Source: Pleurocapsa sp. PCC 7319 (GTDB lineage Bacteria > Cyanobacteriota > Cyanobacteriia > Cyanobacteriales > Xenococcaceae). Taken from it: a stretch of DNA of 64,000 nucleotides. This document shows positions 1 through 64,000 of the stretch, in pieces. The position numbers and the translations under genes were made by a program. The stretch is from contig NZ_KB235922.1 in the NCBI RefSeq assembly GCF_000332195.1, positions 186,001 to 250,000 on the forward strand. The letters run 5' to 3'. Within the stretch, counting starts at the first letter, position 1; every line of letters starts with the position of its first letter. The notes below the pieces were generated by a model. The model saw only the letters and a program-made list of their open reading frames with translations. It ran no database searches and was not told where the DNA came from.

Positions 1-1932
1 CTAACTTCTACTAACTACAATGAACTGTCTACAGAAACTAGAGAACAAATCACCTCTGTAGATTTAGATGAAGTTCAGCTTAAGGTTTTAAAAAGTCCTA
101 AACTTATCTTGCGAACTGTTGAATCTCTTAAAAATCAATATTCAGCAATAAATTATCAAGAGATGATCGGCAATTTAACTATCGATATTAAAGAGCAATC
201 AGATCAACGAAATATTTTACTAGTGATGTATAAACATCACAACAAGCAACAAGTCTCAGATGTGATCGATAATCTTGCTCAAACATATATTGACTATAGT
301 TTGGAAAAACGTCAATCGGGAATTAAACGAGGGATTGCTTTTTTAGATCAACAAATACCCAAAGTAGACTTGCAAGTCAAAGAAATAGAGAATCAAATCA
401 GCGACTTAAGAAGTAAATATAATTTTATTGAGCCAAAAATTTCCATCGATCAAATTACAAATCGTTTAAATATTCTGGCTCAAGAACGTGAACAAAATAC
501 CATTAAACGTCAAGAATTACTCTTGAAGCTTAGAAATCTCGAACAAGAACTAAAACCACAATCCAATAACTCAACTACCGCAATTGAACTAGCTACTCCC
601 CGATATCTTGAATTACTCAATCAATTACGGAATACTGATGTTGAGATTGGCCGTAAGTCTGCTATTTTTACAAATAATAGTATTGAAATACAAACTTTAA
701 AACAAGAAAAACAACAAATTGCAGCTTTAATAGTTAAAGAAAGAGAGGCCATACGTCAAAAACTCGACAATCAAATAAAAATATTAGAAAATCGGCAACG
801 AACTATAACAGTAGAGATAACTAATCTTCAATCAAGACTTGAAGAATGGTCAACAATCTCCAGAGACTACAATCATCTTCAAGAAAAGTTAACTATAGCT
901 AACAATAAGCTTAATGAATTTACTCTACAAAAAGATGCTCTTCTCGTTGATGCAGCTCAACAAGAAGCTCCTTGGCAACTTTTAAGTCCAGTTACAGAAC
1001 CAAAAATTAACAATATTAGTACTATTAATTATTTAGCGCTAAGTTCTACTCTGGGCTTACTACTGGGAGTGGGAGCAGCTCTCGTTTTAGATAGTTCTCA
1101 AAAAATTATTTATACTTCTGGCAAAGTTGAAGAAATTACCAACTTACCTGTTCTAGGTACTATCCCTTATATTCCCAAGAGTAAGGATTGGTCATTTATT
1201 AGAGAAGCAAGACAACTACCACCACCAGAAGCAAAATTACAGGGATTAAAACAATCTTCCCCGAAGTTAGTTTCTCCAATGTCAATAGAAGCATTTCGCT
1301 CTTTTGCTGCTAATTTAAACCTTTTTAATTTCAATGCCAATCCAGAAGTTTCTTCAGATACTAGTCTTAAGTCTATAGTGATTACCTCTGCCATTCCCAG
1401 AGAAGGAAAATCTACTGTTGCTTTAAATCTTGCTAGAGCCTGTGCTTCTCTAGGAAAAAGAATTCTGCTAGTTGATACAGATTTACGTAGTACAGATTGC
1501 TTAACTAAAAGTTTTGGTCTAGAGTCAGAAATAGGCTTAAGTGATATCTTAAATCAAGACAATACTAATCTAGGGTTAGAATATATCCAGCAAATACCCT
1601 CAGAAGAAAATCTTTTTATTCTTACTTCTGGTTTTAATGCACTCGATACGGACTCTACTAAACTAGACCCTAGTCGATTACTAGTTTCAGGAAAAATGCA
1701 TCATTTGATGGAAGAAATAAAAACCCATTTCGACTTAGTTATTTATGATCTCTGTGCTATTACTGGCTTTGCTGACGTTAATTTACTTGCAGCCAAAACA
1801 GATGGAATTATAGTCGTAACCGGTTTAGGTAAGATACAAAGTATGGCACTAACTGAAGCCCTCAACCAATTAAGGCTTTGCCCAGCTCCCGTCTTAGGAG
1901 TAGCTGTTAACCAAGTGGTCAATAAAAGCTAG
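1..1932 (+). CDS. Wzc-type polysaccharide co-polymerase / BY-kinase-like ATPase, 5' partial
   Basis: The frame is open from the first base with no in-frame stop, so the gene begins left of the window; the first internal start-like codon is TTG at 109. Wzc-family proteins control export and chain length of exopolysaccharide at the inner membrane. Visible parts in order: the end of a Wzz-type region, a long Q/E/K/L-rich helical coiled coil (about 300-960), the second membrane helix (about 1021-1090, SSTLGLLLGVGAALVLD), and a cytoplasmic CpsD/CapB-type P-loop ATPase with Walker A IPREGKST (about 1390-1420) and Walker A' ILLVDTDLR (about 1461-1488). The Walker B segment reads LVIYDLCAI where the family usually has a D-x-P-P motif, and there is no tyrosine-rich tail. 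It may therefore be a co-polymerase without classical tail autophosphorylation. Neighbouring polysaccharide genes, if any, lie outside the window. Confidence 0.88.
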   Translation, partial: LTSTNYNELSTETREQITSVDLDEVQLKVLKSPKLILRTVESLKNQYSAINYQEMIGNLTIDIKEQSDQRNILLVMYKHHNKQQVSDVIDNLAQTYIDYSLEKRQSGIKRGIAFLDQQIPKVDLQVKEIENQISDLRSKYNFIEPKISIDQITNRLNILAQEREQNTIKRQELLLKLRNLEQELKPQSNNSTTAIELATPRYLELLNQLRNTDVEIGRKSAIFTNNSIEIQTLKQEKQQIAALIVKEREAIRQKLDNQIKILENRQRTITVEITNLQSRLEEWSTISRDYNHLQEKLTIANNKLNEFTLQKDALLVDAAQQEAPWQLLSPVTEPKINNISTINYLALSSTLGLLLGVGAALVLDSSQKIIYTSGKVEEITNLPVLGTIPYIPKSKDWSFIREARQLPPPEAKLQGLKQSSPKLVSPMSIEAFRSFAANLNLFNFNANPEVSSDTSLKSIVITSAIPREGKSTVALNLARACASLGKRILLVDTDLRSTDCLTKSFGLESEIGLSDILNQDNTNLGLEYIQQIPSEENLFILTSGFNALDTDSTKLDPSRLLVSGKMHHLMEEIKTHFDLVIYDLCAITGFADVNLLAAKTDGIIVVTGLGKIQSMALTEALNQLRLCPAPVLGVAVNQVVNKS

Positions 1933-1960
1933 ATTTTTTGGTTCTGCCGAACTTGAATAA

Positions 1961-2641
1961 TCATTTGCGAGATTTTGATTTTCTTCTCATGGGTACAAAA
2001 CGAACTGGAATAGTGCTTTTTTCAATTATCTGATCCTCTGTTTTGGTTAACACCACTATTTGCTGAGACCACGTACCCACAGGAATGATCAATTTACAGT
2101 TATTTGCTAGTTGATCGATTAAGGTTTTGGGTATATGTTTCGGAGCCGCGGTGACAATAATTGCGTTGTAAGGAGCGTGTTCCGCCCAGCCTTGGTATCC
2201 ATCACCAGTTTTTATTTTGATGTTGTAGTAACCAAGTTTACTAAGAGTTAAACGAGCTTTTTCAGCTAGTTGGGGAGTAATTTCGATAGAATAGACTTTT
2301 TGGGCGATTTCTCCCAGTATTGCCCCTTGATATCCACAACCAGTGCCGATTTCTAAAACTTTTGCTTTGGGAGAAATTTCAGCTGCTTCAGTCATGTAAG
2401 CTACGATGTAGGGCTGGGAAATAGTTTGGTTATGACCGATAGGCAAGGGTTGATCGCTGTAGGCTAAATCTCTCCACGATGAGTCAACAAATTCATGGCG
2501 GGGCACTTTGGACATTGCGGCTAAAACTCGCTCATCTTTGATACCGCGATCGCGTAGCTGATATTCAACCATTTGTCTTCTCTGCAACTCAAATTTATCT
2601 TCAGCAGTTGTAGAGTCACTAGTTATAATTTTGGAATTCAT
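1961..2641 (-). CDS. pcm: Protein-L-isoaspartate O-methyltransferase
   Basis: SAM-dependent repair enzyme that methylates isoaspartyl residues in aged proteins. The 226-residue product covers the whole PCMT fold. The family loop PIGHNQTISQP is at about 67-77, and SAM-binding motif I, VLEIGTGCGYQ, at about 95-105. Later strands include AIIVTAAPKHIP and LIIPVGTWSQQ. The first roughly 23 residues precede the usual family start (MVEYQLRDRGI), so an internal start at Met24 is possible. It converges on the kinase-like gene at the window's left edge with a gap under 30 bases, and no partner is obvious. Confidence 0.93.
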   Translation of the reverse strand: MNSKIITSDSTTAEDKFELQRRQMVEYQLRDRGIKDERVLAAMSKVPRHEFVDSSWRDLAYSDQPLPIGHNQTISQPYIVAYMTEAAEISPKAKVLEIGTGCGYQGAILGEIAQKVYSIEITPQLAEKARLTLSKLGYYNIKIKTGDGYQGWAEHAPYNAIIVTAAPKHIPKTLIDQLANNCKLIIPVGTWSQQIVVLTKTEDQIIEKSTIPVRFVPMRRKSKSRK

Positions 2642-2961
2642 AACAATTTTTATCTCTGAATTACAATATTTTTCGAGTAGATCAGAGCGATTTTTTGGTA
2701 ATTTCTCCTGACTACATCGAGGTAAGAACTTTTTATGCTTTCTGCCTTATTCAACTATTAAATAACTTACAGGAACAAGATTTAGTCCGAATCACTCTAA
2801 TTTCCACTTGAACTACATTTACAATTCTAGAAAGATAGTTTGAGAGAGTTGTGAAAGTTTAATAACTATTACTATTAAAATAGTGCTTTGTGTATTAATT
2901 AAAACTTGACAGACCGAGATCTAGACTCAATCAAAGTTAATTGTGGCGAAAAGAAGTTAAG
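2642..2961. other. Intergenic stretch with nothing recognised
   Basis: About 320 AT-rich bases between pcm and the APH-like gene, which lies further upstream on the same strand. It should carry the pcm promoter, but I see no convincing -35/-10 pair, hairpin, repeat or coding remnant. Confidence 0.5.
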
Positions 2962-3954
2962 TCAAAATAATTGCCACTCTTTACTACTTAACCTTTTAAG
3001 CTGTTGGAGACGTTTACTACAATAGCAATTATCTAATCTTGACCAGTTGTGGATTGCTGCTGCATTAATACTTATCGCCCAAGCCCAAATATGAGCCATT
3101 TGGGTTGCGGCTTGTAGAGATTCTGTTTCTGAATCGGTAAGTTTTTGGATTGTTTGGTAGCCAGCAAAGAAGGCATCTCTAACTTTTCGATTCATTCCCG
3201 CGCCAAGTGAAACTTGAAGAAACTTGGCAATATCAAAAATACGCCAACCATAACCACATTGATCAAAATCAAATAAAGTAATCTGATTATCGGCGGTAAA
3301 GTGAACGTTCCCACTATGAGGATCGCCCCAACAAACACTCCAAAATGGGGCTGTTTGCTCAAGACAGGATAGCTGCTGTTTAATCTTGGCAATAGTATTG
3401 GTTAGATAGCTTAGATCTTTATTTATGTCGCTTAGACAAGGACTGATAACTTCAAGTGAATCATCGAGCAGATGTTTGAAATTTAAAGGCTGTCGAGGAG
3501 TTTGACTATTAAACTTCAAGGAGGTTTGATGAATTCTGCCCAAAGTCTGACCCAAAATATTACTTTGGTCAATACTCAAGTCTCCTAAGGGCACTTCTCC
3601 TGGTGCGAAGCGAAATAATGCACCATAGCGATCGCCTTCTACAGCATTAATGGTTACAAATAGCTTGCCATCTTTGGTTTTTAAGGGATTAGCAACAGGA
3701 ATATGGTGTTGAAAAAGGAAATCAAGAAATTCTAGCTCGAACTGAATATCGGACTTAGAACGCCAGTGATGATGAGAAACTTTTAAGATGTAAGATTGGG
3801 CTGCTGTTTCTATCAGATAGATATCACTTAAACCACGATTCCAAAATAGACACCGATCTATTGCTCCTAGTTCATACTTGGGAAGCACCCCCTCGATTAA
3901 GGCTTGAGGAGATAAAGTTGAGTAGATGGCGGGAAATACACCCATAGCTACCAT
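2962..3954 (-). CDS. Aminoglycoside phosphotransferase (APH) family kinase
   Basis: Small-molecule kinase of the APH/choline-kinase/homoserine-kinase II superfamily; the substrate cannot be told from sequence. The 330-residue protein has the N-lobe lysine strand (YILKVS, about 55-60), the catalytic-loop aspartate and asparagine in WGDPHSGN (Asp211, Asn216), and the metal-binding DFDQCGYGWRIFD (229-241). The usual HGD of the catalytic loop is WGD here, so the first histidine is replaced. Family relatives include fructosamine and homoserine kinases; antibiotic resistance is not implied. It stands alone between pcm and tRNA-fMet. Confidence 0.8.
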   Translation of the reverse strand: MVAMGVFPAIYSTLSPQALIEGVLPKYELGAIDRCLFWNRGLSDIYLIETAAQSYILKVSHHHWRSKSDIQFELEFLDFLFQHHIPVANPLKTKDGKLFVTINAVEGDRYGALFRFAPGEVPLGDLSIDQSNILGQTLGRIHQTSLKFNSQTPRQPLNFKHLLDDSLEVISPCLSDINKDLSYLTNTIAKIKQQLSCLEQTAPFWSVCWGDPHSGNVHFTADNQITLFDFDQCGYGWRIFDIAKFLQVSLGAGMNRKVRDAFFAGYQTIQKLTDSETESLQAATQMAHIWAWAISINAAAIHNWSRLDNCYCSKRLQQLKRLSSKEWQLF

Positions 3955-4184
3955 CGATAATTAGACCCTTTACTAACTGCAGATTAATTTGCTCAAAGCA
4001 GCAATTTGATCGTAAAGTAAGCACTAAAACTTGCTTGCTGACCTAAATCCTTGCTGTTGACCAAGGCTAAATGATATATATTTATCCAAATTACCTGCTA
4101 TCTAGTCCAATTTAAGTATCAAATGATACTAAAGCCATATTGAATAGTTTATATAACCTTAAGGATATTGACTAATTCTTGAAA

Positions 4185-4258
<74 letters not shown>

Positions 4259-4346
4259 TTGCTTGAGCTAGCATAACACACTTTAAAAAGAAAAAACAAT
4301 TCTCGACAAATTACCTTCTTGGTAAATAGAAAATTTTTGATTCTGG

Positions 4347-5219
4347 CTAAACGCGTTTGCCCCATGCCACACAAAAAATCACCCCTGCTGCAAAACCCAA
4401 GGTTTTAATCGTTAAAGGTTCACCGAGTAACACTGCTGATGCCAAAATTGTCAAAAAAGGTTGAATTAGTTGAATTTGGCTGACACGAGAGATTCCCCCG
4501 ATAGACAACCCACGATACCAAGCAATAAAACCCAAAAACATACTAAAAAAGCTTACGTAGAAAAAACCTATCCAAGCATTGATAGAAATAGAATGTACCG
4601 AGCTAGGAAAATGTTTAAGTGAAATCGGTAGTAAAACGGGTGTAGAGAGTATGAGCGACCAACAGATAACTTGCCAGGAGCCAAAAGTACGAGCTAAAAT
4701 AGCACCTTCAGCATATCCTATACTTGCGGCTACAACTGCACCCAACAAAGCTAAAGCTGCTAAACTAATTGACCCTGCACCAGACATAAGAGCAAAGCTA
4801 ATTATCAACCCGCTTCCCATTAGTGCAAAAATCCAAAAAGACTTGGAGACTTGTTCGCCACCTCGCCAAACACCAAAGAAAGCAGTTACTAGTGGTAAAA
4901 GTCCCACAATCACTGCTCCATAAGAAGCGGGAGCGTCACGCATGGCGATCGCCGAAAGCAAAGGAAATCCAATTATCACCCCAGCAACAACAACAACAAA
5001 TCTAGGAAGAAATCTCCAAGGAGGTATAGTTTGACGAGTTACAACTACAAGAATTAAGGATAAACCTGCCGCTAAAACTGCTCGACCAAGACCAACAAAA
5101 ACTGGATCTAATTCCGCAACAGCAAGACGAGTAGCTGGTAGAGTAAGACTAAAAATTAGTACGCCTAAAAATCCGTATACTAAACCTATCGACTCTTTTT
5201 GAGATTGTGAATACAGCAT
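4347..5219 (-). CDS. EamA/DMT-family inner-membrane exporter
   Basis: Drug/metabolite transporter of ten predicted membrane helices built as two EamA repeats in 290 residues. The first repeat begins GLVYGFLGVLIFSLTLPATR and the second lies in the C-terminal half (FYVSFFSMFLGFIAWYRGLS, then QLIQPFLTILASAVLLGEPLT), the typical end of an EamA repeat with its conserved GE. Substrates in this family are often amino acids or other metabolites. The divergently oriented neighbour at 5449 is a MocR-type regulator, a common arrangement in which the regulator controls the exporter, so amino-acid-like or vitamin-B6-linked export is a reasonable inference. Confidence 0.9.
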   Translation of the reverse strand: MLYSQSQKESIGLVYGFLGVLIFSLTLPATRLAVAELDPVFVGLGRAVLAAGLSLILVVVTRQTIPPWRFLPRFVVVVAGVIIGFPLLSAIAMRDAPASYGAVIVGLLPLVTAFFGVWRGGEQVSKSFWIFALMGSGLIISFALMSGAGSISLAALALLGAVVAASIGYAEGAILARTFGSWQVICWSLILSTPVLLPISLKHFPSSVHSISINAWIGFFYVSFFSMFLGFIAWYRGLSIGGISRVSQIQLIQPFLTILASAVLLGEPLTIKTLGFAAGVIFCVAWGKRV

Positions 5220-5222
5220 TGC

Positions 5223-5435
5223 TTATTTGTCTTTAAAGTGAGAAGGTTTCATTTTTAAGTTCTCAGTTATGATGCCTACTATTACTATTGCTAAATCAAT
5301 TAAGAATAAGAAGATACAAAATATTTGATTTATGGCTAGTACAGTTAACGTATTTTGCAGCTGTTCTATTAAAAATCCACCAAAACTGTACCAGTAGGTT
5401 ATTAAAAAGATCGCGTAATATAACTGAAGACGCAC
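5223..5435 (-). CDS. Possible small membrane protein upstream of the EamA gene
   Basis: A 70-codon frame with a GTG start, very hydrophobic, with two possible membrane helices and a basic tail ending KPSHFKDK. It ends 3 bases before the EamA start, which would allow translational coupling. Against it, the GTG has no Shine-Dalgarno sequence and lies only 14 bases from the divergent MocR start, so the frame would occupy the whole shared promoter region. I do not recognise the family. It may simply be the AT-rich divergent promoter. Confidence 0.25.
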   Translation of the reverse strand: MRLQLYYAIFLITYWYSFGGFLIEQLQNTLTVLAINQIFCIFLFLIDLAIVIVGIITENLKMKPSHFKDK

Positions 5436-5448
5436 AGAGGAAGCAAAA

Positions 5449-6903
5449 ATGAGAATTCCTATTAATCGTCAGGCAGTAAAGCCAGTTTATTTACAAATTC
5501 GCGATCGCTTTAGTCGTTTAATTAAGTCGGGAACTTTAAAAACTGGAGATCGCCTTCCTTCAATTCGCTCTTTGGCTAAAAATATTCAGGTTAATAAATT
5601 AACTGTTATTGAGGCTTATAACATTTTAGAAGCAGATGGTTTAATTCATGCAAGTCCAGGCTCTGGATACTTTGTTAACCCAGAAATCCTTATTGATCTT
5701 CCATCTCAATCTAACTTTGCTCCAGAACAAAAAGTCATTATTCCTCAACAAAAAAGTGCTTCCTTCTTTGATATTTATCAACTTTCGGTACAAGCAAAAA
5801 GTCAGCCTGGAGCAATTGATTTTAGTAGTGGCTTTCCTATCTCATCTGGATTAAAAGATTTACAGCGTCATGCCAGACGAGCCATGAAAAAGGTAACAGA
5901 AACTTTATTTAACTATGACTTTCCTCAAGGACAACTTGTTTTAAGACAACAAATTGCCAAGATGCTGATCCAATTGGGATTGGAATTATCTCCTGAAAAT
6001 CTAATTATTACTAACGGATCGAAGCAAGGTCTATCTCTAGTACTGAATCACTATCTTCAGCCTGGAGACTGGATAATAACCGAAAGTCCCACATATTATG
6101 GTTCTTTAGAAATTATTGAAAATATTGGAGCCAGAATTATTGGTATTCCGATGCAGGGTTCAGGAATCAATTTAGAGCTTCTAGAACAGTATTTACAAAG
6201 CCATCATCCCAAATTAATTTATACTGTATCTACGTTACAAAATCCTACTGGAATCACCACTACACTTCAGCATCGTCAGCAATTATTAGCCTTAGCCGAA
6301 CAACACAATTGTTTGATTTTAGAAGATAATGCCTACGAAGGTTTAAACTTTGAGCCTGTTCCTCCACCGATAAAATCCTTAGATGACAGTGATGCAGTTA
6401 TCTACACTGGTACATTTTCCAAAACTTTGATGCCTGGATTAAGAGTTGGGTACATTCTCGCCACAGGAAAACATTATCGTCCTTTGTTAGAACAAAAATT
6501 ATTTCACGATCTTCACGTTTCTACCGTTTCTCAGGCAATTGTCAGCGAATATCTCGCGTCAGGACATCATCGTCATCATCTTAATCATCTGCGAGCTAGC
6601 AATCTGTGCAGTCGTAACGCCATGCTGCAAGCATTAGAAGGTTGTTTTCCCGAAGAAGCTACTTGGACTGTACCTAATGGCGGCTTATTTCTCTGGGTGC
6701 AGCTACCTGCTGAAATTTCTCTAGTTTCAATTGCTCGTCAAGCTTGGTCAGAAAATGTATTTGTTTATCCAGGTATGCCGTTTTTTCCAGGTCAAAAAGG
6801 ATACAATGCATTACGTCTAAACTTTTCCCATTCTCCTGAAATAATTGAGCAGGGTATTGCAATCTTAGGAAAGTTGTTGAAAAAACATCTAGTTAAAATT
6901 TAA
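5449..6903 (+). CDS. MocR/PdxR-type regulator (GntR helix-turn-helix plus aminotransferase domain)
   Basis: Transcription factor whose C-terminal fold-type-I aminotransferase domain senses PLP or an amino-acid ligand. Residues about 10-75 form the GntR winged helix (YLQIRDRFSRLIKSGTL, then LPSIRSLAKNIQVNK). The rest is a class I aminotransferase, with the PLP Schiff-base lysine expected at Lys325 in TGTFSKTLMPGLRVGYI and the cofactor-binding NPTG motif in LQNPTGITTT. An AGAGGA ribosome-binding site lies 8 bases before the ATG. It is divergent from the EamA exporter and probably controls it and itself from the intervening 230 bases. Confidence 0.92.
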   Translation: MRIPINRQAVKPVYLQIRDRFSRLIKSGTLKTGDRLPSIRSLAKNIQVNKLTVIEAYNILEADGLIHASPGSGYFVNPEILIDLPSQSNFAPEQKVIIPQQKSASFFDIYQLSVQAKSQPGAIDFSSGFPISSGLKDLQRHARRAMKKVTETLFNYDFPQGQLVLRQQIAKMLIQLGLELSPENLIITNGSKQGLSLVLNHYLQPGDWIITESPTYYGSLEIIENIGARIIGIPMQGSGINLELLEQYLQSHHPKLIYTVSTLQNPTGITTTLQHRQQLLALAEQHNCLILEDNAYEGLNFEPVPPPIKSLDDSDAVIYTGTFSKTLMPGLRVGYILATGKHYRPLLEQKLFHDLHVSTVSQAIVSEYLASGHHRHHLNHLRASNLCSRNAMLQALEGCFPEEATWTVPNGGLFLWVQLPAEISLVSIARQAWSENVFVYPGMPFFPGQKGYNALRLNFSHSPEIIEQGIAILGKLLKKHLVKI

Positions 6904-6949
6904 GATGATCTACACAAAACTGTTAATTATTTTTTATTTTTGATGAATC

Positions 6950-9900
6950 TTATAGGCAGATTTTTTGTTCACTCTGTTTCACACTAGGATTATTTGTCAG
7001 ATAGTCAGACAAGCGATCGCATCCTTGAGTTAAGAGATTATCTAAGTCCAGGTTCCAGGAAAATAGACCTTGTTGTTCTTCAGCACTAATTATTGACTGA
7101 TCGTCGCTACTAAATGCCAGACTATTAATTTGGCTAGTATGTCCTCGAAGATTTTTGATTAGTCTTCCTGTTTCGGTATTCCAAAGTTTAATCTGGCGAT
7201 CGCCACTTCCGGTCGCTAACAGAGTACCATCAGAATTAAAGCTAATCGTAGTTACACCATCCTGATGTCCTGTAAGAGTTTGTAATAGCTGGTTGGTTTT
7301 TCCTTGTATCCTCCAGATTTTAACGGTATTATCCCAACTAGCTGAAGCCAAGATTTCGCCGTCAGGAGAGAATTCTAAGGAGGTAATAGCTAGATCGTGG
7401 GCATCAATAGTTTGTAAAAATTCTCCGGCGATCGTCCAGAGTTTAATCATGTTGTCGTATCCAGCGGAAGCAATGAAATTGCCATCGGGACTAACAGTAA
7501 CAGTTTTGATACTATCTTTGTGTCCTTTTAGGGTTTTAATTAGTTTTGGTTCACCCTCTAAATTCCACAGTTTAAGAGTTTTATCTTCGCTACCAGAGAT
7601 TAAAATTTTACTATCGGGACTAAAGACAATACTATTGATTCCATCCTGATGACCTTTCAGCTTATCTACTAAATCACCATTTTCCGCATTCCAAAGCTTA
7701 ATAGTTTTATCCCAACTTGCCGAGACAATAAATTTACCATCAGGACTATATTTGATTTGTGAAATAGCTTCATCATGTCCTGATATAGAGTGAAAAAGTT
7801 TGTGGGCGTCACCAGAATGATTACGCCAAATTTTAATCTTGCCATCCCAATCGGCTGTAGCAAATGTACCAGAGGAGATGGGTGAAACTGCAACACTATA
7901 AATTCCCTCTGCTTTTTCTAAATAGCGATTAAAAACTTGCCAGATTCTGACAGTTTTATCGACACCAGTAGAAATTAGTTTATATCTTTGGCTGTCTTGA
8001 TTCGGAATAAACTCAACGTCCGATACTTCTCCTGTATGTCCGCTTAAAGTTTGCTGCAAAATACCATCCTTACTCCAGATGTTAACGTTGCCATCAATAG
8101 TCGCAGTGGCTAATAATTCTCCATCAGGACTAATACTGACGCTGTTAACTGGTTCTGAATGAGAGTAAGAACTAATTATTTGATTATCTGATTTTGACCG
8201 TAGTTGCACTAGACCATCATTATTAGTAGAAACCAGGTAGGCACTATGTTTGGGAGTAAGCTTGTTTTTGGCTGAATAAATAGGATTGATAATTTGACTC
8301 GGATTACCATCTAAGGTTAAAGCAATCGGATTTGCTTGTGCTTGTTCCGCAGTTAAAGTATCGAGTAAAGTACCATCATGTTGCCAAACTTTTATAGTTT
8401 GATCGTCACTAGCAGTAGCGATTAATTGCCCATCATTGCTAATGCTGACAGCATTAACTTTTTGACTATGACCTTCAAGACGATTTAATTCCTGAGTGCC
8501 ATAAATCGACTGTTGCAGAGTAGCAGTAGTTTGAGCTTGGGTATCTTGCCAATTATCTTGACCGACTAAAAATTCACCTAAACTATTGATTTTGCCTAAT
8601 TCTTTTGCTGCTTTAACACTAGTAGCCAAAGATTCTAACTGTTGATTCGACAATAATTGCGCTTCAGCAATAGCATTTAAACTGTCGATATTTTCAAGTT
8701 GAGTAATTAGTTTTTGGCGATATGCAGTGACACCAAAAGCAGTAGCCGCTAAACCCAATACACCAAGGGTAGCAGCAGTAATTTGTGCTTTACGTAAGCG
8801 TCTTTTTGCTTCTCGTTGTTCAGCAAGCCTGGCATCAATACAACTAGCGACATATTCTTTGGCAGTATCGGACAACTCGTCGGTGTATTTAACAAATATT
8901 TCTTCTGCTTCTGCTAAACGTACACCTCGCAAGAGAAAATCATCCTGTTTATTTTTTTGCAACCATAAAACTGCTGCTTGTTCGATCTGACGTTGCGATC
9001 GCAACCTACTTCTATTTTCTTCTAACCACCAACGCAAACTTGACCAGTGACGAATCAGGATTTCGTGGACAACTTCTACTGTTGCTTCCTGGCGCATCGC
9101 CTCCATAAATAGTTCATCGTCAGCCGGCGGAGAGTCGGCACTGCGACTCTGTCCAATATTTGTGCCGTTATCTAGGTTAACTACTAATAATTTGGCATCT
9201 GTGAGTACCCGTAAGGTTTTATCGATCAAAGCCTCGGGATATTTAGCTACGACTAAATTAGATTTAGTAATCCGACGACGGGTATCTTCTGTCCCTTCTC
9301 CTAACTGAGTCAGGTTGAGGAAAATCCATCTCGCACAATCTTGCGATTCACTATCGAGATTATCGTATACTGCCTGGGCTTGCCTTTCTAATGCACCCTT
9401 GATACCCCCTAATTCTTGATAGGCTTTAAGGGTTAAATTTCCATTTTGGCGACGTTCCCACAGTTGTTGCAAAGCAAACTGTAATAGCGGTAGATCCCCT
9501 GCGGAACGGTCTAAGTCCTGTAATAATACTTCGACTAAACCAGATTCAACTTTTAAACCTACTTGTTCAGCAGGTTTGACGATCGCACTGCGGTAATCTT
9601 CTTCTGTCAGATACGGGGGGACTAAAACGCTGTCTTTTTGCAATATCTGTGCTAACTCAGGTATTTCTAAACAAGAAGCCACAAAATCTGCTCTAATAGT
9701 TAAGACTAATTTAAAGCGATCGCCCGCGTATTTAATTGCTCCCAGTATTAAATCAATAAATTCTTGACGTTCACTATCTCCCGCCAGGGTAAACAACTCC
9801 TCAAACTGATCGATTACTAGCAATACCATTGGTTCCGTCCGAGTTCGTAACCAACGCACAAATCCCTCTACACCCTGATAAAGTAAGCCCTCAATTTGAA

Positions 9901-11785
9901 GTTTTTGTTGTGCTTGAGATTCTTTGCTACCAGAGTCGGTTAATAATTTAGCTAATGCTTGTACAGGCTTATTCCCAGGACGAAAACAACCCAGCCACCA
10001 GCGATCGCTTCCTGGTAGTTGTTTACCCTGTCTCAGTTGTGCCATCACCCCCGCCTGAACTGCTGAGGATTTACCACTACCAGAAGCCCCAACTACCGCC
10101 AAACTAGGCTGATGATTAAGACGATTTAATAACTTTTGGACTAAAGCTTCTCTGCCATAAAAATATTCAGCACTGTCTTCGTTGAATGCCTGTAATCCCA
10201 TATAGGGACAGATGCCTAAATCCAAAACGGGCTGATGATTTGCTACGCCATTTTTGTAGGGCAACACCTCGATTACTCCCTGAGTCCCTGAGAGCCAAAC
10301 TTGAGGCACAATTTCTGTTCCTGCTAAGGCAATCTGTAACTGAGTAATCCAGGCAGCGACGGGAAATCCGGCATGAGAATCGGCAGTTTGCAGAGTTTCC
10401 CATAAGGCACTGGTAAACTGCTGTGAAGACTCTTGAGGGGCATTGGCAGCAATTAAACACTGTCCTCGTTCCGCTTCTAGTTGCAATTCTTCTACCCATT
10501 CCATTAGAGAATGTTCCCCAGGACAGTCTAAGATCACGATCTGCTGGACAGCTCGGGAATTTTTGAGGATTGTTCTTAACCAAGAACGAGATATGCGAAT
10601 ACCATCCCTTAAAACCAACCAGGATTCTCCCAAATCTGTGGTTTCAATTTGTCCTCGTAGATAAAGTAAAGCCGTGGTGATTTCTGGAGTAGTTTTAGTC
10701 GTCACCTGGGAATTTAAGCACTTGGCGATCGCATCTTTTACTTTTGTCCAGGGTTCATTGGTTTGGGGAAAATATCTGAGATTAAATTGCCCTTCACTCT
10801 TTAAGATTTGACTTAAAGCTAGAGTACGATTGGTTTTCAATCCACCATCAATTACTAATGCCTGACGAGGATTAACTTCTAAATTACAAAGCGATCGCTT
10901 ACCCAGGATAACCTTACCAAAGCCTTCCACAATACGTTTGGGAGTCTGCAAGGGAAATTCTGATTGTAGTCGTCTTTCTCCCCGACTACTTTTTTGCTGG
11001 TTAATTAATCGGATCTGTTGATTAGTTTTATCTATATACCGTAAGGTTTGATGATAGACATACTGATATAAAGCGTCAGCTTCAATTACACCTTGGGGAT
11101 CGGCAGCTTCACCTCGTAAACCCCGCATCAAATAATAAGTAAATACTCCATGTCCTAATTCGGGAAACTCCCAGGATTGTTGAGTTTGATCGCAGGACAA
11201 TAAAGCATAAAACCCTTTACTTTCCGCTGCCTTATGCCGCAAAACCTCAACTAACTGGGAACTAGGATCGACTAAACTTCGACTCTCTGTCCCCCTCAAA
11301 GTCATCCCACCACTATGACATGCATCTAACCAGACCAATTGCTGACTGGCTGCACAGTTACTTAACTGTTTTAATAGGGTGTTTAACGGTAAACCTGTAG
11401 TTAATAGTTTTTTAGTATTAGTATCACTCAAGCATAAAATTACTTGTTGAGTCTTGGGATCTAAAATACCGTGTCCCGAAAAATAAAACAGAATTGTATC
11501 ATTAGAACTAGCTGAATTAACTATGTGTGCAATACTACGCTGAACATCTGTTATGTAGGGATGTTGACTTACAAAATCATGGTGAATAATAACTTCCTTG
11601 GCAGTCAAGCTAGCTGTAGCTTCCTTAAGTGCTTCCCCTAAACCCTGACAATCCAAAGCCGAATATTGAAGAGAAGGTAAATTTTCTTGGTCTTGGTATT
11701 GATTCACACCCACCAAGAGAATCCAAAGTTTGGCAGTTGATGATTTAGAAGTTACTTTAGAACTGGGTTTAGCGCGAGGACACAT
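6950..11785 (-). CDS. Caspase-like / STAND NTPase / WD40-repeat protein
   Basis: A 1611-residue signalling protein. The N-terminal peptidase C14-like domain has its catalytic pair in FYFSGHG (His105) and DACHSGG (Cys156). Next comes an effector-like linker domain, then a STAND-type NTPase with Walker A GASGSGKSS (about 563-571) and Walker B LLVIDQFEEL (about 655-664). A hydrophobic helix follows at about 1000-1020 (AATLGVLGLAATAFGVTAY), and then about eleven WD40 blades from about 1098 to 1595, mostly ending in WDKTIKLW-type motifs; blade 2 is degenerate. By family logic the propeller senses a ligand, the NTPase oligomerises and the protease executes, as in regulated cell death or anti-phage defence. 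Neither role is shown here. It stands alone, convergent with the MocR gene. Confidence 0.93.
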   Translation of the reverse strand: MCPRAKPSSKVTSKSSTAKLWILLVGVNQYQDQENLPSLQYSALDCQGLGEALKEATASLTAKEVIIHHDFVSQHPYITDVQRSIAHIVNSASSNDTILFYFSGHGILDPKTQQVILCLSDTNTKKLLTTGLPLNTLLKQLSNCAASQQLVWLDACHSGGMTLRGTESRSLVDPSSQLVEVLRHKAAESKGFYALLSCDQTQQSWEFPELGHGVFTYYLMRGLRGEAADPQGVIEADALYQYVYHQTLRYIDKTNQQIRLINQQKSSRGERRLQSEFPLQTPKRIVEGFGKVILGKRSLCNLEVNPRQALVIDGGLKTNRTLALSQILKSEGQFNLRYFPQTNEPWTKVKDAIAKCLNSQVTTKTTPEITTALLYLRGQIETTDLGESWLVLRDGIRISRSWLRTILKNSRAVQQIVILDCPGEHSLMEWVEELQLEAERGQCLIAANAPQESSQQFTSALWETLQTADSHAGFPVAAWITQLQIALAGTEIVPQVWLSGTQGVIEVLPYKNGVANHQPVLDLGICPYMGLQAFNEDSAEYFYGREALVQKLLNRLNHQPSLAVVGASGSGKSSAVQAGVMAQLRQGKQLPGSDRWWLGCFRPGNKPVQALAKLLTDSGSKESQAQQKLQIEGLLYQGVEGFVRWLRTRTEPMVLLVIDQFEELFTLAGDSERQEFIDLILGAIKYAGDRFKLVLTIRADFVASCLEIPELAQILQKDSVLVPPYLTEEDYRSAIVKPAEQVGLKVESGLVEVLLQDLDRSAGDLPLLQFALQQLWERRQNGNLTLKAYQELGGIKGALERQAQAVYDNLDSESQDCARWIFLNLTQLGEGTEDTRRRITKSNLVVAKYPEALIDKTLRVLTDAKLLVVNLDNGTNIGQSRSADSPPADDELFMEAMRQEATVEVVHEILIRHWSSLRWWLEENRSRLRSQRQIEQAAVLWLQKNKQDDFLLRGVRLAEAEEIFVKYTDELSDTAKEYVASCIDARLAEQREAKRRLRKAQITAATLGVLGLAATAFGVTAYRQKLITQLENIDSLNAIAEAQLLSNQQLESLATSVKAAKELGKINSLGEFLVGQDNWQDTQAQTTATLQQSIYGTQELNRLEGHSQKVNAVSISNDGQLIATASDDQTIKVWQHDGTLLDTLTAEQAQANPIALTLDGNPSQIINPIYSAKNKLTPKHSAYLVSTNNDGLVQLRSKSDNQIISSYSHSEPVNSVSISPDGELLATATIDGNVNIWSKDGILQQTLSGHTGEVSDVEFIPNQDSQRYKLISTGVDKTVRIWQVFNRYLEKAEGIYSVAVSPISSGTFATADWDGKIKIWRNHSGDAHKLFHSISGHDEAISQIKYSPDGKFIVSASWDKTIKLWNAENGDLVDKLKGHQDGINSIVFSPDSKILISGSEDKTLKLWNLEGEPKLIKTLKGHKDSIKTVTVSPDGNFIASAGYDNMIKLWTIAGEFLQTIDAHDLAITSLEFSPDGEILASASWDNTVKIWRIQGKTNQLLQTLTGHQDGVTTISFNSDGTLLATGSGDRQIKLWNTETGRLIKNLRGHTSQINSLAFSSDDQSIISAEEQQGLFSWNLDLDNLLTQGCDRLSDYLTNNPSVKQSEQKICL

Positions 11786-11923
11786 CGCTTGTTACCATTT
11801 GATTTGTAAAAGTCAGTATATATCTTTAGGTCAAATGCTCCCTATTTATGCAGTCTAATTGTTCAAAATTTCATATTGTTATCAAAGCTTGGTAAAAAAA
11901 TTTTATCTAATTCTAGTTCGAGT

Positions 11924-11929
11924 TATACT
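11924..11929 (+). promoter_or_regulatory. Candidate -10 box for rpsN
   Basis: TATACT lies 36 bases before the rpsN ATG in a gap shared with the divergent caspase gene. There is no good -35 at the expected spacing (TTTTAT at 11901), so this is tentative. Confidence 0.25.
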
Positions 11930-11964
11930 AATAGACTGTGTGTTTATTAATAGCAATAATTTTT

Positions 11965-12267
11965 ATGGCAAAGAAAAGTATGGTCGAGCGAGAAAAAAAA
12001 CGCGCTCGCTTAGTTGCAAAATATGCTGATAAAAGAGCGGAATTAAAAGAAAGTTTTCGTAAAGCAACTTCCGCAGCTGAAAAACTAGAAATCCATCGTC
12101 AAATCCAAAGACTACCTCGAGATAGCTCCCCTACTCGTAAACGAAATCGTTGTATGGTGACTGGTAGACCAAGAGGATACTATCGTGATTTTGGTTTATC
12201 TCGTAACGTTTTACGGGAATGGGCTCATGAAGGTTTACTTCCAGGCGTAGTTAAATCGAGTTGGTAA
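11965..12267 (+). CDS. rpsN: 30S ribosomal protein S14
   Basis: A 100-residue S14 of the zinc-free type that helps assemble the head of the small subunit. The N-terminus [13 protein letters not shown] and the C-terminal signature [14 protein letters not shown] (about 69-82) are diagnostic. The frame is open further upstream, but the start is placed at ATG 11965 because the conserved protein begins there. As is usual in cyanobacteria the gene is not inside a large ribosomal operon; gatA follows 200 bases downstream. Confidence 0.97.
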
Positions 12268-12299
12268 AATTATAAATCAATTAATCAATTTTAAGTCGT

Positions 12300-12337
12300 A
12301 AGTCTCAAGCTACAAACTTGCGGCTATTTTTTTGCGG
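12300..12337 (+). terminator. Weak possible terminator after rpsN
   Basis: A short CAAG/CTTG stem around CTACAAA is followed after CGGCTA by a run of seven T. The stem is only four to five pairs, so it is listed as a possibility only. Confidence 0.25.
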
Positions 12338-12467
12338 ATCAAAACTAAGGTCATGTCATCAATTAGAATTAATTAGAGTGACTTTAGGGTTGTCCTGAAG
12401 TTGCCAAGAGTAACCAGAACAAGATAAAACTACTAAGTCTTAACAGCTATTAAATAAAGGTAATTTG

Positions 12468-13922
12468 ATGTACCAAGGAAGTATAAAAGAGTTACATCAG
12501 CAATTAGTTAACAAAGAACGTTCGGCAGTAGAAATTGCCCAAGCGACTTTACAACAAATTGAAAAGGTAGAACCAAAAGTAAAGGCGTTTTTGTCTGTGA
12601 CTGCCGATCGCGCTTTAGCCACTGCTAAAGAAGTAGATGCCAAAATTGCAGCCGGGGAAGAGATCGGAATACTTGCAGGTGTTCCCATGGGTATTAAAGA
12701 TAATATGTGTACCAAGGGGATTAAAACCACCTGCGCTTCCCAAATACTGGCTAATTTTGTTCCTCCCTATGAATCGACTGTTACCCAGAGATTGAAAGAT
12801 GCAGGTGCGGTATTGGTGGGTAAAACAAATCTGGATGAGTTTGCTATGGGAGGTTCTACGGAAAACTCTGGTTTTCAAGTAACAGCTAACCCTTGGGATT
12901 TGGCAAGAGTACCGGGAGGTTCTTCTGGTGGTTCGGCGGCTGCTGTTGCTGCGGGAGAATGTGTGGTTTCCTTGGGTTCAGATACAGGTGGTTCAATTCG
13001 CCAACCAGCTTCTCTTTGCGGTGTAGTAGGAATCAAGCCAACTTATGGTTTAGTCTCTCGTTTTGGTTTGGTGGCTTTTGGTTCGTCTTTGGATCAAATT
13101 GGTCCTTTTGCTCGTAATGTAGAAGATGCGGCAATTTTATTGGGAGAAATTGCAGGACACGATCCTAATGATTCTACTAGCCTTAAAGTAGATATTCCTG
13201 ACTATACTCAACATCTGCAACCAAAACTAAAAAAAGGTTTAAAAGTAGGGATTATTAAAGAAACTTTTGGCGAAGGATTAGATCCTATCGTCGCTGAAAA
13301 AGTTAATAGTGCGATCGCTAAATTGAAAGAGTTGGGTGCGGAAATCAAAGAAATTTCTTGTCCTCGTTTCCGTTATGGTATTGCAGCATACTATATTATT
13401 GCTCCTTCTGAAGCTTCGGCTAATTTAGCTCGTTATGATGCAGTTAAGTATGGTATTCGTCAGGATTCAGATAACCTGCTAGAGATGTACACTAATACTC
13501 GTGCTGCTGGTTTTGGAACGGAAGTGAAACGGCGCATTATGATCGGCACTTATGCACTGTCGGCAGGATACTATGACGCTTATTATCTCAAAGCGCAAAA
13601 AGTCCGTACCTTAATTAAACAGGATTTTGAGCAGGCATTTGAAGATGTAGATGTTTTGGTTGCTCCTACTGCGCCCACTACAGCGTTCAAAGCAGGTGAT
13701 AAAACTACAGATCCTTTAAGTATGTATCTTTTAGACTTAATGACTATTCCGGTTAACTTAGCTGGTTTACCAGGAATGAGCATTCCCTGTGGTTTTGATA
13801 ACCAGGGTTTACCCATTGGATTGCAGTTAATTAGTAATGTCTTGAGGGAGGATGTACTGTTTCATACTGCCTATGCTTACGAACAAGCAACAGAATGGCA
13901 TAAAAAGCAACCAAGTCTTTAA
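12468..13922 (+). CDS. gatA: Asp-tRNA(Asn)/Glu-tRNA(Gln) amidotransferase subunit A
   Basis: Glutaminase subunit of GatCAB, which supplies ammonia to convert Glu-tRNA(Gln), and often Asp-tRNA(Asn), to the amidated form in bacteria lacking glutaminyl-tRNA synthetase. The 484 residues are a full-length amidase-signature enzyme with the catalytic triad Lys77 ([10 protein letters not shown]), cis-Ser152 (PGGSSGGSA) and Ser176 ([10 protein letters not shown]). The ATG at 12468, with AAAGG just upstream, is preferred over the in-frame TTG directly before it. gatB and gatC are not adjacent, as is usual in cyanobacteria. Confidence 0.97.
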
Positions 13923-13923
13923 A

Positions 13924-13952
13924 GGATGAGGGATAAGGGATGAAGGATGAGG
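13924..13952 (+). repeat. Heptamer tandem repeat (GGATGAG type)
   Basis: Four imperfect 7-bp units, GGATGAG, GGATAAG, GGATGAA and GGATGAG, start just after the gatA stop codon. It is a cyanobacterial short tandem repeat like those elsewhere in the window. Confidence 0.75.
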
Positions 13953-13975
13953 AAAAAGTAATAAGGTACTTTTCC
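13951..13975 (+). terminator. Hairpin downstream of gatA
   Basis: GGAAAAAGTA pairs with TACTTTTCC around ATAAGG with one bulged A. It lies 29 bases past the gatA stop. No clean T-tract follows, so termination is only probable. Confidence 0.4.
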
Positions 13976-14100
13976 TACTTCCCTATCTCCCTAATTCCCC
14001 ACTATTCCAAAATTCTGCTCATAATGAAACAGTCCTGTCTTCTTAAAGGGTAGAACCAGATAAAGAAATGGGTAAAGTTGCATATCGCATTACCCTATAC

Positions 14101-14304
14101 TTAAATATCGTCGGGAATTACCCACTTAGGTGGTTCGGATAGTTTCTTCATTCGAGCTATTTCTGCCATTTCTAGCATTTTGTCTAGGGAAGTATCATTA
14201 ATAAATTTTGAGGCTTCCTGCTGATATTGGTTGTCAGCATTTTTCTGCTCCGCAGCATTTATCTCAGTAGGATTAGTCTCAGGGTTGATATTGTTAGAAT
14301 TCAT
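14101..14304 (-). CDS. Small hypothetical protein, 67 residues
   Basis: Polar 67-residue protein, not recognised. The first half is low-complexity and Asn/Glu-rich; the second half has a likely helix (SLDKMLEMAEIARMKKL) and a defined tail PPKWVIPDDI, so it looks like a genuine small protein rather than a shadow. The ATG is preceded by AGAAGAT. It sits alone between gatA and the toxin-antitoxin pair, followed by about 170 bases with nothing recognised. Confidence 0.5.
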   Translation of the reverse strand: MNSNNINPETNPTEINAAEQKNADNQYQQEASKFINDTSLDKMLEMAEIARMKKLSEPPKWVIPDDI

Positions 14305-14473
14305 ATCTTCTGTTATCCAACTCTTCTGTAGGCATTTTAATATTTTTATCTTTAGTAAAAGATAAATGCAATATAAAGGGAAAAAGTGATACTAAATTTG
14401 CTTAGTAACAGTAGTGTTTAGTTTTTTTAGCCAAGTTGTTCCAACTAATACTTATTACTCATTAGTTAATTTT

Positions 14474-14743
14474 TTAAAATTGCTCGTAATGACCGCCAAT
14501 GGCAAATATATAGATATAGCGATCGTCAAACTTATAAATAAGACGATCTTTCTGCGATAATCTTCTTGACCAAAAACCGGATAAGTTATGTTTCAATGGC
14601 TCAGGCTTACCTAATCCGAGCGCCGGATCTCCCCGAAGCATCTCTTTCAGAATTTTGCAGAGATTTTGATGCAGTTTGCGGTCTTTTTTCCTAAGCTCCT
14701 CGTATATTTGCCAAGTTTTTCCTTCAAAGACTAAAGATCTCAT
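14474..14743 (-). CDS. yoeB: YoeB/Txe-family mRNA interferase toxin
   Basis: An 89-residue RelE-superfamily toxin that cleaves mRNA in the ribosomal A site. Family landmarks are visible: KPEPLKHNLSGFWSRRL with Glu48 and the arginine pair near 60, DRLIYKF with Arg67, and the C-terminal catalytic GGHYEQF with His85 and Tyr86. It overlaps the 3' end of the antitoxin gene by 20 bases, the usual coupling of this module. Confidence 0.93.
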   Translation of the reverse strand: MRSLVFEGKTWQIYEELRKKDRKLHQNLCKILKEMLRGDPALGLGKPEPLKHNLSGFWSRRLSQKDRLIYKFDDRYIYIFAIGGHYEQF

Positions 14744-14996
14744 CTAGTTCTTCATTACTTGGTTTATATCCTCGATCCAAATTATGAGTTGATTGGGATT
14801 CATCAATTTGCTGCATCAAGCTTGGGTTTTGTAAAACATACAGCGTTTCTTGTTCCCTTTCCCAGTCTTCTGCGCTAATAACCACAAAATCTTCCCCATT
14901 ACGACGAGTGACTTTTAAAGGCTGATGCTCTTGAATGACTCTTTCGACACAGTGCTTTAATTTTTCCCTAAATTGATTGACGCTAATGCTATCCAC
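14724..14996 (-). CDS. yefM: YefM/Phd-family antitoxin
   Basis: A 90-residue antitoxin that neutralises the downstream YoeB toxin and autorepresses the operon. The N-terminal Phd/YefM DNA-binding fold is clear (SVNQFREKLKHCVERV, then LKVTRRNGEDFVVISAEDW). The flexible C-terminal tail from about residue 60 would wrap the toxin. The start is GTG with a weak ribosome-binding site. A perfect palindrome lies 22 bases upstream and is the likely operator. Confidence 0.93.
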   Translation of the reverse strand: MDSISVNQFREKLKHCVERVIQEHQPLKVTRRNGEDFVVISAEDWEREQETLYVLQNPSLMQQIDESQSTHNLDRGYKPSNEELDEIFSL

Positions 14997-15017
14997 TTTT
15001 TTATTGCTCTCAAATTA

Positions 15018-15036
15018 TGTACGGTAATACCGTACA
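15018..15036. promoter_or_regulatory. Palindromic operator of the yefM-yoeB operon
   Basis: TGTACGGT-AAT-ACCGTACA is a perfect 8-bp inverted repeat around 3 bases. It starts 22 bases upstream of the yefM start. E. coli YefM recognises palindromes with a TGTACA-type core, so TGTAC arms here fit autoregulation. Binding is inferred. Confidence 0.7.
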
Positions 15037-15072
15037 GTTTATCGCAAAATATAGTCAGTCTGAAATCAGTTA

Positions 15073-15219
15073 GAGTCCAAGGCGATTGCGCTCCGCCCTA
15101 AACAAAGGCTTAAGCCGCATGTACTTGCTCCGCAACTGTGTCGCGCACCAGCAAAGCTGATTGGGCTACGCCCACCGCCAGAGGCGATTGGACTCCATCC
15201 AGGCTCCGCGATCGCCAAT
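15073..15219. repeat. GC-rich dispersed repeat patches
   Basis: A GC-rich island in AT-rich surroundings with repeated words: GGCGATTGCGCTCCGCCC, GGGCTACGCCCACCGCC, GGCGATTGGACTCC and GCTCCGCGATCGCC. It separates the toxin-antitoxin promoter from the 3' end of the P450 gene and encodes nothing convincing. Confidence 0.5.
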
Positions 15220-15279
15220 GATTGAAAAATATAATCTGGTGAAATTAGAAAGAATAACGAAACGGATTAAGAGAATATA

Positions 15280-16623
15280 CTATTTTTTACCCTTAAAAAT
15301 CATCCTGACTCCTGTTTTAGGAGCAAGGGTAACACCTCGGCGAGTTGGAGTTTCAGGTTTTTGGCTAACTAACTCTAATTCAAATTGAGAGATAATTGTT
15401 GCTAGAACCAACTTCATCTCTAGTTGAGCCAATGCCTCTCCAATACAGCGACGTTTGCCACCACCAAAGGGAAAAAATTCATATGCAGAAAATTCTCGTT
15501 CTAAAAAACGTTCGGGCTTAAATTTAGTCGGTTCTGGATAGACATCTTCTCGTTGATGGAGCAGATAAATACAACCCAATAATATTTGTCCTACCTCTAA
15601 TTTGTAGCCCATCAGTTCCATTGGTTCTTGCACTACCCGAGGAAAAGTTAGCATACCAATAGGATAAATCCGCAGAGTTTCTTTACAAACTGCGTCTAAG
15701 AAAGGCAATTTAGCAATTTCCATGGGATCTGGAGCTGAATCCAAGCTAGCTATTTCGGCCTCTAATTTGGCTTTAATTTGAGGATAGCGATGAACCCAAT
15801 ATAGTGACCAAGCGATCGCCGAAGCGGTAGTTTCGTGTCCCGCCAGCATTAAGGTCATCAATTCATCTCGTAGTTCTGAATCGCTTAAAGCTCCTCCTGT
15901 TTCATCTCGTGCAGACATCATCAGAGACAAGATATCTTGACGATCACTGATGTCCTGAGTTCTTCTAAACGCTAGTTCTTGATAAATTGCTGCATCAATT
16001 GCTTGTTGTTGACGCAAAAAGTTTCCCCAGGGACTCCAGGCACCCAAATCTTTTTGTACCCAAGGGAAAAACAGTAAAGCAGAGGCGAGAGAAGATTCAA
16101 AAATATTAGTCAGTTTAGTAATACGTTGTTTCAACTCTTGAGCACGATTGCTGTCTTGTAGTCCAAATACTGCTTCTAAAATTACCTGTAAAGATACCTT
16201 TTGTGATATTTGGCGAGCTTCAAAAGACTGATTAGGCGTGAGGTTACCGATAATATTGCGGGTAAGATCGCAAATCAATTGACTATAAACTTGCATCCTC
16301 TCACCATGAAAAGGAGGTAACAACAATTTACGGCGTTTTTTATGGGGATCGCCTTCAATCAAGAATACAGAATTTTCTCCCACCAAAGGCTTTAACAACT
16401 GATTATCTTTACCAGAAGCAAAAAATTTCTGGCGATCGCTAGTTATTATTTGTCGCATCGCTTCAGGATGGTTGACATAGACATAAGTATCTGCACCAGC
16501 TACATCAGCGATAAACATATCAGGAGCTTGTTTAAAGGCTAAATCCATATATTTATCTGGTTTGGCAACCCACAGCAATTTTTGTTGTAGAGGGGATTGT
16601 TTTAGCTTGGGAATTAATTTCAT
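15280..16623 (-). CDS. Cytochrome P450, CYP110-like
   Basis: Heme-thiolate monooxygenase, 447 residues. All P450 landmarks are present: the I-helix oxygen-activation motif AGHETT (261-266), the K-helix ExxR in KETLR (315-318), the PERF motif (370-373) and the heme loop FPFGGGKRRCIG with axial Cys393. The N-terminus (MKLIPKLKQSPLQQKLLWVAKPDKYMD) and the general pattern resemble cyanobacterial CYP110 enzymes, which hydroxylate fatty acids or terpenes; the assignment and substrate are inferred. There is no membrane anchor and no ferredoxin or terpene-cyclase partner nearby. Confidence 0.92.
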   Translation of the reverse strand: MKLIPKLKQSPLQQKLLWVAKPDKYMDLAFKQAPDMFIADVAGADTYVYVNHPEAMRQIITSDRQKFFASGKDNQLLKPLVGENSVFLIEGDPHKKRRKLLLPPFHGERMQVYSQLICDLTRNIIGNLTPNQSFEARQISQKVSLQVILEAVFGLQDSNRAQELKQRITKLTNIFESSLASALLFFPWVQKDLGAWSPWGNFLRQQQAIDAAIYQELAFRRTQDISDRQDILSLMMSARDETGGALSDSELRDELMTLMLAGHETTASAIAWSLYWVHRYPQIKAKLEAEIASLDSAPDPMEIAKLPFLDAVCKETLRIYPIGMLTFPRVVQEPMELMGYKLEVGQILLGCIYLLHQREDVYPEPTKFKPERFLEREFSAYEFFPFGGGKRRCIGEALAQLEMKLVLATIISQFELELVSQKPETPTRRGVTLAPKTGVRMIFKGKK

Positions 16624-17141
16624 TAGTTTAAATTCGATTAACTGAGCTAGCTACTATTAGTATTTTAGTGATTTTTGCTGGAATCAATTTGTAACTCAGG
16701 CAGGAACAAAGTCTAATACTAAATCCGTTTCGTATAGGTCACTTAATAAATTGAGTAATAAGTAACGAGTAATAAGTAACGCCTGATGTGAATTAGCTTC
16801 CTTCGCATTAAACGGTTTTAGGCTCTAAGCTACAAGCTTTAAGCTCTAAGCCTGTTCGCTAAATTATGTTAGAGATGATCTTTCTGACTTTCTTGTTCCA
16901 TACTTATCTGCTTAAATTCATTATTTAAAGAAGTTTTCAACTTAAGATCATACACTTGAAAATTGTTTTAAAAGCTTATAGCTTATAGCTTATGGCTTAT
17001 AGCTTAGAGCTATTAAAAGACTCTCTGAATTTCTGAATTCACATTAGACGTAAGTAACGAGTATTGGTGATTCTGATTTCAGAGTAAGACTTTTATGAAG
17101 AAATTAAACACTACCTTTGTCAATCGGTTTTAGTCTGAGCT
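16624..17141. repeat. 518-base gap filled with heptamer repeats
   Basis: No coding sequence. It contains AGTAATA/AGTAACG heptamers at 16753-16781, a mirror-like GGCTCTAAGCTACAAGCTTT tract at 16821-16852, and GCTTATA heptamers at 16973-17011 (GCTTATA twice, GCTTATG, GCTTATA). The promoter of the P450 gene should lie at the left end but is not evident. Confidence 0.75.
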
Positions 17142-18098
17142 CTAATTTCCAGTCCCTAAAAAAATCGGATAAAAAGAACGAATATAGTTTCCTCTTTTAC
17201 CATCTGGTTCAATATTGCGGTATAGAGCTAAATCATAGGTCACGCCATTGATTGTCGTACGTCGCTTTTTATCTCTAAATTTATAACCGGCTAAATTCTC
17301 GTAATATGCCACTGTTCCCATAGCAATTTCGCATTCTGGGCTAGTGCCAACAAAAAAACAACCTTTTTTCTTAAATAGTTCTACGGTCAGATTTTCTTGG
17401 GCATCATGATCCTGCCACAACATTTGTAAGGTTACTACATAAGGATTTTCAATACCTGTATCCCCCTGAAGATCATAATTATGACCGAGATAGTTGACCC
17501 GTTGTTGTTTCTCATCTAGGTAAAATTTAATCCAGGAATGATAGCCTGATATTGCCCCAGAAATAATGTTATTTGTTTCCTCAGAAAAATCATATTTTCC
17601 CTCTCCCACAAAAATATGTTCAAAAGCCGAGGCATCTTTAATGGGAATACCACCAAAATAATTAGTATATAGATCGAACCAAATACTAATTAGATTCTGT
17701 CGAAAAATTTCTGGAGATAATTTAAACTTAAGTTGATTATTAATATAATGTCTGGCTATTTTGATGGGTTTAGTCTGACAAATATCATCAATAAATTGCT
17801 CGATTTCTGTTTTTTCAGCTCTAGTGATAATTTCTGCTTGCTGATTGGCAAATTTATAATTATCTAATAGCTTAATTAAGCTAACAAATGTGGGTATTTT
17901 ATCTAATTTGACTTCGTTAACTCGATAAAAAAGTGGTTTCTGTGCTAGATCTAAATCTCGTTTTCCAAAGGCTTTTATTTGTTCATCGAGCAAAATATCA
18001 GCTTCGGGATCGAGCCAATTACCATTATTATCGCGAGGACTAACTAGAAATCTATGGCGATCGCTATTCCAAATTTGTTGATAAACATCATTATTCAC
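17142..18098 (-). CDS. EndoU (XendoU)-family endoribonuclease
   Basis: Endoribonuclease of the EndoU superfamily, which cleaves at uridines to leave 2',3'-cyclic phosphate ends. The 318-residue protein has the C-terminal EndoU fold with the two catalytic histidines in AFEHIFVGE (His161) and ISGYHSWIKFYL (His187), a lysine cluster (243-245) at the expected third catalytic position, and the signature CFFVGTSPECEIAMGTVAY. It ends with the conserved tyrosine region RSFYPIFLG. Residues 1-110 are not recognised. No signal peptide, so it acts in the cytosol or is released by an unseen route. Its first 8 bases overlap the GNAT gene upstream, so the two are probably co-transcribed. Confidence 0.85.
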   Translation of the reverse strand: MNNDVYQQIWNSDRHRFLVSPRDNNGNWLDPEADILLDEQIKAFGKRDLDLAQKPLFYRVNEVKLDKIPTFVSLIKLLDNYKFANQQAEIITRAEKTEIEQFIDDICQTKPIKIARHYINNQLKFKLSPEIFRQNLISIWFDLYTNYFGGIPIKDASAFEHIFVGEGKYDFSEETNNIISGAISGYHSWIKFYLDEKQQRVNYLGHNYDLQGDTGIENPYVVTLQMLWQDHDAQENLTVELFKKKGCFFVGTSPECEIAMGTVAYYENLAGYKFRDKKRRTTINGVTYDLALYRNIEPDGKRGNYIRSFYPIFLGTGN

Positions 18099-18597
18099 AA
18101 TTCATACTATACATATCTACATCAATGCCATAGTAAACAATCTTTTTTTCTAGTTCCATGCCTAATTTTTGGGCAACTCGAATTGAACGGACATTAGCAG
18201 GTTCAATTAGACAAACGAAACGTTTAAAATTAAATCTTTGTTTACCGTATTCACAGACTGCCTTTGCTGCTTCTGTAGCAAATCCTTGTTGCCAATATTT
18301 AGTAGCTAGACGATAACCTATTTCCACCTCTGCCTGTTGCTCAATTTTTTGGACAAAAAAACCGCAATAGCCAATAAGTTCATGAGTCTCCTTGAGAACT
18401 ATGGCATACAAACCAAAACCTCTTTCTAGGTAAGATAGCAATCTTTGGTCGATAAATTGTCTGATTTGCTTTTGATTATGTACCCCTATAATTGAAAATT
18501 GCATTACTTGGGGATCGCTTAAGATCGGAGTTAAAGCTTCTAAGTCACGAGAAGTAAAAAATCTCAGTGTTAGTCTGGGGGTTTCAACAATTTGCAT
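18091..18597 (-). CDS. GNAT-family N-acetyltransferase, RimJ/RimL type
   Basis: A 168-residue acetyltransferase of the RimJ/RimL branch, usually acetylating protein N-termini or small amines with acetyl-CoA. The N-terminus ETPRLTLRFFTSRDLEAL is typical. The acetyl-CoA loop reads RLATKYWQQGFATEA (about 94-108), with the Q-x-G-x-A core, followed by the conserved NVRSIRVAQKLGME. It overlaps the EndoU gene by 8 bases. Whether it modifies EndoU is unknown. Confidence 0.88.
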   Translation of the reverse strand: MQIVETPRLTLRFFTSRDLEALTPILSDPQVMQFSIIGVHNQKQIRQFIDQRLLSYLERGFGLYAIVLKETHELIGYCGFFVQKIEQQAEVEIGYRLATKYWQQGFATEAAKAVCEYGKQRFNFKRFVCLIEPANVRSIRVAQKLGMELEKKIVYYGIDVDMYSMNCE

Positions 18598-18754
18598 TTA
18601 GCTTTACCCTATCTATCATTGTTTACTTGCTTATTTTATGGCGGGGCTAACTAAAAGATATATCGATTTGAGCTATAAAAATTCCTGTGACAAAAATGTG
18701 ACGAATTGTTTCTATAATAGAACTCAATATTTGACTGATAATCATACTCTGGCA

Positions 18755-19645
18755 ATGAATTATACAATTGCTACTTTTTATAAATTTGCGACTATTTCCG
18801 ACCTGGAAACCAAAAAATTACAGCTTTTAACATCTTGTCGAGAAAAAGGTATTAAAGGGACAATTATCTTAGCCGAAGAAGGAATTAATGGGACAATTGC
18901 GGGTAGCGAGAGCGCGATCGCTGCTATCTTAGATCAACTGCGTAAAATTCCTAATTTAGAAGATTTAGAACATAAAGAATCTAAATCACAAAAACAACCT
19001 TTTGCCAGATTAAAAGTAAAAATCAAGCAAGAGATCGTTACTATCGGCATACCCGATGCCAATCCCAATAACCAGGTGGGGACTTATGTCGATCCTCAAG
19101 ATTGGAACCAGATCATTAGCGACCCAGAAGTAGTAGTCATCGATACGAGAAATGACTATGAAGTAAAACTTGGCAGTTTTCGGGGTGCCAGCAATCCTAA
19201 AACCGAATCTTTTCGGGAATTTCCTGAATACGCTGCCAAGCATCTCGACCCCGAAGAACATCCTAAAGTAGCAATGTTTTGTACAGGAGGAATTCGTTGT
19301 GAAAAAGCTTCTTCTTATCTACTTTCTCAAGGATTTAAAGAGGTATACCATCTCAAAGGTGGAATTCTCAAATATCTAGAAAATGTTTCATCTGAAGAAA
19401 GTATGTGGGAGGGAGAATGCTTTGTATTTGATGAACGAGTTGCTGTTAAAGAAGGATTAAAATCGGGAAGCTATGACCTCTGCTATGCTTGTGGACATCC
19501 GATATCAGAAGTCGATAAAAACTCCCCTCATTACGAATCTCATATTTCTTGTCCTTACTGTTACGACAAACTTACTCCAGAGAAAAAAGCTCGTCAAGAA
19601 GATCGCCGCAGACATCGAGAATATCTCAAGAAGCAAAATAGCTGA
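18755..19645 (+). CDS. trhO: tRNA uridine(34) hydroxylase, rhodanese-like
   Basis: TrhO (YceA) makes 5-hydroxyuridine at the wobble position of tRNA using O2. In 296 residues it has the N-terminal acylphosphatase-like domain (GIKGTIILAEEGINGTIAG), a rhodanese domain with active cysteine Cys176 in MFCTGGIRCEKA, and a cysteine-bearing C-terminal segment (CYACGHP, CPYCYDK). The frame is open to 18638, but the start is placed at the ATG at 18755 because MNYTIATFYKF is the family N-terminus and the preceding 39 codons look unlike it. Confidence 0.94.
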   Translation: MNYTIATFYKFATISDLETKKLQLLTSCREKGIKGTIILAEEGINGTIAGSESAIAAILDQLRKIPNLEDLEHKESKSQKQPFARLKVKIKQEIVTIGIPDANPNNQVGTYVDPQDWNQIISDPEVVVIDTRNDYEVKLGSFRGASNPKTESFREFPEYAAKHLDPEEHPKVAMFCTGGIRCEKASSYLLSQGFKEVYHLKGGILKYLENVSSEESMWEGECFVFDERVAVKEGLKSGSYDLCYACGHPISEVDKNSPHYESHISCPYCYDKLTPEKKARQEDRRRHREYLKKQNS

Positions 19646-20095
19646 CTGGTTGATACATTCACGAAAAGCTAATTTTCCACCTCTTTTTAAGAGTTAAAAG
19701 TAGAATTTTTTAAAGGCTTTTAACCCTCTAGCAGTCTGCCAATTTTGTTTTGATGGATGCAAAAAAAGTTCCGAATTCAGAGTTATAGGTTATGGGTTAT
19801 AGGTTAGTTCAGAGTCAAAAGATTTATCCCTCAATTCAAACTTGTTAGACGTGAGTTCAACGAAGCGAAAAAAGCTTAAATATTTCGCAACTTTCTGATT
19901 TCTAGATCTCTAAAGTCCTGATTTTTTCCTTAAGAAAAACATAACTCCTAACTCCGAATTCCGAATTTCGAACTCACGTTGTTAGAGTACTAGGGCTATC
20001 GTCTGAAAATAGCCAATAGTCACCGTCAACTCAATTATGAGATAAATATGAAAACAAAGTGATATAATTATGAAATAAAGGTCACTTATTTCTCT
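19646..20095. other. Intergenic region upstream of mntCAB, with tandem repeats
   Basis: No gene seen. An 8-bp inverted repeat GTTAAAAG/CTTTTAAC (19693-19724) could end trhO transcription. Short repeat tracts lie at 19780-19807 (GGTTATGGGTTATAGGTTAG) and 19943-19978 (AACTCC/GAATTCC units). A TATAAT box at 20063-20068, 28 bases before mntC, is a plausible -10, but no matching -35 is visible. Confidence 0.55.
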
Positions 20096-21085
20096 ATGGC
20101 GGAAACTTTTTTAAAGCGAGGCATGATTTTATTCTTTAGCATAACGCTAGGGATGTGGCTCACTGGCTGTAGTGGGACAGAAGGAACTTCGTCAACAGCT
20201 ACATCAAACAATACAGATGCCACTGATGTTGCAGCAGATACCGAAGGTAAAAAGAAAGTCATCACGACTTTTACTGTCTTAGCAGACATTGCTCAAAATG
20301 TTGCAGGAGATAAACTAGTGGTAGAATCCATTACTCGCATCGGTGCGGAAATTCACGGCTACGAACCCACCCCTAGTGACATTGTTAAAGCCCAAAATGC
20401 CGACTTGATTCTTTACAACGGCATGGATTTAGAGCGTTGGTTTAAGCAGTTTCTGGGTAACGTTAGAGATGTTCCGACCGTATTGTTGACAGAGGGCATT
20501 GAGCCGATACCGATTTCTGAAGGACCTTATACAGACAAACCTAATCCCCACGCTTGGATGTCTCCTAAAAATGCTTTGGTTTACGTAGAAAATATTCGTC
20601 AAGCCTTTGGGGAACTCGATCCCGAAAACGCCGATACCTATAATGCCAATGCCGAAGCATATAGCCAAAAGCTCAAAGCCATTGATGAAGAACTGGAGGC
20701 AGATTTAACACAAGTGCCTGAAAATCAAAGGTATTTAGTAAGTTGCGAAGGAGCATTTTCTTATCTCGCTCGTGACTACAATATGGAAGAGATTTATATG
20801 TGGCCCATTAACGCCGAACAGCAATTTACCCCTAAGCAGATACAGGGTGTAATTGAAGAAGTGAAAGCCAATAATGTACCCACTATTTTTTGCGAAACTA
20901 CCGTGAGCGACGAAGGGCAGAAACAAGTTGCCAAAACAACGGGGGCAAGATTTGGGGGCAACCTTTATGTAGATTCCCTTTCGACAGAAGAAGGACCAGT
21001 TCCTACTTTTATAGATTTACTCGAATACGATGCTCGCACCATTGCTAATGGTTTGTTGGCGGGTAGTAATGCCGGTAATCAGTAA
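20096..21085 (+). CDS. mntC: Manganese ABC transporter, substrate-binding lipoprotein
   Basis: Periplasmic cluster-9 metal-binding protein that captures Mn2+ for import, needed for photosystem II. Residues 1-25 form a lipoprotein signal ending in the lipobox LTGC (Cys25). Predicted metal ligands are His87 (GAEIHGYEPTPSD), His152 (NPHAWMSP), Glu218 (SCEGAFSY) and Asp293. Cys217 and Cys266 sit where Synechocystis MntC has its structural disulfide, which supports Mn rather than Zn specificity. The gene order C-A-B matches Synechocystis mntCAB. The last codons (GGT AAT CAG TAA) are made by the heptamer repeat that follows. Confidence 0.92.
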   Translation: MAETFLKRGMILFFSITLGMWLTGCSGTEGTSSTATSNNTDATDVAADTEGKKKVITTFTVLADIAQNVAGDKLVVESITRIGAEIHGYEPTPSDIVKAQNADLILYNGMDLERWFKQFLGNVRDVPTVLLTEGIEPIPISEGPYTDKPNPHAWMSPKNALVYVENIRQAFGELDPENADTYNANAEAYSQKLKAIDEELEADLTQVPENQRYLVSCEGAFSYLARDYNMEEIYMWPINAEQQFTPKQIQGVIEEVKANNVPTIFCETTVSDEGQKQVAKTTGARFGGNLYVDSLSTEEGPVPTFIDLLEYDARTIANGLLAGSNAGNQ

Positions 21086-21120
21086 TCAGTAATCAGTAAT
21101 CAGTAATCAGTAATCAGTAA
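21075..21120 (+). repeat. GTAATCA heptamer array between mntC and mntA
   Basis: Six perfect copies of GTAATCA (21075-21116) plus a partial one. The array overlaps the last codons and the stop of mntC and ends 10 bases before the mntA start, so it fills the operon's first intergenic spacer. Confidence 0.95.
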
Positions 21121-21130
21121 TTAAAAGATT

Positions 21131-21901
21131 ATGCCAACAGCAACTCAACTTCTAGATATTACAGTAAATAATCTGAGCGTTACCTACAATAATGCTAAAC
21201 TAGCTCTTTACAATGCTAGCTGCACTGTAGAACCAGGTACGATTACTGCTTTAGTAGGACCAAACGGCAGTGGTAAATCTACCTTATTTAAATCCATCAT
21301 GGGATTTTTAAAACCAGCTCAAGGACAAATTCAGGTTGGCGGTTTACCAGTACAAAAAGCTCAGAAAAAACAATTAATGGCTTATGTACCGCAGTCGGAT
21401 GAAGTAGACTGGAATTTTCCTGTCAGTGTATACGATGTGGTCATGATGGGTCGCTACGGCTACATGAACCTGTTGCGTATCCCTAGTTCAAAAGACCGTC
21501 GCCTGGTGATGGAAAGTTTGGAACGGGTAGGCATGACCGATTTTCGCCACCATCAAATTGGCGAATTGTCTGGAGGTCAGAAGAAGCGGGCATTCTTGGC
21601 GCGAGCCTTGGCTCAAGAAGGTAAGGTGATTTTGCTAGATGAGCCGTTTACAGGTGTAGATGTGAAAACTGAAAGACGGATTATCGCTCTACTGATGCAA
21701 TTACGATCAGAAGGACACACTATTCTAGTCTCTACTCATGATTTAGCCTCGATTTCTACTTTTTGCGATCGCACTATTCTGCTCAATAAAACAATTCTCG
21801 CTTCGGGAACAACAGAAGAAACTTTTACCGAAGAGAATTTATCCATGACTTTCGACGGCTTACCTATGAATATCTACCAAAACTCTGAGGTAGATCGATG
21901 A
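21131..21901 (+). CDS. mntA: Manganese ABC transporter, ATPase
   Basis: A 256-residue ATP-binding subunit. It has Walker [10 protein letters not shown] (about 43-51), the Q-loop in [10 protein letters not shown], the ABC signature [15 protein letters not shown] (about 144-158) and Walker [13 protein letters not shown] (about 165-176), and a switch histidine in STHDLASI. The sequence [19 protein letters not shown] is characteristic of Mn/Zn-type importers. Its end overlaps the permease start by 4 bases. In Synechocystis the homologous operon is repressed by the ManSR two-component system when Mn is plentiful; no ManR site was identified here. Confidence 0.94.
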
Positions 21902-22797
21902 GCGATATAATGATGGCTATTGCTCCGATCGACTGGCTAGTAGAACCCTTACAATATCCTTTTTTAGTTCGGGCGATTTGGGTTAGTGCCTTTGTTGGTT
22001 TAGTGTGTGCGGTGCTTTCTTGTTACATTACCCTTAAGGGGTGGTCGCTCATGGGAGATGCAGTTTCCCATGCGGTCGTGCCTGGGGTAGTAGTAGCCTA
22101 TGCTTTAAATATTCCCTTTGCGATCGGGGCGTTTCTGTTCGGGTTTGGGGCAACCGTTGCTATTGGCTATATCAAGTCAAAAACTCGCCTCAAAGAAGAT
22201 GCTGTTATTGGAGTAGTGTTTACAGGCTTTTTTGCCTTCGGTTTGGTGCTGATTACAAAAATTCCCAGTAATATTGACTTGTTTCATATTCTATTCGGTA
22301 ACGTCCTGGGTATTTCTCAAGAAGATATCATTCAAACTTTAATTGCAGGTATTACCACTCTGGTAGTGATTTTAATACGACGCAAAGACCTGTTATTATT
22401 CTGTTTCGATCCCAACCACGCTAAAGCCATTGGTCTCAACACCCAGCTGATGTTTTATACTCTGCTTTCGGTGCTAGCTTTAACCATCGTTACTGCCCTG
22501 CAAACCGCAGGTATTATTCTGGTCATTGCCATGCTAGTAACCCCTGGCTCAACGGCATATTTATTAACTGATCGCTTTGACCGTATGCTATGGATCTCCA
22601 TCGCCACCAGCATCTTCTCTTGTGTCATGGGAACTTATTGTAGCTACCATTTTGATGTCTCTACAGGGGGAGCGATCGTGGTACTTTTGACAATATTATT
22701 TATGGTTGCAATGGTCTTTGCACCCAAGTACGGTATTTTGGCTCAGAGTTTCCGTCGTCAACAACCAATTTTAGATGGAACGCAAGGTAAAGTTTAG
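21898..22797 (+). CDS. mntB: Manganese ABC transporter, permease
   Basis: A 299-residue integral membrane subunit of the ABC-3 (ZnuB/MntB) family with about eight to nine helices. Diagnostic stretches are [19 protein letters not shown] (about 43-61), which carries the conserved D-A-V-S-H-A, and [12 protein letters not shown]. It overlaps mntA by 4 bases (ATGA), so the three genes form one operon. Confidence 0.94.
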
Positions 22798-22805
22798 CCA
22801 GCTTT

Positions 22806-22880
22806 AATTGGCGATCGCCAATTGTCTCACGAAAAAGGCGTTTGTTTCCGACAGAGATCCTGCCTACTTTACAACGCCTT
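22806..22880. terminator. Palindrome and inverted repeat between convergent mntB and DUF1254 genes
   Basis: AATTGGCGATCGCCAATT (22806-22823) is a perfect 18-bp palindrome with a HIP1 core. It is followed by AAGGCGTT (22835-22842) pairing with AACGCCTT (22873-22880). The placement between two convergent stop codons suits a bidirectional terminator; a strong T-tract is lacking. Confidence 0.5.
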
Positions 22881-23901
22881 ATTTCTGAGGATATCGTTTC
22901 AGGGAAGGATTAAGCAAGCTTGGTGAAATTGAACCCTTGGGGTTATAAAAACGGGTCGTGATGGAGAATCCTTCGTCTGGTTTGTCAACTCTATTTTCGT
23001 CAGTTCCAAATACTTCTTTAGAGCCAAAACGGAGTGTAATAGTCCCATCGGGATTTGGCTTGGTGTTGTAATTGTTTAATGTACTGTTATTACTGTGAAG
23101 ATAACCATCTAAACCGTACACTTGATAAGACCAGAAGCCGTTTCGGTCGTAATCAATATTGGGCGACTCAATCTGGGCGATCGCTCCATCTTCTCCAAAT
23201 TCCGTGAAGTCTGGAGTAGTGCCATAGGTAGCATAGCGTTCTAGTTGCCCTCCCCAGCCAATCGCTGAGTAGAAGTTGTGTTCAAATTGGTCTGTTTTTC
23301 CTCGCTCGTTATATCCTCCCTCACTTCCTTTAGCGACAATTTCAGACAGGTATGGAACATAACTCTGGCGTTTCTGTTCCACTGCTTCCCAGTCCCACTG
23401 GCGTGATTTCCAGACATCTGTTGACCCCTGCTTGGTATTGACGGCATCTTGAAGACCGTTTGCTTTTTTATCTCCTTCGGGAGTGGCATCAGTTTGAGTC
23501 CGCAGGACGACATAGACAAAATCAGTCACTGCTTGTTGGTGAGATATCCTAATGGTGCGAGGCTTGTCTGAGTACGCCTGATAAGTACCGATATCCCCAG
23601 TCTTATCAAAATCTTCTTCACGGACGATAAAAGTGTCATTGTCAATTACTAAAGCACTCATGTAGATATCCCCTGCTGCTGGCAATGAGATTTCTAATCC
23701 ATCTTTGACATCAAAGATTCCCCAGGAATAGAGAGTATCGCGATTTTCACGAATAATGTTTTGGGTTTCCACGCTGCTAACCTCTCGGAGATGAGTAAAT
23801 TGATTAACTCCACCTCGGTCAATCACTTGCTGAAAATATTTACCAGCCATCGCTGTGGAAAAATTTTCATCGGTAAGTTTTATAGTTGAACTTTCACCCA
23901 T
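22879..23901 (-). CDS. DUF1254/DUF1214-domain protein (copy 1)
   Basis: About 340 residues. The N-terminal DUF1254 part contains the family motif IIRENRDTLYSWGIFDV, and the C-terminal DUF1214 part contains NRNGFWSYQVYGLDGYL-like segments with NPDGTITLRFGS. Function is unknown for the family. The frame is open further to 24108, where it would overlap the upstream gene by over 130 bases; the start chosen is the ATG at 23901, with GAGGAC 9 bases before it. No signal peptide. It is the last gene of an eleven-gene minus-strand run and has a DUF1254 gene just upstream (gap 76 bases). Confidence 0.85.
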   Translation of the reverse strand: MGESSTIKLTDENFSTAMAGKYFQQVIDRGGVNQFTHLREVSSVETQNIIRENRDTLYSWGIFDVKDGLEISLPAAGDIYMSALVIDNDTFIVREEDFDKTGDIGTYQAYSDKPRTIRISHQQAVTDFVYVVLRTQTDATPEGDKKANGLQDAVNTKQGSTDVWKSRQWDWEAVEQKRQSYVPYLSEIVAKGSEGGYNERGKTDQFEHNFYSAIGWGGQLERYATYGTTPDFTEFGEDGAIAQIESPNIDYDRNGFWSYQVYGLDGYLHSNNSTLNNYNTKPNPDGTITLRFGSKEVFGTDENRVDKPDEGFSITTRFYNPKGSISPSLLNPSLKRYPQK

Positions 23902-23977
23902 TGTTTTAGTCCTCATACAGTTAAATATTCTTGTTCTTAAAACACTGTTTTTTACTGTGTTGCGATCGTTAATCGAA

Positions 23978-25375
23978 CTATTCAACCCGTTGAATGTCAG
24001 GTAAACGCCAAGTTTTTTCAAAGTAGGCTTCGGTGGGGGCATAAGTCCGAAAGTAGGTGAACCAGCCCTCGTCGGGATTGCTATAGATAAAATTCGACTC
24101 TGGGACATTCTCAGGTCTTTCTGGGCCGATGGCGATCGTTACAGAACCATCTTCGTTCTTCTGCAACTCATCTCGCGAACTAATCCCTGGTTTGAGATCT
24201 TGGTTGCGAATAAAAGTTCGTGTCTTGTGTGAATAGACAATAAATGACCAGAATTGTTTAGCAGGTACATTTGGTGGCACAGTAAGCTGATAGGTATGAG
24301 AGCCATCAAACCAGTTTCCGTCTGCATCGGCGTAGGCTGCAAGATATTTTGAACCCACACCAACAAGCTCCTTCATCATGCCATCGGACATGGAAATAGC
24401 TTCCCACGAATAGGAAACCAACCCATCAAGTTCCTTCATGCCATTCTCGTTAATATGATCTGAGTTGGAAATTCCGCCCAAATGAACTGTCCACTTAGTA
24501 CCGTCGTCATAGAATCTTCCTGTGAATCGATCGCGTGCTGCCGATAGGGACATTGCCATGACTTTTCCCACCTTCTCGGCTTCGAGGAGAATCTCTTGTT
24601 GCTTATCTGTGGGGTTAAAAGGCTTGCCCTTCTCAATACCAACTCGTGCCAGAAACTGAAGCATATAGCGGTCTTCAGCTGGAAAATCCTCAATCTGGAT
24701 GATGGCGTGCAGAGCTTTCCAATAGTCCATACCATCGGGATGCCACCCACGATACTCCTTGTCACCGATGGAAATTACTTTGGTCTTCGATTCACTCCCT
24801 AAAGGGTAGAGGTTGTGACCTTCTATAAGTTGCTTTGACTCTTCTCGATCGTTGGTTAAAATTCGCGTTCCCACCCAGAACAAGTATGTCTGAGAACGGA
24901 TAATAAAGTCAGCGTTAGCATCTTTTGGCTCTTCCCATGACTCGTGAAGAATCAGGTATTTGCCCCCTTGTCCTTTGTCAGGACCCGCCTGACCTATATC
25001 TGCAATATGACGGTGTTCGATGTCGTTTAAGATGCCTCCAGTCGGACCCGCTGGAACTTCAAGAATCAAAGGACCAGTTTCCTTTAGGTTAGGAAAGGCC
25101 ATCATATAGGGGGTATTCATATTTGAGGTGATGATCCCATATTTCTCTTTGACAGTGCTGTAAGTCACAAAATCGAGAGGACCAGCTACGCTCAAGTTTG
25201 CCTGTCGCCACACACCATTGACCAATACCGCAGTTCCCCACAAGTAGGCTTGGGTTGCACCGTGGTAGGCTATTTCATCATATACAAGATTGACGGTTTC
25301 TGTTGTCGGATACCCATTTTGTTCAAATTTGAGCGTACCCGAGCGAGATTGGACTTCATTGATAGGTAACTTCAT
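23978..25375 (-). CDS. DUF1254/DUF1214-domain protein (copy 2, full length)
   Basis: A 465-residue protein with the complete two-domain layout. DUF1254 comes first (LVYDEIAYHGATQAYLWG, then ITSNMNTPYMMAFPNL). DUF1214 covers about the last 120 residues (AKQFWSFIVYSHKTRTFIRN, EDGSVTIAIGPERP, EGWFTYFRTYAP) and ends with the typical WRLPDIQRVE tail. The family function is unknown; no enzyme motif is visible. No signal peptide. The MarC-like gene lies 67 bases upstream on the same strand. Confidence 0.9.
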   Translation of the reverse strand: MKLPINEVQSRSGTLKFEQNGYPTTETVNLVYDEIAYHGATQAYLWGTAVLVNGVWRQANLSVAGPLDFVTYSTVKEKYGIITSNMNTPYMMAFPNLKETGPLILEVPAGPTGGILNDIEHRHIADIGQAGPDKGQGGKYLILHESWEEPKDANADFIIRSQTYLFWVGTRILTNDREESKQLIEGHNLYPLGSESKTKVISIGDKEYRGWHPDGMDYWKALHAIIQIEDFPAEDRYMLQFLARVGIEKGKPFNPTDKQQEILLEAEKVGKVMAMSLSAARDRFTGRFYDDGTKWTVHLGGISNSDHINENGMKELDGLVSYSWEAISMSDGMMKELVGVGSKYLAAYADADGNWFDGSHTYQLTVPPNVPAKQFWSFIVYSHKTRTFIRNQDLKPGISSRDELQKNEDGSVTIAIGPERPENVPESNFIYSNPDEGWFTYFRTYAPTEAYFEKTWRLPDIQRVE

Positions 25376-25442
25376 ACTATATTTCTTGAGTAAGGTTTGA
25401 TTCTAGTTTCCGCTAAGTTAGAGTTAACAAGCCGAAAACTTA

Positions 25443-26378
25443 TTAATTTAAAAGGTCTTGCAAAATTAGGGCTGCTAACCCGATGCCACTCAAAATCATC
25501 TCTATTCCCAAGGCTAATTGCATTACCCCCAAGACTAGACCCAGCACTTGTAAAGTCATGGGTTTAAGGGTTTTGAGGATGGGTCGAGCTGCCAACATGG
25601 CGACCAAGTTCAAAAACATAACCAGAAGAAGCATTACCAGCACCAGCCACGGTCTTTGAGAGATCCGTGTGTTGGCAACCATTAGGAGCAGGGCAAGAGC
25701 AATGCCGTAGGGAGTCAGGATGGTCGGAAAAGTCAGTGGATTGACCAGCAGTTTCATCGATGGCTCTGGGGGCGGTGCCTCCTTTCCAGAAGTTTCATAC
25801 TGAGACTTGATTTGTTGCAAAGAGGCGAGAAAGAGGAGAATGCCAGAAGCTATCATCAGGGACTCAATGCCAATCGTCCACTTCGCCAGAATGTTTCCTC
25901 CCAGAATAACCACCAAAAAAATAACCAGGCTAGCCAGACCAGCACTGCGGATAGCCAAATTTCGTCGTAGGGTTTCATCGGCATTCTGAGTCAATCTGAT
26001 AAAAGTAGGAATAATTTTAAAGGGTCCTAAGGTGACAAAGAAGAGGATAAAAATATTGATTGCTGACAAAATTCCCCTGAATTCTCCCCATTTTTTCAGG
26101 TTATCCTCTTCGAGATTCCCAACATTTTCAGGGGCTGACGAAGACGATTCTGCTATCGGGTTAGTCTGAGCCAATAAAGGGAAAGTGCAGTCTGTGGCTA
26201 AAGATCGCACGGCACAATCGGAATTTGTTGATAAAGCGGAGGATGTAGGTAGTGTTCCTGGCAATCCTAGGTTCAACATCAACATCAACATCAACGGCAA
26301 GATAACCGCCACTGGCTTAATACTCCACCAGAGATATTTAGACAGAATACTCTTTTGCTCTTTACCTTTTGTTTTCAT
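25443..26378 (-). CDS. MarC-family membrane protein with N-terminal extension
   Basis: The last roughly 210 residues are a MarC/UPF0056 protein of six helices (NIFILFFVTLGPFKIIPTFI, then LAIRSAGLASLVIFLVVILG). Despite its name, E. coli MarC is not an established resistance protein and the function is unclear. The first roughly 95 residues are extra: a signal-like hydrophobic helix (AVILPLMLMLMLNLGLPG) and a polar Ser/Glu-rich linker (AESSSSAPENVGNLEEDN). That would put the linker outside the cytoplasm and is unusual for the family. An alternative is an internal start near the MarC domain. Confidence 0.87.
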   Translation of the reverse strand: MKTKGKEQKSILSKYLWWSIKPVAVILPLMLMLMLNLGLPGTLPTSSALSTNSDCAVRSLATDCTFPLLAQTNPIAESSSSAPENVGNLEEDNLKKWGEFRGILSAINIFILFFVTLGPFKIIPTFIRLTQNADETLRRNLAIRSAGLASLVIFLVVILGGNILAKWTIGIESLMIASGILLFLASLQQIKSQYETSGKEAPPPEPSMKLLVNPLTFPTILTPYGIALALLLMVANTRISQRPWLVLVMLLLVMFLNLVAMLAARPILKTLKPMTLQVLGLVLGVMQLALGIEMILSGIGLAALILQDLLN

Positions 26379-26627
26379 CGTTCCTACTTTCTAACTAGAC
26401 TGCATTGAAAAACTCTTTGCTAGTCCCATATCGATAAAATGTGCGGAAAGGAAGCATGAAAGTAACGGTTAAGAAGTAATGAGTAACGAGTAACGACAAA
26501 GCAGTATCTTTTACCTAATTACTAATTACTAATTACTAACTCCAAACTCCAAACTCCAAATTCCGAACTCCGAACTAACCTTTCGACAAGATAGTTAACG
26601 CCACAGGAAATTTCGTTAACCAGATCC
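26379..26627. repeat. Heptamer repeats upstream of the MarC gene
   Basis: AGTAATGAGTAACGAGTAAC at 26474-26496, then AATTACT heptamers running into AACTCCA/AACTCCG heptamers at 26514-26577. No gene or clear promoter. Confidence 0.8.
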
Positions 26628-27197
26628 TCACTCCTTCACTTCCGAACGAATCATGGAGGAAACCATCACTACGCCCATGCCATCAAATAAGAGGTTGCAA
26701 CCAAACCACACCCCCAGCAGCCATACCGCACCAATTGGCCATTCTGACCAGATCAAGATGCCTAGAATAATGCCAGCGATACCGCTGAATAGGGTCCATC
26801 CCCAGCCTTGCTGGGGACGTATTTGAAAGGCAGCGATTACCTGTAGGACACTTTGGGTCAGAATGCTAATACCCAGAATTAGGCTAAAAGCGATCGCAGC
26901 AACGCCAGGAGAAAACAAAACCACGATTCCACTGATTAGATAAAGTACCCCCAGCAATAATTTCCAAATAAACGATCCTAAAGATCGGGTGAGAAAGGCA
27001 TAAATAATTTGGTCGATCGCCCCAAAAATAAATAACCAGCCAAACAGTAGACTGAAGGTAATTGCCGTAGCCAGGGGAAGGGCGATCGCCAAAGAGCCTA
27101 AAATAATTAGCACAATACCAAGGGCAATGCCCCAACCAGCTTTTTGACGAATTTCTTTACGAGTCTTTAAATCGGGATGTGTAGAAATCATAATCAA
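26628..27197 (-). CDS. HdeD-family (DUF308) membrane protein
   Basis: A 189-residue protein with six hydrophobic helices in three pairs, the HdeD/DUF308 pattern (ALGIVLIILGSLAIALPLA, LLLGVLYLISGIVVLFSPG, LFSGIAGIILGILIWSEWP). E. coli HdeD contributes to acid resistance at high cell density; the molecular role is unknown. The ends are short and cytoplasmic. It belongs to the minus-strand stress-like block. Confidence 0.9.
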   Translation of the reverse strand: MIMISTHPDLKTRKEIRQKAGWGIALGIVLIILGSLAIALPLATAITFSLLFGWLFIFGAIDQIIYAFLTRSLGSFIWKLLLGVLYLISGIVVLFSPGVAAIAFSLILGISILTQSVLQVIAAFQIRPQQGWGWTLFSGIAGIILGILIWSEWPIGAVWLLGVWFGCNLLFDGMGVVMVSSMIRSEVKE

Positions 27198-27238
27198 TTA
27201 TGGGAACTAATTTTTATCTCTTCTCTGTTTTTGTCTAG

Positions 27239-27264
27239 GTGCGATCGCTAGAAAACGATCGCAC
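27239..27264. repeat. HIP1-pair hairpin
   Basis: GTGCGATCG and CGATCGCAC form a perfect 9-bp stem around CTAGAAAA, upstream of the HdeD gene. A near copy of the core (GCGATCG-CTAGAAAT-CGATCGC) occurs at 33925-33946. Confidence 0.6.
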
Positions 27265-27417
27265 AATCGAACTGAAAAATTAGATGCATAACAACATAAA
27301 GAAGAAAACTATTGAAAGTAAGATCGATTTATTCGGTTCCGTTGCAACTTTAATTTATTCAGACAAAATAAACTTTTGGCGACAGAACTCCCTATTTTCC
27401 AACAGGTCTAATAATCT

Positions 27418-27840
27418 CTAGAGAAACGAGCCAAGTCGATCATAATCAGCTTTTGTCGGTTCGCTATTTTGAGCATCATTAAGTTCGTGTCGCAGCTTGG
27501 CACCTTCTTCATACACCAGCTTACGGCAACGCTGGATGCCTCCTAAAGGTTGATGATCTGACGCACAGTGCCAAGGATTGTAGGAAAGGTTTTCGCAAAA
27601 CTCAAATTGCTCTGGTGCAGTGAAGTCTTGAGGGGGGATTGTTAGGATAGATTCGGGAACTGAATCGGAGATCTCGAATATCCCTCTTAAAAGAGCCTGT
27701 TGTTTGGGATGCTGTCCGCGTTTTTGCGGATCTTTATTTTTCATCATTTCGAGCTGTATCTTGGTGACGTGCTCGATCATTTCTGCTTCTCCCTCAGGAA
27801 TGACTTCTAAAGGATGCTGTGATATTTTCTGGGCGTTCAT
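27418..27840 (-). pseudogene. Internally deleted catalase-family (y4iL-like) remnant
   Basis: A 140-codon intact frame. It looks like the N-terminal segment of heme catalase-family proteins (PEGEAEMIEHVTKIQLEMM, then RGQHPKQQALLRG) joined near residue 62-68 to their C-terminal segment (FCENLSYNPWHCASDHQPLGG, about 79-100, then RCRKLVYEEGAKLRHELN). The roughly 250-residue core with the heme pocket, distal His and proximal Tyr is missing, so it cannot be a working catalase. The frame is undisturbed, so a short expressed protein is possible. It sits in the middle of the minus-strand block. Confidence 0.65.
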
Positions 27841-28107
27841 AGATTAGTCCTCAGTATTATTTAGGATTATTTTTAGGGCAAGACCGTAGCAAACTTGAAT
27901 TCAAATAGCAAAGAAAAGAGAATTTCTTTAAATGACTACAAATAGCCAAACATTAAAATAAGAAACGTTTTATTGTACACAATGCTCGATATTTCTCTGT
28001 TTAGCACTGACTTAGTCCAGATTGTTTTACAGACATTGATTGATGAATCGATCTTAAAAATCATCTTCCCCTACCCCCCTATCCATCATTTCAAAATTGT
28101 CAGAGTA
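27841..28107. other. Intergenic gap with nothing recognised
   Basis: 267 AT-rich bases between the catalase remnant and the upstream secreted-protein gene. No repeat, RNA gene or coding remnant seen. Confidence 0.4.
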
Positions 28108-28755
28108 TTAATTAACTAGCTCAAATGAAGCAAAAAAATTATCGATTGACTTGGCAGAAATAGCATCATTTTGTTGCCTGACAGCCAAAACATAGAGACG
28201 CTGCTCTACGAGCAATAAGCGATAAACAATAGTTTCCTCTTTATTTTGCAGTTGAAATTGCTTGCCTGGATAGTTAGCAAAAGTAATATCATCGTCAGCA
28301 ATTTTAGTTAAATCCACCTTGTTATCGATAATGTAATCTCGCGATCGCTCCAAGACTTCTGGAACATTGTCAACTCTTTGGGGAGCTACTTCTTCCGAGT
28401 AAGCCACCACATAGCGAGAAGATGAGGGATGAGTCGCAATAATATCGAAATTAATATCTCCCTTAGGAGCTTCCACTGTTTCGACTTCATGGCTAATAGC
28501 TCCAGAAGGTATCAAAACAGTAAATCCTACTTCTGGCATCATAACTCGCGACCAGGATAGAGCTGTTTCTTCAATTTCGATCGAGGGTTCGGCAACAGTT
28601 TCTCTCTTTTCAAATCTATGGATTTCTTCTTCAAATTGCTCCTGACCCTTCTCAAAAAAATCGGGGCGATCGAATAAACCTGCGATCGCAGGGGGGGAAA
28701 ATATCCCAGAGATAGCCAGTAAAATAGGTAAGCTGAGGCGAGTATATTTTTTCAT
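28108..28755 (-). CDS. Secreted hypothetical protein
   Basis: A 215-residue protein with a clear Sec signal peptide (MKKYTRLSLPILLAISGIF, probable cut after PPAIA) and a charged linker (EEEIHRFEKRET). The remaining roughly 145 residues look like a small alpha/beta domain (GFTVLIPSG, NYPGKQFQLQ, TIVYRLLLVEQRLYVLAV, FFASFELV). This pattern recalls PsbP/DcrB-like domains, but I cannot assign the family. Probably periplasmic. It lies 100 bases downstream of the hydrolase-SBP fusion on the same strand. Confidence 0.75.
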   Translation of the reverse strand: MKKYTRLSLPILLAISGIFSPPAIAGLFDRPDFFEKGQEQFEEEIHRFEKRETVAEPSIEIEETALSWSRVMMPEVGFTVLIPSGAISHEVETVEAPKGDINFDIIATHPSSSRYVVAYSEEVAPQRVDNVPEVLERSRDYIIDNKVDLTKIADDDITFANYPGKQFQLQNKEETIVYRLLLVEQRLYVLAVRQQNDAISAKSIDNFFASFELVN

Positions 28756-28855
28756 CGATAATATGGGATAACTATTAGGTTTAACTCAGTTATAAGAACT
28801 CCTAGTTTTGTAGTAGTACGGCGAATAAGAGCGTAATATTTTGATGGTTAAAATG

Positions 28856-31363
28856 CTAGTTTGTTCGCTCATTTAAACAATAATCAGTATCGGACACAGA
28901 TTGAGAGAAGTATTCTCCTAGCCATTTATCCTGCAATTGTTCTACTTGTTGACTCCGAATAAAGGTATTGACAGTAGCGCGCCACTGGGAATCGCTTTGA
29001 GGCAAAATCAGTCCATAGAAATCACAGGTTAAAGGATCTTTTGGGATTAATTGATAATTTTCCGATCCTAAATTTTGTCGCTCGATTTCTCCTATTAGCA
29101 AAACTCCATCACTAATAAAAGCATCGAGATTACCGTTGGCAACGGCTCGAACTCCTTCCATTCTGGCTTTTGAACCCTGAAAATCAACTATTTCTGCCTC
29201 AGAATAAGTTTTTTGCACAAATTCGCTGGTTTTCGTATCTTGAAGCACCCCTGTTTTAACTGCTGTTAAGCTGCTTTCTGGATCGATTTTTGCTGCATTT
29301 TGATTGTTAACTAGAAAGCGAGTGCCACTAACAAAAAAAGGAGAGGAAAAACGGACTCCTTCTTGATTTCTCCGAATACTGTTAGGACCGCATTCAAGGT
29401 CAACAGTATTCTGCTGTACTAATTCAAAACGATTTTCTAGGTTAGAGGATAATTTAATTACTTCAATACCAGAGGAAATATTGAGTTTTTTGGCTAAATG
29501 CTCTCCTAGTAAATTAGCAAAATCTTCACAGTAGCCAGTCCAGACATCCTGCTGTTCGTCTATGTAGCCAAAAGGAGCTGCATCGCTTCTCATGGCTATT
29601 TTCAGGGTTTGGGTGTTCTCAATTTTCGTCAAAACACGGCTGTTTTTTCTGGGAGCGGTGGCAACTACCGCTTCGGGGATGGGCGGAGTGGGAGGAGTAT
29701 TACCATAAGCTTGTTTTAGTTGTTCTGGAGTTAATGATTCAACTAAATATAAGGGCGTTTCTGCGGGACTAATGGTTTGGGTATAGGTAGAACTGAGATA
29801 GGGTTGATAGTCAGAGCGATCGCGTAAATGAACTTCCAAAAAAGCGAGGCTGATTGCTTTTAAATAGTCTCTTGCTATCTTGGAATTGAGAGAGCCTTTC
29901 AAAATATCGGGAAAGTCGCTACCTTCCTCAGTATCACTGATAGAGCCATGTCCTGCCCCTACCATGACCCCCAAATATTTATGTTCGGTTTCTAACCACA
30001 GAAAAGGATGAACTTGTTCTTCAATAAAAGGAGCTACAATATCTTGACTACCACCCAAAATCATCGTGGGAATAGTTATCTGCTTCAGGCTTTCTGGACC
30101 CAAAACCGAACTGGTCACGGGGTTAAATGCTAATGATACTTTGATGCGAGAATCTGCTAACTTATAGTTTCCTGATGGCAAAGAACTAGCACGACACTGA
30201 AGAAGCATTGAAGTATTGAGAGTGGGTTGATTTTGCTGACATACTTGGTTAATTCTTTTTTGGTTCAGAGGCGCACCAGCAAGAGCCAAGGCGGTATAAC
30301 CGCCAAAAGAATGACCCAGAACACCTACTTTTTCCCAATCAATCGGGACTTGAAATGCTGAATGATTTTCGATCTCATCTAAAAGATAAGTTACATCTAG
30401 AGGTCTACTATAAAATTCCAATGGGCTAACATCGACGCTCAGTTCTCCTTGCAGAAAAGCTTTTTTATACTCACTATTGCTACCTATGTGTTCGGGAACG
30501 ACGACAACGTATCCGTGAGAAGCTAAATGTTCTGCCAAATACTGAAAATGGGAGCGACTCGAACCCAAACCATGAGTTATTATTGCTAGGGGAGCGGGTT
30601 TAGTTTGACCTTCAGGCAAATAGAGATCTGCATCAAGATTATAAAATTCACTAAAACCTCTTGTAGTCTGACGTATACGATCTATCTTGAAGGCGATCGC
30701 TTTTTGAGTGACAGAATAAGACCCTGCTTGACGTAAATCTGGCATTTGCTCGACATCTAATTCTTGCACTGAAGGGCTTTCGCTCTTGGCTACTTGAGAA
30801 ACCGCTTCAACCGAAGTATCCTTATACTGCAAAAAATTTGCTGTCTCTTGGATCAGAGAAATAATCAACTGCGTATCGAGTTGAATTTCCTCGGTAGGAA
30901 AGTGACGCATGACATTAATTGCAGTTAAACCTTCTGGGTCTGCTGCTGCAAGGATAAGGGCAGCGCGGATCGCATAAATACCGTTGCGCTCTGGGTGAGT
31001 ATAAATTGCCTCTCCCATGCTCTTAAGTAAATCTTCTCCCATCGGCATGTTTGTCATTCGATATACAGTTATCGCATCAACATCAAACTTTTGCTGCAAT
31101 GCTTGACGTAACTGAGACAAAACTTGCGGTTCTAAGCGATTAGCATAGAAGGCAAATTCTGGCGTTATTTTACCTTCTTTGGCAAACACTTCCAAAGAGT
31201 CAACTGAGAGGTGAAATTCACCTAATACGGGCAGAGAGAAACCGACGCGCTCTGCTCCCAGACTAGGCTTGGGTTTTAATCCCATAGACATTGTTCCACA
31301 ACCAGCCAGCAAAGTTGTAATAATTATGTTTAAGAGTTTTTTTCTCATTTTGTGGGGAATCAT
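28856..31363 (-). CDS. Alpha/beta hydrolase (DUF1400 type) fused to a family-3 solute-binding domain
   Basis: An 835-residue exported lipoprotein-like fusion. The signal has a lipobox LLAGC (Cys22). Residues about 35-185 resemble the DUF1400 region found before cyanobacterial hydrolases. Residues about 240-540 are an alpha/beta hydrolase of the PAF-acetylhydrolase/dienelactone type, with the oxyanion HG in IITHGLGSS and nucleophile Ser352 in LGHSFGGY. After a proline-rich linker (TPPTPPIPEAVV), residues about 585-830 form an SBP_bac_3 domain (LKIAMRSDAAPFGYID, DLECGPNSIRRN). I know each domain separately, but this fusion is unusual, and no ABC permease lies nearby. The binding domain could present substrate to the hydrolase or act as a sensor. 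Confidence 0.85.
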   Translation of the reverse strand: MIPHKMRKKLLNIIITTLLAGCGTMSMGLKPKPSLGAERVGFSLPVLGEFHLSVDSLEVFAKEGKITPEFAFYANRLEPQVLSQLRQALQQKFDVDAITVYRMTNMPMGEDLLKSMGEAIYTHPERNGIYAIRAALILAAADPEGLTAINVMRHFPTEEIQLDTQLIISLIQETANFLQYKDTSVEAVSQVAKSESPSVQELDVEQMPDLRQAGSYSVTQKAIAFKIDRIRQTTRGFSEFYNLDADLYLPEGQTKPAPLAIITHGLGSSRSHFQYLAEHLASHGYVVVVPEHIGSNSEYKKAFLQGELSVDVSPLEFYSRPLDVTYLLDEIENHSAFQVPIDWEKVGVLGHSFGGYTALALAGAPLNQKRINQVCQQNQPTLNTSMLLQCRASSLPSGNYKLADSRIKVSLAFNPVTSSVLGPESLKQITIPTMILGGSQDIVAPFIEEQVHPFLWLETEHKYLGVMVGAGHGSISDTEEGSDFPDILKGSLNSKIARDYLKAISLAFLEVHLRDRSDYQPYLSSTYTQTISPAETPLYLVESLTPEQLKQAYGNTPPTPPIPEAVVATAPRKNSRVLTKIENTQTLKIAMRSDAAPFGYIDEQQDVWTGYCEDFANLLGEHLAKKLNISSGIEVIKLSSNLENRFELVQQNTVDLECGPNSIRRNQEGVRFSSPFFVSGTRFLVNNQNAAKIDPESSLTAVKTGVLQDTKTSEFVQKTYSEAEIVDFQGSKARMEGVRAVANGNLDAFISDGVLLIGEIERQNLGSENYQLIPKDPLTCDFYGLILPQSDSQWRATVNTFIRSQQVEQLQDKWLGEYFSQSVSDTDYCLNERTN

Positions 31364-31365
31364 GC

Positions 31366-31548
31366 CTACTCTTCGATAACGGGAACTTCTTTAAATAAAC
31401 TTAGACCTTCTACGTATTCGTGAGTAAACTCATATTCCTGTTGCTGAAATTTCAAGTATTGAGTGCGTTCTGCTAATTCGTCTTCGCTTAATGCTGGAGA
31501 AAAAATAGCCATTTTTTCTGGGACGATTGTTTTTGACTTATGCTCCAT
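31366..31548 (-). CDS. Small 60-residue ORF coupled to the hydrolase-SBP gene
   Basis: Acidic 60-residue product whose TAG stop lies 2 bases before the hydrolase ATG, a strong sign of translational coupling. The tail QQQEYEFTHEYVEGLSLFKE resembles the N-terminal approach segment of cyanobacterial lipoxygenases (E-Y-x-Y/F-x-x-x-Y-x-x-x-x-L). It could be a lipoxygenase remnant, but this rests on recall of a short motif. No signal peptide or cysteines. Confidence 0.5.
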   Translation of the reverse strand: MEHKSKTIVPEKMAIFSPALSEDELAERTQYLKFQQQEYEFTHEYVEGLSLFKEVPVIEE

Positions 31549-31972
31549 TATTCAGTTGCTCCTTGGAATTCTAAAAATAGCAGTACAACACTACGGAGAG
31601 TTGAAGAGCTATGTGCCGACTCTGCTTTCGTAACCTACTACTCTCTTTTTCTGAGTCTTAAACACACGAGAACCATACGAAATATCCAATCACGATGTCA
31701 TCTATCATTGGGTATACTCTAATCTAGTCATTATTTCATCAGTTCCGTTACAAAAAACTGAGGCTAGCTTGTAATCCAATAAATACTTAAGTTACTACTC
31801 AAGCGAAGGAACTCAAAGCAAGCATTTATAGCAATACGTTTTGAGGTTAGAACACTAGTAGGTCATCAAGTTTGATTTGATGGATAGGATAAAAGTTCGG
31901 AGTACTCCCTGCGGGTTGGCGTTAGCCTTCTCGTAAGAGTGAAGCAAGCTATGGAGTACTCCCTGCGGGAGA

Positions 31973-32008
31973 AGCTTCCCGTGCATGACTAGCTTCCCGT
32001 GCATGACT
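31973..32008. repeat. Perfect 18-bp tandem duplication
   Basis: AGCTTCCCGTGCATGACT occurs twice head to tail with no spacer, inside a GC-rich patch that also holds two copies of GGAGTACTCCCTGCGGG. Confidence 0.9.
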
Positions 32009-32101
32009 AGCTCCGCGTCGCGCTACGGAATTAAAAGATTTAATCCTCATTTCTAACTTGAGCTACTACTAGTGATTGCTTCAATCGTTTTTTAAATGAT
32101 T

Positions 32102-32129
32102 GTTGGGTTTCACTATCGTTCTACCCAAC
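32102..32129. repeat. GTTGGGT/ACCCAAC hairpin repeat
   Basis: A 7-bp inverted repeat around TTCACTATCGTTCT. Very similar TTGTTGGGTTTC...ACCCAACC units are common dispersed repeats in cyanobacteria (from recall). Confidence 0.55.
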
Positions 32130-32439
32130 CTACTAAGTCTCCAGTCAATACATGAGAATTGGTATTAGTTATTGATCATTCGTGACAAGTTAAGAAAAAC
32201 TAGTTTTAGTCAACTACTACAAATAGTGTCTTTTATCCCTGTTTTATGACTATGGGGAGCAAAATACGAGTATAAGACATTAAAGCTATTTTTGTCGATC
32301 TCTCTGTTCCTGATTTTTCAGACTTATTGCCCTAAATTTACGAAAAAGGGTTTATTTTGTCAAACACTAAATATGGATTATAGTCGCTCGCTTGGCGCGA
32401 TCGCCGATTGCCGAGATTAAAGTTTATGGAGATAGCCCA

Positions 32440-32475
32440 AAAGCTAAAAGCTAAGAGCTAAAAGCTAAAAGCTAG
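32440..32475. repeat. AGCTAAA heptamer repeats
   Basis: About five units of AGCTAAA/AGCTAAG in tandem, downstream of the DUF389 gene. Confidence 0.8.
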
Positions 32476-32577
32476 AGACCATTTGACAAAAAGCGTAGAC
32501 CCATAACTTGTCACCAATGGTTATTGATTGAGTTTTTTGTCTGTTTAATTTTTTGGCAACAGAAGCCATTAGACTCA

Positions 32578-33597
32578 TCAATTATTGGATGCAGCAGAAC
32601 TCTTAATTTCTACCACTCGACCGATGTTAAAAATCAAGCTGACGCGCTGACCCGATTCTTTGGCAACAAAATCTTCTAAAAGCCCCACTTGCTTTGGAGT
32701 TAAAGTACCCGTTAGGAAAGCATCAAAGTGAGCTTGGGGAGGGTCGGTTAACCAATCGATTTCACTGTCAACTATTTCGACACGCTCGAAGGTATTAGAA
32801 TTTGCTAGGACATCTCGGATTAGAAGTTCGAGTTTTTGTTGTTGTACTAATCGGACAAAGCTAATGCCCAAAGGAATAATCAATATGGCAGTAAAAATCG
32901 CTGTCCGCGTCAAAGCTTTTCGACCAAAACGCAGTGAGGCACAGCCTGTAATTAAAAAGATGAGCATACAGGAGAGGGTAATGCCTAGTAGATTGGTCAC
33001 GTATAACAGTGTTGCACCTATACTAAGCCTCCAGTCTGCTTGAGATAGACCTAAGCCAATGACACAAAGTGGTGGCATGAGAGCTACAGAGATCGCCGTA
33101 CCAGCCAAACTAGAAGAAATTTTGGGTTCTAGTTTGGCAAAGCCAGCAATTGCCCCTGCTGCCAGCGCAATTCCCAAATCGACTAGAGTCGGTTGCGATC
33201 GCGATGTTACTTCGCTACCAAATTCGGGAGCTGCTATCACCAAACCCAGCCAACCCAGCAAACAAGCTAGAGCAATTGAAATTAGCGTTCCGGCGATAAT
33301 TGCTATGCCCGATTTTCGATACATAACACCATTTCCTGCTAGGGCTGCAAAGGCGAGGGATCTGATCGGCAGCATCAAAGGAGCAACAATCATGGCACCA
33401 ATAATTACAGCCGTATTGTTAGAAAGTAGTCCTAAAGTAGCAATGGCACAAGCACCTACAGTTAACGCTAGATAGGAAATATCGAGTTTTGAATCTTCTA
33501 AAAGACCCGAGTTGATTTTCTTCCTTCCTTCTTGATCGGGTTTTCTGAAGCTCAAATCTTGGAAATAGCTGGGAAGACTCATGGGAAATAATTTCAC
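32578..33597 (-). CDS. DUF389-family membrane protein
   Basis: A 339-residue protein with six to seven helices in the first 230 residues and a soluble C-terminal domain. The DUF389 signature is clear: NNTAVIIGAMIVAPLMLPI (about 58-76) and AKLEPKISSSLAGTAISVAL (about 154-173), then MPPLCVIGLGLS. The C-terminal part (VDSEIDWLTDPPQAHFDAFL, then FVAKESGQRVSLIFNIGRVV) resembles a small sensor-like fold. The molecular function of DUF389 proteins is not known to me. It lies between the two parts of the DUF1254-rich block. Confidence 0.9.
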   Translation of the reverse strand: MKLFPMSLPSYFQDLSFRKPDQEGRKKINSGLLEDSKLDISYLALTVGACAIATLGLLSNNTAVIIGAMIVAPLMLPIRSLAFAALAGNGVMYRKSGIAIIAGTLISIALACLLGWLGLVIAAPEFGSEVTSRSQPTLVDLGIALAAGAIAGFAKLEPKISSSLAGTAISVALMPPLCVIGLGLSQADWRLSIGATLLYVTNLLGITLSCMLIFLITGCASLRFGRKALTRTAIFTAILIIPLGISFVRLVQQQKLELLIRDVLANSNTFERVEIVDSEIDWLTDPPQAHFDAFLTGTLTPKQVGLLEDFVAKESGQRVSLIFNIGRVVEIKSSAASNN

Positions 33598-33963
33598 TCT
33601 CTTTTCTGTTCTTATTTGCGTGATACCAATTCTCGAAAATAACGAGAGACTTGTGACAGGGTAAGCTATTAGCCTTTAGCCTTTAGCCTTTAGCCTTTAG
33701 CCTTTAGCCTTTAGCTTTATTGGATATTTGAGCTTTTTCATTGACTCTAAGAATATTTTTATCTCTCCAGCTACTTTTAGGAATTGGTATGAGTTCGGAG
33801 TCCTAAAGGAGTCCTAAAGGATTAGCTCCTTCGTCGGGTCACCGCTACGCATATTCGGAGTAGTGATTTTTAATCACAATCACGAACGCGCAAGTAGCTT
33901 CGTCGAACTCACGTTTATCTAGAGGCGATCGCTAGAAATCGATCGCTGAATTGTTGTATTTTT
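33598..33963. repeat. TTAGCCT heptamer array and GC-rich repeats
   Basis: Six perfect copies of TTAGCCT (33669-33710) and a degenerate TTAGCTT, then GGAGTCCTAAAGGAGTCCTA-type repeats (about 33797-33820). A hairpin GCGATCG-CTAGAAAT-CGATCGC (33925-33946) lies 17 bases past the stop of the DUF1254 gene transcribed toward it. No gene seen. Confidence 0.85.
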
Positions 33964-34995
33964 TTACTCCACAACCTCAACATCGGGGAGTTTATATTCT
34001 CGTGCCAGGACAGAAGAGCCTGGTTTATAAACCCGCATCAGAAAGTTCCATCCTTCGGTAATATCAACTCGATTGGGCTTCTCTCCACACTGCTCCCTCG
34101 AACCAAAGAAAGCAGTGAATGTTCCATCTTCATTTAGTTCGACGTTACGGTCATTGACAACGTTGTTTTCAGATTTCATAAAGCCATCTTTTCCATACAT
34201 AGTGAGAGACCAGAACGCATCGTTGTCTGGAATAGCATAGGTAGCACTGTAGCACTTAGTATGGTCGGATGGTCCTGCATAATTAATATAGACCGCATCT
34301 TCTTCGGGGAACAATCCCCAAGCCCCAGCAGCGCCGATATGCCGAGTTTCCTCATTGACCTGTCCTTTTTTTCCCATCCAGTTGAGTTCTCCCTCTTGCC
34401 TCATCACATCGGATTCGTACTGGTCGAATTTTTGAAATTCCTGTTCATACTCTGTTCTTAAAGCCAACATCGAATCCTTGTCCCATTTTGGATTGGGAAA
34501 TGGGTCTGCACTTGAAGCATTGATCGTAATCTGTTTCTGAAGATCGTTGACAAGAGCTACATCTTGCTCATCGGACGGATCCATCAATTGAATTCTCTGG
34601 ATAACTGCAACATATTTGGTATCATCTGGTATCTGATGAGTTCCAGGTTCGTAAAAAACGGCAGGGGCGTAGTGGTCATTGTCAACTACATAAACCGAAA
34701 AATAGCGATCGTCAGGAAACTCAGGGATGGTTACGGTAGCACCACCTTCGGTGTCTACCACTGCACCAGCATAGAGTGTATCTTTGTTCATACGGACGAC
34801 GGTCTGTTCGTCGAGAGGAGTTGGTTCGGTGATATAGAAGAATTCATTAACTTTGTCTCCTGCATTCTTCTGAAATTGGGCTAAGGTAAAATCCACCTCG
34901 GCACGGATGTAAGTCTCAGGGGTGACTTTTTCTAGGGAGGCAGTAAATCCGCAGGTAAAAATGGTCGCTGCGATTCCAATTATTACTTTTTTCAT
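33964..34995 (-). CDS. Exported DUF1254/DUF1214-domain protein (copy 3)
   Basis: A 343-residue protein with a signal-like N-terminus (MKKVIIGIAATIFTCGFTAS), so probably periplasmic. DUF1254 motif VVRMNKDTLYAGAVVDTEGG (about 67-86); DUF1214 motifs DAFWSLTMYGKDGFMKSENN and EDGTFTAFFGSREQCG. It ends REYKLPDVEVVE, like copy 2. It is 36 bases downstream of copy 4 on the same strand, so the pair is likely one operon. Family function unknown. Confidence 0.9.
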   Translation of the reverse strand: MKKVIIGIAATIFTCGFTASLEKVTPETYIRAEVDFTLAQFQKNAGDKVNEFFYITEPTPLDEQTVVRMNKDTLYAGAVVDTEGGATVTIPEFPDDRYFSVYVVDNDHYAPAVFYEPGTHQIPDDTKYVAVIQRIQLMDPSDEQDVALVNDLQKQITINASSADPFPNPKWDKDSMLALRTEYEQEFQKFDQYESDVMRQEGELNWMGKKGQVNEETRHIGAAGAWGLFPEEDAVYINYAGPSDHTKCYSATYAIPDNDAFWSLTMYGKDGFMKSENNVVNDRNVELNEDGTFTAFFGSREQCGEKPNRVDITEGWNFLMRVYKPGSSVLAREYKLPDVEVVE

Positions 34996-35031
34996 GGCAA
35001 TTTTACTGGTTAGAGGATAAGAATATGATTA

Positions 35032-36009
35032 TTATTTGGTAATTTTAACGGTATTATTTATTTCATCCGTATAGGCTACGATTTTTTCAACGCTCTCTGG
35101 CACATAAAGCCGAATCAACTGGCTCCACCCAGAGACAACATTGATATTATTTTCAGCATCAGGACAATTAAAGTGAAATGTGTAAGAACCATCTTGATTG
35201 GGAGTGGCTTGACGATTATTGAGAGCGAAGGGTTCTGTAGCTATCCAACCTTCTCGATCGTAGACAGAGACAGAGAAGAAACCACCCTTATCAAAGTTCA
35301 GTGGAGGTTGCGGTAACGTCATTGAGGCACACTCGGCTGATTCTGATATTTCTGACGGTGGCTGAATTGTTACCACGTATGAAGCATGCTTTGCTGGTAA
35401 ACCCCCCCAGCCTCCAGCACTAGCGATGAGAAACATTTCAGGATCGACCTCATCTTTAGTGCCAAACATCAGCCAGGGTTTAGTAATTTCAGTTTTTCTG
35501 GCTTCTAATTGAGAACGAACTTTATTCAGACTTTCTTGGTCAAAGCTTTTTGATGTATAGGGATTCGATGATTCTGCTACGATTTGAATATTATCTTGAT
35601 GTTCGTGGGCTTCTTTAAGTCCCCCATCGTCCAGGGTTCTGACACCCGTGCGAATATTCAAAAAAACGTGGCTACCCAATGCAACCATGTCTGGTGTAAT
35701 TGTCAATTCTTCCCCAGGATATACAGCAGCAATAGTATAGTGATGCTCGTCAATAACCTGAATTATCGAATATACATCCCAGCTAGGATTGATTAATTTT
35801 GCCCCTTGGGAGATGTCAACAACAGCATGGCTGTATAAAACATCTTGATTTTCACGAATCACAAACTGATTATCCTTACTGGACATTTTTCTAGAATGTC
35901 GAATAGTATTGACTGGGTGATTTTTGACGTGATCTGAAAAATATTTATCGGTTTCAGCAACAATAAAATTATCAGTTGTTACGGTAGTTAGATTACTTTG
36001 AGTCATCAC
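35032..36009 (-). CDS. DUF1254/DUF1214-domain protein (copy 4)
   Basis: A 325-residue protein with the same architecture: DUF1254 motif VIRENQDVLYSHAVVDISQG (about 50-69) and DUF1214 motifs KGGFFSVSVYDREGWIATEP and NQDGSYTFHFNCPD. There is no signal peptide, unlike copy 3 just downstream, and the C-terminus lacks the LPD tail of copies 2 and 3. First gene of the eleven-gene minus-strand run. Confidence 0.87.
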   Translation of the reverse strand: MMTQSNLTTVTTDNFIVAETDKYFSDHVKNHPVNTIRHSRKMSSKDNQFVIRENQDVLYSHAVVDISQGAKLINPSWDVYSIIQVIDEHHYTIAAVYPGEELTITPDMVALGSHVFLNIRTGVRTLDDGGLKEAHEHQDNIQIVAESSNPYTSKSFDQESLNKVRSQLEARKTEITKPWLMFGTKDEVDPEMFLIASAGGWGGLPAKHASYVVTIQPPSEISESAECASMTLPQPPLNFDKGGFFSVSVYDREGWIATEPFALNNRQATPNQDGSYTFHFNCPDAENNINVVSGWSQLIRLYVPESVEKIVAYTDEINNTVKITK

Positions 36010-36757
36010 AGTACATATTATTTGGATATATAACTTTTTTTTCTGTAATTACATTACAGTGCTCGCTTTTACTTTAGATATAACTTTAGACATAAGTAAT
36101 TAACAAATTTTTTATTACTTAACTGATGTTACGCAATTGAACGGAAAATCAATAATTTTCAGAAACTAAAAAATATTTTAATGATACGAGAAAGCAAGCT
36201 TGTAGTATTTTGATAGTTTATGCGATTGCACTGTTTTAAGTGCTGTTCTGCTGATAAGTGCAGCTTTCTGGTTGCCCGGGAGTTTTCAGGCAGAAGCAGA
36301 CTCTCCGGTAATCGAGAAATTGAGAATCAAAATGTTCAATGAATGTGACTGCTCTCGTTCAAGAAATTGTAATTTTTCTATATTAGATCCAGGAGACCCT
36401 TCGATAGTGGACTTTATTCCTAAATTACCTTAAAAAGCTTTAAGCTCTAAGCCTTAAGCTTTAAGCTCTAAAGTTTACGCTTTGTAAACGGCTAACAGTG
36501 AGACAGTTCGTTGGCGGTGAAGCAGGGCGTTGGCGGGGTTCCCCCGCTTGAAGCCACTGCTGAACCCTTTAGGGGGTACGATGCGGCCATACGCCTGGCC
36601 TTTGTCCCGCTTGAAGGAACTGTCGAGGGCGGGGGTTTCCCCCATGAACAACTTCATCAAGAAGAAACTGTCGTTGGCGGAGCCTTCTCGAAGAGTACCC
36701 GAAGGGCTTATAGCTATCGGGTTTAATGCCCCCAGCAAACGAAGTTTGGTGGTCTAC

Positions 36758-36787
36758 AATTAGGAGAGGTTAAAGCCTCTTCTAATT
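36758..36787. repeat. Inverted repeat (12-bp arms)
   Basis: AATTAGGAGAGG pairs with CCTCTTCTAATT (11 of 12 positions) around TTAAAG. No T-tract follows. Confidence 0.55.
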
Positions 36788-36788
36788 G

Positions 36789-36823
36789 GCTTACAGCTTA
36801 CAGCTTACAGCTTACAGCTTATA
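36789..36823 (+). repeat. GCTTACA heptamer array
   Basis: Four perfect GCTTACA units followed by GCTTATA. Confidence 0.9.
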
Positions 36824-37217
36824 GCTGCGGCTCTGCCGCTTTACCTCCGGGTCCTAGTGCTACAGTTGTTGTTGGTGGCGAAGCTGAAGGAAAATGTTGT
36901 CTGGTTACAAGTTCTACTCGTCCATCTAAATATCAGCCGGAGAGGTGGAGGACATATCAATGTTGGGCGGGCTTCGGTTCGGGGTACTGCACCGACCCGT
37001 TTTACGTACCGCTATTGGGCGGTCAAGTAAGTCAGAATAATTGTAAATAGTAAGCGGTCTTGGTGATTCATCAAGCGGTCGACCATATTGCTGGTGCGAT
37101 GAGCTTAAGAAAATTGGTAAGCGACTTTAAACTGAGCGGCACGACGACATAATTTTTGCATCTTGTTTAAATTGCGTTTATAGAACACTACCTTTTCATC
37201 ATCGAGATCCCTTCGAC

Positions 37218-38216
37218 TCAAATTAAAGATCCCCCGCAACTAGAGCCACTCCCCGCAGTACAGCCATAACAGTAATTAGCAGTTTTGATTTCTCTGATTA
37301 CATCCAAATTATCCAGTTCTAGCAATTTAGCAACAGTTAATTTTTGGTTATCTTCGGTAGTGGCAACAATATTTTCCATCTGGTTAAAATCACAGTCATA
37401 AACATTTCCCAAATAGTCAATTGATAATTCATTACGACACATGACATTATCCAAAGTTTGAGGATTGTAATTAATGGCTAAAAATTGAAGATAATCATCA
37501 TGTATCTCTCGGCGTTGTAAAAATTGTTTGGTTCTACCAATAGGGATATTAGTAATAGTAAAGAGGTTATTAAATTTAATATCAAAGTGTTCTGCTAAAT
37601 ATGTTTTGTAATCTTGCTCTAATTTTTGTTGATTAGGAGTTAGAGAGAAATCACTATTAATCGGCAAGGCAGGATTATATACTAAATCAAGAATTAAATT
37701 AGGATCAGAACCATAGCCTAACTGATTGAGCTTTTGAATAGCTTCAATCGATTCATTGTATACTCCAGAGCCTCTTTGTTTATCTACATTGGATTCTAAA
37801 TAACAAGGCAATGAAGCGGTCACTCGAAGTTGATGCTGGGCAAAATATTCAGGTAAGTCTTCATATCCAGCTTCAAAAAAAATAGTTAAGTTAGAGCGTA
37901 CAATAACTTCTTTATTTTGCGCTTTGGCTGCTTCAACTATGGGTCGAAAACCATAATTCATTTCTGGCGCTCCACCAGTCAAATCAACAGTTTGTATTTG
38001 AGGAAAACGATTAATTAGTTCTATAAGCTGCTCACAAACTTCAGGAGATAACTCTTCTGTTCTTTTGGGACTTGCTTCTACATGACAATGAGTACAAGCA
38101 AGGTTACATTTTCTACCCAAATTAATTTGTAAAACAGTAATTTTATTTTTAGTTAAGGGTGAAACTATTTTTTGGGCGAAAGAAGTAACTCTTGAGGTTT
38201 TAGTAGTAGATGACAT
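37218..38216 (-). CDS. arsS: Arsenosugar biosynthesis radical SAM protein
   Basis: ArsS couples a 5'-deoxyadenosyl group to methylated arsenic on the way to arsenosugars. The radical-SAM cluster cysteines are Cys37, Cys41 and Cys44 in LGRKCNLACTHCHVEA. The DUF3641-like C-terminal half carries further cysteines (NVMCRNELSID, VYDCDFNQM) and ends with a Cys-rich tail CYGCTAGSGSSCGG that probably binds a second cluster. At 332 residues it is full length. It shares a minus-strand locus with a phosphate permease and arsM. Confidence 0.92.
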   Translation of the reverse strand: MSSTTKTSRVTSFAQKIVSPLTKNKITVLQINLGRKCNLACTHCHVEASPKRTEELSPEVCEQLIELINRFPQIQTVDLTGGAPEMNYGFRPIVEAAKAQNKEVIVRSNLTIFFEAGYEDLPEYFAQHQLRVTASLPCYLESNVDKQRGSGVYNESIEAIQKLNQLGYGSDPNLILDLVYNPALPINSDFSLTPNQQKLEQDYKTYLAEHFDIKFNNLFTITNIPIGRTKQFLQRREIHDDYLQFLAINYNPQTLDNVMCRNELSIDYLGNVYDCDFNQMENIVATTEDNQKLTVAKLLELDNLDVIREIKTANYCYGCTAGSGSSCGGSLI

Positions 38217-38220
38217 TAAT

Positions 38221-38259
38221 GATTACTGATTACTAATTACTGATTACTGATTACTGATT
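38221..38259 (-). repeat. GATTACT heptamer repeat upstream of arsS
   Basis: About five units of GATTACT/AATTACT, the reverse complement of the GTAATCA unit, begin 4 bases before the arsS start. Confidence 0.9.
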
Positions 38260-38313
38260 CTACAAGTTCTTAAAATGTAGATGCTAACTTGTAGATGCTA
38301 ACTAATAATTTAT

Positions 38314-39432
38314 TTATTTAGCTAATAAAAGATAAGCTACTGCACTTAAGCTTGCAGCAATGGGTAAAGTTAACACCCAAGAACTCAATACTTTAGAGAA
38401 CATTCCAATATGAGCAGTTCGGGAAACCACTCCCACCCCAAAAATCGAACCTACAGAAACATGAGTTGTAGAGACTGGTACACCCATCCTGCTAGCAAAG
38501 ATTACGAGAAAGCCTGTAACTAAATTAGCAGCTAAACCTTTACCAGGGTTGAGAGTAGTAATTTTATTGCTAACAGTCATTGCTACTTTGCGAGCATTTA
38601 ATAAACCACCAATTGCCATTCCTAAACCAACAGCCAACATTCCTCCTTTTATGGAAAAAGCTGTTACCGTTAATAGCAAAGCAACAATTTTAGGAGTATC
38701 GTTTAAACCTCTGGCGAAACTAACTGCTCCAGCACTTAAGAAATGGCAAGTATCAACTAACTTTTGGCTATCAATGCCCCAAAAGTCCCCCACATATTTT
38801 TGACTGCAATTTTCAGGAGTATCGATCGCAATTTCAGGAGTAGCCACAGTTGATAAATTACTCGTATTAATCGTACTACTAGCAATAGGAATCAATTCTT
38901 GTTTATCACCTACACATATACACCAAGCTTTTTCTATATTTAAAGCAGTGCGACCAAAGTGAAGCAAACTATATAAAACAGTTCCTAGAACCATTGCGAT
39001 TAAAGGACTAAGCAATAGAGGAATAAAAAAAGATTTACCTAAAGCTGCAAAATTCAATTGAGTACCGATCGCCGCCAAGCCAGCTCCCGTTAATGCCCCA
39101 GTAATACCATGAGTTGTCGAAATAGGGAACCCAGTTACAGTAGCCAAAATTACTGTCAAAGCAGCTCCCAAAGCTACTGCCAAATGGAAAGAACCTGTAT
39201 CGGCGATCGCCTCTGGTACTAGACCTTTACCAGAGAAGTTTTTCAGTAGTGCATTTGCCAATACTACCGAACAAATTGAACCAGCAAAAGTAGTAAAAGT
39301 TGCCCACCAAATTGCCAGCTTATAATTGGTTGTCTTGCTACCAAATAAAGTCGCTACTCCCTTGAAATTATCGTTGGCACCATTGGCATAAGCCAAAAAA
39401 ACCGTCGCTACAAAAATAGCCAAAGTCCACAT
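38314..39432 (-). CDS. PiT-family inorganic phosphate permease
   Basis: A 372-residue membrane transporter of the PiT type (phosphate with H+ or Na+, or metal-phosphate). Both PiT signature repeats are present: AYANGANDNFKG (about 15-26) and SFARGLNDTPKI (about 239-250). Twin TGFPISTTHG and MGVPVSTTHVSVGSI motifs mark the inverted halves. PiT carriers admit arsenate as a phosphate mimic. The location between arsM and arsS suggests a link with arsenate or phosphate balance; the direction of benefit is inference. Confidence 0.93.
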   Translation of the reverse strand: MWTLAIFVATVFLAYANGANDNFKGVATLFGSKTTNYKLAIWWATFTTFAGSICSVVLANALLKNFSGKGLVPEAIADTGSFHLAVALGAALTVILATVTGFPISTTHGITGALTGAGLAAIGTQLNFAALGKSFFIPLLLSPLIAMVLGTVLYSLLHFGRTALNIEKAWCICVGDKQELIPIASSTINTSNLSTVATPEIAIDTPENCSQKYVGDFWGIDSQKLVDTCHFLSAGAVSFARGLNDTPKIVALLLTVTAFSIKGGMLAVGLGMAIGGLLNARKVAMTVSNKITTLNPGKGLAANLVTGFLVIFASRMGVPVSTTHVSVGSIFGVGVVSRTAHIGMFSKVLSSWVLTLPIAASLSAVAYLLLAK

Positions 39433-39437
39433 GAAAT

Positions 39438-39494
39438 GATTACTGATTACTAATTACTGATTACTAATTACTGATTACTGATTACTGATTACTG
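39438..39494 (-). repeat. GATTACT heptamer array between arsM and the PiT gene
   Basis: About eight units of GATTACT/AATTACT start 5 bases before the PiT start codon and fill part of the gap to arsM. Confidence 0.92.
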
Positions 39495-39580
39495 GTTGAC
39501 GAGCAACCCTGCTTACTAAAGTTAAGTAGTAAAAGAACGCATCAGTTTACTGATTACCGATCAGTTCCAACGGTAGATGT

Positions 39581-40786
39581 TTAACAGCATTCTCCAGGGG
39601 AACAACAATCGTTGCTTCCAGTTTCCGTGAGGTTATATTCTGAACCTTTGGTTTCTCTGGCATGGCGAATGGCTTTAGTTTTGCAATCAAATTCTGTAGC
39701 TTCCTCTAGAGGAATGTTTTCATAGGGCTCAATGCCGATAATATCTTTGGCATAGGGACTACAGCAGCTAGTCATAATCTTATAGGTTTTGTCGCATACA
39801 GCCATTCTTTCGCCACGACAGAAGACATGACCATCATCATCTGTTACTTGTTTCCAAGGACCTTTGTAAACTACTGACTGTTTTCTTTCTAAGCAAATCC
39901 CTTCTTTTCCCTTGTATGCCCGTACAGTCATGGAACGAAATTCCACACCGTCAATAACTTGCCAGGGGGTTTCTTCACGCTTGAGGATTTCTACACCATA
40001 AAAACCTGCATCCTCAAACATTTTTAAGAAATTATTTTCTCTAAAAGCTCCAGCAATACAACCACTCCAAAGCTCAGGATCATTAAGAATTTTGGGCGTA
40101 GGATCTTCATCACAAACGATATCAGAAATAACTGCCCGACCACCACGTTTTAAGACTCGAAATATTTCCCCAAATAATTGTTGTTTATCCTGGGGACGAA
40201 CTAAATTGAGTACACAGTTAGAAATTACGACATCTACGCTATTATCAGGGATTAAAGCTTCTTTTTGTCTGAGGCGATCGCATTCAGCTTCATATTCGGC
40301 AATTTTATCCACTGAGGTTACAGGATTAACTTGTAACCATTGCTGTAACTTATCTAAGGGTAATTTCAAATCTTGAATTTTTCCTTTGACAAACTCAGTA
40401 TTGTGGTAGCCAAGTTTATCTGCCATCTCTCCTTGATATTTTCGAGCCAAGGAAAGCATTTCATCATTAAAGTCTACACCGATTATTTTGCCCTTTTCTC
40501 CGACTTTTTGTGCCAGAATATAACAATTTTTTCCCGCACCTGAACCTAAATCAACTACGGTTTCTCCTTCATTGACGTAGCGAGTGGGGTCGCCACAACC
40601 ATAATCTTTGGCAATAATTTCTTCGGGTAATATTGTGGTGTAATTTCCGTCATATTCCGTGGGACAACATAAGCTTGGTTGTTGTTGTCTTGCCCCCTCT
40701 TGATATCTTTCTAATACCGCTGACTCTATATCGTAATCTACCGAATCTGATGCGGTTGGCGGTTGGTTAGTAGCAATCTCAGTCAC
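39581..40786 (-). CDS. arsM: Arsenite S-adenosylmethionine methyltransferase
   Basis: ArsM methylates trivalent arsenic. The 401-residue protein has SAM motif I VVDLGSGAGKNC (about 77-88) and the three conserved arsenic-binding cysteines expected at Cys64 (KDYGCGDP), Cys191 (VISNCVLNL) and Cys243 (WSGCIAGAF). It is longer than the minimal enzyme: a C-terminal extension adds Cys pairs (MTSCCSPYAKD) and ends NDCCSPGECC. It is the first gene of the minus-strand arsenic locus. No ArsR gene is seen nearby. Confidence 0.92.
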   Translation of the reverse strand: MTEIATNQPPTASDSVDYDIESAVLERYQEGARQQQPSLCCPTEYDGNYTTILPEEIIAKDYGCGDPTRYVNEGETVVDLGSGAGKNCYILAQKVGEKGKIIGVDFNDEMLSLARKYQGEMADKLGYHNTEFVKGKIQDLKLPLDKLQQWLQVNPVTSVDKIAEYEAECDRLRQKEALIPDNSVDVVISNCVLNLVRPQDKQQLFGEIFRVLKRGGRAVISDIVCDEDPTPKILNDPELWSGCIAGAFRENNFLKMFEDAGFYGVEILKREETPWQVIDGVEFRSMTVRAYKGKEGICLERKQSVVYKGPWKQVTDDDGHVFCRGERMAVCDKTYKIMTSCCSPYAKDIIGIEPYENIPLEEATEFDCKTKAIRHARETKGSEYNLTETGSNDCCSPGECC

Positions 40787-41317
40787 AGATAACTAATCCT
40801 TTTACTTAACTTTGGCTATATTACAGGTTAATCACCGAGAGTATAAGCTAAATCTATACTAAGTAGGAGATTATTCTCTGATGATTTAATTTTTTTGAGC
40901 TAGGCATCTATCTAAGCCGATAGAGATGAAAGATTACTGAGAATATACTTTGATTTATCTAAATTTTGGGCAGAAATAAGCAGATTTGAGATAGAGCTAA
41001 TTAGTGCACTTGTACACATTGAGACTCCAAAATAGCCTGAATTAAAAGATAAAGAAACGGCTACGCCGTAGCTATTAGCTATTAGCTCTTAGCTTCAATC
41101 AAATAGAGTCTTAAACTCTACCTGATTGTCGACGACCTAAGAGGTCGGAGTCTTAAACTCAATTACGCTTTTAGCAGTCAAACCAAGGCTAAAAGCTAAA
41201 GGCTAAAGGCTAAAGGCTAAAAGCTTTAAGATAAAACCTTTCAATAATTCTAGCTTGCTTGTTGTTTTAAGAGAAATGATATAAGTTATTTTAGTTTCGT
41301 GACCATATCGCATAGAA
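40787..41317. other. 531-base gap with repeats
   Basis: Upstream of arsM; no gene. It holds two copies of GAGTCTTAAACTC about 42 bases apart (near 41106 and 41148) flanking an AGAGGTCGGAGTC patch, TAGCTAT heptamers near 41068-41092, and GGCTAAA heptamers at 41188-41226. The arsM promoter or an arsenic-responsive operator could not be recognised. Confidence 0.6.
41188..41226. repeat. GGCTAAA heptamer array
   Basis: About five units, GGCTAAA with AGCTAAA variants, in tandem downstream of the cNMP-binding gene. Confidence 0.88.
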
Positions 41318-41689
41318 TTACAATCTATGCCTCAAACGACGAAGACGGTCAGAATAGCTTTTAATTACTTCTATGGCAAACATTGGGGTTTGCTGCACTG
41401 CAAACATAAAATGTTCTCGATCTAAAAACGCTAGGAGAGAATCAGTCTTGGCGATCGCCTTTGTGTCTCTTTGATGATTTAAGTGAACCAGAGAGCCTTC
41501 ACCAAAAACATCACCTTTTTGAATGGTCTCGACCACCTTACCATTGACCACAATCTCCACTTCTCCAGAGATGATGCCGTAAATCACATCACCTTGTTCT
41601 CCTTCTTGAAAAATCACCTCTCCCGTTAAAAAAGTTTTAGGGGAAGGAGGTTTTTGGAAAAGCTCTATAGTCTTGACTGGTTGTAACAC
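41318..41689 (-). CDS. Single cyclic-nucleotide-binding-domain protein
   Basis: A 123-residue cytosolic protein made of one cNMP-binding domain (Crp/Fnr sensor fold) and nothing else. FLTGEVIFQEGEQGDVIYGI and GEVEIVVNGKVVETI form the beta roll, and GDVFGEGSLVHL is the phosphate-binding cassette region. The usual arginine of the cassette is not clearly present (HQRDTKAIAK follows instead), so nucleotide binding is uncertain. No DNA-binding domain. Confidence 0.88.
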   Translation of the reverse strand: MLQPVKTIELFQKPPSPKTFLTGEVIFQEGEQGDVIYGIISGEVEIVVNGKVVETIQKGDVFGEGSLVHLNHQRDTKAIAKTDSLLAFLDREHFMFAVQQTPMFAIEVIKSYSDRLRRLRHRL

Positions 41690-41977
41690 TGCAACTGCCT
41701 CATTATAACTAAAGACTTTTTAGCACCAAACGTCAAAACTTGTAAATCTTTTTACTATCTTTGATGATACTAGCCCTAAGACAAGCGATCGCTAAATTTA
41801 TTTTGAAATCGAACAAAAATATTTAAGGTTTTAGCTTAGTAGACATCTCTGCCGGGAGCATCCCACTTTTTAATTAAGCACAAATACTTAAATCAAATTC
41901 ATGGTTTAAATAAGCACAGCGAAGTTTAAGCAATCGCTAGTTAATATAGCAATGAATAGTTGCTTTGAATTGACAAG

Positions 41978-42172
41978 ATGCCTCTTGATATTCGTACCTG
42001 GGATTGTCCCAGTTGTGGAACTAAGGGAATTGATAGAGACATCAATGCTGGGAAAAATATACTCGCCGCCGGGCTGGCGGTGATTGTCTGTGGAGCGGAC
42101 ATAAGACCTGATAGACATAGTTCTAAAGGGCAGTTGCGAAAAACCTCGCTTAGGAAGGAAACAGAAACCTAA
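41978..42172 (+). pseudogene. Truncated tnpB (IS200/IS605) C-terminal remnant
   Basis: Only the last roughly 64 codons of a TnpB remain: half of the zinc finger (WDCPSCG), the RuvC III motif DRDINAGKNIL, and the typical end AAGLAVIVCGADIRPDR followed by GQLRK. The RuvC I and II parts and the first zinc-finger half are gone. The element's right end follows at 42191-42230. Confidence 0.9.
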
Positions 42173-42190
42173 GTCGTGAGTCTTAGGAAT

Positions 42191-42230
42191 CCCTCGTTAT
42201 AATCTCTGATTTAGCGCAGGGAGGATGTCA
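42191..42230 (+). mobile_element. IS200/IS605-type right end next to the tnpB remnant
   Basis: CCCTCG and CGCAGGGA form an imperfect hairpin, then GGGAGGATGTCA (42219-42230). The same 12 bases close the intact tnpB element at 58754-58765, so both are ends of the same element group. Confidence 0.75.
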
Positions 42231-42284
42231 AAGACAGTTACTTCTGTGTATGCAGAAGCGATATTTAGTTGCTGTAGTCGCAGC

Positions 42285-42842
42285 CTACCAGAATTCTGGT
42301 ATGTAAGCCCAACAGGTAGGCTTGCTGAGAATTGCTTGAATGAGGTTTGCTCGATCATTGACATAGATCACATCTTCTTCGCCGTCTGGATGAGGATTGA
42401 GAGTTCCATCCTCTGCTTCTTCACGAAAGCGTTCGACTAAATCCTTTTCTACTTTATATCCACATTGCGAGTAAAACCCTGATACGCTCCGTTTAGCAAA
42501 GCCCAAACCAGTTGTCTGCTCGGCTATCAACCACTCTTTTACCGCTTCTACCACCATCCGACCATATCCCTGCTTTTTTACAGCAGAGACTACATTTAGA
42601 ATTCCTTGCACTGGATAAGTAGTTCCATCAAAGCGTATATCAAAAGGTTTAACGACGGCTGTTGCTAATATCTGTTCGTTATTGTCTGAGCGCAGTAAAA
42701 AGAGACTGGCTTCAGGATCGGCTTCTACTTCTTCGTCATTTGGTACAGGTTGCCAGTTGAATGCGTCGGTCCATAGCTCATCTATAGCACGCAGCAGTGG
42801 TTGTGGAACTGATGAAATCGTTATGTGTTGTATGTTAGCCAT
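42285..42842 (-). CDS. GNAT-family N-acetyltransferase
   Basis: A 185-residue acetyltransferase with the acetyl-CoA loop in VVSAVKKQGYGRMVVEAV (about 86-103) and a following FYSQCGYKVE, the usual GNAT end motif. Substrate unknown. The ATG at 42842 is preferred over the TTG directly before it. The C-terminal roughly 45 residues (EDGTLNPHPDGEEDVIYV) extend past the core fold. Confidence 0.85.
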   Translation of the reverse strand: MANIQHITISSVPQPLLRAIDELWTDAFNWQPVPNDEEVEADPEASLFLLRSDNNEQILATAVVKPFDIRFDGTTYPVQGILNVVSAVKKQGYGRMVVEAVKEWLIAEQTTGLGFAKRSVSGFYSQCGYKVEKDLVERFREEAEDGTLNPHPDGEEDVIYVNDRANLIQAILSKPTCWAYIPEFW

Positions 42843-43006
42843 CAAAAATGCCTATGGGTTGCACAGCAAATATCTTTTTCTTTCTTCTATTTGTCCGCGT
42901 TTTTATAATAAAGCCAGCTATTATGTTGTTAATGGGAGTATCCACTTCTGCAGTAAGTAAAAGTACTTATTGTAAGATTAGATGAGAAAAACTTGAATAA
43001 TAATTT

Positions 43007-43528
43007 TTATGCCGACTCTAGGTATGACTTAGTAAATAAGGGAATCAGTTCAATCCCAACATCTGCTAAGTTTTTTGCAGCAAAACTTTCGCGTTCAATA
43101 ACACATAGAGCCTTGTCAACTTTTGCGCCTAAAGTACGTAGTTGGCTGACTGCATCAATAATTGCACCACCAGTAGTAACCACATCTTCAATAATTATTA
43201 AGTATTTTCCTTCCACAGTTCCGCCTTCAGCTAATTTACGTGTACCGTAAGTTTTGGCTTCTTTTCTCACAAAAAGCAGAGGAATACCAGTTTGTAATGA
43301 TAAAGCTGTAGCTATAGGAATACCACCCATTTCTAACCCAGCAAGTACATCTATGTTTTTAGGAATATAAGGAATTAGCTGATAGGCAATCTCCAACAGT
43401 AGTTTGGGTCGAGCTTCAAAAAGATATTTGTCAAAATATTCAGTTGCTTGTTGTCCCGAACGCAAAGTAAATTTCCCTTGTATATTTGATATTTGGTAAA
43501 TTTTTCTGGCTAAAGTCTTTTTCTCCAT
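43007..43528 (-). CDS. pyrE: Orotate phosphoribosyltransferase
   Basis: Converts orotate and PRPP to orotidine monophosphate in pyrimidine synthesis. In 173 residues the PRPP-binding motif LIIIEDVVTTGGAI (about 110-123) and the flexible catalytic loop RKEAKTYGTRKLAEGG (about 88-103) are intact. DVLAGLEMGGIPIATALS is the expected hood-proximal strand. Slightly short at the N-terminus but complete. Confidence 0.94.
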   Translation of the reverse strand: MEKKTLARKIYQISNIQGKFTLRSGQQATEYFDKYLFEARPKLLLEIAYQLIPYIPKNIDVLAGLEMGGIPIATALSLQTGIPLLFVRKEAKTYGTRKLAEGGTVEGKYLIIIEDVVTTGGAIIDAVSQLRTLGAKVDKALCVIERESFAAKNLADVGIELIPLFTKSYLESA

Positions 43529-43661
43529 AACTTAAGTTTAATAGCAGAGTTTAATAGCAGTTGCTAACCAAGATACTAGCTTGGTTGACTGTAAAAACAC
43601 TTAGCAATCAACTACGACATCGATCGCTACAATAAAAATTATCTTCTGTAAAAAACTTTGT

Positions 43662-44405
43662 ATGAACACTTTCCCCGAAACCCTAGATATAGCAGTTGAA
43701 CAGGCAAAAGAAGCTACTAAAGCTGCGATCGCCGATGGCTATCATCTGATTCAAGTAGAATTAGTCGTCCCCGAAATTGCTTTGCAATCTGAGGCATTAG
43801 CCTTGGAGTTTGCCAATATTTTTGCTGATTATGGTTCTGGGGTTAAGGTGATGTTTCCTGATACAGGAGCAGCAGCTTTGGCAAAAAAAAATTGGGGAGA
43901 AAAGCCATTTCAAGTGACCGACATGGGTAGCCGATTTACTCCCATTGAGTCCCAGATTGATGCCGATGATGAAATTTTTATTGTGGCTTGTCCTTCCTCT
44001 GTAGAAGTTGAGCGTGCCGAGAAATTAAGTAATCTAGCTGGCGATCGCCCGGTAATTTTTCTCATTCCTCAACTAGAAGATGTTGCTGTAGTAGGTATCG
44101 GTTTGGCTGCCAGGAAATTACGGGATCGGTTTATTAAAAATATTTATTCTTGTTATTATTTACGTCCAATTCCAGATGGAGCGATTTTGCGTTGTCATCC
44201 TTCTCGTTGGCAAATATGGTTAGAAAAAGAATCAGGTTATGAATTAGCTACAGAAACTACTAGTAAACCTATGGGTGAAGATTTGGATCGTCTTATTATG
44301 CAGTTAACCAACTCTGAAGGAGAAAACAATAAAACTACCTCACAACGTAAAAAGCCTAATTTGCTAGGTAATTTACAGAAATTTCTCAAGGCACTGAGTC
44401 AATAG
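43662..44405 (+). CDS. DUF1995-family protein
   Basis: A 247-residue protein of the DUF1995 family conserved in cyanobacteria and chloroplasts, where a plant member (LPA3) affects photosystem II assembly. Family features: the start FPETLDIAVEQAKEATKAAI, a middle KVMFPDTGAAALAKK, and SCYYLRPIPDGAILRCHPSRW (about 165-185). A basic tail (QRKKPNLLGNLQKF) follows. No signal peptide. Molecular role not established. Confidence 0.88.
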   Translation: MNTFPETLDIAVEQAKEATKAAIADGYHLIQVELVVPEIALQSEALALEFANIFADYGSGVKVMFPDTGAAALAKKNWGEKPFQVTDMGSRFTPIESQIDADDEIFIVACPSSVEVERAEKLSNLAGDRPVIFLIPQLEDVAVVGIGLAARKLRDRFIKNIYSCYYLRPIPDGAILRCHPSRWQIWLEKESGYELATETTSKPMGEDLDRLIMQLTNSEGENNKTTSQRKKPNLLGNLQKFLKALSQ

Positions 44406-44415
44406 GTTTGTTAGG

Positions 44416-44465
44416 CTATCAGCTATCAGTAATCAGTAATCAGTAATCAGTAATCAGCTCTCAGC
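44416..44465 (+). repeat. GTAATCA heptamer repeats
   Basis: Units CTATCAG, CTATCAG, then four of TAATCAG and CTCTCAG, directly after the DUF1995 stop. Same unit as the array inside mntCAB. Confidence 0.9.
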
Positions 44466-44541
44466 TTTAAAGTTTAGTTAAGTAAAAGGGTTATAGTTTA
44501 TAGCTACGGGCAAAGCTTGTTTAGTAATTAAAAATTAGAAA

Positions 44542-46176
44542 TTGAGAACTAAAAAATATCATTTTTGGTTAGCTGCTAGTATCTTTGTCGCCATTGCTTT
44601 TAGTTGTTTTGGATTCAAGTTAGCTTTTCAATCGCCTTATACAATCCAAGATGATGCTAGACAGCACGTTTTTTGGTTACAGAAATTTAGCGATCGCTAT
44701 CTATTTACTAATGATTTGATTGCGGATTATTTTAGTTCTGTAGCTCCATTAGGCTATAAGTTTTTATATTGGTTCGCTAACTTTTTGGGTGTTAAACCAT
44801 TTTTATTTAGCAAAATACTGCCTGTACTACTGGGTATTATTACTACAATCTATATTTATTTCGTAACTATTGCCCTATTTCCTGTTCCTTTTGCTGGTTT
44901 TATGGCTAGTTTGCTTTTAAATCAAAATCTTTGGATGTTAGATGATTTAGTCTCTGGTACACCCAGAGCTTTTTTTTATGTCTTATTTTTAGGCTTTATC
45001 TATTATCTGCTACGCCAGAGATTAATACCTTGTTTACTATTTATTATTCTCCAGGGGTTATTTTATCCCCAAGTAGTCTTGATTTCCGCAGGGATTTTAA
45101 TAATTAATTTAATTAAGCAAAAATCTTCTTACTTCTATTTTACTGGGTTAGTCTTAGCTCTTGGCATCTTAGCTATTTACAAATTAAAAACTGCTGATTT
45201 TAGTCAAGTTATGAGTTTGACCACAGCGAAACAACTCCCAGAATTTTATGCGGGGGGCAGAAATACATTCTTCTTAGACAATCCGTGGCTTTTTTGGTTA
45301 GCAGGACCAAGAAGTGGCTTTTTTCCTCGGGAATGGCAATATGTATTGTTATGTTCTTTTGGTTTATCCTTACCCTGGTTAACTAGATATCCTCGCAGAT
45401 TTCCCCTAGTCAAAAAAATAAAACCTCAAATTACAATCGTCGGACAAATACTTTTAGTTTCTCTCGCCTTATTTTTCTTATCCCATTTACTTTTATTTCA
45501 ATTACATTTACCCAGTCGCTATTCTCAACATACTTGGAGAATAATTATTGCTTTAGTTGATGGTATAACACTTGCTATCTTACTCAACAGTATTACCAAG
45601 AATATCACTCACTACCAGAAACTTTTTAAGCCTCTGATTACGGCGATCGCTATTGGTGCATTACTATATCCGACTTACGCTGTACAGGCTTATCCTTATC
45701 GTCTGGGTTATGTGACAGGTACAGCCCCAGAACTATATCAGTTTCTTGAACAACAGCCCAAAGATATTCTCATTGCCAGTCTAAGTAAAGAAGCCGACTT
45801 TATCCCTAGCTTGGCTCAACGTTCAGTTTTAGTTGCTGAAGAATACAGTATTCCCTATCATCTCGATTACTATCAGCCAATTCGTCGCCGAACCCAGGAT
45901 CTAATTACAGCGCAATATAGTCTGAATCAAGCAAAAGTAAATCAGTTTATTCAAAAATACCATATAGATTTATGGCTACTAGATAAAAATGCTTTTCAAG
46001 TAGAACATCTGCTCCATAATCCTTGGTTGAGACAGTTTAAACCAGAAACAGAAAATGCAATTTTGAGTTTGAAACAAACAAAAAAGCATATTTTAGCTAC
46101 TAAAGTAGCTGAGTGTAAGATTTTTCAAACAAGAGAATTAGTTGTTTTAGATACTAAATGCATTAAACTTAATTGA
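44542..46176 (+). CDS. Polytopic membrane protein, GT-C-like
   Basis: A 544-residue protein with about eleven to twelve hydrophobic helices and a roughly 110-residue soluble C-terminal end. The first outer loop contains IQDDARQHVFW, and paired acidic residues there are typical of GT-C glycosyltransferases that use lipid-linked sugars; family assignment is inference. The start is TTG at 44542, since an in-frame stop lies just upstream at 44536. No glycan genes flank it here. Confidence 0.75.
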   Translation: MRTKKYHFWLAASIFVAIAFSCFGFKLAFQSPYTIQDDARQHVFWLQKFSDRYLFTNDLIADYFSSVAPLGYKFLYWFANFLGVKPFLFSKILPVLLGIITTIYIYFVTIALFPVPFAGFMASLLLNQNLWMLDDLVSGTPRAFFYVLFLGFIYYLLRQRLIPCLLFIILQGLFYPQVVLISAGILIINLIKQKSSYFYFTGLVLALGILAIYKLKTADFSQVMSLTTAKQLPEFYAGGRNTFFLDNPWLFWLAGPRSGFFPREWQYVLLCSFGLSLPWLTRYPRRFPLVKKIKPQITIVGQILLVSLALFFLSHLLLFQLHLPSRYSQHTWRIIIALVDGITLAILLNSITKNITHYQKLFKPLITAIAIGALLYPTYAVQAYPYRLGYVTGTAPELYQFLEQQPKDILIASLSKEADFIPSLAQRSVLVAEEYSIPYHLDYYQPIRRRTQDLITAQYSLNQAKVNQFIQKYHIDLWLLDKNAFQVEHLLHNPWLRQFKPETENAILSLKQTKKHILATKVAECKIFQTRELVVLDTKCIKLN

Positions 46177-46266
46177 AATATTGTGGATAGCTGGAATAAG
46201 TTACAGGACTGGGCAATTTTGGATAAATTGATGAAATTAATTATTGATAATTAGATGAGAATTACT

Positions 46267-46542
46267 TTACCTGCGAATTTCAAAATCTCTAAATTCCCCG
46301 TCACTGTAGTTCATAACTTCTAATTGCAGATTGCTAACTACAGCCGAAGGAGCACCAGACTTAGCCCACTCAACAAGTGTATCTAATCTTTCTGCCTCAC
46401 CTGCGGCAACAATCTCCACATCCCCGTTCCTTAAATTCCGTACATATCCATAAAGACCCAACTGTCTGGCTTGAGCGCGAGTATACATCCTAAATCCTAC
46501 TCCCTGTACCTTACCGCTAACTATTGCCTTGATTTTTTTCAT
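46267..46542 (-). CDS. acyP: Acylphosphatase
   Basis: A 91-residue enzyme hydrolysing acyl phosphates such as acetyl phosphate. Catalytic Arg18 in VQGVGFRMYTR and Asn36 in YVRNLRNGDVEI are both present. It follows the GNAT gene upstream by 4 bases on the same strand, so the two are likely co-transcribed. Confidence 0.95.
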   Translation of the reverse strand: MKKIKAIVSGKVQGVGFRMYTRAQARQLGLYGYVRNLRNGDVEIVAAGEAERLDTLVEWAKSGAPSAVVSNLQLEVMNYSDGEFRDFEIRR

Positions 46543-46546
46543 ATTC

Positions 46547-47122
46547 CTAATCGTAGCTATCTTGCTTCTTTACTGGAATTTTATAAACTACCAAATCTAA
46601 GATTTTTCCAGTCGAAGTTTTGACTTGATAGTCCTCGAAAATATGACCACCCAGAGATTCGGGGATTTTACGGCTTGAAGTATTTCTACGGTCTACTGGA
46701 TAAATAAAATAACTAAGGTCTATATTTTTCTTTGACCAGTTAACCAAGGTATGAACAGCTTCTTGACCATAACCTTTGCCATGAGCATCCTTTTTTAACC
46801 AAATACCGAGTTCGGGCATTCTAACTTTACCCTGACCATGAAGACCACAATTTCCTAAAAACTCTCCTGTAGTTTTCATTACTACAACAAACTGTAAATT
46901 ATTAGCAGCTCGAATACCTTGTCTACTTTCAAGTATAAAGTTTTGCGTTCCCTTTATATTGGCTGGGGGAGATGGAAACATATAAGTCGTAATTTCATTG
47001 GTAAATTCTTGAAAAATGTCTTGTTCAAACTTGTTAGAAATAGTTATTAATCGTATCCGCTCGCCCTCAATAGTAAGAGATAGTAAATCTGGTTGAGAAG
47101 TCAGAAAATTGAACGTGTCCAT
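46547..47122 (-). CDS. GNAT-family acetyltransferase, RimJ/RimL type
   Basis: A 191-residue acetyltransferase: LSLTIEGERIRLITIS start, acetyl-CoA loop WLKKDAHGKGYGQEAVHTLV (about 118-137), then NTSSRKIPESLGG. Its target is unknown. It is the upstream partner of acyP, with a 4-base gap. Confidence 0.88.
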   Translation of the reverse strand: MDTFNFLTSQPDLLSLTIEGERIRLITISNKFEQDIFQEFTNEITTYMFPSPPANIKGTQNFILESRQGIRAANNLQFVVVMKTTGEFLGNCGLHGQGKVRMPELGIWLKKDAHGKGYGQEAVHTLVNWSKKNIDLSYFIYPVDRRNTSSRKIPESLGGHIFEDYQVKTSTGKILDLVVYKIPVKKQDSYD

Positions 47123-47316
47123 AAGTCTTCACAGATTGAGAAATTTTATGCACAATTTGAAGCAGGAATCAGGAAATTGAAGATACAACACCTTTAACCA
47201 TTCTTGATTCCGACTTCAAATAAGTAGGTAGGCAAAGTAATTTATCAAACCTTGTTGTTGAACTTTTTCTCTGCTCCCTACTCTCTAGTTAATTATCTCG
47301 TTACCCAAGAAATGAT

Positions 47317-48105
<789 letters not shown>

Positions 48106-48322
48106 TTAAGTCTTGATTTATAGTGAACTAACCCGACTCTCAATTATTTTCCCACAGTCTTCAACCTAGTTTGGCTTCAAAAAAGGAGAAGCGAGAATAC
48201 TACGATGCTATTTAGTTTACTCGAATTTCAGAAGTGAAACGTTTGAATATTTAGCTTCGTTTAAATAACTGTGTCAGGCAGCCAGAGGGTATCCACTTAA
48301 AAACTTTAAAAAAGAGGTATAT

Positions 48323-49036
48323 CTAAGTGATATAATCGACTGCAATATCGAAATAATTAGCAATTTCTAAACTTAAGTAAAGATAATTGCATTTACTCTT
48401 AGATTCTAAAAAGTTTAAAGTTCTATGATGCACAAAACTCAACACAGAATCTTTCATCAGATTAATAATACGGACTTTTTGGCAGACAGGTACATTTAAT
48501 GCTACATAAGTTTCTTTTAAACCTTTGAAGTTTTGATTTTTAAGGAGATCAGTATTTTGTAATAAGATTGCATAGCAAATGTTTAGTAGAATAATTTCAG
48601 CATCACGCAAACAGTCAAACTTAGTCGACCGAAAACTGATCTCATTATTATGTACTAAGGATTTATAACCAAAATTTGAACTAACACCTAACACATCATT
48701 GATAATTGATTTGGTTTTGGTGATGATGAAATTTACTACATCTAGACGTATCTTATCTTCCTCAATAAATGATTCCAGCAAAGATGATGGTTTGCTCGTA
48801 ACTTGAGTATTGTGGTCAGCATGATATTGCAAAATACTAATATTTTCATTATGCTTTTTGTTAATTTTTTCATAGAATATTTTTTTATTTATTTTAACTA
48901 AATATTTGGCATCAAAATTGGGCATTTCTTGTCGACAACTAGAGCAAAACCAAGTAATTTCTTTATGATGTATATGACGAAGTAATATACTAGAACAAAT
49001 TGGGCATATATCTTTCATTTTCAAATTAATGCTCAA
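48323..49036 (-). CDS. Zinc-ribbon protein with a beta-phycobiliprotein-like domain
   Basis: A 237-residue protein. The N-terminus is a zinc ribbon (CPIC at 11-14, CSSC at 31-34). Residues about 85-237 read like a phycobiliprotein globin fold of the CpcB type: DCLRDAEIILLNICYAIL (141-158) keeps the bilin cysteine (Cys142, equivalent to CpcB Cys84) and the pyrrole-binding Asp145; KGLKETYVALNVP matches the GLRETYLALGTP helix; and the tail SLEIANYFDIAVDYI matches the CpcB end. It lacks features needed for rod assembly as far as I can see. No phycobilisome genes are near. It could bind bilin as a sensor or act on phycobiliproteins. An alternative start is Met7. Confidence 0.75.
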   Translation of the reverse strand: MSINLKMKDICPICSSILLRHIHHKEITWFCSSCRQEMPNFDAKYLVKINKKIFYEKINKKHNENISILQYHADHNTQVTSKPSSLLESFIEEDKIRLDVVNFIITKTKSIINDVLGVSSNFGYKSLVHNNEISFRSTKFDCLRDAEIILLNICYAILLQNTDLLKNQNFKGLKETYVALNVPVCQKVRIINLMKDSVLSFVHHRTLNFLESKSKCNYLYLSLEIANYFDIAVDYIT

Positions 49037-49492
49037 AGCTAAGCAATGAAAGTTTATAAAGTTTTTAAATTAATTTTTTAAACTCGAAATTCGTAGCAAA
49101 TATAAGTAAATGACTATCTCCGCTGGTCTCTTTAAAGTCTCAATTGTCTTTTAAAATCTAAACAATTAACATAGAGATAATTTTTTCAAGAGATTGATTC
49201 AGCAATGAAGATGTACAAATTACTTTTTTATTGCTTTTCAACTATCCTATTTAAAAATAATTATGAAATATATGCATATAAAATCAACAGTGAAAATACT
49301 TAGATACCTGTTTATCCGCAAAAAACACGTGAAATTAGCAGCTTTAATTGGGACATCAGCCCCTTGTTACAGGTAGATAGATATAATTTAGGTATTAACA
49401 ATATATTTAGTAATTAATTTTTTACTGTTTACTTTGCTTAACAATTTATGGTTGAATTTCTTTCTCTACCTTGATTTTGCCTAATATATGAA

Positions 49493-49648
49493 TCAGCTCT
49501 TATTTTGATTACCTGCCTTTCCACCATCGGGGGACATAATTAATAAGTCTCCATTAGCATTTCTTTCAAAGCGCAAATCGCGATTGTTATTGCAGAGCTG
49601 TTAGAATTGCTCGTTGGTTAATCCAATTGATTGGAAATCAAGAGTTAC
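49493..49648 (-). pseudogene. Uma2-family (PF05685) endonuclease-like remnant
   Basis: Minus-strand translation gives SIGLTNEQF, a stop (49601-49603), then QLCNNNRDLRFERNANG and DLLIMSPDGG, the N-terminus of Uma2-family putative endonucleases. The frame ends after AGNQNKS at 49493. It has lost its start codon and about three quarters of the C-terminal part, and has an internal stop, so it is dead. Confidence 0.85.
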
Positions 49649-49717
49649 AGCATCTATAGTATGAATAGAATATTCGATAATTATATTTTAACCGTCTGGA
49701 AAATCTTAAATAGTAAA

Positions 49718-49771
49718 GTCAGCCCTAAAAAGCCTGAAGGAGCTTTGAGTGAAATATTGTCTAGGGCTGAC
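49718..49771. repeat. Long perfect inverted repeat
   Basis: GTCAGCCCTA (49718-49727) and TAGGGCTGAC (49762-49771) are perfect complements. A smaller inner AAAGC/GCTTT hairpin lies in between. It could be a small RNA hairpin, a terminator or a degraded mobile-element end. Confidence 0.7.
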
Positions 49772-50015
49772 ATTAGTTAATATAAGAGAGTGTTATGACT
49801 TTCTTGTGACAAAGAAATGAATTTTTAATGACAGCTTTGTCTTCTCAGTTTAGCTGAGGATATAGGGAGCTATTTAGGAACTTAAATTAGACTATCATCT
49901 ACTAATAATACTAATGATATGGATGAGGAAGATTGGGGGAAGTATAAGAATAGATAAAATTTTAAAATTTTACTTCGGTTTATCTCTAATCATTAAACTT
50001 ATATAAATCACCGCA

Positions 50016-51818
50016 ATGCGTCAATTTTTAAAACAGACTTTTGCCAGCACTATTGGTAGCTTAGTTGGCTTGTTTCTTTTCATTACCTTCGGTGCAAGTG
50101 GATTGCTCTTTATGCTGTTCACTTTGGCTGCTGATGAAGAAACTCCGAGTATCAAAGATAAATCAGTGTTAGTTTTTGATTTATCAACTCAGGTTAGAGA
50201 CTCTAAACCCCCGGCTAACCTTGCCCAGGCTTTTTCGGGCAAAGAACAAGAGATTATCACCCTGCGACGAGTATTGCAATCTCTAGAAAAGGCAACTAAA
50301 GACGATCGCATTGTTGCTTTATTTTTAGACGGTCGTAAAGGTAGTAATCCCAATGGTTACGCGACTATGGAAGAATTGAGAAATGCCCTCAAAAAGTTTC
50401 AAGGTGCGGGAAAAAAAATCATTGCTTATGACGTGACCTTGAGTGAGCGAGAGTATTATCTATCTTCTTTAGCGGATGAGGTGATTGTTAATCCGATGGG
50501 AATGATGGAACTTAATGGTTTAAGTTCTAAGCAAACATTTTTTAAAGGTGCGCTAGATAAATATGGAGTTGGGGTGCAAGTAGTTCGGGTGGGAGACTAT
50601 AAATCAGCTATTGAACCCTATACTCGTTCTGATCTTAGCTCTGCTAGTCGAGAACAAACCAAAGCATTATTGACAGATTTATGGGGAAAATTTCTCGATA
50701 CTGTTGCCGTGAGTCGCGAATTAGATGCAGATAAATTGCAAAAGATTGCTGATGATAAAGGATATCTAGAACCCCAAGAAGCGAAAAAAATCGGTTTAAT
50801 TGACCAATTAGGCTATTACGATAATGTAGTTACTAAATTACGGAAACTAACTGAAGAAACTGAAGAACAGGAAAGCTTTAGGCAGATTGCTTTAGGAGAT
50901 TATGCCGATTTGACGATCCGCCCGGCAGAAGCTTCTTCTAATGCGTCACAAAAAATTGCTGTTGTCTATGCAGAGGGCGCAATTGTTAGTGGCAGAGGTA
51001 ACATCGAAACGATTGGAAGCGATCGCTTTGCGGAAGAATTTCGTGAATTAAGGGAAGATGACAATGTTAAGGCGATCGTTTTGCGCGTAAATAGCCCTGG
51101 AGGAGGAGCGACGGCTTCGGAGGTGATTTTACGCGAGATCTTACTCACCAAAAAGAAAAAGCCTGTTATAGTTTCTATGGGCAATATAGCTGCTTCGGGC
51201 GGTTATTGGATTGCTGCGGGTGCCAATCAGATTTTTGCTGAAGAAAATACGATCACAGGTTCAATTGGTGTCTTTGGCTTAATATCCAATATTCAAGATA
51301 TAGCTAACAATCACGGCATAACTTGGGATGTGGTCAAAACAGGGGAATTTGCTGATATTGGCTCTAATTTTCGACCGAAAACTGAACCGGAGTTAGCTAT
51401 TTATCAAAAGTCAGTCGATAAAGTATACAAACTGTTTGTCAGAAAAGTATCTCGGTATCGCAATATTCCTCAAGAGAAAGTTAAAGAAATTGCTCAGGGA
51501 AGAATTTGGTCAGGAAAAAAAGCAGCTAAAATTGGCTTAGTGGATCAGATTGGCGGTTTAGAAAGTGCGATCGCTTATGCTGCCGAACAGGCCAAATTAG
51601 ATAACAATTGGCAATTGGAAGAATATCCCCAACAACATCGTTTTGAAACTGAAATTATACAGCGTTTATTTGATGTCAAAACCTTAGAATCACAAGGTAA
51701 AATTGACCCTATTACTGCTGAACTTATCCAAATAAGAACAGAATTAGAAAATTTAAACCACTTTGATGAACCTAATGGTGTCTATGCCCGATTACCTTTT
51801 AGTTTTGAAATAAATTAA
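50016..51818 (+). CDS. sppA: Signal peptide peptidase, protease IV type
   Basis: A 600-residue membrane-anchored serine protease that degrades cleaved signal peptides; cyanobacterial SppA also affects light acclimation. One N-terminal helix (TIGSLVGLFLFITFGASGLL) anchors two tandem S49 repeats. The catalytic dyad is Lys196 (VGDYKSAIEPYTR) in the first repeat and Ser394 (IAASGGYWIAAGA) in the second, the full-length 67K arrangement. The start is ATG at 50016. Confidence 0.94.
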   Translation: MRQFLKQTFASTIGSLVGLFLFITFGASGLLFMLFTLAADEETPSIKDKSVLVFDLSTQVRDSKPPANLAQAFSGKEQEIITLRRVLQSLEKATKDDRIVALFLDGRKGSNPNGYATMEELRNALKKFQGAGKKIIAYDVTLSEREYYLSSLADEVIVNPMGMMELNGLSSKQTFFKGALDKYGVGVQVVRVGDYKSAIEPYTRSDLSSASREQTKALLTDLWGKFLDTVAVSRELDADKLQKIADDKGYLEPQEAKKIGLIDQLGYYDNVVTKLRKLTEETEEQESFRQIALGDYADLTIRPAEASSNASQKIAVVYAEGAIVSGRGNIETIGSDRFAEEFRELREDDNVKAIVLRVNSPGGGATASEVILREILLTKKKKPVIVSMGNIAASGGYWIAAGANQIFAEENTITGSIGVFGLISNIQDIANNHGITWDVVKTGEFADIGSNFRPKTEPELAIYQKSVDKVYKLFVRKVSRYRNIPQEKVKEIAQGRIWSGKKAAKIGLVDQIGGLESAIAYAAEQAKLDNNWQLEEYPQQHRFETEIIQRLFDVKTLESQGKIDPITAELIQIRTELENLNHFDEPNGVYARLPFSFEIN

Positions 51819-51875
51819 CTTTATATTTGTATCTAATTGCTTAATTTTCCAAGCCATATAAAGCTGAAATTTACT

Positions 51876-52017
51876 TGTAACTGAGATCTTGCACCCAACC
51901 TGTAATTTAAGTGTGGTATTTGGGTAAAAGTCAAAGGTTAAAGGAAAAAGGGTCTTGAATTGATGATCAAGCCCTAATTATTAGGTTTTTATATACTGGT
52001 GCAAGATCTCAGTGTAA
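51876..52017. mobile_element. MITE of 132 bp with 15-bp terminal inverted repeats and 5-bp target duplication
   Basis: CTGAGATCTTGCACC (51881-51895) and its exact complement GGTGCAAGATCTCAG (51998-52012) bound a 132-bp non-coding unit. The sequence TGTAA directly flanks both ends (51876-51880 and 52013-52017), a clean target-site duplication. There is no ORF inside, so it needs a transposase in trans. It lies between the stop codons of convergent sppA and the MerA-like gene. Confidence 0.88.
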
Positions 52018-52088
52018 CAGTCTTTAAGGTTAATTGAAGTACGAAAAGAATTATTTTGTACGTCATTACTTAAATCAGCAACGCTCAG

Positions 52089-53633
52089 TTAGGATAATTT
52101 GCTTAAAAAGCTTAATAACTTTTTAGTTCTTTCCGTTAACAGGGTTCGACGATACATATCAGCAGCTTGCTTAATTGCACTTGCCTGGGTAGGGTAAGGA
52201 TGAATAACCCCAGACAACTTACTCAAACCCATACCACCAATCATGGCGGTGGTAATCTCACTAATCATTTCTCCTCCATGACGAGCAACGATAGTAGCAC
52301 CTAAAATTTCGTCCGAACCTTTTTTATGGAGAATCTTAAGAAAACCCTCTGTTTCTCCATCTGCCAAAGCGCGATCAACATCGTCAAAGTTAATTTTAAT
52401 TGTATTACAGTCAATTCCCTTTGCCTGTGCCTCTTCCTCATACATTCCCACATGAGCAATTTCCGGGTCGGTATACGTAACCCAGGGCATTATAAGATCG
52501 CTTAATTTTGATTTACCCAATCCAAAGGGAGAAAACAAAGTATTTTTAATTACAATTCGGGCAGCGGCATCGGCTGCATGGGTAAATTTCCAATTCATGC
52601 AGATATCCCCAGCGCCAAAAATTTTAGAGTTGCTAGTTTGTAAATTATCGTTGACTTTTACGCCTTTTCTAGGATCGTATTGAACTCCTACTGCTTCTAA
52701 ATTGAGACTTTCTACGTTGGGTTGTCTGCCCGCACCAGCCAAAATCTGATCTACCATGATTGATTCTTGCCCATCATCGCCAACAAAACTAATCAACTTA
52801 CCTTCTGGACTATGTTGGACTTCCTGTAACTGGCAGTTGAGAACTAGACGAATTCCTTCTTTAATAAATGCTTGTTGAACAATCTCTGCCGCATCGGGAT
52901 CTTCTTTGTTTAACAAGTGAGAACCTTTATGAAATAAAATCACCTCACTACCCAAACGATGAAATGCTTGCGCCAGCTCGCAACCAATTGGTCCTCCGCC
53001 AATTACGGCTAATCTAGGAGGGAGTTCTGTGAGAGAAAAGACATTTTCATTAGTTAGATACCCAACTTCCTCAATTCCCTTGATTTTGGGTTTTACTGCT
53101 CTTGCCCCAGAAGCAATCACCGCTTTCTTAAATTTGAGAGTTTGTCCACCAACAATGATCGTATTTTCACTAGCAAAACTTGCTTCGCCAAAAAACACAT
53201 CAACTCCTGCTTTTTTAGCTGCTACTGCCGAGTCCACTGGGCTAATTTGAGTTCTTACCTGACGCATTCTTGCCATCACCGCAGGAAAATCAACCTGAAT
53301 ATTCTCTGGAGGTTGAACTCCAAAGGGTAGTGCTTCTTTCATGTCTGCAACTACCCGGGAGGAACGAATCAGACATTTAGAAGGGACACATCCCACATTT
53401 AAGCAGTCTCCCCCCATCAAATTCTTTTCAATCATGGCTACTTTTAAGCCAATATCCAATCCTGCTGCACCTTTAGCCGTAACTAAACCTGCCGTTCCTG
53501 CTCCAATAACCACTAAGTCATAACAGTCGGCAGGTTTAGGATTTGCCCAATCGGGGGGATGAACATTAGCAATCAACTGCTGATTGTATTCGTCCATTGG
53601 GGCAATAGTTACAGCGTGGTCTTGATTATCCAT
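52089..53633 (-). CDS. MerA-like FAD/NAD(P)-disulfide oxidoreductase
   Basis: A 514-residue flavoenzyme of the glutathione-reductase/mercuric-reductase family. It shows the FAD motif VVIGAGTAGLVTAKGAA (about 41-57), redox-active Cys77 and Cys82 in GGDCLNVGCVPSKCL, NADPH motif VIGGGPIGCELAQAF, and the C-terminal HPYPTQ. It lacks the N-terminal heavy-metal domain and the C-terminal cysteine pair of true MerA, and there are no merR/T/P genes, so mercury reduction is not supported. The TVP38 gene lies about 150 bases upstream on the same strand. This pairing recurs in cyanobacteria (from recall). Confidence 0.9.
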   Translation of the reverse strand: MDNQDHAVTIAPMDEYNQQLIANVHPPDWANPKPADCYDLVVIGAGTAGLVTAKGAAGLDIGLKVAMIEKNLMGGDCLNVGCVPSKCLIRSSRVVADMKEALPFGVQPPENIQVDFPAVMARMRQVRTQISPVDSAVAAKKAGVDVFFGEASFASENTIIVGGQTLKFKKAVIASGARAVKPKIKGIEEVGYLTNENVFSLTELPPRLAVIGGGPIGCELAQAFHRLGSEVILFHKGSHLLNKEDPDAAEIVQQAFIKEGIRLVLNCQLQEVQHSPEGKLISFVGDDGQESIMVDQILAGAGRQPNVESLNLEAVGVQYDPRKGVKVNDNLQTSNSKIFGAGDICMNWKFTHAADAAARIVIKNTLFSPFGLGKSKLSDLIMPWVTYTDPEIAHVGMYEEEAQAKGIDCNTIKINFDDVDRALADGETEGFLKILHKKGSDEILGATIVARHGGEMISEITTAMIGGMGLSKLSGVIHPYPTQASAIKQAADMYRRTLLTERTKKLLSFLSKLS

Positions 53634-53750
53634 ATTAAATAAATACCTGTGAACAATAAAATTAATTAGTGATCAGTTCTTACGAAGTTTGTGACGCGAA
53701 GCTAATCCTTTAGCGCACAAGGTCGGGAACCTTCACAATGCAACTTCGCG

Positions 53751-53786
53751 CTAATCAGTAATCAGTAATCAGTAATCAGTAATCAC
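53751..53786 (+). repeat. TAATCAG heptamer repeats between the TVP38 and MerA-like genes
   Basis: About four and a half perfect TAATCAG units end directly at the TVP38 stop codon (53787). Confidence 0.92.
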
Positions 53787-54560
53787 CTAAGCCTCTTGCT
53801 CTGTACTACTAGTATCAATAGACTCATCCAAGGCTTTACGAGCAATTTTTGTCACGTAGAGAGTAACTGCCACCGTAGCAATAAATCCAATAATCCGAAT
53901 TGCCCATTGTGCTATAGGATTGGCATCAGGTTGACTTTCACCACCGATGGTAGCGATGCTTCCCGCCAGAGAACCAATGTAAACATACATAATTGTGCCG
54001 GGAATCATACCCACTGAACCGATGACATAATCTTTTAAAGATACTCCTGTAACTCCTAAACCGTAATTTAAGAGATTAAAAGGAAATATCGGCGATAGTC
54101 TAGTTAACAGAACAATTTTTAGACCTTCTTTGCCCACAGCTTTGTCGATCGCATTAAATTTTTGATTACCCTCAATTTTTTTCGAGATCCAACCTCTTGC
54201 CAAATAACGACCAACCAAAAAAGCTAAAGTTGCTCCAATAGTTGCCCCAAAAAAAACATAGATTGAGCCTTGAATGACTCCAAACAATACTCCCGCACCT
54301 AGAGTTAATACTGAACCGGGGAGAAATGCCACTGTAGCGACAATATAAATTAACATAAAAGCAATAGGTGCGATCGCCCCTAAATCATCAACCCATTGCA
54401 AAGCATTTCGCAGTAATTCTTGAGGATTAAAGCCAGAGCTACTTGCAATCTCCTGTGCCTGAACGGGGGCAGCAACTAAGGTTATACCGATTAATATTAA
54501 TATGCCTATTTTGAAGTATTTATTGATTTTCATAAATTGATTACCATCATCAGTGGGCAT
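53787..54560 (-). CDS. TVP38/TMEM64 (VTT-domain) membrane protein
   Basis: A 257-residue membrane protein of the DedA-related VTT family. Family signatures: FLPGSVLTLGAGVLFGVIQG (about 74-93), FLVGRYLARGWISKKI (about 113-128) and LTRLSPIFPFNLLNYGLGVT (about 152-171). The start at 54560 is supported by AGAGG 9 bases upstream. Proposed roles in the family are lipid scrambling or transport. The upstream half of a probable two-gene unit with the MerA-like enzyme. Confidence 0.92.
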   Translation of the reverse strand: MPTDDGNQFMKINKYFKIGILILIGITLVAAPVQAQEIASSSGFNPQELLRNALQWVDDLGAIAPIAFMLIYIVATVAFLPGSVLTLGAGVLFGVIQGSIYVFFGATIGATLAFLVGRYLARGWISKKIEGNQKFNAIDKAVGKEGLKIVLLTRLSPIFPFNLLNYGLGVTGVSLKDYVIGSVGMIPGTIMYVYIGSLAGSIATIGGESQPDANPIAQWAIRIIGFIATVAVTLYVTKIARKALDESIDTSSTEQEA

Positions 54561-54662
54561 TGATATAGCCTCTACTTTAACTCCATAATTTTTAACTCCA
54601 TAATTAAAATTCCCAAGACTTGCTTAAAATGAGCTTAAAACTTAACTAGTTACTAATTAATT

Positions 54663-55703
54663 TTGAAATTTATTTTTCAACAGGTTAAAAGATTAACTTC
54701 GCTATTTTTCATCAGTACAATTATATTTTTAATAATAAGTTGGTTGACTTTTGCCCCCAGCCACACACCACAGTCATCAAAATCAATCAAAGGTATTTGG
54801 CTCAGCCATGTGGGCAACGCCTTTTTAACTTATACCACCTTGACAGATAATGTATTTCATCAGTTATCTCGTCTTAACTACAATCGAGTTTATGTCGATG
54901 TCTACAATAACGGGACTACTTATTCTAGTAAGTATGCTCCGCGAAATTACCTTTTATCTTTTCCTTTTACTAATCCTTTAAAGACAGCTATCAAAGAAGG
55001 GAAACGTCAAGGATTGAAAATTTATGCTTGGTACGAACACGGCTTAATGACTTTTCCTGATGCTAAATTAGCCCAAAAGCATCCTGATTGGATCTTAACT
55101 ACCAGTAACCAAGAAAAGCTAATTGATAATCACTGGTGGTTAAATCCTGCAAACCCCGAAGTGCAGCAATATTTTGTTAATTTATTTACCGAAGTAGCAG
55201 CATCCTATCCCGATATTGATGGTATTCAGGTTGATGACCATTGGGGAATACCAATTCAGTTTGGTAATCACATCGATGAGATGACAGAATTAACTCAAAA
55301 AGTTGTTCGGGCTGTCAGAAAAGTTAGACCGGAGTTAGTAATTTCTTTATCTCCTAATCCTCTGGGATTTTCCAGAACAAAATACTCTCAGGATTGGCTA
55401 GCCTGGATTCAAGCAGGACTAATTGATGAATTAGTAATGCAGCTTTATCGTCAAACTAGCCATGAAGTCGCACTGTCAATCGATAACTCTATATTACCTG
55501 AAGTCAGTAAGTACGTGAATGTAGCAGTAGGTATCTATGCTGGCAGTTGGCACAATCAAAAATCTCTAGCGGAAATTCAACGACAAATATCTGTGGTTAA
55601 GCAATATGGTTATGGCTACGCTATTTTTGCCTGGAAAACTTCTTTTGGAATATTACGTTTTGCCAATCGTCGGGAGAAAGAAACTTATTTAAAGGCAATT
55701 TAA
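54663..55703 (+). CDS. Exported GHL10-type (DUF187-like) glycosidase family protein
   Basis: A 346-residue protein with an N-terminal membrane anchor or signal (FFISTIIFLIISWLTFAPS) followed by a TIM-barrel of the glycosyl-hydrolase-like 10 family: RLNYNRVYVDVYNNGTTYSS, RQGLKIYAWYEHGLMTFP, DIDGIQVDDHWGIPI with the expected catalytic acids, and VISLSPNPLGF. Likely acts on cell-wall or capsule glycans outside the membrane. The start is TTG at 54663. Confidence 0.85.
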   Translation: MKFIFQQVKRLTSLFFISTIIFLIISWLTFAPSHTPQSSKSIKGIWLSHVGNAFLTYTTLTDNVFHQLSRLNYNRVYVDVYNNGTTYSSKYAPRNYLLSFPFTNPLKTAIKEGKRQGLKIYAWYEHGLMTFPDAKLAQKHPDWILTTSNQEKLIDNHWWLNPANPEVQQYFVNLFTEVAASYPDIDGIQVDDHWGIPIQFGNHIDEMTELTQKVVRAVRKVRPELVISLSPNPLGFSRTKYSQDWLAWIQAGLIDELVMQLYRQTSHEVALSIDNSILPEVSKYVNVAVGIYAGSWHNQKSLAEIQRQISVVKQYGYGYAIFAWKTSFGILRFANRREKETYLKAI

Positions 55704-55776
55704 TTAAACACGCTTGATGTGGATTAATAATGCTTTAATTCTGAACTATTTATCCTTTAAAACTATATTTATTTCT

Positions 55777-55792
55777 GGGGGAACTTTCCCCC
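55777..55792 (+). terminator. Short G/C hairpin after the GHL10 gene
   Basis: GGGGGA-ACTT-TCCCCC, 74 bases past the stop codon. No U-tract follows, so termination is uncertain. Confidence 0.4.
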
Positions 55793-55898
55793 TAATGTTC
55801 CATTAAAAGATTGATTTTGATTGGGTATGGGATAAGATTGAAATCCATTTCCCGTTCAGCTTTGCTGATCTGCGGGGCGCGATCGCAGGATAGTTTTC

Positions 55899-57005
55899 AT
55901 GGAACAAGAACGAGCTTACTGGTTAGCATGGTCCCAAATTCCAGGAATAGGACCAATTTCCCTCAAAAAGATTTATCAACATTTTGGTTCACTGCAAGAA
56001 GCTTGGATGGCACCAGCGATCGCCTTTGCTGAAATCGATGGCTTGGGGAATAAATTCTCAACAGCTATTCAACAGGGACGGACAAAATTTAATCCTGAAG
56101 AACTTTTAGAGCAACATTTAGAACACAATCCTCAGTTTTGGATACCAGCAGATACTACCTACCCACGCCTACTCCTCGAAATCCCTAGTCCACCACCGCT
56201 ACTATATTATTTAGGGCAAGTTGAACCGACAGAGAATCAGGGAATTAAACCTCTAATTGGGATCGTAGGAACTCGTAATCCCACAGAATACGGTAAGCGT
56301 TGGACCACAAAAATCACTAAAGCTCTCGTACAACATGGCTTTGGTATTGTTTCGGGGATGGCAGCAGGGATTGATGCTATAGCTCATTCTAGCTGTTTAG
56401 AAGCCAATGGCAGAACCATAGCTGTGTTGGGTACAGGAGTGGATACCGTCTATCCCTATAGTAATCGTGCCTTGTATCAACAACTGCAAACACAGGGGTT
56501 GATTATCAGCGAATATCCTGCCCAGACAAAACCAGAGCGTAATCACTTCCCGGCTCGAAATCGCATTATTGCCGGTTTATGTCGCGCTGTCTTGATTATG
56601 GAAGCCCCTAAGCGATCGGGAGCGTTAATTACCGCTCGTTTTGCTAATGATTTTGGTCGTGATGTTTATGTATTACCAGGCTCTTTAGATAATATTCAAT
56701 CTTTAGGATGTTTGGCACTACTAAATTCTGGAGCGCACGTCGTCTTAGGTATTGAAGATTTATTAGAAATGTTAGGCACTATGCCCTGTTTAGATCGAAT
56801 GCCCCCCACTCCTCAGCCAATACCCAACTTAGAGCCAGAGTTGGAATGCATATATCGACTGATTAACCAAGAGTCGATTGCTTTAGATGCAATTGTTGAG
56901 CAAACCGGCAAAAGTACCAGCGAAATTTTGGTCGCTTTATCTCAGCTTGAATTAATGGATTTGGTATATCAGTTACCAGGAATGCGCTATCAAATTAAGG
57001 GTTGA
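55899..57005 (+). CDS. dprA: DNA processing protein DprA
   Basis: Loads RecA on incoming single-stranded DNA during natural transformation. The 368-residue protein has an N-terminal helix-hairpin-helix/SAM-like part (WSQIPGIGPISLKKIYQHFG), the Rossmann-like DprA core (VGTRNPTEYGKR, VSGMAAGIDAIAHSS, SEYPAQTKPERNHFPARNRI), and a C-terminal winged helix (about 305-368). Full length. A short remnant with an IS200/IS605-like end begins 16 bases past its stop. Confidence 0.96.
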   Translation: MEQERAYWLAWSQIPGIGPISLKKIYQHFGSLQEAWMAPAIAFAEIDGLGNKFSTAIQQGRTKFNPEELLEQHLEHNPQFWIPADTTYPRLLLEIPSPPPLLYYLGQVEPTENQGIKPLIGIVGTRNPTEYGKRWTTKITKALVQHGFGIVSGMAAGIDAIAHSSCLEANGRTIAVLGTGVDTVYPYSNRALYQQLQTQGLIISEYPAQTKPERNHFPARNRIIAGLCRAVLIMEAPKRSGALITARFANDFGRDVYVLPGSLDNIQSLGCLALLNSGAHVVLGIEDLLEMLGTMPCLDRMPPTPQPIPNLEPELECIYRLINQESIALDAIVEQTGKSTSEILVALSQLELMDLVYQLPGMRYQIKG

Positions 57006-57020
57006 TACGAACCTTCTCAT

Positions 57021-57050
57021 TGACATACTCCCATCGCGGGACGCCAGGGT
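57021..57050 (-). mobile_element. IS200/IS605-like right-end remnant, inverted
   Basis: TGACATACTCCC is the reverse complement of GGGAGTATGTCA, one base different from the GGGAGGATGTCA ends at 42219 and 58754. On the minus strand it is preceded by a TCCC-GCGAT-GGGA hairpin. No transposase frame is attached on that side. Confidence 0.55.
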
Positions 57051-57062
57051 CTTCTCAGGACG

Positions 57063-57161
57063 AAAGATAAATCTGCCTTAGCAACTAATGAAGAAAAACA
57101 ATCTGCTATTCTCTATCAGGTTATAGTGATTGGAGAAGCAGCTAAGAGGTTGTCATGTTAG
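57063..57161 (+). pseudogene. HepT-like (DUF86) C-terminal remnant
   Basis: The plus-strand frame encodes SAILYQVIVIGEAAKRLS, the conserved helix of HepT toxins of the MNT-HepT system, then stops (TAG 57159-57161). The rest of the gene and its antitoxin partner are missing, probably lost by element insertion. Confidence 0.7.
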
Positions 57162-57445
57162 AAAGCAACATTTTAGTTATTTTGTCAATAGCTTCTACTG
57201 GACCGCTTCTCTAGGAAGTTTATAAAGTTAATAAATCTCGCCAAATTAACACCTGTGAGGGGAAAGTCCCACGCTATAGTGCCAAGGAGTCCCTAAAGGG
57301 ATACCGCTTCGCATATAGCACTTAGCGTTGGGACGGAGCTTATAAACGCCTGGGAAACCACAGGCGACAGCCCCTCATGAAAGCGAACTGAGCGGCGCAG
57401 TGGGGCAGGTTTACCATTGCTAAGAGATAGTGGTAGAATAGTCAG

Positions 57446-58744
57446 ATGATTCTCAACTATCGCTATCGCATCTATCCTGATAATGAACAAGTTGAGCTAC
57501 TCGATGAGTGGCTGGAAACTTGCCGTGTCAGCTATAACTATGCTCTCAGAGAACTAAAAGATTGGATAGCCAGTCGAAAATGTTCTCTCGATAGGTGTAG
57601 TTTAGAATCAGAATATATGATGGCTGCGGATTATCCGTTCCCTAGCTACCACCAACAGCAAAACAACTTACCAAAAGCCAAGAAGAAATTTTCACGACTC
57701 CAAGCTGTACCGTCACAAGTATTGCAAACCAATATTAGACGATTGCATGATAGTTGGGATTCATTCCAAGCTAGAGGTTATGGCTTCCCACGCTTTAAGA
57801 AGTATGGACAAATGAAGTCAATGTTGTTTCCTCAGTTCAAAACCAACCCAGTGAGTGATTGGCAAATTCAACTACCTAAATTAGGAAAAGTACAAATCAA
57901 CCTACATAGACCAATCCCTGAAGGTTTTGTTATCAAGCAAGTCAGAGTACTGAAAAAGGCAATAGGTTGGTTTGCAGTGGTAGCGATAGAATCAGATATT
58001 GAGCTTCCTAGTCCCGTACCTCATGGTCACGCAATCGGTGTTGATGTCGGCTTGTTGTCCTACGTGGCAACAAGCGATGGATATATAGAGAAGCGACCCA
58101 AGTTTTTCAAGACAGCCTATCGTCGGCTGAAAGTGCTACAAAAGCGTCTGTCAAGAAAAAAGAAACGAGGGAAAAACTATGAAAAAGCTCAACTAAAAGT
58201 AGCTAAACAACATAACTACATAGCATTCAGGCGATCTGACTATCAGTTCAAACTTGCCCATAAACTGTGTGATATGGCAGATACAATCTACGTTGAAGAT
58301 TGTGACTTTCGTATTATGGCGAAAGGGATGTTAGGTAAGCATACGATAGACGCTGGTTGGGGAAAATTGCGAGACATATTAGAATATGTAGCCCAGAAAC
58401 GAGATGTCTTTGTCGGTCGGGTTGATCATCGTGGCACTAGCCAGGTTTGCCCTAATTGTCGCTCTGAAGTCAGAAAGGATCTAAGGGTTCGACTAAGTGA
58501 GTGTCATGAATGTAATTATGTTGTCAACAGGGATATTGCCTCTGGTCAGGAAATCTGTAACCGAGGTAGAGAAACGTATCGGGGGACTCCCGAAAAGCAA
58601 GAAATTGGCTCTCAAGTCGTACTGTCGGGCAACTTGGTTGTAGATAAGTGGCGCAACCTATCTTTGGATAGTAGGGGAGCAAGATCCATTAGCGATAATG
58701 GAAGCCCACACTGTAATAATTTTAGAGCGAAAGCGATAAAATAA
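57446..58744 (+). CDS. tnpB: TnpB RNA-guided nuclease, IS200/IS605 family (IS1341-like)
   Basis: A 432-residue TnpB with all catalytic RuvC acids: Asp200 (AIGVDVGLLSYV), Glu284 (IYVEDCDFR) and Asp363 (NRDIASGQE). The zinc finger is intact (Cys335, Cys338, Cys353, Cys356). The N-terminal Wedge/REC part starts MILNYRYRIYPDNEQVE. There is no TnpA nearby, so the element needs a transposase in trans. TnpB proteins use an RNA from the element's 3' end to cut DNA at the donor site, favouring element retention. The product is intact and probably active. Confidence 0.93.
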   Translation: MILNYRYRIYPDNEQVELLDEWLETCRVSYNYALRELKDWIASRKCSLDRCSLESEYMMAADYPFPSYHQQQNNLPKAKKKFSRLQAVPSQVLQTNIRRLHDSWDSFQARGYGFPRFKKYGQMKSMLFPQFKTNPVSDWQIQLPKLGKVQINLHRPIPEGFVIKQVRVLKKAIGWFAVVAIESDIELPSPVPHGHAIGVDVGLLSYVATSDGYIEKRPKFFKTAYRRLKVLQKRLSRKKKRGKNYEKAQLKVAKQHNYIAFRRSDYQFKLAHKLCDMADTIYVEDCDFRIMAKGMLGKHTIDAGWGKLRDILEYVAQKRDVFVGRVDHRGTSQVCPNCRSEVRKDLRVRLSECHECNYVVNRDIASGQEICNRGRETYRGTPEKQEIGSQVVLSGNLVVDKWRNLSLDSRGARSISDNGSPHCNNFRAKAIK

Positions 58745-58765
58745 TTCAGTGTTGGGAGGATGTCA
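58620..58765 (+). ncRNA. Predicted omegaRNA region / right end of the tnpB element
   Basis: OmegaRNAs overlap the 3' end of tnpB and stop at the element's right end. CCCACACTG (58705-58713) pairs with CAGTGTTGGG (58747-58756), and GGGAGGATGTCA ends the element at 58765. The guide would be the flanking bases from 58766 (CTAAATGTTCTCGG). Boundaries are inferred, and the 5' limit is approximate. Confidence 0.5.
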
Positions 58766-58805
58766 CTAAATGTTCTCGGCACCTGTAATTCACTTTGAAA
58801 GTTAA

Positions 58806-58842
58806 AAAGCTAAGAGCTCAGAGCTAAGAGCTGAAAGCTTAG
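58806..58842. repeat. AGCTAAG heptamer repeats
   Basis: AGCTAAG, AGCTCAG, AGCTAAG, AGCTGAA and AGCTTAG in tandem upstream of katG. Confidence 0.85.
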
Positions 58843-58979
58843 ATCGACAATATTCTATTTAATTTACACTAGGCGCATAATGCAAGAACTGTTGTGACAC
58901 AAACTTTAGCCTATGCGATCTTCTTAAGGTGTAATCTCGAATTAGACCATCACAACAACTACAGAAAGGATTAAATTAA

Positions 58980-61322
58980 ATGAACAACAACCCTCCTACC
59001 GCTCCTACACAATGTCCCTTTCGTGGAACCCGTGTTGGAGGCGCGCTCGGCTCTAAGCCGCAAACTGATGATTGGTGGCCGAATCGACTTCAGGTCGAGC
59101 TGCTTCACCAAAATTCACCCCAGGCTAATCCGCTAAGAGATTTTGACTATAAGGAAGCGTTTCAGAAGATCGACTTTCAGCAGTTGAAAAAGGATATCAA
59201 AACTTTACTGACAGATTCAAAAGACTGGTGGCCAGCCGACTACGGCAACTACGGACCTCAGATGATCCGCATGGCATGGCACTCTGCGGGAACTTACCGT
59301 ATCGCCGACGGTCGTGGCGGAGCGAGCCGGGGTATGCAGCGCTTTGCCCCAATTAACTCGTGGTGGGATAATGGCAACACCGATAAATCACGACGGCTAC
59401 TCTGGCCAATTAAGCAGAAATACGGCGCGGCACTGAGCTGGGCAGATCTAATGATCCTGGTCGGCAACTGCGCGCTCGAAATTATGGGTCTGAAGACCTT
59501 TGGCTATGGCGGTGGTCGCATGGATGCTTGGGAGGCAGATCGCGCCACCTACTGGGGTCCTGAGTTTTGGGACGGTCAAGCGTTCGGAGAAAATGGCAAG
59601 CAGCATGAGGGACATCCAGATGAGATGGTCACTCGAACAATTCGCTGGGTCGGCGAACCGAAAGACGAATACTATGACCTCGAAAACCCGTTGGGAGCTT
59701 CGCACCAGGCACTAATCTACGTCGATCCAGAGGGTCCGAATGGAAGCGGAGACCCGATCGCATCCGCCCGCGACATTCGCGAGACTTTTGCGCGCATGGC
59801 GATGAACGATGAGGAAACTGTAGCGTTAATTGCAGGTGGACATGCTTTTGGTAAAAGCCACGGCATGGTTGCGCCAGACAAGATCGGACCAGCCCCCGAA
59901 GGTGCGCCGATTCAAGCAATGGGCTTAGGATGGCAAAATCCTGAAGGTACTGGTTTTGCAGAATATACAATGACGAACGGGATTGAAGGTTCATGGACAC
60001 CAAACCCGACCCAATGGGATAACAGCTACCTAGAAAATCTCTTTAAATACGAGTGGGAACAAACCAAGAGCCCAGCTGGTGCCATTCAGTGGAAGCCAAG
60101 CGATCAAGATGCGCCGACAACGCCAGATGCGCACAAGTCTGGTGTCGAGCATTCATTAATGATGATGACTTCAGACATTGCGTTGAAGGAAGATTCCGCC
60201 TATCGTGAAGTCTGTCAACGCTTTCTCGATGACTTTGACTACTTTAGTGATACATTTGCGCGCGCTTGGTACAAGCTGACTCATCGGGATATGGGACCCA
60301 AAGTACGCTATCTCGGTCCAGAAGTTGCGGAGGAAGATCTGACTTGGCAAGATCCGATTCCAGCACTCGATCACGATGTCGTCGATGATGCCGATATTAA
60401 TTCTCTCAAGGACAAGATTTTGGCGAGTGGGCTCTCAGTTTCGGAGTTGGTGTCCGCAGCTTGGGCGTCGGCTTCAAATTATCGCGACTCTGACAAGCGT
60501 GGTGGTGCTAATGGCGCTCGTGTTCGCCTAAATCCCCAAAAAGACTGGGAGGTGAACCGCCCGCAGGAGCTTAGCAAGGTCTTATCAACCCTGGAGCAAA
60601 TTCAGTCAGAATTTAACAACACTCAGTCGGGTAACAAAAAAATCTCAATCGCGGATCTTATTGTCCTCGGAGGCTGCGCTGCTGTCGAGAAGGCTGCGAA
60701 AGATGCTGGAGTCGATGTCGGTGTTCCATTTACTCCTGGTCGAATGGATACTACTCAAGAACTGACAGATGTTGAAAGCTTTGAATGGCTCAAGCCAGTC
60801 TCGGACGGTTTCAGAAATTATCATAACGAGGCTGTGGGCTATAAGGTTAAGGCAGAGCGCATTTTCCTCGATCGCGCACAGCTTCTTAAACTGACCGCTC
60901 CCGAGTGGACAGTTCTTGTCGGTGGACTTCGTGCCCTCGATCAAAACTGGGATCGTTCAAAGCATGGTATCTTCAGCGACCGACCTGGCGTTTTGACCAA
61001 TGACTTTTTCCGTGTCTTGACCAGCATGGACTACGAGTGGAAGCCAATCGACAATCGCGAGATGCTCTTTAATATCTGCGATCGCCAAACAGGTGAGACG
61101 AAGTTTACCGCGACACGCTGCGATCTCATCTTTGGCTCGAACGCGGAACTGCGTCAGGTTTCTGAAGTCTACGGCGCTGATGACGGTCACGAGCGGATGG
61201 TTAAAGACTTTGTTGCAGCTTGGAATAAGGTAATGATGCTTGATCGCTTTGACGTTCGTGCTTATCCTGCAATTGTTGTACTGGATGAGTCCGTCCGTTC
61301 GGGCTCGTTCGGTCAAAGATGA
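58980..61322 (+). CDS. katG: Catalase-peroxidase
   Basis: Bifunctional heme enzyme that removes hydrogen peroxide. The 780-residue protein is full length. Distal Arg97, Trp100 and His101 lie in [12 protein letters not shown]; the proximal heme ligand is His288 in [10 protein letters not shown]; and the catalase-specific Trp100-Tyr247-Met273 adduct residues are all present. An AAAGGA ribosome-binding site precedes ATG 58980. Base composition and codon use look richer in G and C than the neighbours (GCGCGC and CTCG codons), which suggests horizontal acquisition. It follows the tnpB element. Confidence 0.97.
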
Positions 61323-61324
61323 CT

Positions 61325-61338
61325 GCTATATATAGCAA
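61325..61338. terminator. Palindrome after katG
   Basis: TGCTATATATAGCA is a perfect 14-bp palindrome 2 bases past the katG stop, between convergent katG and the patatin gene. Weak as a terminator because it lacks G/C and a T-tract. Confidence 0.3.
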
Positions 61339-61379
61339 ACCTAAACAATAATTATTTGACGTAATTGATATTAGGCGTA

Positions 61380-62387
61380 TTATAGAGGTTCATCGCCTAA
61401 AAGTATTTCAGTTGAATAAAGCAACGATTTTTCAACCTTGCGCTGTTGTTTGACAGTAACCAAAGTTTCTAAAATAGGTTCTAAACTGCTTCGAGCATCT
61501 TGATATCCCATTTGTTTGAGAGTAGCTATTTTTTCTGGAGTAAAGTCTAGTAGGGAATGAATTTCACCAATGACAGGTAAATGAGAACTATTGATCTTGT
61601 CTGACGGACGAATTTCGATTACGGTTTGTTCGGGAAAATCATGACGATTCCAAATTGCACCGCCGTCCAGATGAATGACAATTGCATGAGTACAGCCTCT
61701 TGCAGCTAGCGCGCCCAAAGGAATATTATCCCCTAAAGCACCATCAACATAGTATTGTCCGTTAACTTCCCGCTGGGGAAAGGCGAAGGGAATAGCAGCA
61801 CTAGCTAAAAGTAGATTGAAGAGGGTTTCATCATTTTGACAATCTTGCACCCTCAGCCACTGGGCTTTTGCTCCTATTTGAGAGCGAATCAGATCGATTA
61901 GCCAATCGTAATCTAAACCAGGTATTTTTAATGAGGGAAAGACTGTCACCCACAATTCAATCCCATTCCTTAAAGCATCAGGAGCGATTATCTCTTTTAG
62001 CATAGTTTCTATAGGCTCTGGATCTAACAAGGCTTTATTGTTGGATAAGCCTGCGTTGAGAGCAAATTCAACTAACCAATGACGAAAGGTAGGAACAAAC
62101 GCTTTAGCTGCTTGATTTAAAGTGTTGACAGCAAGATTTTGATGAGGACTAATTACTTTGGTTTGACCCAGCTTTGTCCAAATTCGATCTAAACGTTGTA
62201 CTGCGTAGTTAAAAGGAGTATTGGCTGCTAAAGTAGCTCCATTCAACGCGCCGATGCTCGTACCTGCAATAATTTGAGGTTGCAAGCCAATTTCTGCTAG
62301 ATAGCGCAGTGCGCCAGCTTGATATGCACCTTTTGCTCCCCCTCCAGCTAATACAAGTCCAATTTGCGGGTTTTGATGGTAATTCAT
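61380..62387 (-). CDS. Patatin-like phospholipase
   Basis: A 335-residue lipid acyl hydrolase. The oxyanion loop GGGAKGAYQAG (about 15-25), nucleophile Ser44 in AGTSIGALNG and catalytic Asp215 in YVDGALGDNIP form the patatin dyad. RssA-like in length. The frame is open to 62420, but those codons are encoded by a tandem repeat, so the start is placed at ATG 62387. No signal peptide; probably cytosolic or membrane-peripheral. Confidence 0.92.
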   Translation of the reverse strand: MNYHQNPQIGLVLAGGGAKGAYQAGALRYLAEIGLQPQIIAGTSIGALNGATLAANTPFNYAVQRLDRIWTKLGQTKVISPHQNLAVNTLNQAAKAFVPTFRHWLVEFALNAGLSNNKALLDPEPIETMLKEIIAPDALRNGIELWVTVFPSLKIPGLDYDWLIDLIRSQIGAKAQWLRVQDCQNDETLFNLLLASAAIPFAFPQREVNGQYYVDGALGDNIPLGALAARGCTHAIVIHLDGGAIWNRHDFPEQTVIEIRPSDKINSSHLPVIGEIHSLLDFTPEKIATLKQMGYQDARSSLEPILETLVTVKQQRKVEKSLLYSTEILLGDEPL

Positions 62388-62395
62388 GATTTTAT

Positions 62396-62424
62396 TTCGC
62401 GCAAAGACGCAGAGACGCAAAGAA
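62396..62424 (-). repeat. GACGCAAA-type octamer repeat
   Basis: GCAAAGAC, GCAGAGAC and GCAAAGAA form a three-unit tandem repeat just upstream of the patatin start. It supports choosing the internal start for that gene. Confidence 0.75.
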
Positions 62425-62457
62425 AATGTGAGGTTTTTTATTTGGTCAGTTGAAGAG

Positions 62458-63393
62458 TTAAAGATTGCTTTGACAAGCTATTAGTTGCGATAGGGAATCG
62501 TTAGCTATTTCATTAACAATAGTGCTGACTAATTCCCTCGCATCCATTTGCCGCGGGAGATAATTGATTTGTTGACGACAGAGAGCGATCGCACTTTTTC
62601 CTAGGTGATGGGGTTGTGTTTCTGGGGGGAGTTGTGAGAATTCTAAGGTTGTACCGACAGCAAATAATAAAGGGATAGAATTTAATCTAGTGAAGGTAAA
62701 CGAGCGAATTTCTAGAATTGCCGCACATAATGGTAGATCTTCTATTTCTAATTGGCAGGAGGATAGATCTAGTAATTCTGCCAAACTGAAGAAATTTTGA
62801 GTAATGGGAATACTACGAGCTAAGATTTTATTGATAATTAATCGTCGATATTTTTCTAGATCCTGAGTTTCTAATTCGTAGGTGATTACTGCACTACTAA
62901 ATATTTCTTTTACCAGCAAGATAATTTGAATTAACCAAGGAAAATCGTGATAGGTTTGATTCGCTTCCCAAGCAGAAATAATTGCATCTAAATCTTCATT
63001 GGCTGCAACTTTTGTTTCTAGTTGATGTATCCGTGCTTCTATAGTTTTGAATTTATTATCTATCTGTTGAGTTAATTTGCTTAGTTGTTCAGCAATGTCA
63101 ATAATTGCTCGTTCTTGATGTTGTAGCCGACTTTTATTAAGTCTAATGATGTTTCTGGCTTCTAAAAGGGATTTTTGAGTTATTTGTAAACCCAGTTGAG
63201 AAATTCTGAGAGAATCAGTTAATTCTAATACCCAATTATGTAGGGTTTGTTGTCCTGCAATTAAGTTTCCATCTAGCAACAATTGTCGATCGCGATCGCT
63301 TCCTGTCAGGCGATCAAGTAATTGACCGAAGAATCCTCTACTTTTACGATAATTAAGACTCACGGTTCGCTTAAATAAAATGCATTGAATCAA
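62458..63393 (-). CDS. Coiled-coil hypothetical protein
   Basis: A 311-residue protein with a short basic N-terminal part (GFFGQLLDRLTGSDRDRQLL), a long coiled coil at about 75-135 (LNKSRLQHQERAIIDIAEQL), and a helical C-terminal domain (YHDFPWLIQIILLVKEIFSS, then KYRRLIINKILARS). I do not recognise it securely; it may belong to the YjcZ/RdcB-like group. The TTG start at 63393 is uncertain; GTG at 63363 is an alternative. It is 70 bases upstream of the patatin gene on the same strand. Confidence 0.7.
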   Translation of the reverse strand: MIQCILFKRTVSLNYRKSRGFFGQLLDRLTGSDRDRQLLLDGNLIAGQQTLHNWVLELTDSLRISQLGLQITQKSLLEARNIIRLNKSRLQHQERAIIDIAEQLSKLTQQIDNKFKTIEARIHQLETKVAANEDLDAIISAWEANQTYHDFPWLIQIILLVKEIFSSAVITYELETQDLEKYRRLIINKILARSIPITQNFFSLAELLDLSSCQLEIEDLPLCAAILEIRSFTFTRLNSIPLLFAVGTTLEFSQLPPETQPHHLGKSAIALCRQQINYLPRQMDARELVSTIVNEIANDSLSQLIACQSNL

Positions 63394-63440
63394 ATAAAGA
63401 GGATAGAATCAAGTCACAGCAATTATTTGCTGGATTGGAG

Positions 63441-64000
63441 TCAATCAGGAACTAGCTGGGGAAGAATGTAAATCGATTCAGGAATCTTCATCAGATTTAA
63501 AATCTGTCTTTGAAGAGAATTAAGAGAACTAATTTCAGTAGAGCCATCAGGATAAAGATACAAAGTTAGATCGCCAAAAGCAGCTAGCAATTGTTCAGCA
63601 GTGGGACGAAAAGTAGTGCGCTTGGGATTGCCTGAATAAAGTCCAGGAAGTGATTGCTTTGTCACCGCTAGTTGGCGACGAACCACAAATTCCATCAAGG
63701 TAAACAGAGTCAGGGCGATCGTTAGTAAAAACATCAGCCCTCGAATCCGTTCTTCATCTTGAAAATAGATGGGTAAAGCGGGAAGACGACCTCGTTTAAA
63801 ACGATGAAAACCTCTTTCAGGTTGCCATTGCTCCCGATAAGAGTTAACAGCTTGCTCAAGAGAAAGACGCTGTGAATTAGCATTAGTTACATACAATCTC
63901 CAACCAGCGATGGATTGTTGATGGGTGATAGCGGTCTCACAACGTTGATAAGTCAAGGAAAGAGTAGTTTGACGAACACGACGAGAGGGACGATTCTTAC
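63441..64000 (-). CDS. IS1634/IS4-type DDE transposase, 5' partial at window end
   Basis: The frame is open to the last base of the window with no stop, so the N-terminus lies to the right. The visible C-terminal part has the IS4-type Glu-Lys motif YREQWQPERGFHRFK with E-(6)-K spacing, and the family tail LLTIALTLFTLMEFVVRRQL and GLYSGNPKRTTFRPTAEQLL. The terminal inverted repeat beyond 63441 could not be identified. It is not flanked by the MITE repeat found at 51881. Confidence 0.88.
   Translation of the reverse strand, partial: KNRPSRRVRQTTLSLTYQRCETAITHQQSIAGWRLYVTNANSQRLSLEQAVNSYREQWQPERGFHRFKRGRLPALPIYFQDEERIRGLMFLLTIALTLFTLMEFVVRRQLAVTKQSLPGLYSGNPKRTTFRPTAEQLLAAFGDLTLYLYPDGSTEISSLNSLQRQILNLMKIPESIYILPQLVPD

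Follow-up and report, generated by a model that had tools for sequence, protein, structure and literature searches.

A zinc ribbon joined to a CpeB-like phycobiliprotein domain in Pleurocapsa and a few related cyanobacteria

A gene of Pleurocapsa sp. PCC 7319 encodes a zinc ribbon fused to a phycobiliprotein domain with affinity to the beta subunit of phycoerythrin (CpeB), and the same fusion occurs in five related cyanobacteria. The gene lies within a 64,000-nucleotide stretch (the window; G000:C7:186001-250000 of a 7.39 Mb genome), and its product is labelled G000 below. Both domains are under constraint, the ribbon is shared with signalling proteins, and the antenna gene families searched for are not represented beside the fusion. 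With a probability of roughly one half, we read it as a regulatory protein working away from the antenna, in which the phycobiliprotein fold would serve as a sensory or docking domain; the regulatory role, the partner and the ligand are ones that we infer.

The fusion gene and its distribution

The open frame 48323..49036 proposed from the sequence was borne out and lies on the minus strand. The methionine aligned with residue 7 of this frame is invariant in all six members, which makes the ATG at 49018 the likely start; an in-frame TTG stands at 49036, and G005 has an additional in-frame ATG ahead of the aligned methionine. The gene would thus span 48323..49018 (minus strand) and encode 231 amino acids. 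On the same strand it comprises an N-terminal zinc ribbon of residues 1–36 (48911..49018; CPIC-x16-CSSC-x-QEMPN), a fast-evolving linker of residues 37–78 defined from pLDDT, alignment and dN/dS (48785..48910), and a CpeB-like domain of residues 79–227 defined by PF00502 (48338..48784). The sequence-only reading had the architecture right: a CPIC/CSSC ribbon, its four cysteines invariant in all six members, precedes the phycobiliprotein domain.

A search of genome contigs with the single window protein returned no relative, and a search with the alignment returned five other fusion members and 13 ribbon-only loci. The survey for the same fusion suggested by the sequence-only reading yielded six genomes. 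The five relatives carry the names Pleurocapsa (three, two of them ‘uncultured’), Waterburya agarophytonicola and Xenococcus. Within the GTDB family the fusion is found in 6 of 27 genomes (5 of 13 in the genus and 1 of 14 outside it), and the eight genomes of the genus that lack it are 95–100% complete. Two overlapping samples, in each of which seven candidates were scored per genome, gave the same six among 388 genomes of the order and one, the window's own, among 386 genomes of the phylum. None of the other matches at E 1e-26 or better in the order sample, which come from 24 genomes, starts before model position 63, setting aside a G201 match that runs through a stop. Three more genomes of the phylum sample match the phycobiliprotein part. 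Matches through stops that start before model position 50, and so might be fusions, were left out of these counts: G004:C19, G007, G019:C51, two in G020 and G022:C185 in the family search, and G201:C290 in the order sample. A stop-crossing match at G008:C28 is an ordinary CpeB (L048).

Viral contigs offered 34 candidate stretches but no relative, and a viral origin was rejected. Plasmid relatives were rejected too: four plasmid records match the phycobiliprotein part only, of which two are annotated as CpeB, one as ‘bleomycin hydrolase’ and one has no annotation. The open-licence PMC papers listed by our searches included none on the fusion or on the ribbon.

Descent and constraint of the phycobiliprotein domain

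The phycobiliprotein assignment made from the sequence withstood both a profile search and a structure prediction. PF00502 matched residues 79–227 of the window protein significantly (E 5.3e-16, 59.4 bits, cut-off 22.2) and matched all six members. The window protein is predicted to adopt the globin-like phycobiliprotein fold, in a model of moderate quality (mean pLDDT 61.5, pTM 0.55, with residues 34–77 below 50). The PF00502 match begins only at model position 19, in an N-terminal region where pLDDT is below 50, and the linker occupies the place where the N-terminal helices would begin. In phycobiliproteins these helices pair the beta with the alpha subunit.

The domain had originally been likened to CpcB. 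That likeness reflects true homology to phycobiliproteins, but the nearest kin by both profile and tree is CpeB, and CpcB was rejected as the closest relative. Among curated models the best was phycoerythrin beta (NF058508, E 9.5e-23), followed by ApcB (4e-15) and CpcB (2e-14); all three scores are far under the respective equivalog cut-offs (for CpeB proper, 80.9 bits against 275). The fusion domain shares with CpeB the fold, the CLRD motif, a GLKETY..L.VP helix and a C-terminal E-A-YF. It differs in apparently having the ribbon and linker where CpeB has its N-terminal helices, in lacking an equivalent of Arg77 and in having no adjoining cpeA.

In a tree from which the long-branched G023 was omitted, the fusions and CpeB formed one side of a branch (support 98/93.9). 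Placing the fusions with CpcB (p 0.073) or with ApcB/ApcF (p 0.070) was not rejected by the AU test, and descent from CpeB is therefore favoured rather than proven. With G023 included, the six fusions formed one group (97/93). In both trees the composition test was failed by every fusion row. The trees disagree as to which of G005 and the window protein stands closer to three members, G001, G008 and G010, which form a group of their own in both (100/100).

Selection was estimated from Nei–Gojobori pairs, quoted here as dN/dS, and the linker provides an inner control; because of partial saturation of dS, the ratios are approximate. Between G000 and G005, the values were 0.21/0.76 for the ribbon, 0.70/0.67 for the linker (residues 37–75) and 0.21/0.70 for the phycobiliprotein domain. 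For the three pairs within the G001, G008 and G010 group, they were 0.14–0.18/0.91–1.01 for the ribbon, 0.71–1.17/0.98–1.32 for the linker (ratios 0.56–0.89) and 0.32–0.41/0.87–1.57 for the domain (ratios 0.20–0.44). CpeB controls gave 0.06/0.59 (G000–G001) and 0.03/0.40 (G000–G008). Both domains are thus constrained, and the linker is much freer (ratio about 0.6–1.0).

The bilin site

We compared residues in CpcB numbering across the six fusions and four ordinary phycobiliproteins, all four of which carry cysteine at position 82. The cysteine, arginine and aspartate of CLRD align with Cys82, Arg84 and Asp85. In the window protein the bilin attachment position is Cys136 (48611..48613, minus strand; Cys142 in the sequence-only reading), and the Asp85 equivalent, invariant in all six members, is Asp139 (48602..48604, minus strand). 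The claim that the bilin cysteine is kept holds for the window protein and fails for the family: cysteine is present in G000, G005 and G023 and is replaced by phenylalanine in G001, G008 and G010. The protein of Waterburya agarophytonicola is one of those that lack it. As the phenylalanine-bearing proteins form one group and the ordinary phycobiliproteins have cysteine, a single loss is the simplest history.

Equivalents of Arg37, Glu159, Tyr163 and Phe164 are present in all six members and that of Arg84 in four (glutamine in G008, tyrosine in G023). The bilin is surrounded by Arg77, Arg78 and Asn72. No member retains Arg77 or Arg78 (G005 has lysine at the latter), and one retains Asn72, the residue reported to be methylated in beta subunits (PMC2327270). 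Loss of Arg78 and Asn72 alone is no proof of a dead pocket, since an ordinary CpeB (L085) has lysine and glycine there. Cys109 has an equivalent in one member. Cys153, the second bilin site, is matched at the exact column only in G005; Cys210 of the window protein (48389..48391, minus strand) lies two residues earlier. Judged from the alignment, the core of the fold is kept and the bilin pocket has changed in part. The window protein, G005 and G023 could carry a covalent bilin, which cannot be needed in the cysteine-less clade.

These residues bear on a photosensor of the AplA type, in which a CpeS-class lyase would place a bilin on Cys136, light or redox would alter it and the ribbon would relay the signal. 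The window protein and G005 both have equivalents of Cys82, Arg84 and Asp85, and the genome has seven CpeS-type and three CpeT-type matches. There are precedents: AplA, a non-antenna phycobiliprotein of Fremyella diplosiphon, is described as a photosensor (PMC2246261), and the lone degenerate CpeB of high-light Prochlorococcus has been proposed as a photoreceptor (PMC9916406). However, cysteine has given way to phenylalanine in half of the members although their domain is still constrained, and the Arg77 equivalent has gone from all six. A bilin-carrying sensor is therefore possible but unproven, and we regard this full photosensor scheme as doubtful.

AplA resembles the fusion as a phycobiliprotein that does not belong to the phycobilisome and for which a sensory role is proposed, but it is described as homologous to the allophycocyanin alpha subunit, with no mention of a ribbon (PMC2246261). 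The fusion domain fits the ApcA model poorly (E 4e-4 against 1e-22 for CpeB) and groups with CpeB (98/93.9; p-AU 0.07 for the rival placements given above). The Prochlorococcus protein is likewise a derived CpeB standing alone; its description mentions no ribbon, and its host has chlorophyll a/b antennae rather than phycobilisomes (PMC9916406). Loss of the cysteine does not exclude a bilin, because ApcE2 and ApcD3 of far-red phycobilisomes, also phycobiliprotein domains, hold theirs without a covalent bond, ApcE2 having no cysteine; unlike the fusion, these are antenna components of the allophycocyanin type (PMC10810746).

Altered pocket residues in a retained fold, together with the three cysteine-less members, would also suit a bilin-free decoy or adaptor in phycobilisome biogenesis or breakdown, whose CpeB-like domain bound alpha subunits, lyases or linkers while the ribbon recruited a chaperone or protease. 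Against this, the helix region that would pair with alpha appears to have been exchanged for a fast-evolving linker, and by eye no assembly gene lies beside the relatives. Such an adaptor seems unlikely.

The ribbon, the surroundings and a regulatory reading

The two CxxC knuckles are conserved, with all four cysteines present in the six fusions and in all 14 aligned ribbons, and the ribbon presumably binds zinc. None of the Pfam ribbon models reached its cut-off on the fusion ribbon, and neither did any Pfam model on five stand-alone ribbons or any NCBIfam model on four. A profile built from 14 ribbons (five of the six fusion ribbons and nine of the 13 stand-alone ones) found at least 132 matches in 57 of 194 genomes of the phylum, the number of candidates scored being capped at 39 per genome; in the family, all 27 genomes had matches. 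Among the 132 matches listed, nine fall in frames of 200 amino acids or longer, namely the window gene and eight others. The remaining 123 lie in frames of 42–145 amino acids; most ribbons thus stand alone, which counts against a regulatory reading. The window's own genome has six further ribbons, five in frames of 64–81 amino acids and one in a frame interrupted by a stop.

Pfam assigned GAF to five and GGDEF to five of seven large ribbon frames (G035 was set aside), four having both and one of these four also PAS. The ribbon heads GGDEF or GAF-GGDEF proteins in L134 (2396-3043 and 3063-5039, a tandem pair), L135 (1713-4178), L137 (998-3196) and L138 (1278-3437). These have an N-terminal ribbon found by the same profile as that of the fusion, with a GAF sensor and a GGDEF effector where the fusion has its phycobiliprotein domain. 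Occurrence of the ribbon on such proteins of cyanobacteria therefore favours a regulatory role for the fusion. As side observations, three proteins of this set have a receiver-like C-terminus under the Pfam cut-off, the GAF domains resemble the cyanobacteriochrome type by eye, and L136 (1846-2550, minus strand) joins pentapeptide repeats to a ribbon (Pfam).

The earlier statement that no phycobilisome or lyase gene is near held in the window for the families searched: there was no second match to PF00502, CpeS (PF09367) or CpeT (PF06206). No cpeA is paired with the fusion. Elsewhere the genome encodes ApcE and a further 11 single phycobiliprotein frames, and a CpeB/CpeA-like pair lies at 6.18 Mb (all labelled by eye). 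An NAD(P)-binding reductase-like gene follows on the same strand after 235 bases and may share a transcript with the fusion; an SppA-like protease gene lies upstream in divergent orientation (both labelled by eye). Inspection by eye of the surroundings of the five relatives revealed no shared neighbours, so a conserved neighbourhood was rejected and no partner is indicated.

Other features of these regions were seen in passing. The last ~30 bases before the start codon of the three cysteine-less genes (L052, L053 and L054) contain an inverted repeat, GGTCT...AGACC, longer in L053 and L054, which could hide the ribosome site; the motif was not seen upstream of the other three members. A divergent phycobiliprotein-like gene of ~190–204 amino acids, which we take to be possibly of the AplA kind, occurs at L051 13019-14371, in divergent orientation to a HEAT-repeat-like gene and ~6 kb from the fusion, and at G000:C7:5559363-5559824. 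The window also has, by eye, a TnpB-like frame (57446-58744, plus strand), an IS4-like transposase frame (63441-63956, minus strand) and a 1611-residue frame (6950-11785, minus strand) resembling a protease of the caspase fold that bears WD40 repeats.

An antenna subunit carrying an extra domain would account for the fold and for the second-site cysteine of G005, but was rejected as very improbable given the lack of an adjoining alpha partner gene, the loss of Arg77 and the fast evolution. A functionless, decaying chimera would fit the patchy distribution but is barely credible, being largely contradicted by six open frames (five complete, one ended by a contig end) and by ratios well below 1 in both domains against 0.6–1.0 in the linker; a pseudogene was rejected on dN/dS.

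Several features point to a regulatory protein: constrained domains on either side of a much freer linker, a pocket altered in part, rapid divergence, a location away from cpeA and the occurrence of the ribbon on GAF and GGDEF proteins. A copy of cpeB would have been joined behind a stand-alone zinc-ribbon gene in the Pleurocapsa/Xenococcus lineage and would then have left the antenna for regulatory work. Its fold may serve to sense or dock a partner from the phycobilisome, such as an alpha subunit, or else a bilin or the lyase that attaches it; the ribbon may contact the target, as it presumably does in the GAF and GGDEF proteins. More tentatively, the ribbon might be coupled to a bilin-capable CpeB-derived domain, as a second route besides AplA from antenna to photoreceptor, with one clade holding its bilin non-covalently or having none.

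Phycobiliproteins are best known as antenna proteins. On the sources cited above, the case for their evolution into regulators has so far rested on two proteins whose function is unsettled, AplA and the lone CpeB of Prochlorococcus. The ribbon itself is frequent in cyanobacteria, sometimes on signalling proteins, and was given no name by the Pfam and NCBIfam runs. A few cyanobacteria carry it on a drifted copy of a pigment protein, conserved and apart from the antenna genes, and the product looks regulatory. The family is a natural experiment: since some constrained forms of the same fusion have the bilin cysteine and others lack it, the need for bilin is directly testable.
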